The position numbers and the translations under genes were made by a program. Below the pieces are notes generated by a model, which was not told where the DNA came from, did not search any database, and saw only the letters and a program-made list of their open reading frames with translations. A stretch of DNA of 42,377 bases from Entophlyctis helioformis (lineage: Eukaryota; Chytridiomycota; Chytridiomycetes; Chytridiales; Chytriomycetaceae), in NCBI GenBank assembly GCA_025526915.1, contig JAHLKH010000207.1:1-42377 (forward strand), written 5' to 3'. Shown here in pieces: positions 1-42,377 of this stretch. How positions within the stretch are numbered: the first letter of the stretch is position 1; every line of letters begins with the position of its first letter.

Positions 1-330
1 CGTAACCACCGTTGTTGTCGTCGTCACAGGAGCAGTGGTAGTCGTCGATTTCATCGTCGTCGTGGTGACAGGAACAGCCGACGATGTCACAGGCCTGATC
101 GTCGTCGCGGTTGTTGACGTCACAGGAGCTGTAGTAGTCGTCGTCGATGTCGTCGGTCTCGACGTTGTCACAGTGGACGTTGTCATCGTCGTCGATGTCG
201 TCAGAGGCTTGGTCGTTGTCGTCGACGTCGTCACAGGTCTGGTCGTCGTCGTAGTGGTCGCTGGTCTCGTCGTCGTGGTAGTGGTTGCTGGTCTCGTCGT
301 CGTCGTAGTCGTTGTCGATGTCATACGCGC
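1..330. repeat. Degenerate GTC/GAC-rich minisatellite in LRR gene
   Basis: This is imperfect trinucleotide DNA with a higher-order period of about 24-27 nt. On the minus strand one frame reads as Thr runs interrupted by RPA, RPV, KPL or APV. The plus strand also stays open as a Val/Asp-rich frame, which is a shadow of the repeat. It is probably the coding stalk of the LRR gene. Confidence 0.65.
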
Positions 331-1262
331 CGTCGTGGTTGTCTGCGGCCAGATCGGTGGTCCAGAGCCTACTCATACACATCAGTACCTGCGAGCCACG
401 ACCGATGTCGCCGATCACAGTGCAGCAGCAGCAGCAGCAGCAAAGCAGCAACCTACATTGGCCAGTGTTGCAAGTCGGTCCGTTGAAGACGGGCTGATAG
501 CAGAGATTCGTCAAGAACGCATTGCACTTGAGGGAGGGCTTGAGGCCGAACGGCAGCTGGCCCGAGAACGCGTTGGTTGAAAGGTAGCTGCCCGCCAGCG
601 TGTCAGGGAGCATCGATGCAGGACATGCGGCGCAATGGGACACGACGACTCACAGTTCCTTCAGGTTGGGGAGCAGCCCGATCTTCTCGGGGATGGGGCC
701 GCTCATCAGATTGACGGACAGGTCGATGTACTCGAGCGTTGGGATGTTGCCGATCCACGACGGGAAGTTGTCAAAGATGAGGTTGTTGGACAGGTCCCTA
801 CAGAGCCCAACGTGACACACGCAAATTATCAGCGGGATGACGTGCCAAGTGTGCACATGGCAGGGGCACGGTGTGCACAGCAGCAAGGTGCACGCACAGT
901 GTCTTGAGCGCCGTGAGCTGCTGCAGGCTGTCGGGAATCGACCTCAGGAGGCTCCACGAGTAGTCGCTGTGCCGTCGTCGTCGTCGCCGTCGCCGTCGCC
1001 ATGTTCGCCACCAGAGAGCACAACCAGACAGTGTCAGTCCCGCACGTTCAAGGGCCCGCCGATTGCGGAGGCGTTGCAGAATCGGCAAGGGGATCAGCGG
1101 CACATCGGTGGAATCGGCAAGGGACCCAACGCACAGCTTGGTGACTCGGCCGGCTGTGCACTCGATGCCCCTGACGGAACAGCAGTTGAGGTTGATGCCG
1201 AGGGCGTCGTTGAGCACCACGCAATCGGCCAGCGGCGCCACGTTGCTTGCCAGCTCACTCAT
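1..1262 (-). CDS. Leucine-rich repeat protein with Thr-rich stalk (3'-truncated)
   Basis: Reading leftward from ATG at 1262, the first exon looks like a plant-type LRR N-terminal cap, with DCVVLNDALG followed by a CCSVRGIEC cysteine motif. Short LRR exons follow: SIPDSLQQLTALKTL (about 900-960), then SNNLIFDNFPSWIGNIPTL and SGPIPEKIGLLPNLKEL (about 650-800), then STNAFSGQLPFGLKPSL and a C-terminal Cys cluster (about 470-590). Introns in between carry GT-AG ends. After another intron the remaining 330 nt are extremely repetitive. One frame gives a Thr-rich, mucin-like stalk with TTTTTTRP units; another open frame is Asp-rich, and I could not fix the splice phase. The gene runs off the left edge. 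No signal peptide is visible before residue 1, so an upstream exon may be missing. The likely role is a cell-surface or wall recognition/adhesion protein (inference from LRR plus stalk). Confidence 0.6.
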
Positions 1263-1402
1263 TGCAGCTGCTCTCTATGTGACTGGTCTGCGTGACTGCG
1301 TGCGTGCGTGCGTGTGCTGTGTTTGCGTGTGTGAGTGTTTGGGAAAGGGGCGCTTGGGCAGTAGCCCTACGTGGCCCAGAAAGGGAAATTTTCATTTTCA
1401 AG

Positions 1403-4400
1403 TCACGCGACGCCGCTTGGTTTGGTCAGCGGGGGCGGCGCTTGGCTCGGCCCTTGCGGTGCGACGAGTGCTGTTGCGGCTGCCAGACGCTGCCGCCGCC
1501 GCCGCCGCGCGACGGCCCCCACGGCGGCCGCTGTCGCTCTCTTCCTCGTGCATCTGCGCTGCATCCGCATGCGACTCTGGGTGGTGCACAGCTGGCTGCT
1601 GCTGCTGTTGCGGCGGCCTGCCTCAACAGCTGCTGCTGTGCGACCACGGCCACGCTTGCGTGTCACAACCACCCCCAAGCAATCGTCATCTGCAGGCGGT
1701 GGCGACGACTGCGGCGGCGGCACTGGCTCGGCAGCGGCTGCCTTCTTGGCGGGCTTGCGTCTTGCCGGCGCCTTGCCCGCCTCTTGAACAGGCTCAATGT
1801 GCTCCATCTTGGCATCCTCCATCTTGGTCTCGATGGGCACAGTGTCGGCATCGGGCTGCTGCGCAGCGGCTCGCGTCGGCACCGCTCGCTTGGACGCTGC
1901 CGCTGCTCGCTTGCCCTTGCCCTTCTTCTCGGGTTCCGGCTCAGGTTCGGGCTCAGGCACTGGCTGGGCGATACTCTCGACAATGGCGGGTTCGTGCTCT
2001 TGCTCCGACTCTGGCACTGGCTCAGACGCGACTGCATTCTTGCCAGGACGACCGCGTCTGCGTTTGGCGGGGACAGGCTCCTCGGGCACCTCGATCGCCG
2101 GCACTTGGACAACCTGCTCCTCAACAGCCTCGGCTGGCTCTGGCTCGGCGTCTACCTTGGCATGGGCAGCCTTGGCGGCATTGGCCGGTTTGGCCGTCTT
2201 GCCGGCTGAGCGCGTCGCCTTGGGTTTCTTGTCGGCCACAACAGCAGCCTCGACAGGTGCGGGCTGCGAGGACGGTCCAGGCTCCGCCTGCTCGTCGTGC
2301 GTCTCGTGATGAACAGTGGCGTGGTCGTCGTGATCGGCATCCATGGCAACATCCATAGTCTTGGCGGCCTTGCCCTTGACCGTCTTCTTGGTGACTCTGC
2401 CCGTCTTGGACGTCTGGGCAGACTGGCCAAGCAGAGCATCCGTGTCAACGACCGGTGCTTGTTTGCGCGATCGGGTGGCTCGTGTCGATGCGCGTGTGGC
2501 ATGGGCTGCCGCATGCTCAGCGTCTTGCGCGGCAGTTGCCAGTCCATCCGCCTCGGCTGATGCTACTGTTTCAGCAGCCTGCGCAGGCACTTCTTGGGCC
2601 GCTTTCAGAGCAGCAGCGGCGGCGGCAGCAGCTTCGGCAGCCAGCGACTCCTTGCGTCTGCGTCTGCGAGCAGCACGCTTGGCTTTCCGCTGCGACGAGA
2701 TGGACGACGACGACTCGCACGAAGAGACTGGCGTGCTTGGCCGCTCAAAGAGAGCGGTCGAAGACGCTGTGCCCAACGACGGCTGCGACGACTGCGACAA
2801 CGGGCGTGGCGACATGTGTGCATGTGTGGCCATGCCGCCAACGCGAAGAGGCGAGTCAGCAACGCGACGTGCCAAGGGCGATCCGGCTGTGACCGCCACA
2901 ACAGCAAATGGTGCCGATGGCCCGGCCGGCTGCGGCAATGACGGGGAGGCGGCAGAAGGGGTGACAGACCCCGAGGCCAGGATGGGCTGCGTGTGTGATG
3001 CAGACGCGACCTTGTTGGCGGCCTTGACAGCAGCCGCGGCAAACATGCTTGCCACATTGCCGTCCCTGGGCACTCCTGGCGACGCTGCAAGAGACGCGCG
3101 ACGCTTGGCCTGCTTCTTCTTGGACTTTTTGTCAGCGCCTTGCGTTTCCTGTGCTGCATCGGCAGACGAGACCGAGACCGACTTGGCCAAGACGGGCGTG
3201 GAAGGCGTTTGGCGCTTGCTGCCTTCCATTGCGGCATTGTCTTCGCCATTAGCATCGACTTCTGGCACTTGGAACGGAGACTTTGTTTTGGGGAGACTGC
3301 TGGGGCCCCCAGCCGACTGCTGGAGCTGCTGGAGCTTGTGCTTCTGCTGGGTTCCGTGCAGCGGCGTCTTGGGCACATGTGAAGGCGTGTGTGGCACAGC
3401 TGTCTTGGATGGCGTCTTTGGCTGCGATGGAGACTGCTGTTGCTGCTGCATGCCAGGCGACTGGCCCGACTGCTGCAACGCTGCGATCGCCTGCCGAATC
3501 TTCCTTTGCTTCTTCTTGTGCGACTGCGACAGAGACTGCTGCGATGGCGACGGCTGAGATGCCCACGTCGGAGACAGGATGCGTGGCGACTGCTGGTTCA
3601 ACGCGGATACCGAGTTGGCCGTCAGCTGGTGCACGCTGTTGAACATTCTCTCAAAGGCAGTTCCCTGCAGCTGGCTGGCAGCGGGTGTTGCCGACTTCCT
3701 GATGGCTGGTGACACCGACGTGCTTGGCGTAGCTGCTGTCTTGGCGGCGGCGGCAGCAACCGACACCGACGATGATGGGCCTGGAGTGGCAGCAGCAGGC
3801 TCAGCCTCGATGACGCGTTGTGCAGATGGCGTCTTGAGCATCTCTGCCATCCCATCAAAGTCGGCCTCTGCTCGCTGCTTTGGCGTCTTGACAAGAGCCT
3901 TGAGACCTCGCAGATCCGGCGTCGACGGCGCAGCTTTAGGCGTCTGCATCATCTCGCGCAGACCAGTGTAGACCACATCAGGCGTGTCGTTGCCACTGGT
4001 GTTTGCCGCGCCGTGCCGATGGCGGCTTCGACCGTTGTCGTCGCTGTGGCGGTCGGCTTGGTAGGAGACTGCATGTCAGAGAGGGCAGGAGCAGACTCGT
4101 CTGCAACCGCATTCTCGACTTCCCGATCTGCAGGAACCGCATCTTGCTCTGCACTGCTTGCAGTCTCCACGGGCTCGGCTGCCAAAGCGATCTCGGCAGC
4201 CTGCTGGTCGGCTTCTTGTTCAAGGACCATGCCAGCCCCCTCGTCAGCAGGGGCAGCCATGCAGACATCCACAGACGTCTCGTCAGCAGCGGCAGTCGGA
4301 ATTGTGTCGGTTTCAGCCGGGTCCGTTGCTTCGGCTGGAGGAAGAGGCTGTGGCGTGCTGTCCAAAGATGGCTCGTCGCCCACAGGTGGAACTGCATCGG

Positions 4401-6178
4401 CGTGGTCCGTCTCGGCAGCATGCTCTGCTGGCGTGGCGGGTTCGGCGGCCACCTCCTTGTCTAGGGCAGCTTGCTGATCGGTCTCGGCCGGTGCGTCTGT
4501 ACCTGTGTCGTGTTCAGCCTCGACCTCTTCGTCCACAGCATCGACGGCGTGCTCGGCAGGTCCAGACGCGACAGAGTCTGTGTCCTCGTCGTCATCCTCA
4601 CGAGCCGCGTCAGCCTCAGTAGCAGCCTTGGGCAAGTCATCAGCTTCGGCAACCACCACGACCGCTTCGACAACCTCGGAACGCGTCTCCATGGGCTCGC
4701 CAGCATCTGTGTCGCAAGATTCGGCCATCTCTGCGACAGTTTGCATTTGCTCTGGCTTGCTGTCAACGGCGGCATCCATGCCATCGACGTCCATGGTATC
4801 CAGCTCAACTGCCTCTTCTCCAATGGGCGATGCCGGCGTCGAGGGTATCGCCATTTCAGCAGCAGCAGCATCAGCAGGCGGCTCGATCTGCTCACTCGAC
4901 TCGGGCGGCGTGCTCTCGGCAGGATCCGCACGTTCTGTATCACCGACGTCTGCAGTCGTCTCGACTTGGACCTCGGCTTCCAAGACATGCTGCACGGCAG
5001 TACCAACGGCCTCTGCCTCGTCGTCGGCTGTGTCGTCGACCGTAGCGTCCAGATCGCTATCGACCGTGTCAACCGCGTCTTGTTCCGCGACGAGAGCGTC
5101 TGTATCAGCCTTGGGATCAGGCTCCTTGTCAGCCGGCACATCCAGTGCGGGCTCGCCATCGCCCAAGACTTCCGCTTGCGTCTGAACGACAGTCATCGGC
5201 AGTTCCAAAACTTGCTGTGCATCTGCCTCGACTTGATCAGCGACTGCTTCGACCATTTCAGCATCAGCATCAGCATCGGCATCGGCATCAGCATCCGCCA
5301 CAGCCTCGACTGCGTCAACCCCGTCATCGGCCACGGCCGAATCCAAAATCTCGGGGCTTCCCACAGCAGAAGCAGAAGCAGCAGAAGCAGGTACTGCCAC
5401 GTCCACGGGATCAGATCCCATGAAACTGGCAGCCGTAAGCGTCCTGGGAACCGGTGTGGATGGCGGCAAGTCCACAGGAGCCGAAGCCTCGAGCGGCGTG
5501 TCAATTCCCTGCGTATCGCCCGAAAGCGCAAACAGTTTCTGCGGCAGTGACGGGACGAGCTCAAAGACTCCGCTCGGCGACGCGGCGCCGGTCGATGCGG
5601 CGAGGAGGGGCGACGACAGCATGCTGGACAACTGGCTCCCGGCCGATGCGGATGCGGATGTGGATGCATGTGCATGTGCAGGTGCAGACGAGGATGCGGA
5701 TGCACAGGCTGATGCAGCTGGAAGGGAATGGGCCGGAGTGCTGGAGACCGATGCCGACGCTGCGGTCAGTGCCGGCTGGATTTGAGCGTCAGGCGACATG
5801 AGGCTTGGCGGCATCCGTTTGGCAGACTGGCTGCCCGCAAGAGCAGCAGGAGTGCGATGACCCGATGCCGATGCAGACGCCGATGCAGATGCAGAGGGTG
5901 AGGGCGAGGCAGACGCCGATGCGGAAGCGCTCTGTATCATGTATGCAATCTTGGACATGGGCGTGCCCTGGAAACCGCCAAGAGCGCGTCTGGCCACATC
6001 CCCATCGCGTCGACGCAAGGCCGACTTGAGAGGCGACGATCCGTCCAGCACGGCATGATGGCGAGAGACTTTTTGGCCGCGTGTGACGGGGGTTGATGGC
6101 GGCTCGTTCTTGTCAAAGATCTCTGGCTCGAGCGGTGGGCCAAACGTGACGCCTCGCTTTGACGCAGAGCCTGGTAGT

Positions 6179-6216
<38 letters not shown>

Positions 6217-8629
6217 AAGGCGTTTGTGTGTGAGTGGGGCCGGCGACGACATGGCCGACTGCTGGGATTGGCGCACGGTCGTTGGCGTTGTTGCAGCTGC
6301 ATCGTGGACAGATGGCGTGGCTGCTGTGGGCGGTGTGCCCGAAGGAGATGCGGCTTGCTTGCGATAGGCAAACATCTCGGATAACAAGGTGGAGCCGCGC
6401 GACGGCGTCGTTGGAGCGGCGTCGTCTTGCTGAGTGTCCGACTGTTGCTGCTGCTGCTTACGATGACTCTGCACGACCTTGGACACTGATGCAGGAACAA
6501 TAGCCTTGCGGCGGTTTGGCGTGCCACTTGCCTGCGTGGCGGATGATGCAGGCAAGGCAGGAGCCTCCGAGACACTGGCTGGCAACACGGGCTCGGCTGC
6601 GGGAGCAGATGATCCCGCGGTTTTGGATGTTGGAAGACGCGGCTTGGCAGAAGCAGTCTTGACAAACCCATCCAACTGGTTCCAAAAGAAGTCCTCGCCG
6701 AACGAGAAAGCTGGCGCAGCACTGGCGAGAGCAGGCACTGAGAGCGTCGTGGTTGCAGTGGTGGACGACGAGCGAGCCAAGCCAGGGCCAGTGCCAGGGC
6801 CAGGGCCAGGCGACCGAGTTGCTAGAGAAGCAAGCGGGTTGGCAAATGCAGCTGGAGACGGCGCGGATTGCGACTTGGCCATGGGCGACAAGGCAAGTAA
6901 AGCAGTGGCGGCAGCGCGTCGTGAAAGCGACTTTGTTGGCGTTGATGCGGCCGGCAGTGGTTCCGAAGCTGATGCAGCTCGGGCCGACGACGGCGCGTCA
7001 ATGGCAGGGTCCGCCTTGAGGCTCTTTGCAGACGCTGTGCTGCCCTGCGGAGTGGCAGACACGCGCTTGTTAGACAGGTGAGGCGTCGTGGTGCGATCAG
7101 CAGCGCGAGCAGGTGGTGTCGTCGGCTGGGCGGACTCGGCGGCCAGATTGGCATTCTCCATGACAGTATCAGCCGACTGAGGAAGTTCAGCATCGGCTGT
7201 GCAGCTTGGTGGCTCGGGCGTCGCAACCTCCTGCTCGTCGCTCTGCTTCTGGGGCTGCTGAACAGACTCGTCCATAGGCTTTGCGGCTTGTGGTGGCTCA
7301 GAAGCAGCGAGATGGAAGGAAGCCTCATGAACAGTCTCTGCGGCATTCTTGGCGAGGACCTCCTTGAGCAGCGAGTGCGAGCCCGAAGGCTGTGCTGACG
7401 GCATGATCTGCCCTGCCGACTGCGAGGGCATCGGCCGCGGAGACATGGCGGCAACGATCGAGGGCTTTGGACGCTGGGCCATTGGCGAAGAGACTAGTGG
7501 CAGCGATCCCTTGTGCGCAGCCGAGCGGGTTGGAGTGGCAGGAGCAGACCGGCTTGGAGAATCGTCTGCCTTTGGTTTGACGGCCGATAAGCGGGCAGAT
7601 CGCCGGCGGCCGCTTGGAGGTGGGTCCTCGCCTTGGTTGGTGCTGGCATTGGGAGCATCCACAGAGACTGCAGGAAGGGCCGGGGCTGACGAAGAATCTG
7701 CTGCTTCGGCTGCGGTTGTGGCTCGGGCAAGAGAATCGTCTGCTAGTGCCTTGGAGCGAGGCTTGGCGATTGGCGTTGCGCGCTGTTCCCTGGGGCGTGC
7801 AGTGGACGGCACTGGCTTGTGTGCCGGAGTCGATGCCACGACGGGGGCCGGGGCGTGGTTCTCCTTGTCGCTGACGTTTAACACGCGAACCTGCTCGAAG
7901 GCGTTAGACGGACGGCAGTTGATGGCAGCGCGATGTGGCAATGGACGAGCATACCTCTGCGCTCTTCTTGAACAGAAACTGGATGTCGCAGATGTGGATG
8001 ACATCGCCGTCCTGCAGAAGCGTGCGCTCTGTGATTTCGGTGTTGTTGATGACCGTTCCGTTTGCGCCCGTGCTGTGCATGTACACCTGCGTCGTTGGCA
8101 TGCACGGTCAGATGGTTGTATCAAGCGGACACGATGCAGATCGGCGGCGTGTCCGGCAGCCGCGACCAGAGCCAGACACGCTCGCGTCCAAAGGGCAGGC
8201 GAGCAAGAGGGCGACGAGCAGGCACGCATACCTTGCCAGACGCAGCGTCATAGTCGAGCGTGGCGTGGAAGCGGGACACCTCGGGCGTGATGAAGCGGAC
8301 CTCGCAGCTCGGGTCGCTGTTGAGGCGCAGACACGCAGAGCGTCAGACCGAGCGTTCGACAACGGACAGACAGATGGACATGGAAGGCATGGAAGGCAAG
8401 CAGACAGACACGGCGTATGAAGAAGACGCACCGGCCAAAGAAGACTTGCTTCTGCCACAGAGGAAGCGGCCTGTGCATGCAAGCCGTGCGTGTGCAAGAG
8501 AGTGTGTGTGAGTGTGTGTGTTGGTTTGTAGCTGCCAACAGATACAAGCAAGCAGGCAGGCCGGTGCACGTACTCGCCCACGACGCCCGTGTTCTTGATG
8601 ACGGCCAGGCTGCCGTACGGCGTGTGCAT
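1403..8629 (-). CDS. Ki-67-like FHA / PP1-docking giant nuclear protein
   Basis: A protein of roughly 2,200-2,300 aa. The first exons (8629 to about 7950) encode an FHA domain: GSLAVIKNTGVVGE, then PLPLWQKQVFFGR, DPSCEVRF, VSRFHATLDY, and NGTVINNTEI with LQDGDVIHICDIQFLFK. Arg and Ser of the phosphothreonine pocket (FGR, VSRFH) are present. A huge disordered exon rich in Ala/Ser/Pro/Glu follows, with polyQ, Asp-Ala runs and many TP/SP sites. Near 6085-6170 lies a PP1-docking block, KRGVTFGPPLEPEIFDK then PPSTPVTRG, closely resembling the Ki-67/RepoMan RVSF block. Near 3850-3976 are three short repeats ending in QTPK/KTP, including DFDGMAEMLKTP. The C-terminus has an AT-hook-like core (KRRRGRPGKN) and Arg/Lys-rich stretches. 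The reading frame shifts by one base near 3980-4060 with no convincing intron, probably a missing base. The family call rests on motif order; function as a mitotic chromosome/PP1 scaffold is inferred. Confidence 0.75.
3849..3980 (-). repeat. Three Ki-67-type TP repeats
   Basis: Three tandem degenerate units are encoded: YTGLREMMQTPKA, DLRGLKALVKTPKQ and DFDGMAEMLKTPSA. Their spacing is 13-22 residues. The consensus (hydrophobic-G-[LM]-x-x-[LM]-hydrophobic-x-TP) matches the core of the human Ki-67 repeat, in which a GLKELFQTP-like core recurs. Confidence 0.7.
6085..6170 (-). other. PP1-docking motif block (RVxF-type)
   Basis: The encoded stretch reads KRGVTFGPPLEPEIFDK followed by NEPPSTPVTRG. 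In Ki-67 and RepoMan the equivalent is an RVSF motif, then a PELFDENLPPNTP-like segment that selects PP1-gamma. R-x-V-x-F fits the RVxF rule, and the FD-[KE]-N-x-PP-[SN]-TP spacing is kept. TP could be a mitotic CDK site. Confidence 0.75.
6178..6216. repeat. CAG/CTG microsatellite (polyQ)
   Basis: An almost pure run of CTG triplets on the plus strand encodes a polyglutamine tract on the minus strand, just after the PP1-docking block in genomic order. Length polymorphism is likely. Confidence 0.9.
7950..8629 (-). other. FHA domain exons of Ki-67-like protein
   Basis: At least four exons build the domain. The exon ending in FFGR (about 8430-8470) stops at CG/GTGCG, and the next opens after CCTCAACAG, joining to FGRDPSCEVRF. 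The exon ending in YDAASGK has a GTATGC donor. The exon 1 donor (around GAGTACGTG) does not give a clean phase into exon 2, so that junction is uncertain. Confidence 0.65.
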
Positions 8630-8835
8630 GGTGGGCTGCCAGCGGGTTGTTGGATGGCGAGCTGGCTGGTGTGCTTGCTCGTTGTAGTCGCTCTTAGTCG
8701 CTTGCTCGTAGTTGTCTTTGCGACGTGTCCGAACAGTTGTTGGCGAGATTCAGACAAGGCGGACAAGGCGGACGCACAGACAGACGCTCAAGGCAGACAC
8801 ACAGACGCACGCACACACAGACGCACGCACAAGCC
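8630..8835. promoter_or_regulatory. Divergent promoter: Ki-67-like / RNASEH2B
   Basis: About 206 nt separates the two outward-facing start codons. It contains CAGACAGACG-type short tandem repeats (8745-8835) and no obvious TATA box. Confidence 0.4.
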
Positions 8836-10197
8836 ATGGCCAGCCACCTCGCACAGCGCCGTGTGCTGCTGCTGCCGCAGACACCCGCCCCGCCGCACAC
8901 AGACGCGGCATCCAGCACTCCAGGCACGAGGCTTGTGCCGTGGCTGCCCTGCTACTCCGCTGCTGACCGCCGCCCTTGTTGCAACAGACGGCGAGGTGCT
9001 CTCGCTGCCGCACCCTCTCGACGGCCTGCCTGCCGCCTTCCTGCTCGTGCCGTCCGGCGTCTGCGTCGGCTGCGTCGGCTGCAGATGCCGCACCTCGCCT
9101 GCTGCAGCTGCATCGCCTGGCCCACGAGTTCAAGTCGTGGGCCATCGGAGACTCGCTCATTGTCGGTGCGTGCCTGCTCGATCTGGCAACTGACTGGCCC
9201 CATGCACCGACTGGCTGACAACTGGCTGACAACTGGCCCGCTCGCCTCGCCTCGCCTGCACAGACGGATCGCTGCATGTCGCCTCTCCCTTTGATCCCCT
9301 CCTGCTCCTCCTGCCCATCCTCGATCTCCAGCGCACAAAGGTTGGCGCATGGCCAACCTGATCGTGGCTGCCACGGCTCGAGGGCACCGCACTGACCACC
9401 AGCGTGCAGACGGCAGAGTCGGCTGGACGGTTCCTTCAACGCAGCGATCTCATCTACAGCCAAGACTTTCCGGGTCTCGAGCGTCTGGCCGACTCCATGC
9501 ACACGTCCATTCTGGCGCGCATCTGCGATGTCCAAGGCAAGCCAGCCCATGCCAACGCGGAACACACCCTGCAGCCTGGAGCTGACTCGTGTTTGCTGCG
9601 TGCTGGACAGAGATCGAGGGCATTTCCACATTCTTCCGCTTGAACGACGACAAGGCATTGGCATGGCTCAAAGCCAAGGTGGATCGCGTGGCAGCCAACG
9701 CTGACAAGCTGGAGGCATTCGAGCCTTTGATGCGGCACTATGCGCAAGCGGAACGCGTGGCCGTGAAACAGCGGCTTGCGTTTGACTCGGTTGCCGAATA
9801 TCTCAACGAGAAATGGGCGTCGCTGCTCAAAACCCATCTCGGGTACGGAGTCTCTCCTGTCTGTACCTGCGATCGGAAGGAGATGCGTGCTGACGATATG
9901 GCAATCTGTCAGACTGGTGGACGACGCGCAGTCGTCTGGACCGATTGTGTACTTTGACTCGTCGGCACACAGCAAGCGATCGGGCGACAGCAAGGAGCTG
10001 AGCGCGTCGCAGCCCTCGGCCAAAAAAGTAGGGATGCATGCACTGCTGAATCGCTGTGGGGTTTGTGCAGGGCCATGCTCACTCAACCACACTAGGCTGC
10101 ATTGTCCAAGGGACAGCGATCGATTGCCAAGGCTAGCAAGACGGGCATGAAGCCGTTGACATCCTTTTTCAAGCCTGCCCCCTCATCGTCTCAATAA
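8836..10197 (+). CDS. RNASEH2B: Ribonuclease H2 subunit B
   Basis: This is the non-catalytic subunit of the nuclear RNase H2 trimer, which removes ribonucleotides and RNA:DNA hybrids. Exons in order encode DGEVLSLPHPLDGLPAAFLL (8988-9058), LHRLAHEFKSWAIGDSLIV (9108-9165), DGSLHVASPFDPLLLLLPIL (9264-9340), RFLQRSDLIYSQDFPGLERL (9410-9536), ISTFFRLNDDKALAWLKAKV (9611-9842), 9913-10027, and a last exon (10111-10197) ending KTGMKPLTSFFKPAP. PFDPLLLLLP and the WLKAKV helix are RNASEH2B hallmarks, and LTSFF is the C-terminal PCNA-binding (PIP) box. Phases agree from 8988 onward. Intron 9537-9610 has a GC donor. The first exon is uncertain: MASHLAQRR from 8836 is likely, with a donor at 8861 or a longer exon reading VLLLPQTPAP. 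It ends tail-to-tail with cardiolipin synthase. Confidence 0.85.
9537..9610 (+). other. GC-AG intron in RNASEH2B
   Basis: The donor reads CCAAG/GCAAGC and the acceptor GGACAG/AGATCG. This splice joins ICDVQ to EIEGIS in frame. No GT donor nearby keeps the phase. Confidence 0.7.
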
Positions 10198-10198
10198 A
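10193..10198 (+). terminator. Poly(A) signal overlapping RNASEH2B stop
   Basis: AATAAA contains the TAA stop codon (10195-10197), so coding sequence and polyadenylation signal overlap. Confidence 0.6.
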
Positions 10199-10222
10199 GC
10201 ATGGGACTGTATAGTGGCTTTT

Positions 10223-10310
10223 GGACTGGACTGGACTGGACTGGACTGGACTGGACTGGACTGGACTGGACTGGACTGGACTGGACTGGACTGGACTGGA
10301 CTGGACTGGA
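10223..10310. repeat. (GGACT)n pentanucleotide microsatellite
   Basis: About 17-18 perfect copies of GGACT fill the gap between the convergent RNASEH2B and cardiolipin synthase genes. The tract is uninterrupted until ggaCCGG at 10311. Confidence 0.95.
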
Positions 10311-10342
10311 CCGGTTGCGCCGATACCGACATTTATTAACGC

Positions 10343-11550
10343 TCATTTGATCGCCTTGATGACGTCCTTGGCAAACATGTAGTGCAGACCAGACCAGATG
10401 GTGGTGACTGCGACCGTGTATCTGGTTGAGGCATGGACTCTGGTAAGCAGACACGCAACTGATACGGCCATCCGATATCCACGTACTGCAGTAGTGTGAG
10501 GAGCATGGCGTCTGCCAGTCCGAGCAGCGGCATGCAGAGCGACGCTCCCATGAGAGTCAGCTGGAGCAGAGTGTTGAGTTTGGAGATGAAAGGCGGCCGC
10601 ACTTCTGCGCTGGGTAATGCCAAATTAAAGTATCGCTGAACGGTTTTCTGAGAGGGCCGATTGCGTCCGTCAGTCGCTGTGCATGGGGTCTGGATGGAGT
10701 CTGGATGGAGTCCAGAAGCAACAGACTTGGTTCGACTTACAGGTGCGGGCAAGGTCGCGTAGCGATAGTAAGCCGTGGCCAGCACAAGGCCGACATCGCG
10801 TCCAATGATGAGCACAGCAAGATAGACTGCGATTGCCCAAGGGGAGGGGATGACGACAGGGTGAGTCCACGGCAAGCACGGCTACAGACAGCGCTGGATG
10901 GCATGGCATGGCAGGAGCCGACTCACGGGGAAGAAGGCCGGCCTGGCACAGCGACACGGTCAGCGTAGTCATGAGGATCTTGTCGGCAGCAGGATCCAGC
11001 GCGGAGCCCAGGGCCGTTTTGAGGTTGTAGCGACGGGCAATGAAGCCGTCGGCCAGATCTGTGAATGCAGCGACGGAGAGCAGCGCGACTGCGGCCGGGA
11101 ATGCCTGCTGCACGATGAGCAGGCCGATGAACGGCGTCATGACGATGCGGCTGAGCGTGAGGGCGTTGGGCAGGTTGTAGATGTTTTCAGAGGCGGGTGG
11201 CCGCTGTGATGGCTGTGTTGGTGTTGGTGTGGATCCAGGAGCAGATCCAGATCCAGATCCCGAGGACAGAGGCCGGGCAGAGTGCCCTTGGTGCCCTTGG
11301 TGCCCTTGGTGCCAATGAGCCAGCGCTGCTTGAACGAGGCCAGTGCCGGTGCTGCCACGGGTCGAGCGTTCAAGCCCAGAGAGGCCGCGCTGCTGCTGCT
11401 GCGGAGCGAGAAGAGGGCGGCGTGTGCCGGCGCAGTGGCCGTCCATCCTGTCGTGCGTGCAGCCGTCCATCCTGCCGTCCATCCTGCCACTCCCACTCCC
11501 GCCTGTCCACGCAGCAGCCGTCCTTGTTGCAGCAGCCGTCCTTGGAGCAT
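10343..11550 (-). CDS. CRD1: Cardiolipin synthase, mitochondrial
   Basis: A CDP-alcohol phosphatidyltransferase that joins CDP-diacylglycerol and phosphatidylglycerol to make cardiolipin in the mitochondrial inner membrane. The family motif DLADGFIARRYNLKTALGS continues into LDPAADK (D-x2-D-G-x2-A-R-x8-G-x3-D-x3-D), preceded by NIYNLPNALTLSRI. Downstream exons encode LAVLIIGRDVGLVLATAYY, RYFNLALPSAEVRPPFISKL and WSGLHYMFAKDVIKAIK. The model is complement(10343..10421, 10487..10647, 10741..10826, 10927..11550). The N-terminus from Met 11550 is Arg/Ala/Ser-rich without acidic residues (MLQGRLLQQGRLLRGQ), a typical mitochondrial presequence. That frame must shift by one base within or near the KGTKG repeat (about 11270-11310) to reach the catalytic frame; restoring one base makes the total length a multiple of three. 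It starts 46 bp from ERG25. Confidence 0.88.
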
Positions 11551-11596
11551 TGCGAGTTTCCTTCTTGACCGCAAACCCGCCAAACCCGCATTCCAG
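11551..11596. promoter_or_regulatory. 46-bp gap between divergent CRD1 and ERG25 starts
   Basis: The ATG of cardiolipin synthase (11548-11550, minus) and of ERG25 (11597, plus) are only 46 bp apart, leaving a C/A-rich spacer. Transcription starts or control elements must overlap the coding region of the partner if both starts are right. Confidence 0.5.
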
Positions 11597-13323
11597 ATGG
11601 CGCTCAACCTTGCGACGCTCGCGACATCTGCCGCCGCCCTCGGCAGCCTGCTGCTCAGCGAGACGCTGGCCGCCAGCGAGGCCGCCTCCATCGTCGCCAA
11701 GTCGCTGTACTCGGTGCTCACCACGGGCGCCTCGGCCCTGCCCGCCGACTACGCCGCGACCGTGCAGGCCCACGCCCCGCTCAATGCCACGTACGTGAGC
11801 CGTGCACGCCTGCCCGTCTGCCCGTCTGCCCGTCTGTCTGCCTATTGCTCTGTCAGTTGATGCCTGTCTGCCTATTGGTCCGTCGGCCGGTCCGTCGGTC
11901 GGTCGGTCGGTCGGGAGCATCGATCTGCCTTGGCCAATCGGCCGCTCCCTTGTGCCTTCCGAGCTGTGCTTGCCAAGCACGCAAACGGCGGCCTCGGGCT
12001 GCTGCTGCCTACGTGGCTGGCTGCCACACAAGGACGGCTTGCCTATGCGACCCTCTGCTGACTGATGCTCTGCTGACACCCGCATCCGCACACGGCGTCG
12101 CCTTGCGAATGCCGCATTCATGTGCCTGCAATGCACGCTGCGGCGAACGCCTGCCACCAACAACAACCACCACAACGCCTGCCAACAGCACGGCGTTCGA
12201 GCCCACCGTCGCAGAGAGCCACTGGCTCGCCCTCTTCACCCACTCGCAGTCGCCGTCGATCCGCCTGGCCCTCATCCTGTTCGTCTGGCACGAGATTGTC
12301 TTCATCGGCCGCTACATCCCCTTTGTCATTGCCGACCACATCCCGTACTTCCGTCGCTACAAGATCCAGGCCGTGCGTACCATGGCTGGCTGCCTGCCCC
12401 CCTTGCCCTGCCACTCTCTCTCACTGTTACACTCTCACTCACTCGCTCTTGCTGGCATTCGCTTGCACAGGACAAGATCGTCACGGATGCTCACTGGTGG
12501 AAGTGCGTGCTGCACGTCGTCTTCTTCCAGCTCGTCGTCGAGCTGCCCATGATGATGGCCTTCCACCCCGTCGCCATGTCGCTCGGCATGAAGTTCCTCG
12601 AGATTCCCCTTCCGTCCTGGTAAGCCTCTTGCTCTCGCCCTCGTCCTCGCTCTTGCTCTCGTTGCGGCACTCTTGCGTTGTGGCGGCGGCTGCCGTCCGC
12701 CGTCGATTCATTTCCCATTCATCATGGCTCATTCAACGCCGTATCTGCCGTTTATCCGTCGCATTCCTTGCTCCGCGTCGGCCTTGGCGCGCACTCGGAT
12801 CATCGCGCTTCCACTACGGCCTCGGCCCCTGTCCAGGACGTCCATGGGTCTGGCCACCGTCTTCTTCCTCGTCATGGAGGACTTTTACCAGTACTTTGCC
12901 CACCGCTTCCTCCACTGGGGCGTCTTTTACAAGCACATCCACAAGATGCACCACGAATACTCGGCTCCGTTTGGCCTCTCGTCGCAGTACGCCCACCCCG
13001 CAGAGACCCTCATTCTCGGCCTCGGCTTCTTTGTCGGCCCCATCATGTGGGTCTACGCGTTCAACGACCTCCACGTGGTCACCATGGCCGTCTGGCTCGC
13101 CGTGCGTCTCCTGCAGGTCGTCGACGCCCACTCTGGCTACGACTTCCCGTGGTCGCTGCGCCGCATCCTGCCCTTCTGGGCCGGCGCCGATTTCCACGAC
13201 TACCACCACATGGCGTTTGTCGGCAACTACTCGTCCTCTTTCCGTTGGTGGGACGCCATCATGGGCACAGACAAGGCTTTCCACGCCTGGAAGGCAAAGG
13301 TCGCTGCCAAGAAGGTGCAATAA
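11597..13323 (+). CDS. ERG25: C4-methylsterol monooxygenase (ERG25)
   Basis: An ER-membrane non-haem di-iron oxidase that removes the C4 methyl groups in ergosterol synthesis. The model join(11597..11790, 12189..12372, 12471..12619, 12837..13323) gives 337 aa in frame. The first of the three histidine boxes is HRFLH, after LVMEDFYQYFA. The second is HKMHHEYSAPFG and the third is DFHDYHHMAF. Hydrophobic stretches LALILFVWHEIVFIG and VLHVVFFQLVVELPMMMAF are membrane segments. The C-terminus is Lys-rich (AWKAKVAAKKVQ) and could act as an ER retrieval signal. Length and layout agree with fungal ERG25. Intron 1 is long (398 nt) and made of short tandem motifs. The downstream gene on the same strand is about 900 bp away. 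Confidence 0.95.
11791..12188 (+). other. Long repeat-rich intron 1 of ERG25
   Basis: The donor is GTACGT and the acceptor GCCAACAG. Inside are tandem CTGCCCGT units (11811-11840) and a GGTCGGTC run (11885-11915). It is several times longer than most introns here. No gene or structured RNA was seen in it. Confidence 0.7.
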
Positions 13324-14220
13324 GCGATGCTGTGCACCACTACCTCTCTCCTTTTTTATGCCGTGGGCCACGGGTGAAGGATCCAATCTCCAACCCCACT
13401 CTCTCCCCCCCTCCCCGCCGACCTCCCCTGTTGTCTTTCAGACGCCAACCATTACACCCGACTGTTGCGCAGCTCATCTTGCTTTGTTCTTGAATACAGC
13501 AAATGGCTTCTTCAATCCATTCGTTGGCATGTGCACCGCATAAAGCAGATCTGATAGGCAGCCTGCCATTCAGCCTGTCAGGCTTGGCCGGCACCGGGTC
13601 CTGACACGTGGATGCCGTTGAGCGTGTGACGGTGTGGATGCCGAGCAGCTGTGGTGGTGTCTGTGCCAGGCGTGTGAGTCCGCAGATGCGATCGTTGCTT
13701 GCGGTGTGTCCTGCATGGTCGCTGTGTATGGATGCTGCGTGTGCTGCTGTTGTTGCTGTTGCTGTGGCGAAAGGAGCCTGAACAGTGTGGGGAAGCTCAT
13801 CGCACAGCGCACAGACAGCCCGACAGCTGCCGTGCGGCCAGCAGGGCAGTCGGTCAGCGTGCGGTCGTGCCATGGCCGGCTGCTTGTGGCGATGCCCTCA
13901 CCTGCACACACGAGCCACACGCAGGCAAGATCCAGCACACGCAGCAGCAGCGACGGCATCGCTGGCACGCATGCGTCGACACACGAGCGCATCGCAGCAG
14001 TGGCCGATGGTGGCAGACCGTGTCCTGTCTGGTGCCGTCCGCTGGTGCCGTCCGGCCTGACTGGTCTTGCTTGTCGGTCTGTGGCCAAGTCTGCACTTCC
14101 ATTCTTCCCGTGTGTTTTCGGCCGCGTTTCGCCGCGTCTGCCCTTCAAAAGCCGCCGCCCTTTCTCGGCATCTGCACCGACAACACACAGCACCAACAGC
14201 ACCAACAGACCCATCCCGCC
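13324..14220. other. Intergenic, no gene recognised
   Basis: About 900 nt between ERG25 and the aldo/keto reductase. Open frames exist on both strands but show no domain, composition or splice pattern of a real gene. A short CTGTTG-rich patch lies at 13741-13765. The last 60 nt before the reductase are C/A-rich (CACCAACAGCACCAACAG), like a fungal 5' leader. Confidence 0.5.
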
Positions 14221-14619
14221 ATGGCTTCCACCAAGACCGCAGTGCCGCAGCGCAGACTTGGCAAGAACGGCCCGCTCGTCAGCGCACTCGGCTTCGGCGC
14301 CATGGGAATGTCCGAGTTCTACGGCGCCGTCGACGCCGACAGCGAGACGCAGTCGCTGGCCATCCTACACGCCGCCATCGACGCCGGGTGCACCTTCTGG
14401 GACACGGCCGACATGTACGGCTCGGGCAAGAACGAGGAGCTGCTGGCCAAGGTGCTCGCCACCCGCCGTGACGAGGTGTTTCTCTGCACCAAGTTTGCCA
14501 TTGTCCGCGGCGAGGGCGGCATGGGCATCTCGGGCAAACCCGAGTACGTCAAGGCGGCGTGCGCTGCCAGCCTGAAGCGTCTGGGCATTTCCACCATTGA
14601 CCTCTGTGAGTGTAGCCAG

Positions 14620-14659
<40 letters not shown>

Positions 14660-15526
14660 TGCTGTGCCACTTGCTCGTTCAAGCAGCCACGCCACAAGCG
14701 CAGATCCACCGACAATGCCGCATTGAGCGTGCTGCATTGAGCGTGCGGCATCGAACAGCTCTCGCTGACCGCCGCCCGGCTCCACAGACTACCAGCACCG
14801 CCCAGACCCCAACACGCCCATCGAGGACACGGTGCGCGCCATGGCCGAGCTGGTCGCCGAGGGCAAGGTGCGCTATCTGGGCCTGTCCGAGTGCAGCGCA
14901 GACAACATCCGCCGCGCACACGCCGTCCACCCGATCGCGGCGTACCAGGTCGAGTACAGGTGCGTGGCTGCCATGCGTGGCCGCCATGCGGGATGTCCCT
15001 CTGATCGCATCCTGGTGCACTCACACACGCTGCTACAACAACCACAACCACAACAACCACAACAACCAGCCCATGGTGTCTCGACATCGAGACCGACGGC
15101 CGCCTCGCCGTCTGCCGCGAGCTCGGCATCGCCATCGTCGCGTACTCGCCCCTCGGCCGCGGGTTCCTCACGGGCCAGTACAAGTCGCCGGCCGACTTTG
15201 AAGAGGGCGACTTCCGCCGCTACCTGCCGCGCTTCCAGCCCGGCGTGTTTGAGCGCAACTACGAGCTCGTGCGAGCGTTTGAGACGATCGCGACGGCCAA
15301 GGGCATCACGACGTCGCAGCTGTGCCTTGCGTGGGTCATGGCGCAGGGCGACGACTTTATCCCCATCCCGGGCACCAAGCGCATGAAGTACTTTGTCGAG
15401 AACTGGGGGGCCGTCGGCGTGGCGCTGACCGCGGGCGACCTGCAGCAGATCCGCGACGTGATTGCCAAGATCCCGATCGAGGGCGAGCGCTACACGGCGC
15501 AGGGCATGTCGTCGGTCAACCGATGA
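14221..15526 (+). CDS. Aldo/keto reductase (AKR13-like)
   Basis: An NADPH-dependent oxidoreductase of the aldo/keto reductase superfamily, probably cytosolic. The model join(14221..14605, 14788..14959, 15070..15526) encodes 337 aa in frame. The catalytic tetrad is visible as Asp61 and Tyr66 (DTADMYGSG), Lys91 (FLCTKFA) and His132 (YYQHRPDP). Other signatures are LGFGAMGMS near the N-terminus, [15 protein letters not shown], and [18 protein letters not shown], the cofactor-binding loop. The GFGAMGMS start and long C-terminal loop resemble fungal and bacterial AKR13 / pyridoxal-reductase-like enzymes acting on aldehydes; the real substrate cannot be told. Intron 1 carries a GT dinucleotide repeat. 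The start ATG sits in a good context (CCGCCATGG). Confidence 0.9.
14622..14659. repeat. (GT)n microsatellite in AKR intron 1
   Basis: About 19 GT units lie directly downstream of the GTGAGT donor. The tract is intronic and likely length-polymorphic. Confidence 0.95.
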
Positions 15527-15908
15527 GCGGTGCGGGTGCTGCCGCGTCATGGGGGTGCTGCTGTGCCGTGCATTGGGGGTGCTGCTGTGCATTGGATGGC
15601 GTGGCGTGTGTGACGCTGCGATGCCACTTGCCGCTCTGTCAATGAACACATCGCTTGTTGATGGATTGACTTCTGATGCGTCTGTGAATGGACGCAGCCC
15701 TTTGGCCACACTCGCCCTGGCACCCTGGCACCCTCGCACGCACACACAGAGGGAGAGAGGGAAACGCGCACTCACACAGAGTGACCCGCGCCGGCCTCGT
15801 CGCCCTTGGACCATTGATGCTCAATCAAGCGGCGCCACAATCGATGCGCTCGGCAGACACAGCGCGCCACACTCGGCCCGCGTCCCGCTGGCTGCGGCTG
15901 CTCTCGCG
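15527..15908. other. Intergenic with short tandem duplication
   Basis: No gene seen. At 15550-15595 a 22-24 nt unit containing GGGGGTGCTGCTGTGC is present twice. The rest is CA-rich, with CACACACAGAGGGAGAGAGG near 15745. Confidence 0.5.
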
Positions 15909-16035
15909 GCTGCTGTGCCGAGCGGGCTCCCTTGGCCGTCTGCGATCTCCATAAAAGCACGCTGCCGACCCGCCTTGTCTGCTGCCCATCAACCACACCA
16001 ACAACACCAACCACAACAACGACAAACATCCAAAC
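15909..16035 (+). promoter_or_regulatory. Shared promoter/leader cassette, copy A
   Basis: The block starts GCTGCTGTGCCGAG, runs through GGCCGTCTGCGATCTCC and a TATA-like CATAAAAGC (ATAAAA at 15951), then GCACGCTGCCGACCCGCC, and ends in a CAACA-rich leader before the ATG at 16036. The same block, nearly base for base, precedes the gene at 20074. TATA-to-ATG distance is 85 nt. Confidence 0.85.
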
Positions 16036-16482
16036 ATGCACTTCAACGCAGTCTTCTTCGCTCTGTCGGCCCTTGCACTGGCTTCGCAGGCACTGGTGAT
16101 CCCACACGGCAAGCGATCTGGGTCGGATGTCACTGCTGTCTCTGGTGCGACTGCGAGTGATGCTGCTGGTGCTGCGACTGTGGCTGGGACTGCTGCTGTT
16201 CCCGACGCGACGCCGACCGAGGTTGCTGGTGCTGCGACTGTCGACGCCGGTGCTGGCAAGGCTGCCACCAAGACAGCCAAGGCAAACGGCAAGAAAGGCA
16301 AGAAGGGCAAGAAGAGCAAGAAGGGATCGAAGGGCAAGGGACAGACAAAGAAGGCTGCCGAGACCGTCGCGGCTGATCCTGCTGCTGCCACGGCCGTGCC
16401 TTCCTCCGAGTCCGCCACGCCTGCTGCCACGCCTGCTGTCGATCCCACTGCCACCACTGCAGGCAACGTCTCCTCCACGTAG
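16036..16482 (+). CDS. Small secreted Lys-rich protein (cassette copy A)
   Basis: A single-exon 148-aa protein of unknown family. Residues 1-20 (MHFNAVFFALSALALASQAL) form a textbook signal peptide, followed by VIPHGKRS, where KR could be a Kex2-type maturation site. The mature part is low complexity: Ala/Thr/Val-rich repeats (VAGAATVDAG, DAAGAATVAG), then a very basic core (KKGKKGKKSKKGSKGKG), then an Ala/Thr/Pro-rich tail likely to be O-glycosylated. No cysteines are seen. It shares promoter, leader and signal peptide with the gene at 20074, while the mature parts are unrelated and oppositely charged. It may act in the cell wall, extracellular matrix or host/substrate contact (inference only). 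Confidence 0.8.
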   Translation: MHFNAVFFALSALALASQALVIPHGKRSGSDVTAVSGATASDAAGAATVAGTAAVPDATPTEVAGAATVDAGAGKAATKTAKANGKKGKKGKKSKKGSKGKGQTKKAAETVAADPAAATAVPSSESATPAATPAVDPTATTAGNVSST

Positions 16483-16718
16483 ATCCCACGAGCCCACCCC
16501 GCCACCGCACGATCCTGTCCATATCCCCCTGCACACACTGCACACACACTGCACACACCGAATGAAATCCGATTCCCGTGGCATTTGGAGGCGTCGCTCG
16601 CTTCCCTTGCTTCTCCAACAGCGGCGAGTGTGCACCAGCCAACAGACGGCAGCCAGACAGCAGCCAGCAGCCAGGCAGCAGCCAGCAACGTCAAGTGCAC
16701 ACACATAGACAGCCGGCC

Positions 16719-19637
16719 ATGACCGACACGGCAACCAGCAGTCCCATTGCCGCAGTGCATAGCGACCTCGAGCCTGCGCTGTCCGACTCTGAGACCCACA
16801 ACAACGACGACAACGACAGCCGTGGCAGTGACGGCAGCAGCTCAGCATCAGTGGGTCGCTCGGCAGCCGGCTCACAGCGCAGCATCGGCAAGGGCAGCAA
16901 GGCGGACATGCAGCGCAAGCGCAGCCAACAGCTGCTGCGTCAGCAGCTACTGCGCCAACAGCATCAGAAGCAGCAGCAGGCCAATGCAGCCAAGGCAAGT
17001 ACCACAGTCCACTCAGCGCCACTTGCACTGATGGCTGACCTGAACGCCTCTTTGCTGCGACAGACTTCCACTCAAGATACCCAAGAGATCGCTGCCGATG
17101 CTGATGCCAACGCCGATGCCGATACCGATGCCGACGCTGATGCCGATGCCAGTCCGATATTCACATCCAAGCAGATCACCATACTGTCACGCCTCGGCTC
17201 CAAGATCAGAGTGCAAGGCGGCGGAACACCTGAGAGCGAGCGCATTTTCGCTGGTATTGATGAACTGCTCATGGCTTCAACCACCCTCAACTATGTGACC
17301 GACGGCACGTTTGATGAGATGGGCAAGGCAGCAGAGGCGGCCGGAAGAGGATTGCCGAAGATCCCATTTGGGATTGGTGATGACGACAAGAAGTTTGGAT
17401 TCCAGTACAACTGTGCGGACATCAAGCGAACGAGGCGGTCGTTGTACCAGATCCAACGCACGCTCACTATCGGCAAAGAGAATCTGTTCACGTTCCAGTT
17501 GGTCCCTGATGACGCCGAGGATGCGACTGAAGAAGCGCGACGCGAGAGACGGCGGCCGACAATGGCCGTGGAGCGGGGCATCCGAGGTGGTGCTGAACTG
17601 GATGTCGAGCAACGGATCGTTAGGACGGACGTGGTCGAGTACCTGCAACGCGAGATGAAGGCAAGGGCGATCAAGGAACTGCAGGATGGCGGAACGACTC
17701 GTGCTGCGGAATGCATACATCAAGTTGCAGCCGAGCTGTTTGCTGCTGTGGATCGCGGCATGCCGATCGAGGATGCGATGGCGATGTACGAGACTGTCGA
17801 CAGCGACGGTCCTCTGGCATCTGATCAAGTCGACGTGGTTCCTGTTGCATCCACTCGCCAGACTGGACTGCGCAAGCTGACATTGACAGACCAAGTGCTT
17901 GGTGAGTGACGCGCGGCTGTGGCTGGACGGCAGCCACTGGCACTGACACTCACGCATGGCTGTTGATGGCGATGGCACCGACAGGGTATGGCAGCCATGG
18001 CACGGTCGTGTTCAAGGGACAGTTTGAGAATATACCTGTCGCCATCAAGCGGATGCTGGCGGATTTCTACGAGACTGCGGAGCACGAGGCACGCATCCTG
18101 CAAGAGTCGGACCACCATCCCAACGTGATCCGATACTTTGTCAAGGTGCGTGACTGCTTGTGGATCTGTGTGTGACTGTGTGTGTTTGTGTGGCATGGAT
18201 CAACTCACTCGCGTGACTCGCTTGGACTGGCTTGGACTGACTTGACCCGCTTGGATGGATGCTGCAGGAGGAGCACGATGGATTCCTGTACATTGCACTC
18301 GAGCTCTGCCAGGCGTCGCTGTTTGATCTGGTCGAGAAGCCGCCCACTCCCGAACTCACTCTGCTGCGATCCCAGCTGAATCACAAGGACGTGCTCCAGC
18401 AAGCCATGCGCGGCGTGCAGCACCTGCACTCGATGCAGATTGTGCATCGCGACATCAAGCCGCAGAACATCCTGATTGGCGGTCCGCAGAGCAAGAAGGA
18501 CACGCGGCCGCGTGTGCTGATCTCGGACTTTGGGCTCGGCAAGCGGCTTGCAGACGATCATTCGTCGTTCACACACACGGCAGCGCATGGCATCGGCACG
18601 GCTGGATGGCGGCCACGCGAGGTGCTCGAGGCACTTGCAGGCGACATGGATGCGTGCGACGACCCACAGAGTGACGGCAGCAGTGACGATGACGATGACT
18701 CTGCACAAGCACCAACAGCCGATGTATCCACAGCGGACACGCCGCCAGCCGACACATCGACGACATCCTCGACGCTGCGCATGTCGCGAGCAGTGGACGT
18801 GTTTGCGTGTGGCTGCGTGTTCTACTATGTGCTGTCGGGAGGCAAGCATCCGTTTGGCAACAAGCTCATGTGCGAAGCCAACATCATGCGCGGCAACTAC
18901 CGGCTGGACGCACTGGATGCACTTGGGCCAGAAGGCGTGCTTGCCAAGGACGTCATCCGACGCATGATCGCACAAGATCCCAAGAAGCGGTGAGTTGGCA
19001 GTCTGTCTGCGTGGCAGAGTGTGTGCTGGCGTGGACTGACAGCCTCAACCAACCAACCAACCAACCAACCAACCAACCATCAGACCCGATGCAACAGCCG
19101 TGCTGCACCATCCGTTCTTCTGGAATGCGAGCCAGCGACTGGCGTTCCTTGGCGACCTGTCCGACCGCCTGGAGAGCGTGCAGCGCGACACCGTCAACGT
19201 GTCGCCGCTGGTCAAGTTGATCGAGCGCGGCGGATCCAAAGTCACGGGCGGCGACTGGCAAGCCAAGATGGACGCGAGCGTGGTAGAAGCGGCGGCCAAG
19301 CACCGCGCATTTGACGGGACGAGCGTGGTGGATCTGCTGCGTGCACTGCGCAACCAGGCGAGTGGCTGCATGTGTGTGTGACTGAATGTGCGATGGACTG
19401 CGACTGCTGACTGCATGTATGCACCATCAACAACGCGACACGGCACGATAGAATCACCACTTCCAAGCTCTGTTACCCGCAGCCAAGGCCGTGCTCGGAC
19501 AGCAGCCAGACGGACTGCTGGCGTACTACGAGACGCGGTTCCCACTCCTGCTGCTGCACTGCTATGCCGCAGTGTCCAGCAGCAAGACGCTGCGCAGCGA
19601 CTCGCTGCTGTCTGCGTACTGTGTATCATCGCAATGA
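16719..19637 (+). CDS. IRE1-type kinase/endoribonuclease lacking luminal and membrane domains
   Basis: The model join(16719..17901, 17985..18145, 18268..18989, 19084..19357, 19452..19637) gives 841 aa in frame. Residues 395-700 are an IRE1 kinase: GYGSHGTVVFKG loop, VAIKRML (Lys416), HPNVIRYF, HRDIKPQN (Asp510), SDFGLGKR (Asp535), DVFACGCVFYYVLSGG and HPFG, with an acidic insert before DVFACG. Residues about 704-841 are the KEN RNase domain: GTSVVDLLRALRNQ, NHHFQALLP and PDGLLAYYETRFPLLLLHCY. IRE1 normally has a signal peptide, luminal sensor and one membrane helix. Here residues 1-394 are hydrophilic: acidic/Ser-rich, polyQ-like, an Asp-Ala repeat (DADANADADTDADADAD), then a domain I do not recognise (ITILSRLGSKIRVQGGG to AMAMYETV). 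The enzyme is therefore predicted to be soluble. The last intron has a GC donor. Whether it splices a HAC1-like mRNA or degrades other RNA is unknown. Confidence 0.9.
19046..19079. repeat. (CCAA)n microsatellite in IRE1-like intron 3
   Basis: Eight CCAA tetranucleotides lie just upstream of the intron acceptor (CATCAG/ACCCGAT). It may serve as an unusual, purine-interrupted tract before the AG. Confidence 0.9.
19358..19451 (+). other. GC-AG intron in IRE1-like gene
   Basis: The donor is AACCAG/GCGAGT and the acceptor CGATAG/AATCAC. It joins LLRALRNQ to NHHFQALLP, which is the required continuity of the KEN domain. Confidence 0.8.
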
Positions 19638-19942
19638 ACACAGGCCAATACCCGCCTGGGTCTGTTTGTGGCATCCATCTGCAGCTCATTGCCAGTGACT
19701 CACAGCACGAGTCTGTGTGTGTGTGGTGGCTGCCGTGTGGCTGCCGTTGCCCGTCTGTGTGCTTGTATGGTTGCCCGCCGTGACTCTTCAGGGACTCGCA
19801 TTTCTCCGCACGGCTTGGCCACAACGCGTGTGCGCCACACCAGCCATCTCGCGCTCGTCGCGGTTGTTCCGAGCAGCTCGCAGCAGGGACGGTCAGGGAG
19901 CAGACCCTGTCCCACTGCCACCTGTACCACCTGTGCCCCTGT
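19638..19942. other. Intergenic, 3' flank of IRE1-like gene
   Basis: No gene recognised. The region contains a TGTGTGTGTGG stretch at 19711 and no clear AATAAA. Confidence 0.5.
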
Positions 19943-20073
19943 GCTGCTGTGCCGAGTGGCCTCCCTCGGCCGTCTGCGATCCCCATAAAAGCACGCTGCC
20001 GACCCGCCTTGTCTTCTGTCCATCAACACCAACAACCACAACAACAACAGCCAACAAACACAACCATCCAAAC
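19943..20073 (+). promoter_or_regulatory. Shared promoter/leader cassette, copy B
   Basis: Nearly identical to 15909-16035: GCTGCTGTGCCGAG, GGCCGTCTGCGATCCCC, ATAAAA at 19985, GCACGCTGCCGACCCGCC and an ACAACA-rich leader. TATA-to-ATG distance is 89 nt. Sequence upstream of the block is not obviously shared. Confidence 0.85.
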
Positions 20074-20553
20074 ATGCACTTCAACACAATCTTCCTCGCA
20101 GTGTCGACCCTTGCACTCGCTTCGCAGGCACTGGTGATCCCACACGACAGGCGATCCAGTCTGGCTGTGCGCGGCCATGATGGCGACCATGACGAGCCCG
20201 AAGGCGTGGCTGCATCTGTCACGGCCGACTCGCACGAGATCCAGCAACGAGCCGACAGCCTGTTCCTGGACGATAGCACACAAGCCGACGAGCTCGACAA
20301 GCGATCTGACAGCGATGGCGACAGTGACGGCGACAGTGATGGCGACAGTGACGGCGATGATGATGACAGCTTTGACGACAACCCGAGTGCAAGCGACCGT
20401 GCTCGGGCTGGACAGGCAGGCGGTGGTCAAGCAGCCAGCCGTGTTGACGACTCGAGAAGCCGCAACCGCGTGGATGACAACCCGAGTGCAAGCGACCGTG
20501 CTGCCGCTCGTCGCGGTGGCAGACGCAGTCGCGCTGCACCATCCACTGCTTGA
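20074..20553 (+). CDS. Small secreted Asp/Ser-rich protein (cassette copy B)
   Basis: A single-exon 159-aa protein of unknown family. The signal peptide MHFNTIFLAVSTLALASQAL and following VIPHDRRS match copy A at most positions. The mature part differs: a further dibasic site (LDKRSD) precedes an Asp-Ser-Gly repeat (SDGDSDGDSDGDSDGDD), then two copies of a DDNPSASDRA unit, ending Arg-rich ([14 protein letters not shown]). The acidic repeat could bind calcium or basic partners (inference). DKR and DRR sites suggest Kex2-type processing into peptides. It lies convergent to ATG2, whose stop codon is 124 bp away. Confidence 0.8.
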   Translation: MHFNTIFLAVSTLALASQALVIPHDRRSSLAVRGHDGDHDEPEGVAASVTADSHEIQQRADSLFLDDSTQADELDKRSDSDGDSDGDSDGDSDGDDDDSFDDNPSASDRARAGQAGGGQAASRVDDSRSRNRVDDNPSASDRAAARRGGRRSRAAPSTA

Positions 20554-20676
20554 CCACTTCCAGCCACCCTATTCCCCCTTGTTCCACCTCAGCCTCTGTT
20601 CAAACACAACTGCACAAATGAAACCACTCGACTCTCCACTTGGCCAAGATGCAATGTTATTCATACATGAAAGGTG

Positions 20677-23600
20677 TCATCCCTGCCGCTTGTACTTGTC
20701 TTCCATGCGGCGTTGCTGGGTCGGATCGAGCGAGTTTTGCAGACCGACAAGCGTCTTGGAGACAGCATCCGTCGCGCCGATGATGGGCTGCAGGATCGCG
20801 ACTGGCACGGCGCGCACAACCGGATGAATTCGGCCCTGTGTCCATGTCCGGCATCAGCATGCACGCCAAGATGGCCAGCACAGGCAAAAGCAACAAAACC
20901 GGAATCGCCTTACATCGTCGTTGGTTTCGTAGACGTCCGTGGGCACGGCAAAGATGGTGCGAGCGGCACTGCGGACGCCTTCGCTGAGACTGGCGTAGCC
21001 CATCTGCAGTCCCTCGCGGATATCCTTGGGCTGGTCCGAAAACTTGGAGAACTGGCGTCGAGATGCGCCGGGCTCTGAGCTGCCGCCTCCGTATCCGCTG
21101 GGACCACCCATGTTGCTGCCAGACGGTCCGCCGTACCCAGCCCCGCCTGACACGCTGTGGGTGCTGGCGCTGCTACTGCTGCTGGCGCCGCCGTAGCCGC
21201 CCATGGCTGAACCGCTGCCGCCGCCAGGCCTTGCCACAAACTCTTCGGCGCGCTCCAGGATAACCTGAGTACCGGCCGCAACGCGCGATCCAAGACGGAT
21301 CGTCTCCATGGTCGCTGCCTTGAGAAACGCGCCAGTGCCCTTTTGCAGACCTTCGCATGCGCCAAAAAGTTAGTCGCGGGATGCTTGCAAAGCAGGTGAA
21401 ATGACTGGTACCTTTGATGATGCGGCCATCCTTGCGGAACTGCTCGACAGGCAGCAACACGAGATCGGCCAGCCCAGAACCGATATTGACAAGCGGGCGG
21501 ACAGACGACACGCCTGATGCGACATTTGGCACCTGCGTGTCACGGATGTGGGGTAGCCAGATGCTCGCAATGCGCCGTCCAAGGTTGTCCCAGCCCTTGA
21601 CCTGCAGACAGCAATCATGATCAGCAAGGCAGTGGCATAACTGGCATGCAGCGTGGAACCTTACGCCGGCCAGACGAATGCGGTGGAGTGACAGCTCTGC
21701 GCTGTCCAGATGGATAAAGTTGAGAAACTCGATAAACTTGCCATCCTTGAGGCTGGTAAAGTCGACATGCTTGGGCTTGTAGTCGATCTTCATCGAAATG
21801 GGGTCAATCTCGCACAGCTCTGTTTGGCGTATGCGAGTCAGTATCCCGCCGACACATCTGGCGTGCACGTGCCACGACTCACGAAAGAATGTGTTGTCGG
21901 TTGGCGCAGCAGCGCCTGTTGGTGATGCAGGTGCGACTGGCTGGGATATCTGGCGGAGCTCGGCAGTCTCGGACGCGAAGCGAATGACAAACTTGAGCGT
22001 GTCTTGGTCAATGTACATCCTGAACGGCAGCAGAGAAGCCTGATCCGCATCGCATGTGAGTCAAGGATGACACACACACTCAGTGGAGCTGAACCAACTT
22101 GCCTGCAAGCGGAACTCTTGGTCTCCGCTGGGTTGAGGCACACCGCGCAGCTTGACCAAGAGCATGTCGCTGTTGGTCTCGCGTGGCAGCATGTTGCTCT
22201 CGGGCTGCATGTACGCAAAGAACTTGCGCCACTGCGACGTCTTGACATTGTCGATAATCTCCACGTCGCGAACCGTTAGGTCAAGCTCAGTGGTGACGTC
22301 CGCGTTGGCAGGTGGATACGCTTGCCAGCGGACACCAAGACGCACAAGACGTATCTCGAGCTCGTGATCCTTGAATCGCTTGGTGCCGTGTGTGCTGCCA
22401 CCGCCAGACACGCCAACGCCGCCACCGCCAATGCCCCCAATTCCAGCAAACGTGTCGCGGTCTGAGCCTGTCATGGAGTGTGCACCCATGCTTGCGTCAT
22501 CGGGCACGAGGGACGACTGTGACGATTTTCGGGATGCCTGAGAATGCGAGCGGAACGAGTCTTCGTCAAAGTCCCAATGAGACCCATCATACAGACGCCA
22601 GATGATGTTGCACTCGTGGAGCAGAAACACGCTCAATGGCAGCGTCGAATACCTGCAGGGCGACAGTCAGCTTACACGGCAACGGAACAGCAGCATGCCG
22701 CACACTTACAGCTGTCTGACGACTGGCTCTGCAGCAAGACGGGCCAGGTAGTCAAAGTGGACAGAGAACTCGTCAGGCGACACGAACGAGCGCACCGAGT
22801 CGGTGATCACTTCGGGCTGCCTTGGCTGGGACGGCGCGGAGTCAAAGTTCATCTGCCAGTCATGGTCGCTGCTTTCCGAGTCTGGATCATCCTTGTGATA
22901 CGAAGGCACGGTCTGAGTCGCTTCAAAGGCAGACTCGTCGACATTGTCAAAAATGTTGCCGAGTGGTTCGTCATCCGCGTCAATGCCCGAGTGTCTGCCT
23001 GGCACTGTCGCTGTTGCCATTGGAGCCGATCCTGCGCTTGATCCTGATACTGGATGGGTTGTGCTGAGCTGGTTCGCAGCAGCGTGTGCTCCAGAATCGG
23101 GCCTGCCCATGGCGAGCGTCAGACAAGTCGACCAGCAACAGCAGCATACAGACTTACTTTGCAGAGTCGCCAAACGATGCAAAGTAGTCCATGGCTGCAT
23201 TGAGCGAGTCTGGGAACGTGTTGAGCTCAAGCTGATTGACGCTGACTTCGATCTCTGAATTCGGCAAGATCTCTCCGGCGTTGCTGCGGATCAGTAACTT
23301 GATGAGATCCGAGCCAGCGACGCGGACGAACCCGACAGACTGTTGTTCATGGCATGTGGTCAACTCAAGTCATCAGCACATGTTGCCAGGGCGACAAGAT
23401 CAACTGCAGTGCAACGCACATTGGCATATTTCTTGAATCTCTCCCATGGCTCTTCGTCAGATAGGTCGCTTGCCAAGGGGTTTGACAGCAGCGTACTCGA
23501 GTCAAGGTTGCGCGAAATGGCCAGCGACGAATTGATCAGCGATAACTCTGTCGATCTGGTTGGCGACTCTGCCATAATGTTTGTCGAGATCTGCACGGCC

Positions 23601-26600
23601 GTTTCAGAGCATGCAACTTGGATGTGAGCTTCCCGCGCAGCATGCTCGAGATGTCGCTGTCTGCTTACCTTGAGCTGGGAGGCAGAGATCAGGGATGCGC
23701 CACGGAACGGCTGGGACGACGTGTGTAGGATGCTGGTGTTGGTGAGCAGCACGTGGACACTCATGAAGCTCTCGAGGTCTGTCTCCAGCTTCTGCAAACA
23801 CGATGCAGATCAGTCTTGGTGCTTTGGGGTCGGAAGCAGACAGTCCACGCAACGCACCTGGCCCGGCAGCTTTCCCTCGGACTGCGCATTCACAAACTTG
23901 ACGAGATCGGCCGTGTCAAAGGGCAGATGCAGAGTAAAGTTGTCGAGGACAGAAGTCACGGTAGTTTGCCGCAGCCCAATGTCAAAGTCGTCTGTCTGCG
24001 AGAACACCAGTCGCACCATGGGCTGTTTCACGGATGTATGAGATGACGGATGAACGCGACGACGCGAAGACACGCGGAGAGGCAGCCCTACCCCATTGCC
24101 GCCCTGACATGTCTGGTTGCAGACCACGCTCTGCTCGTGGTAGTCTGACCCAATCAGAAACTGCTGCACAGTAAACCCAATCGTGGCCGAGTACAGCTCA
24201 ACCGCAAGCGAGTTCTGCGATCGTCAAGACATTGCGCGTCAGCATACCAACACTCGAGAGTCGGAGTGCTTGTCCACGACAGATGCATGCTGCTGTACCT
24301 TGGACGACCCGATCGAGTTTAACGACAAGATGACATCAAAGTCGTGGAAAGACAGATCATGGCGGCGGCTTTGACCCGAGTCTTGGTGAAGGGTGAACTT
24401 GAGCGATGCTACACGTGTTGGCGTATATTAGCGACTATCTAATTGACATTGCATTGTTTGGGCACGCATACCTGCCGACGCCATAAAGAGCAGCGCCATG
24501 CTGGGGAATGGTGCGACGGCCTGGTCGCTTGTGTTGAGAGCCTGAGCTTGTGCAATGAGACGCTGGATATCTGGAATCTCAGAATCGACAATGTGCAGCT
24601 CAAAGTTGGCTGCATCGAGAGTAATGACCGACATCTGTTTGCACGCACATGGGCCATGTTAGACAGAGTCGGTGCAGAATGTGTGCAAGTCTTGACCCAA
24701 CACACGGTTAATGCAGCAAACGGATGGTTCTTGCGGTGCTTGGCGCGCGAGTCTGCCCATATCTTGGGCATGCTGCCGTTGCTGCTGTTGTCGGCATCGT
24801 CTCCAATATCCGACCAGCTCTTGGCAGTCATATCATCTGGGGACTGAAAGTTATCGCGATAGAGCTTGTGCAGGCTGTCCACGATGTCTTCGAACCGTCC
24901 CTGACGACGGAGCTGCGTGTCGGGCTTTGTGCTCAGGTCGAGTCGGATCGAGTCAAGCAACAGTAACGGACGGTATTCGCGTGCGTCTGGTGTTGCCGCA
25001 TAGCCAAACACAAGGAAGCCTGCGCTGACGTCCAGTTTGGATGTGGGGTCATGCGCCAACGCAGGCTGATCTTCGCCGATCTGGACCGAGAAGAGATCCA
25101 GCACGGGATACAGTAAATCAGATCTGTCGTGCAAGCAGGCACTGCGTGAGTCTCGCCTCGCCTTGTCTCGTTGGTAATGGCAATTCCCAAGCACACGCAA
25201 TACCTTTGGACGCCAGGTGGTCTCAGTTCAATGACCGTTCGGATGAACGGGCATGTGACTGCGAATGAAAACTCTGTTTTGTCCGAATCAGCCAACACGG
25301 CACCAATCTCGGGAGAGAAACCTTGATTGCCGTGGCGCTGGCGTGATGGCTGCTGCTGCTGCTGTGGAGAAACCGGCGATGGAGAAGACTGTGCAGCCTG
25401 CGGAGACAACGCAGACAAAGCAGTTGTGTATTCCTGCAGCTCATCCAGCACCTCAGACGATACCGTGAACTGGAGTGGAGGGAGGAGCACAGACGCGTGA
25501 TGGTTCCATGTGCCAAGGTTTCCTAGCGGATCAAGCGGCTTGAAGCTTTCGAGACGAATGCGCAAGAGTTCGTCTGGCAGGCTAAAGAATCCCGTGGTTG
25601 CACCTGGAACGGCTGTCTTGTTGAGAACAAAGTCGTAGAGCTTGCTTGGTTCCGGCATATCTTGAGACGACAGGATTCGCACAAGGACTGCACATCCATC
25701 AGGCGGAAGATCGACAATTGAGCTGCTGTCCATGGATTGGTCTTGAGCTGCAGCGTCAATTGCAGCAGAAAACAGCCGGGCGGCAAGCGAGCTGATGACA
25801 AAGTCAATGCCAACAGCCTCGCCAGACGGAGTGACATGGCGCTGCATCTTGGCAACAAGGCTCTGGATGTCGATGCGCACGTGATCAACGTCTGGGATAC
25901 GCGCAGACGGAGCGTTGGGTTGACCACGAGACACGAGCAGATCCAAATGATGGCTGGTTGGCTCGAGGCCATTTGGATGGAACAGGCAGACCGATGTGAC
26001 GCCGACACGCACCGTGAACGTGAACGGCTCCGGTGAATGAGCCGCGCCGGCCTGATATGAGGGGAGGACAGGTGACTGCCGCGAGCCATTCAAGAACGCG
26101 GCCCGCGACAAGGCAGCTGCAGACAGATCAGCGGTAATGGCCATGATATCGCGGATCGTTGTGATGTGGAGTGCAACGCCGATCGTGTCAAAGTCGCTGG
26201 CAAGATCGAAACTGCTTGGCCAGGTGAAGGACGATGTCGAGATGCCGCTGCTCTGCATATCTGTTGTCTCGAACGTGGGATCCTGCTTGAATAAGACGCG
26301 CAGCCATCCGCCAGGCACAGACAGGATCTGGTGATATGCGAATGTTGAATAGCGGCGAACAGCCAGCGACACGCCCAGCACGCGCAAGTACTTGACCACA
26401 TTGCTGAGCAGCGTCTGCTCCTCCATCCAGAGCCACGACGGGATCAGGTTCTGGATTGCGTCTGTGGTATGATCGCAGAGCGACAGCTGGTTGCACGACA
26501 ACTCGAGGGCAGCGCCGGTCGGCGAAACGACACGGACCACGATCCTCGAAAGCGAGAGCGTCACTTTGCTGAGGATGTTTTCGATCATGCGGGCCAGGTC

Positions 26601-27445
26601 AGACAGGCCGCCGCCGCCAGCAGCGTCGCTCATGATGGACTTTGACGGCGAGTCGCCTTCGTCGTCTGACAGCTCGGTGCGGATGAAGCCGTCGGCAAAG
26701 TGGAACGACGAGGACATGATGGGCGGGGCAGCAGCAGATGCGTGGGGGTGCGGTCGATCGTGGCCGTGGCCGTGGGTGTGACCCTGGCGCGATCTCCCCG
26801 ATGCAGACTGTGCACCGTATGACGGCGCGGCGGTGTTTGATGTGGGCGATGCCGTGCTCGAGGCAGGCGAAGTGCCTGGGTTGGGGGCGAACTCGAGAAC
26901 AAGGTCCTCGACTTCCATGGCGCAGGGCTCTGTGAAGAAGCCGTTCCAGGGCACGACGATGCGGAGCGTGCCGATGCAGCCCGAGACCATGCGGATGGGG
27001 GCGGCGTTGCCGAGCGCCTTGTTGACGACCTGTCCGGTGCAATGCCCCGCGCATGCCGTGTGCAGGCAGCGATTGTGCGTGCGTGTGTGCATGCGCATCG
27101 ACAGATGGCAACCGAGCCACCGCAGACGGTTGCAGGGGGCAGGCGTTGGATGTGCGGTGTGAGACAGTGTGAGACAGATGCAGGCAGGCAGACAGGCACA
27201 TACAGAGGCACACACACACAACAGACACACACAGGCACACACACACACACACACACACGGCGACGCACCTCGGTCTCCAGCGCAAGGTCGCGCAGCGTCA
27301 CCTGGCCGTTGACCAGCTGGAAGTCGTACTTGTCCCAGTCGACCTCGTCGGCCAGGAAGCGGCCAATCGTCTGCTTGAGCAGGTACTTGGCCAGGCGCTT
27401 CTGGAACGCATCGGTGCCCCACGGCTTGAACCAGCCCTCCCACAT
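20677..27445 (-). CDS. ATG2: Autophagy-related lipid-transfer protein ATG2
   Basis: A rod-like lipid-transfer protein that bridges the ER and the growing phagophore. Exon 1 (27269..27445) encodes the N-terminal chorein segment: KRLAKYLLKQTIGRFLADEV and QVTLRDLALETE. Exon 2 (25204..27029) continues with VNKALGNAAPIRMVSGCIG and MEVEDLVLEFAP. About ten or more further exons follow, bounded by short introns whose ends I did not all fix. The CAD region is marked by LLHECNIIWRLYDGSHWDF (near 22590). The C-terminal ATG_C part reads LDSAELSLHRIRLAGV, VKGWDNLGRRIASIWLPHI, LVLLPVEQFRKDGRIIKG, then AVPVAILQPIIGATDAVSKT and a stop at 20677. Disordered Ser/Gly loops interrupt the domains. Coding length (roughly 1,800-1,900 aa) suits the family. 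It begins 99 bp after the GRP94 stop, in tandem. Confidence 0.9.
27233..27258. repeat. (AC)n microsatellite in ATG2 intron 1
   Basis: A dinucleotide run just inside the donor of the first ATG2 intron (GAG/GTGCGT at 27268). It is flanked by further CACACA-rich sequence to about 27190. Confidence 0.9.
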
Positions 27446-27544
27446 GTGCTCTGATGCTGTCGAGGCAGGTTGGTGGAGTAAAGGGAAGCCGGATGGAGGC
27501 GAAAGGGAAGCTTATTGCGACGTTCATTCCGACAGACGCAGCCG

Positions 27545-30422
27545 TCACAGCTCGTCGTGCCCGCCAAACAGATCCGCCTCTTCCTCAACCTCCTCGTCCT
27601 GCTCCTCTGCAGACGCGCCGTCCTTGGCAGCCGTGGCCTCAGAGCCCTTGCCGTCCTTGTCGTCCTTGTCGTCCTTGTCGTCCTTGTCGTCCTTCTCCGG
27701 CGCAGGCTCGACCTGGACCGCCGCCTCCTTGGCGACATCAATGCCGATCGTGCGGCGGAGTGCGCGGTCGATCTCGGTCAGGAACAGCTTCGTGTCGCGC
27801 GGCTCCCAGCCAGAGGCAATCGACGTGGCCTCAAAGAGGACGTACGGCACACTGTCGACCTCGTCCTGCTTGCCCGCCTTGACCTTGCTGAGCAGGCCTT
27901 CAATGATCGGGTGCGCCTGGCACAGGCAGAGCATCCACGCATGGGTCAGAAGCGATGTTGCCAAGCCAACGCGTACCCAGCACGGCTGCTTACTGGGTTG
28001 ATCTCAAAGATGCGCTTCTGGCTGCGGTAAAAGTTGAACATGGGGTCATCGCGATCGCCGACTTGGGCAGCGTACAGCCGCTCCTGGCTGGGCGAGAGTC
28101 CCATCTGGCTGGCAAGCACGGCGCTGGGCGACGACGTGAGCTGCGTCGACACGCGCACCTCTTGCACGTTCGCCTCCAGCTTGGTCTTGAGCCAGTCAAT
28201 CAGCGGCTTGTACTCTTCCGTGAGCTTGGTCACGGCAGCCTCGGACTTTTCGTCTTCGTCGCCAAACTTGAGGCCGGCCTTGCCAACGTGCTGCAGAGGG
28301 AACCCGAGCGCCTTCTTGAGGTCGGCAGACTGGCCAATGTACTCATCCGCCGGGTCGGTCATGAAGAGGACCTCGTAGCCACGCGCGACAAGCTTCTCGA
28401 CAAAGGGCGACGACTTGGCGGTCTTGCCGTCGGCGGCAGTGATGTAGTAGATCTGCGGCTGGCCCTTCTTCATGCGGCCAATGTACTCGTCGAAGCTCGT
28501 GAGTTCGGTGGGGCCAGACGTCTCAAAGCGCAGCAGTTTGACCAGCTTCTTGGCGAAGCCCTTGGACTCGATGATGCCAAACTTGATCGCGGAGCGGTAC
28601 TTTTTGTAGAACGCCTTGAACGCCTCGGGGTCCGACTCGGACAGCTTGACAATCATGTCGATCGCCTTGTTGACGAGCTTCTTGCGAATGAGCTTGAAGA
28701 CCACGTGGTTCTGGAGCGTTTCGCGCGAGACGTTGAGCGGCAGATCGTCCGAGTCGACAATGGCCCTGAGGAAGCTGAGCCAGCGCGGCAGCAGGCCAGC
28801 AATCTCGTCCGTGATGAAGACGCGTCGCACAAACAGCTTGACGTTCTTGTTGATGGGCTCGTCAGCCTGCAGGAACTTGGCCGGGGGGTTGGTGGGGATG
28901 TACAGGATCGAGCGGAAGTCTGCCTCGCCCTCGGCCTTGAAGTGGTTGTGGGCGATCGGGTTGACCGCGTCGCGGAAGAACGACTTGTAGAACTCGTTGT
29001 ACTCGTCATTGCTGACCGTTGACGGAGGGCGGGTCCAAATGGGTTTGTTCTCGTTCAGGAGTTCCCAGTCGGCAACCTCACGCGTGATGGTCTTTGTCTT
29101 CTTGGAGCCTTGGCTTCTTGCTCAGTGACGTCCTCGACATCGTCGTCGTTTGGCGCAAGATCTGCGTTGGGGTCGTCGAGATCAGGCACCTCTTCTTCGA
29201 CGGTCTTGACGGACCAAAGGTAGATGGGGAAATTGATAAACTGGCTGTACTTCTTGACAAGGCCGCTCAAACGTGCGGGCTCGAGGAACTCTGCGGCATC
29301 GGGCTTGAGGTGCATCACGATCTGGGTGCCGCGTCCGAGCGTGTTTCCGCGAGGATCCTTGACGAGTTTGAAGTCTTTTTGGGGGGCGTGGGCAAGGGAT
29401 CCAGCAATAACCACAGCAGACGGTAAGCGTTATGCGGTAAGAGCAGCGGCGTGGCAATGGCGGCACACTTGCCATTCTCAGACGTCGATTCCCAGATGTA
29501 CTGCTCGCCAGCGTTGTTCTTGGACACGACAGTGACCGAGTCGGCGACAAGGAAGACAGAGTAGAAGCCGACACCAAACTGGCCAATGAGATCAGAAGCG
29601 GAGCCGTTGTTGTTGTTCTCGAACGACTTGAGAAAGTCTGCGGTGCCAGACTAAGCAGGTGGGGAGGAGTCAGCGATGCGCAAGTACGCGTGCCAGACAG
29701 GCAGCCGTGATATCAAGAGGATGGTGCACACACCTTGGCGATGGTGCCAAGGTTGTTGCGGAGCTCGTCCTTGGTCATGCCCACACCGGCATCGCTGATG
29801 GTAAGCGTGTTGTCAGCCTTGCTCGCGACAATGGTGATCTTGAGGTCGGGGTTGGTCTCGAGCTTGGACGGGTCGGTGAGCGAGAGGAAGCGGATCTTGT
29901 CGAGAGCGTCGGATGCGTTCTATGCACGAGTCGGCACAGCAGAGACGGCCCAAGGCGTTGTGTGGTCAGCATTCAATGCTCGGAATGCTGTGGAACTCCG
30001 CCACCGCCCGCTCCAGCACTCACCGAGATGAGCTCACGGAGGAACACCTCTGCCAGCGACACCGAGTCAGGTGGACAGATGGACAGTGGACAGTGGACAG
30101 GTGGAAGATGCACCGGCAGAGACGGAAGCAGCATGTCAGCGGCGACGCCATGGCGCAGGCAAGCGCAGCAACAAGAGAGCAACCGCCCACCTTTGCTCTT
30201 GTACAGCGAGTTGATGATGAGCGTCATGAGGCGGTTAATGTCCGACTCGAACTTGATGCTTTCGCCGGCCTTGGTGACGTCGGCAGAGGGAACGTTGAAG
30301 CCCGGCGGGGTGAGCTGGGCAGCAGTTGCAGCGTCGCTACTGCTGCCGCCGCCGCTGGTGTCGCTGGCCACGGCCAGGCCGAGGAACGCAGCCAGTGCGA
30401 GAAGAAGTGCAAGCGGTCGCAT
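27545..30422 (-). CDS. HSP90B1: Endoplasmin, ER-resident HSP90 (GRP94)
   Basis: An ATP-dependent chaperone of the ER lumen. It starts [20 protein letters not shown] (signal peptide) and ends GGHDEL (ER retention). HSP90 signatures in order: [166 protein letters not shown] and KRIFEINP. Five or more short introns lie toward the 5' end. The acidic tail contains KDD repeats near 27655-27695. One base seems missing near 29110, where QEAKAP must change frame to continue as [14 protein letters not shown]; the region 29400-29470 is also unclear. GRP94 is distinguished from cytosolic HSP90 by the signal peptide, HDEL in place of MEEVD, and the charged linker. Confidence 0.95.
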
Positions 30423-30638
30423 GTTGAGGAACGTGTGGAAAGATGGCGGCTCCAGATCGTCTTGGAGTCAGCAGCCCGCATGGACGGCCAGATGGCACAA
30501 CACACACACATACATACATCGGTGAGCATGCCGCCGCCCTCGGCTGCTTTTGGCTGCTTGGTCGATCGGGAAGGTCCCCGATCCAACAACGATGCTCCTC
30601 GTGGCGCAAGGGGTGCTGCCCAGAGCCGCCTCGACTGG

Positions 30639-30654
30639 CCAATCACGGGCCAAT
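30639..30654. promoter_or_regulatory. Tandem CCAAT boxes in GRP94/CFAP210 divergent promoter
   Basis: Two CCAAT boxes start 11 bp apart (30639 and 30650), about one helical turn, in the 315-bp gap between GRP94 (start 30422, minus) and the CFAP210-like gene (start 30738, plus). They read as CCAAT on the plus strand. CCAAT is part of the mammalian ER-stress element, but the CCACG half was not seen at the right spacing. Confidence 0.4.
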
Positions 30655-30737
30655 CAGCGGGCGACTCTCAAGGATGACGGAATGACAGCAAGGTCATTGG
30701 AAACCAACGTCGACCAAGCACGAACAATCGCACACAC

Positions 30738-33391
30738 ATGATCAAGTCGTTTCCGCCGGCACCCATCCAGTCTGGCTTCTACAGTAAGCGCAGTCCGCAT
30801 GGTGCCCACAGCGCCGTTTTGGCATCAGTCTTCTCACACCTGTGCGTTCCATGTCCTCGTCGACTGCGGGCATCGCCTGCCCAATCTGGACGACTCCGCT
30901 CGCTGCTCGCGGTATCCTTGCGGCGCGTCTGGCTCGCGTTCGCTGCGTGCCGGAATGTCCCGCTCGCCTCGCTCGGCTCATTCTTGTGACTGGCTTGCTC
31001 ATGGCAAACGCCGGCAGTGGGCGACTCGCCCGTCATTGCCCGCCCAACGATTCCAAAGGGCAAGCGAGTGTAAGCGGTCATGGACATGCTCGGCCGCATG
31101 ACTCTGCTGGCTCATTCACGATCGGAAACTCATTCATCCGAACACGCACCTTGGCGTCTTGGATTCATGGACCGGCTGAATGCCCCCTTGTCGCGACGAT
31201 ATCCAGCAACGAACCGCTTGTCATCAGCGCAGTCGATCTCAAGAAGCTCACCCAGAAGCTGGACGGCAGCGAGGCGGACGAACGGCTGCGGCAGACTCTG
31301 AACCAAGATGTAAGCAAAGCATGTCTTCTGCATACCACGGCCATTCAATGCAGCCACTCATCCAACGCTCGCACGATGCATCTCGTCATCACCACTTTGC
31401 TGGCCGCGGGCGATCACGAAAACGCGAATGCCGACAATGCCCAGCGAGAGGACCGGTTCAAACTGTCCAAGTCGCGGGTGGGCAACTGGAACAACACGTT
31501 TGCCGGGCAGCGCCGCAAGCGTCTTCAGACGCGCATTGAGCGGCTTGATGCGGAAGAGGCGGCAAGGGTCGAAGCCGACAGGCAGTTCCGTGCGGAAGAA
31601 GTCACGCGGCGAGAGGCGGCTGTCGAGCGCGCCAAGCAGCTGCAGTACCTCGAGACGGATCTTGTCAAGGCATTCCACAGTCGTGTCATGCTCTTGCAGG
31701 TCCTCGAGGTAAACAGTCGTCTTGCACTCTCAGGCGGACACTGCACATCTAACATGGCCCGCATTGCCATCCATCGTCGATGATGCTTGCCACAGGAACG
31801 AGATCTGCAAGTACAGACCAAGCTCAGCCGCAAGGATGCTGTTTCGACGCTGGATGAAAAATACCACAAGGAAACCATCGAGCGCCTTGAGGCTGCTCGT
31901 GAAGCAGAAACAAAGAGCGCCAAGGAAGCCAAGTTGCGGCGCATTCAGCTGGCCAAGGATCAGCTGCAGCAACAACGCGAGCACCTCCAACGGAAGATGA
32001 CAGACAGAAAAGTGGGTCTCCAAGCGCTCGGCTGCGAATCGCGTGCATTCCAACTTACGTCCGCATGCTCGATGGCTGCTGTTTGGTGGCGAAAAGGTGG
32101 CACTTGAAGAGGGCCAGCGACTTGCGCAGGCGGATCGCGAGTACAAACAGTCTCAAAAGGAGCTCGAGAAAAAGCGGCGAGAGAACACCATCGTGTTCAG
32201 CAAGCAGCTGCAGGATCTTCGCGACCAGACCAAAGAGCGCAAGATCAAGAGGAAAGAAGAGGATGCCGTCGAGGCTGAAAACATCGAGGCATGGGTGAAC
32301 CGCAAGGCCAACCAGACCGAGATGAAGAAGACGCTCGAGACCAAGTGGTTCAAGTATGCGGTTTTGCCAGCGTGCTGGCTCTTGTTCGAAATGCTCTTAC
32401 TGACGCGGATCTGGTGCACTGCGCAGCGATGGGCTGAACGTGCGACAGCAGCTTGGCGAGAACCAGCTCAAGATCAGTTCAGATGCAGATGCCAAGATTG
32501 AGGAGCAGATCAAGCAGCGCATGCTCGAGCGCGACATCAAAAGCAAGAAGGAGGAGCAGGAGAAGCTCGAGCGCAAGAAGAAGAACCACGAGGAGCTGCG
32601 GCAGTTCTTCCAAGACTATGTCCGTGCCTTTGCGACCGTCGAATGTGGCGCCAATCAACATGGCACTGACACTGCACCAACACCATGACAGCTGCGGCAA
32701 GTCAAGGAGCGCAAGCAGCGGCAGAAGGAAGAGGACCAGAAGACGTTGCAAGAGTACATGCGCGTGCGCGACAACACCAATGCACAAAGGGAGGCTCAGC
32801 GCCAAGCCAATCTGCAGGAAGGAAAGGCATTGCAAGCATTCCACAAGAAGCAGATGGTAAATGCGCACAGCATTGGCAAGGCTGCTCTGCTCGGGCGGCA
32901 TGCATTTGGACTGATCCTCACGATCTGTGCTGTTGCAGGAGCACAACTCCAACATGCGCGCCAAGGACAAGACAGAGCGACTCGTGGACGCCATGGCGCG
33001 CAAGGAGGTGGCCGAAGCAGAGGAGCAAGCGCTGTACGAGTACATGAAGCAAGTGGGCCAGGAGCCATGGGCAGTCAAGAACAACCGTCTGCAACGATTC
33101 ATTGGCGAAGAGCTTGCTGCCCGCACGCGGCCGCGCTCTGCATCGTCGCAGTCGTCAACGGGCTCGTCCAACGGATCGCAGTACGGCGGCAATGGCAGAT
33201 ACGTGTCGACTGCCGGACTGTCGCCAGCCAGTGCAGGCGCTGCAGCTGCTGCTGCCAACAAGAAGCGGGCACACCAGACGCACACGTCGCAGCGCATGGG
33301 CTTCACGAATGACGGCTGGGCGAGCATGTCGCGCACTAACGAGATTGCGGCTGGCAACCAGCTCGCACTCATTGGCGAGGGGCTCCACTGA
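30738..33391 (+). CDS. CFAP210: Cilia- and flagella-associated protein 210-like (CCDC173)
   Basis: A long coiled-coil protein of the trichohyalin-plectin-homology type, matching CFAP210, a microtubule inner protein of axonemal doublets. It probably starts MIKSFPPAPIQSGFY at 30738. Recognisable exons encode VISAVDLKKLTQKLDG (about 31220), SRVGNWNNTFAGQRRKRLQ (31470), QLQYLETDLVKAFHSRV, KEKY-like YHKETIERLEAAREAETK (31860), QRLAQADREYKQSQKELEKK (32120), NIEAWVNRKANQTEMKKTLE, KKNHEELRQFFQDYVRAF (32580), EYMRVRDNTNAQREAQRQAN (32755) and a final exon (from about 32940) ending in a Ser/Ala-rich tail at 33391. The NWNNTFAGQRRKRL block and the following Glu/Arg-rich helices are the family signature. 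Several early exon limits are uncertain. MED20 begins 58 bp downstream on the same strand. Confidence 0.75.
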
Positions 33392-33449
33392 GATGATCTG
33401 TCTGGACTGTGTGTGTGTGTGTCAGAGAGGCTGCTGCCATGAAGATGCG

Positions 33450-34467
33450 ATGACGATGACGATCTTTCCGGCATTCACCAAAGATGGCCATGTGAGATGC
33501 AGCACCACGATGCAGACAGACGGACAAACAGACAGAGGACGGACGAGCATGGACTGACGGACAAACAACAGAATCCTGTTCCTGGCATCCACAGAGACAG
33601 ACTCTGCGCTGTACGCAGCACTCACCTCGCACCTGCTCACGCCCATGCAGTTCCAGCCGGCCCCGTCACGCTGGCTCGTCCAAACCCGCCTGTTCATCCA
33701 GCCACAGAAACAACAGCTGCTGCAACGCAGCCAAGTCGAGCAGTTCCAGAAGCAGCAGTCGCAGCTGCAGCAGCATCAGACGCAGTCGCAGCAGTACCAG
33801 GATGCATACGAGGCGTATGTGTCGATGCTGCAGCCGCGTGTGCTGTATGTGCTGACGGCAGACCATCTGCCCAAGGCGTATTCGCTCGCAGCGATGGCCG
33901 ACCGCGCCAAGAACGTCGAGCCAGTCTTGGTCGAGGCTGAGCGCGAGCTGCTGCATGTGCTCTCCAAGCTAAAGAACCTCTGGACGTCTCGGCAGACTGC
34001 GTCCATCGAAGTAGGTGGCCCCCTTGTATCTCACGATCACTCTTCAGATCTGGCCATGACAGGCACTGACGAGCTGGCTGGCTCGCTGGCTGGCTGGCTG
34101 ACTGGCTGACTGACTGGCTTGCGATGGACAGGGTGCACAGTTTGTCAAGAACAAGACAGTCGTGCGTGTCGGACTTGCCAGTGTTGGGGCATCACCGCGC
34201 GGCATCCTCATCCACATTTCCAGCACCAGCAGCTCATCAACCGACGACGCTGCATCCACTTTGAACGACGACGAAGCGGCCATCATGGCCAAGATCCAGG
34301 ACTGCATCAACGCCGAGGAAGGATCCCGAAACCGGGTGGCTACAGCGTACACGGTTACGCCAGAGGAGCGCGAACGGCTGGCGCTGCACATGCCCAGATC
34401 CAGCATGGCTGCTGCTCTGGACGCTCATCTGATGTTCAAGGTCTTGCGAATGCAGTCTGTTTTGTAG
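33450..34467 (+). CDS. MED20: Mediator complex subunit 20
   Basis: A head-module subunit of the RNA polymerase II Mediator. The main exon (33572-34010) reads ILFLASTETDSALYAALTSH, SRWLVQTRLFIQP, then a Gln-rich insert (QQLLQRSQVEQFQKQQSQL), then VLYVLTADHLPKAYSLAAMA and LHVLSKLKNLWTSRQTASIE. The next exon (34132-34467) continues in phase with GAQFVKNKTVVRVGLASVG and SPRGILIHI, the conserved core of MED20 (compare the FLVKVGTV / ARGISVEVEY region of the human protein). A short first exon MTMTIFPAFTKDGH (33450-33491) is likely, but its GT donor gives the wrong phase for the second exon. Either the start differs or one base is missing. It is tail-to-tail with the HIG1 gene, 104 bp away. Confidence 0.8.
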
Positions 34468-34571
34468 ATGGTGCGTTGCGATGCTGGATGTCATTCGAAG
34501 CGCATGCTGTGCAAGCGTGAGTGGATGGATCAACAGCCATGCCCAGTCAAGTGGACATCCGGTGCTGGTGG

Positions 34572-34954
34572 CTATGACGATGGCTTCTCCGAAGGCGCAG
34601 CTGCAGACGGCGTTGCTGGTGCGGCAGCAGCGATCTGTCTCTTGTACTCGCTCCAACTGGCCATCATCGTGAGTCAACCGTCAGTGGCAGAGGACAGCGG
34701 CGACAGCGTCATGCTCCGGAGACCTACACAAAGCCGCCAACGAGCGTGCCAATGGCCAGCATCTGGGCGCTGATTCTGAAGCGCTGAGCCTTTTGGAAGT
34801 CGACCACGTCTCTGCGCTGGAGCGCCTCGGTCATGCGGTAGAAGGCGAACAGCGTCAGGCCAACCGCCGGCAGAACGAACGGGTTCTCAGACGCCTTGCG
34901 CTTGGTGCGCTGCCAAAAGGTCTCGTCTTGCCTGAGCTCGCCTGCCGTGTCCAT
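34572..34954 (-). CDS. HIG1-domain mitochondrial protein
   Basis: A 103-aa protein, complement(34572..34656, 34728..34954), in frame. It reads MDTAGELRQDETFWQRTKRK, ASENPFVLPAVGLTLFAFYR, then RFRISAQMLAIGTLVGG, then after the 71-nt intron FVWSEYKRQIAAAAPATP. Two hydrophobic hairpin helices separated by a basic loop (EALQRRDVVDFQKAQRFR) are the HIG1 (hypoxia-induced gene 1 / Rcf1-Rcf2) fold, which sits in the mitochondrial inner membrane and supports cytochrome c oxidase and its supercomplexes. FWQRTKRKASENP corresponds to the family's conserved E/K-NP motif before helix 1. An upstream exon cannot be excluded, since MCTGRRAEPLTRW precedes in frame. Rcf1 against HIGD2A subfamily was not resolved. 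Confidence 0.85.
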
Positions 34955-35110
34955 CCAGCGTGTCAGTGGTTCTGCCCGACGACCGGTGCACATGATGCTG
35001 GGCAGTGCTCTGCTGGGCAGTGCTCTGCTATGCAGTGCTCTGCCTCTGCTGTGCAATGCCCTGGGCCCTGCCCTGTGCTGAGCAGTCTGGCCAAGACCCT
35101 CGCTCACCAG

Positions 35111-38100
35111 GCTGCATCGTTGAACGTTCACTGCGAATTCGGCAAGTGACGAATGAATTCGCTTCCAGTGCGATGAGCTGCTCGCCGAGGTCCAGCGGGT
35201 GCGAGACGAGTATCTGCGCAGGGGCGGCAGCGACATCAGCGTATTGGCAGAGCTCGCATCCATGGAGCGAGAGGCCACATTGTTCAAGTATGGCAAGCAG
35301 CCAGCGCTTGGCTCTGCAGATCTGGACAGGCAAGCTGCACTCGACGTGACCGGCAACACCACAGACAGCATCCAAGGACAGCCATACGGACACCAAGAGC
35401 AGCAGTATGGGCATGGGCTGCAGGACGAGAAAACAGGGCGTGGGCAGCAGCAAGTCCAGCCGTCTCGCTCAGCGGCCGTGCCACCTCCAGCCAAGAGCAG
35501 CCAACGGACGACAGCCACGTCCAACCGCGTCGAGCGTGCAGTGGCGCTTCAAGCTGGTCGGTCGGCTCTTCTCGCGCTCATCGCTTGCAGCACCGATGCA
35601 GGGCAGTTGCTGACCGGGTGCGCCTGCATGCATACACAGACGACGCACGGTGCTTGAAAGGCTGCAACAGCAGCACAAGCTGCGGATGCTCAAACTGCAG
35701 CAGGAACGAGAGGTGCTGATCATGGAGCAGGATCTGCGCGAACTGCGCGAGTGAGTCCCGCTGGTAATCCACAGCCATTGTCGCCGCTGACCGTTGCAAG
35801 GGACGCTGGATGTATTCAGAGACCTCGGGCTGCCACAGATTTCACACGCCGAGATTGTTTCTGGAGCGTCAAGCCTCGCACCGGCAGTCACAGATGCATC
35901 CAATGCTATCCAAGCGGCACCTTCTGCAGAAGCCGACACGACATTGTCTGAATCTGCTGCAGTGCCTTTGGGCACACAAGCGGCAGCCAGCAGCTATCGT
36001 GGCGCATTCTACGATCCTGTTCGTGGCGTGTGTCTCTATTGGTGCGTGGTGGCCTGAGCCTTGATGTTCAAGCCGGCACGCGACTGGCCGACTGACGAGC
36101 GGTACAACAGGGACTACTTGATCGCCATGCAGACCAATGTCAAGTGGACGCATTCGCAAACCACCTTTACGGTCTTCAACGGCGCTCAGTCGGCGCAGCC
36201 TGTGCAAATCGTGCCGTTCCAGCCATGTGCCCCTATCACGCTCAGCTCCGGCACGTCAGCCGCGTGCACCATCATGCGGTCTCAGCACTCGATTGTCGGA
36301 GTAATACGCCTTGTGGCATTCTCTGTCTTTTTGACGGCAACCGTTGCTCACACAGTCGTATCCGACGGCAGGTTACGCAACGCCACTCAACCGTCTGGTT
36401 GTTGAGGTACGGATCAAGGACGAGACAAGCCCGATTGCTCGCGCTCGTCTCAATCCAGTGTGTCTTGGCTGGACGTCCTTTGATCTGTTTTCCAACCGTC
36501 TGCAAGTCGAGGCTGGCACATGGTGACCATGCGGATGCTGTTGCAGTGTAGCACAAATGCGGATGTGACTGATACAACGCGGGTTGTGACTCGGCAGGAA
36601 AGTACCGCTGTTTCCACCCCGATCGACTTTAACATCACCACAGCATCGCTTTACACAACAACGACGCCGTAAGCCGCCAGATGATGCTGGATCGCAGATA
36701 TGGGCAGCATGGGGCTTGGCTCACAGCCAACCAAACACAGTTTGCCCAACACGTGCCTTCTCTTGCGTATCTGCGATGTGGCATACATCGCATCCATGCT
36801 GGAAGAGAATCCAGACCCAGTATCCGCAGAGCAGCTCTACTCGACAAAGACATACACATCGTCGCAGGTGTGTAGACAAGGCATGATCAACGCGACTTGC
36901 AAGCAACCCGTCTGACAGCACCCCACAGCAAGCACATTTCCCAAACAGCGACGTGTCAAAGCCATCGCTGACCAACATCAACAGAATACCCGCGTCTCCG
37001 TCCCCTATTGGCGTCATCCGGCCCCTTCAAGACCATCTCCAGCAGTTTCTCAAGCCCGTCACACTGGAAAGCATCAAACGCAAATTCGGACCTTCTGAGA
37101 GCGAGATGCAGCGTGCTGCTGTCGCTGCTGCCAATGCCAAGGCTGTTGCTGCACACATGGCGCTGATATCCAAGGCCAAAACATTCGAGTAAGACGGCCC
37201 GTGCGTCATGGTTGGGAGAAACCGGCTGACTGGCTTGTACGTGGTGCAGTCTAGGACTGCAGATGGAAGAGATTCGGGATGCCAGAGGTGGTCAGTGTGC
37301 GTGCACTGATTGTCAAGATGCGCGTCGTGGATCCGCAGGGCGAGCCGCCGACACCAACAGGATTCACTTCACTTCCCGCCGAGGTGCAGTTTCGAACACA
37401 TTGCCACTTTCGAAGGATTGGGATCGTTGGGATTGGGCTGATGTGTTTGCACAGGCTGGTATCGAGCCGTGCACGTACGGCTGGGGAACGCGGCGACGTG
37501 CACGAGTTTGTCGCTGTGCCTGCTCTGGACAAGCGCAAAGCAGTCTTTGATCTGATGGATGAGGTATGATGCATGGAATGTCTTGTTAGTGGAACATCAC
37601 TCACTCGAGAATGGCTTCGCAGCAAGGGCAACAAGTCGCGACCGGAAGTATCGAGATATTCAAGTTTCACCAAGGAGAGCCATTTGGTCAGTCCATTGAT
37701 GGATGGACATCTGGGAACCATTGCCCTCAAGCAATGCTGATTGACGACCGTGCCAGGCATCAATGACGGCTTGCACGAGGTCGCCTTGACACTTGCACAA
37801 CGCCGCAAGGACATATCAAGCAAAAGCGTCCAAGACAATCCACTGGATGTGCAGCCGACGCTGGTTTTGCGAGTGTACAACCCTAAGTACGGAACGCCGC
37901 CTTCAAAGCGCGTAAGTCTGCTCCTGCCCATGACTTGCTTGGGTGACAGGCGTGATTTACTCGGTCGTCTCGTGTGACAGTTTTCTCCCAGACTGGTCGT
38001 GCCGCCTATCCCTGCCGAAGCGTGGATTGCAGTCCCGCTTTCCAAAGGTAAATGGTCCAGGCTTCCTTTCATGGCCATCAACCGCGCTGACCACTGAAAT

Positions 38101-40056
38101 GGCGTGCTTAGGCGAGCCTTACAAAGGAGAATCCATCACGGTTGTCATTGAAGGAGGTATGCTGCCAACTCCCACGCTGAACTTGGCCAGCATCCCATCC
38201 CATCTCTGACAATCGCAGTGCAGCTCGCTTCTTGCCTGAAAACGTCACCACCACGCGAGTGTTTGCCAAGCTGTACACCAATCGGTTCAAGCCCATCCCC
38301 AAGTTTCCAGAGATGTCAACTGGCTTCAACCTCGATTCGCCCATCTACTCGCCAACGTTCAATGTACGTGCGCTTTGTGTTGTCTTGGATTCGCCGTCTG
38401 TCTGCTGATTCACAGGATCGGCAGGTCAAGCAAACATTGGACGGCGGCAACATTGATCCAACAGCAGTGCTGGTGTTCAAGGTATACTCGATCGACAACT
38501 ACGCGGTTCGTCGCCGGCTTGTGGGGTCGGCAGCTCTCAACCTGTTCAACGACGCGACCACAATGACGCAACCCGAGTCGCGCGCAACAGCCGACACGAG
38601 TCTTGTCAATGCTGGTGCTTTCCAGATCCCCATCTATTCTGTTGATTTCGACAAGGCTGCCCCTCTGAGAGTGAACAAGCTGGGGTCAACGCCAAGGTCT
38701 GCATGCGTCCTGTGACGATAGCCGATTGTAGCTTGTTGCAAACTGAGTGTTGTGACAGGGTGCCGTGCGCGACGCTGCTCATCCGTCTTGTCTTCTCCAA
38801 GAGCAAAGGTGAGCTTGGTGGTAACAGCGCGACGTTGGCAATACATTGCAACTGACGGTTCGTTGGCACCATCCAGATCCACCGGTCCCGCCGCTGCCCT
38901 ACTCGTCCGAGACCTACCAGTCCATCCCATACAGCCAGCCAACAGGCTACGAAGAGAAGCTGTATCCGTTTGTTATTGCCGAGCGACCTCCCCACACAAC
39001 CCGCGACCGCATGCTCTCCTTTAAGGGGATCTCCAAATCCGCCACCCAGGGCGACGACGCCCTGCTTCAATGGCTCGAAAAAGTTCTTGAGATCACAACG
39101 ACCGACCCGCTGCCCCTCATGTCCACCAACTACATTGTCAAGTACGATCCGTTGTATGGGTTCAGTCTCTCTGTCGACTCGGCTACCAACCTCACGACCA
39201 AAGGATTCGCTGTGGCTGTTGTTGGGTTGTATCCGCCCGCAGGCATGTACCGCGACGAGACGGAAGGCGACAATGAGGACGACGACGAGGATGGCGGTGA
39301 TGGCAAGCCCAAGCCCATGAAGGCGTACGACGACGTCATGTACACCAAGGCGATCGACTTTGCGTCTCCTGCACGGCATCCCGTGTGGCTCGATGGGTTC
39401 CATGTAATATGCCGTGACTATTGCCATGTGTGCAGACGCGTGGTTGTGGTGGCGCCGCTGATCATGACACGCGAGACAGAGATACCGATACCGCCCCATG
39501 GGCAACATGGCTGCCATCATCCACGTTTTTGTCATGGTGCAGCAGGGCAACGGATGGCAACCGTCGAGCCAAGGATGGACGTACCTGCCCATCTTTGAGA
39601 ACGGCGCCATCAACATGGGCAACTTCCGTTTGCCGCTGTATGAAGGCGATCCACCAGAGGCGCTCTTTGACGAATGGGACGGCGATGCAGATTTCGACGA
39701 ATCAGTTGCAGAGGCAGTGGCAAGCAAAACGATTCGGCTTTCGAGAAAGGCATCTTCTGTTGTTGTCAGGCTGTGCGATGCACGCCGCACAGATGAAATG
39801 CCCTTTGATGTGGTGAGTCGCGTTACCATGCCGGCCATGTTGGTTGCGTTCAAGTGTGTGTGACTGACGGCCATCTCAATTGGGACAGTTTGGTGCGCAT
39901 TCAGATCGGCTGGGCGACGATGTGTTGCGATACAAGGCGAGCGGTGGATCGCCGCTGGTTTCTGCACTGGTGCCGCGCAAAATGTCACCGGACGAGTACG
40001 TGCAGCGCATGTACCAAGGACTCAGCGCGTATCCTCCACTGCGGCCATACATGTGA
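35111..40056 (+). CDS. CCDC17-like coiled-coil / C2-like protein
   Basis: A large many-exon gene. The N-terminal part is coiled coil: IVERSLRIRQVTNEFAS, DELLAEVQRVRDEYLRRGG, SDISVLAELASMEREAT (35172-35300) and ERLQQQHKLRMLKLQQEREV (35655). The rest resembles CCDC17: GAFYDPVRG with LSLDVQAGTRLAD, ERYNRDYLIAMQTNVKW (36090), NRLVVEVRIKDETSP (36390), VRALIVKMRVVDPQGEP (37300), FSPRLVVPPIPAEAWIAVPL (37981), TTTRVFAKLYTNRFKPIP (38250), VLVFKVYSIDNYAVRRRLVG (38470), PYSSETYQSIPYSQPTGYE (38900), GNMAAIIHVFVMVQQGNGW (39500) and QRMYQGLSAYPPLRPYM. Assignment is by overall pattern, so only moderate. Single-base frame breaks are likely near 35168, 36040 and 36092. The 5' end is unresolved and may overlap the HIG1 upstream region. 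A ciliary role is inferred from the family's link with ciliated species. Confidence 0.6.
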
Positions 40057-40061
40057 ATAAA
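40056..40061 (+). terminator. Poly(A) signal overlapping CCDC17-like stop
   Basis: AATAAA shares its first A with the TGA stop (40054-40056). This is the same arrangement as in RNASEH2B. The convergent AIP1 stop codon lies 100 bp further. Confidence 0.55.
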
Positions 40062-40156
40062 ATGTGGCGTGAAAGAGAGGGTGCTAAGGAATGTATGTGC
40101 TTGACTGCATGGAAGCAAGCTAAAACAAGGAGCGAGTCGGCCGCAGCGGCGCGACC

Positions 40157-42377
40157 TCAGTGGTGTGTCAGCGACCAGATCTTGATCTGTGCGTCCTGAC
40201 CAGACGAGGCAATCGTGTTGTTGTCGAGGAAGACTGCGCCAGTGACAGAGTCCTGGTGTGCTCCCTTGATCGAGATGTGCTTCATGGGCTTCTCGACACT
40301 CCAGACCTCCACATTGGTGTCCAGGGATCCCGACACGGCATGCAGGCCATCGGGGGACCAGGCGATCGAGTTGACCTTGGCCGTGTGGAACACCCACTGG
40401 TTCAGTCTCATCTAACGCGCGCCATCACCAAGTACTGTCAGCAAGCCGTCATGGCCAGCGTATCACAAACACGCCTGAATCCTACCCTGCCGGTTGCGGT
40501 ATTGTAGACCATGACCGTGCGCTGAGAGTCAGCGACAGCAAGGAGGTCGCCATTGGGCGAGTATGCCATGGCTGTGATGGTGCCCTTGTTGCCCTCAATC
40601 TTGCCCGTTTCGTTCAAACTAGCGCCATCGATCGAGTAGATATGCACAAGGCCGTCCTGCAACGCAAGTAGCCCGCATCAGCTGTCGAGCATTCCGCATG
40701 CAGCTCTTTTGAAAAGCGTACCTCTCCTCCTATGGCAGCAGTCTTGCCGTCGGGCGAGATTGCCACACTCGATGGAGTGTAGGGCGTCTTGATGGTCGAC
40801 TGCTTGACACCGTTGGTGCTGACAATGACCTCATCCTTGATGGTAACCACAATAGAGGTGGCGCCACGCGACGCAAGGCTCTTGGGGACAGCGCCAGTTG
40901 CAACGGCCTGAGGCTCAAACGCCTTGGTCTTGGTTGAGATGGAGCGCATCGAGTCGTCCATGGCTGCAGTCACGATCTTGTCCTGATCGGCAACAAGCGA
41001 AATGATCTGGTTCGTGTGGCCGGCACCCGACACAACCGTGCCACCGTTCTTGCCGTCCGTCCATGAACAGACTCTGCCATCGTAGCTGCCGCTGTAGAGC
41101 GTCTTGTTTGCGTCAAACAGCAAGCGACGTGATTCCCTTGGAGTGGCCCTATGACGCCAGGCATTACAGCAGCATTCGTCAGCACCAACTCAAACAAGAT
41201 CTGTTCAAGCGGCAAAGTCACGGCTTACACTGATGACGCGTGTAGGTCTGCCGCCACTGGTGGGGTCGAGGTAGTTGAGGTCTCCTGACAGCGAGAGCGA
41301 GATGAGCGTGTTGCCCTGCCACAGGCAGCCAACCTGCTGGTCGTCAGTGGTTGGCGCGTCAGAGAAGTTGAACGTCTGGGCAACTTTCTGCGCCGCAATG
41401 TCCCAAATCTTGACGGTTTGGTCTGCTGATGCAGTCATGATCTGCTTGCTATCGCCCGCTCCACGAGACAGAGTAGACGCCACCCGAATGGCTGTTCTCG
41501 GCAGCAGACAGCTCTGCAATGTTGTCTCCGGTCTTGCCGTCGTAGATGAACACCTGAATCGCCAACGAATGCTGGTGAGCACTGGAGTGGCAGAAATGGC
41601 TGCATCTGCGAGGATAGTCCTGCCTACCTTGCCATCCGATCCAGTAGACACGAAAAAGTCTCCGTTGGGCGAGTAGCGCACGCACTGGACAAAGCGCGAG
41701 TGGTTGGTCAGAGACTTGTGAACTTGAAGGGCACGCCGTGGTAAAAGTTGACCGTCATGTCTCCGAGCCAGTGACGGCACGAAGCGGGTCGTCCAGGGCG
41801 GATCGACACCGAGTTGATGACCTTGCTTGGCCGCTGATCTCGCCGACCGACGACGCAGTGTCGAACAGGAAAGCATGGCCGAATCTGTCCTTGCCCTCGC
41901 CGACAGCAATGATGCGCTTGCTCTCAAAGTCCCAGTCGAGATCGGTGACGCGGCCAGAGAACACCTTGGTCTCTGTCTTGATGATGTTCTCCTCCTGCGT
42001 GGTGTCCCAGATGCGGATGTTACCCTGGACGTCTGTCAGACGACCAAGCGAGCCCCGAGCAATGGAGCGTTTCGAGGGCATCCAAGATCCAGCGGCGGTC
42101 AGCGCCGGTCAGCGACCGTGACAATCAGATCCAGCGAAACGAGCAATCGCCACAATCGCCACAATCGAGTCCAGCGAGACCCGCGCAACAAACAGCGTCA
42201 GTGTGGACACAGTGCAGATACAGGCCTCAGATGCGTGCAGGCGAGGTGGGCATGCCAGACGGCGGCACGTACCGGCAGAGGCGATGTAGAAGCCGCTTGG
42301 AGCGTAGCGAGCAACGGTCGTTGGCGCCGTGTGGCCGAACTACTCTTGGCAATCTCTGGTCTCTGTTGTGTGCGGGC
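40157..42377 (-). CDS. AIP1: Actin-interacting protein 1 (AIP1/WDR1), 5'-truncated
   Basis: A WD40 double beta-propeller that works with cofilin to disassemble actin filaments. From the right edge leftward: APTTVARYAPSGFYIASA (42300), GNIRIWDTTQEENIIKTETK, GKDRFGHAFLFDTASSVGE (41880), DMTVNFYHGVPFKF (41740), SRFVQCVRYSPNGDFFVSTG (41670), VFIYDGKTGDNIAELS (41550), IMTASADQTVKIWDIAAQ (41430), LYSGSYDGRVCSWTDGK (41080), PSSVAISPDGKTAAIGGE, DGLVHIYSIDGASLNETG (40640), VNSIAWSPDGLHAVSGSLD (40370) and QDAQIKIWSLTHH then stop at 40157. Order and spacing match AIP1 throughout. The frame breaks by one base at about 41117, 41456, 41718, 41760 and 41826, without introns there. The protein around each break stays conserved, which favours consensus errors over decay. 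The N-terminal blades lie beyond the window. Confidence 0.88.

Follow-up and report, generated by a model that had tools for sequence, protein, structure and literature searches.

Do fungi share the plan of Ki-67, PP1-docking block included? The question is raised by a locus at one end of a 42,377-nucleotide stretch of DNA from the chytrid Entophlyctis helioformis (the whole stretch analysed here; hereafter "the window"). Ki-67 is the standard marker of dividing cells, and its origin is poorly described. A first-pass annotation of the window had interpreted the locus as a single gene for a Ki-67-like protein; on the evidence below, that interpretation is partly supported. We conclude that this chytrid gene probably belongs to the Ki-67/bridgin family.

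A predicted gene with a Ki-67-like order of features

The locus contains one predicted spliced gene, comprising six exons on the minus strand from 8629 to ~1403, with its start codon within CCACCATGC and a predicted product of ~2,240 aa (2,241 aa when the last frame is taken to 1403). In the splice model, exons 1–4 (8629–8574, 8470–8432, 8316–8232, and 8086–7955) encode an FHA domain; exon 5 (7890–4070) encodes a KEN-box-like motif, a basic stretch, a PP1-docking block, and an acidic stretch; and exon 6 (3995 to ~1403) encodes TP repeats and a basic C-terminal region. Introns 1–4 (103, 115, 145, and 64 nt), which connect exons 1–5, have GT..AG ends and ordinary donors. The KEN-box-like motif, at aa 113, occurs once, vs. 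0.06 occurrences expected in shuffles. The order along the predicted protein is N-terminal FHA, PP1-docking block, acidic stretch, three TP repeats, and basic AT-hook C-terminus; the four features that the first-pass annotation had assigned to one gene are located on the minus strand, in one predicted gene and in the order that it had proposed.

The model is less firm towards its end, with an uncertain frame over the last ~250 nt (after ~1640 in the C-terminal region). Codon scores prefer another frame around 1610–1580, and this switch makes a small intron or an assembly indel near the C-terminus likely. In an alternative frame (window ~1650–1403, minus strand), the reading ends ...TARAEPSAAPADQTKRRRVT-stop, and the true C-terminus may differ from that obtained by simple read-through.

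An FHA domain with Ki-67 as closest solved relative

The FHA domain (aa 1–104; 7955..8629, minus strand) is encoded by exons 1–4, with three introns inside, and reads MHTPYGSLAVIKNTGVVGEPLPLWQKQVFFGRDPSCEVRFITPEVSRFHATL...LLQDGDVIHICDIQFLFKK across the exon joins. Pfam FHA matches residues 1–104 at 7.2e-14 with a 234-aa query and at 1.4e-14 with a 110-aa query containing the FHA alone. The G-R, S..H, and N residues that we take to be typical of phosphothreonine-binding FHA domains are present. Among 177,635 distinct sequences of solved structures, the top two matches are both Ki-67 (2aff, 6.4e-10; 1r21, 7.5e-10), with 30 of 96 aligned columns identical to the Ki-67 FHA; CHFR comes next (1.1e-6), ~ten bits lower. 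The closest solved relative is Ki-67, in agreement with the earlier assignment of a Ki-67-type FHA. When the human Ki-67 FHA was scored against this FHA, with 8 of the genome's 15 FHA matches as controls, the value was 5.2e-12 for this FHA and 0.018 for the next-best frame, in a comparison in which the control frames, being unspliced, were at a disadvantage relative to the spliced Ki-67-like FHA.

Other searches with the FHA returned little. The genome-wide FHA profile search that gave the 15 matches did not have this locus among them. The human Ki-67 FHA, run against the whole genome, retrieved nothing, a result that the division of this FHA among four exons probably explains; given this division and the miss by the profile search, the empty result is uninformative. 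A protein-database search with an FHA-containing query (aa 1–1444), covering targets of 794–2527 aa that share exact 5-residue words with the query, in a database that includes chytrid proteins and among them those of E. helioformis, returned five FHA/ABC-transporter proteins and no relative from chytrids or other fungi; an annotated protein of E. helioformis itself was likewise missing.

A predicted PP1-docking block of the Ki-67/RepoMan family

The PP1-docking block, SKRGVTFGPPLEPEIFDKNEPPSTPVTRGQKVS (aa 681–713; 6064..6162, minus strand), comprises an RVxF-type site, an EI pair, and a KiR-type segment. The first-pass annotation had proposed a check with the PP1-binding-family profile, and the outcome favours its reading: Pfam PP1_bind (Ki-67/RepoMan family) scores 29.4 bits in the full exon and 34.6 bits in a 100-aa piece, above the curated cut-off of 27, and the sole match reported at E<=10 across the 29.6 Mb genome is at 6046–6159 (E 3.5e-7; one candidate scored). 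Solved-structure matches of the block at E<=1 are three only, namely Ki-67 in its PP1 complex (5j28; 3.9e-5) and two RepoMan structures (the better at 8.3e-4); identity is 15/32 to the Ki-67 peptide and 13/30 to the RepoMan peptide. The RVxF position is occupied by R-G-V-T-F, which presumably fits the looser [KR]-x-V-x-F form.

Similarity extends into the KiR segment. Against the published consensus, FDxxLP(P/A)N(T/S)PL(R/K)(R/K)Gx(T/S)P (PMC5005033), the chytrid block retains FD, PP, TP, one R, and G; its five departures are L to E, N to S, L to V, R/K to T, and the final (T/S)P. In the same source, KiR selectivity is set by Arg20 of PP1gamma, vs. Gln20 of PP1alpha; a change at the RVxF site of RepoMan, T394D, gives a Kd of 3895 vs. 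124 nM; and a Swiss-Prot search is described as locating the KiR mode in Ki-67 and RepoMan only (PMC5005033). The PP1 exon of the chytrid genome reads VRGSRPG, with an arginine, the residue favoured by the docking motif of Ki-67, at the PP1gamma Arg20 position and with a first codon that depends on the assumed splice site; among solved structures it is closest to an alpha-subunit chain bearing arginine at that position. Arg20 in the genome's PP1 is not special: PP1-gamma shares it. Yeast PP1 too has arginine at position 20.

TP repeats and charge profile

Three TP repeats, DVVYTGLREMMQTP, TPDLRGLKALVKTP, and EADFDGMAEMLKTP, are present at 3824..3991 (minus strand), with 18–19 aa spacing, within ~56 aa. 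A TP-motif pattern matching these occurs 3 times, vs. 0.0004 times per shuffle; because this pattern was composed after the repeats were seen, the published human Ki-67 motif, TPKEKAQALEDLAGFKELFQTP (PMC8354752), is a fairer test. The human motif aligns at a score of 48. In three nulls of 1000 shuffles each, no shuffle scored as high, although the maxima (46, 46, and 47) were near. Pfam KI67R has no match in the predicted protein, TP repeats included, and a genome-wide KI67R profile search, with no positive control among the genomes searched, likewise gave no match. The first-pass claim of Ki-67 TP repeats was overstated: three motif-like copies exceed shuffles, yet they fall short of the Pfam repeat profile. 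More broadly, [ST]P dipeptides number 69 in the predicted protein, vs. 42.3 +/- 5.6 in shuffles.

Behind the PP1 block, the charge of the predicted protein changes from acidic to basic. The acidic region (aa 901–1379; 3992..5502, minus strand) spans a putative intron 5, and aa 951–1424 have a pI of 4.05 and a net charge of -114. The charge profile defines a basic C-terminal region (1403..3628, minus strand), in which aa 1501–2241 have a pI of 10.25 and a net charge of +42, and which contains the AT-hook-like motifs KRRRGRPGK (within 2036–2068) and RKRGRGRT (1637–1660). No LR-type (leucine/arginine-rich) sequence was seen by eye in this region, the frame of which is uncertain at the C-terminal end.

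Taken as sequence evidence, the FHA and PP1_bind profile matches, the Ki-67-first structure matches, the TP repeats beyond shuffles, and the acidic-then-basic charge make homology to Ki-67 well supported. The function proposed below we infer.

Alternative explanations

The strongest rival explanation is that the protein is a kinetochore linker of the type of bridgin, a fungal kinetochore protein, with an FHA and a disordered middle that would reach the outer kinetochore, a basic tail that would hold centromeric chromatin, and a PP1 block that would serve kinetochore dephosphorylation. Bridgin has the same order of FHA, acidic middle, and basic tail (PMC7794384), the middle of the chytrid protein is acidic overall (aa 105–1424, pI 4.4), and a fungal relative may be the closer one by descent. 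Against this, the chytrid PP1 site is of Ki-67 type and lies at aa 681–713, whereas that of bridgin is unconventional and lies at aa 161–164, and the first part of the chytrid middle is basic (aa 105–735, pI 9.99). In addition, a CENP-C profile match above the cut-off indicates that a kinetochore linker already exists in the genome; this point weighs little, because U. maydis is said to retain CENP-C and CENP-T alongside bridgin. The sequence does not decide between a whole-chromosome coat, as for Ki-67, and a kinetochore site, as for bridgin. On balance, we regard the linker explanation as serious but clearly less probable than the account favoured here.

The exon structure bears on whether there is one gene or two. 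The PP1 frame meets its stop only at 3949, and the TP repeats lie in a different frame from the PP1 block, so that a single gene requires either a fifth intron (4069–3996) or an assembly indel; the putative intron 5 found by frame analysis (3996–4069, minus strand; 74 nt; GTCTCC...CCAG) has GT..AG ends and a weak donor. The same observations would fit two neighbouring genes, one for an FHA-PP1 protein that ends near 3949 and another with the TP repeats and the basic tail. We consider two genes unlikely: in the downstream frame, an ATG comes no earlier than halfway through repeat 1, and the order FHA, PP1 block, TP repeats, basic tail matches that of Ki-67. A single gene is the reading retained here.

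Marginally less likely still is convergence, in which an ordinary fungal FHA protein, not descended from a Ki-67 ancestor, would have gained TP sites and a PP1 site of the RVxF type. RVxF sites are short (the loose pattern occurs 2 times in the predicted protein, vs. 0.4 expected), disordered nuclear proteins often contain TP sites, and the missing KI67R match would be in keeping with such an origin. However, the similarity of the block continues past the RVxF site through the KiR segment, and the only PP1_bind match reported in 29.6 Mb falls in a gene whose FHA is nearest to that of Ki-67. Descent within the Ki-67/bridgin family is the explanation with which we proceed.

Host genome and neighbouring genes

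The first-pass annotation had called the genome fungus-like, and it is that of a chytrid. Over 748 aa, one of its chitin synthase frames and an E. helioformis protein are 100% identical, the next-best chitin synthases being those of Batrachochytrium and Polyrhizophydium, and the genome contains a flagellar radial spoke family; NCBI places E. helioformis under Chytridiales. Animal contamination in the assembly, to which the known occurrence of Ki-67 with such a PP1 block in animals would point, is highly improbable: the 42 kb contig that holds the gene has no GC break there (GC 0.62–0.63 over the gene; 0.55–0.65 over the window) and has other eukaryotic genes adjoining, and the similarity of the gene product to human Ki-67 is low (30/96 in the FHA).

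In the same contig, the aldo/keto reductase exon (13678–15198, plus strand) and the CDP-alcohol phosphatidyltransferase (10673–12235), HIG1-domain (34727–35548), and WD40 (41208–42035) exons, all three on the minus strand, are ordinary neighbours. ATG2 (autophagy) matches at window 27584–21176 (minus strand) comprise two exon frames, one above and one below the curated cut-off. An ER-type Hsp90 (GRP94/endoplasmin) lies at window ~29900–27300 (minus strand); its exon at 27949–29121 matches endoplasmin at 2.7e-101, vs. 3.7e-81 for yeast Hsp82. To our knowledge, GRP94 is absent from yeasts, and the chytrid therefore seems to retain an animal-like ER chaperone.

Elsewhere in the genome, the NIFK FHA-binding region (PF12196) has a best E of 0.99, below the cut-off, so that the human FHA partner may be absent; control genomes likewise have no match. 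Two near-equal CENP-C matches lie on separate contigs (C168:42702-43028 and C70:32869-33195), and the frame upstream of the former contains an AT-hook-like KRKPGRPRK. Further twin matches were seen in the FHA search (C89/C102) and the NIFK search (C227/C196); such twins point to haplotype or duplicate copies among the contigs. A CENP-T candidate was rejected: its profile matches are a histone H4 gene (above the cut-off) and an adjacent histone H3 gene (weaker), and its loss makes the bridgin-type rival slightly more probable. This divergent H4-H3 pair (contig C8:254448-255582), which is reported by Pfam CENP-T_C, is a false lead for CENP-T profile searches.

Discussion

Two further points made at first pass were overstated. 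A PP1 module best known from vertebrates had been assumed; Booth et al. had already traced the PP1 block of Ki-67 to Ciona, Saccoglossus, Hydra, and Trichoplax (PMC4032110). A Ki-67 homologue in an early fungus had been said to push the origin of the scaffold back to the opisthokont ancestor; the fungal homologue bridgin is already in print (PMC7794384), as are bridgin-like proteins outside fungi, Amoebozoa included (PMC7794384, PMC9252888). Searches of openly licensed papers for a fungal or chytrid Ki-67 yielded the bridgin line of work only, and in these papers we found no fungal PP1 block of the Ki-67 type. The apparent novelty is a Ki-67-family member from a fungus that retains an animal-type PP1 block.

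This suggests that the Ki-67-type PP1-docking part of the cell-division machinery predates the animal/fungal split; if true, the KiR mode of PP1 docking would date to before the parting of animals and fungi. We lean, by a small degree, to a broader hypothesis: the full Ki-67 plan, PP1 holoenzyme included (FHA, KiR-type block, TP repeats, basic tail, and Arg20 PP1), would already have been in place when animals and fungi last shared an ancestor, chytrids would have kept it, and basidiomycete bridgin would be a derived branch with an altered PP1 site that moved to kinetochores.

A mechanism can be proposed from the anatomy of the predicted protein and from the Ki-67 literature (PMC8786303, PMC8354752, PMC5005033, PMC4032110); the steps that go beyond sequence features we infer. 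The basic, AT-hook-bearing tail would retain the protein on mitotic chromatin. In early mitosis, CDK1 would phosphorylate the repeats at TP/SP sites and the PP1 block at its internal TP; the chain would become more acidic and more extended, and PP1 would be prevented from binding. Upon dephosphorylation in anaphase, the GVTF-EIFD...PPSTP block would bind PP1, and the N-terminal FHA would bring phosphothreonine partners to the tethered PP1, aiding the reversal of mitotic phosphorylation on chromosomes.

Four known systems are relevant for comparison. CHFR is the next-best solved FHA after Ki-67 and differs in scoring ~ten bits lower; it is a RING ligase that is not known to have a Ki-67-type PP1 block. 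RepoMan (CDCA2) has a PP1 block of the same family and is the second-best solved-structure match for the chytrid block. It resembles Ki-67 in only ~40 residues (PMC5005033), whereas the chytrid protein has an FHA, which points to Ki-67.

Ki-67 itself (MKI67, animals) shares with the predicted chytrid protein the FHA, the RVxF and KiR-type PP1 block, TP-containing repeats (motif-like in the chytrid), and a basic tail (putatively DNA-binding in the chytrid), in the same order. Human Ki-67 has 3,256 aa and 16 repeats of ~120 aa (PMC5005033, PMC8354752), whereas the chytrid protein has three repeats 18–19 aa apart, with no KI67R match. A human Ki-67 mutant unable to bind PP1 still clustered chromosomes, indicating that PP1 is unnecessary for some Ki-67 roles (PMC8786303).

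Bridgin (Bgi1) is a kinetochore protein of Cryptococcus neoformans, of which Sridhar et al. call Ki67 the metazoan homologue (PMC7794384). According to that paper, bridgin has an FHA at aa 1–124, an unstructured acidic middle (pI 4.65) with 13 repeats of a bridgin consensus, and a basic tail (pI 11.2) that can be replaced by the human Ki67 tail; PP1 is listed in a pull-down table; and bridgin-like proteins occur outside fungi (PMC7794384). A review describes bridgin as Ki-67-like and as present in other fungal phyla and in Amoebozoa (PMC9252888). Compared by published description, bridgin and the chytrid protein are both fungal and both have an FHA, a long middle that is acidic overall, and a basic tail; they differ in that bridgin has an unconventional PP1 site just behind the FHA, whereas the chytrid protein has a Ki-67-type block farther along the chain. 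A chytrid member with an animal-type PP1 block links Ki-67 and bridgin, and allows one to ask which role came first.
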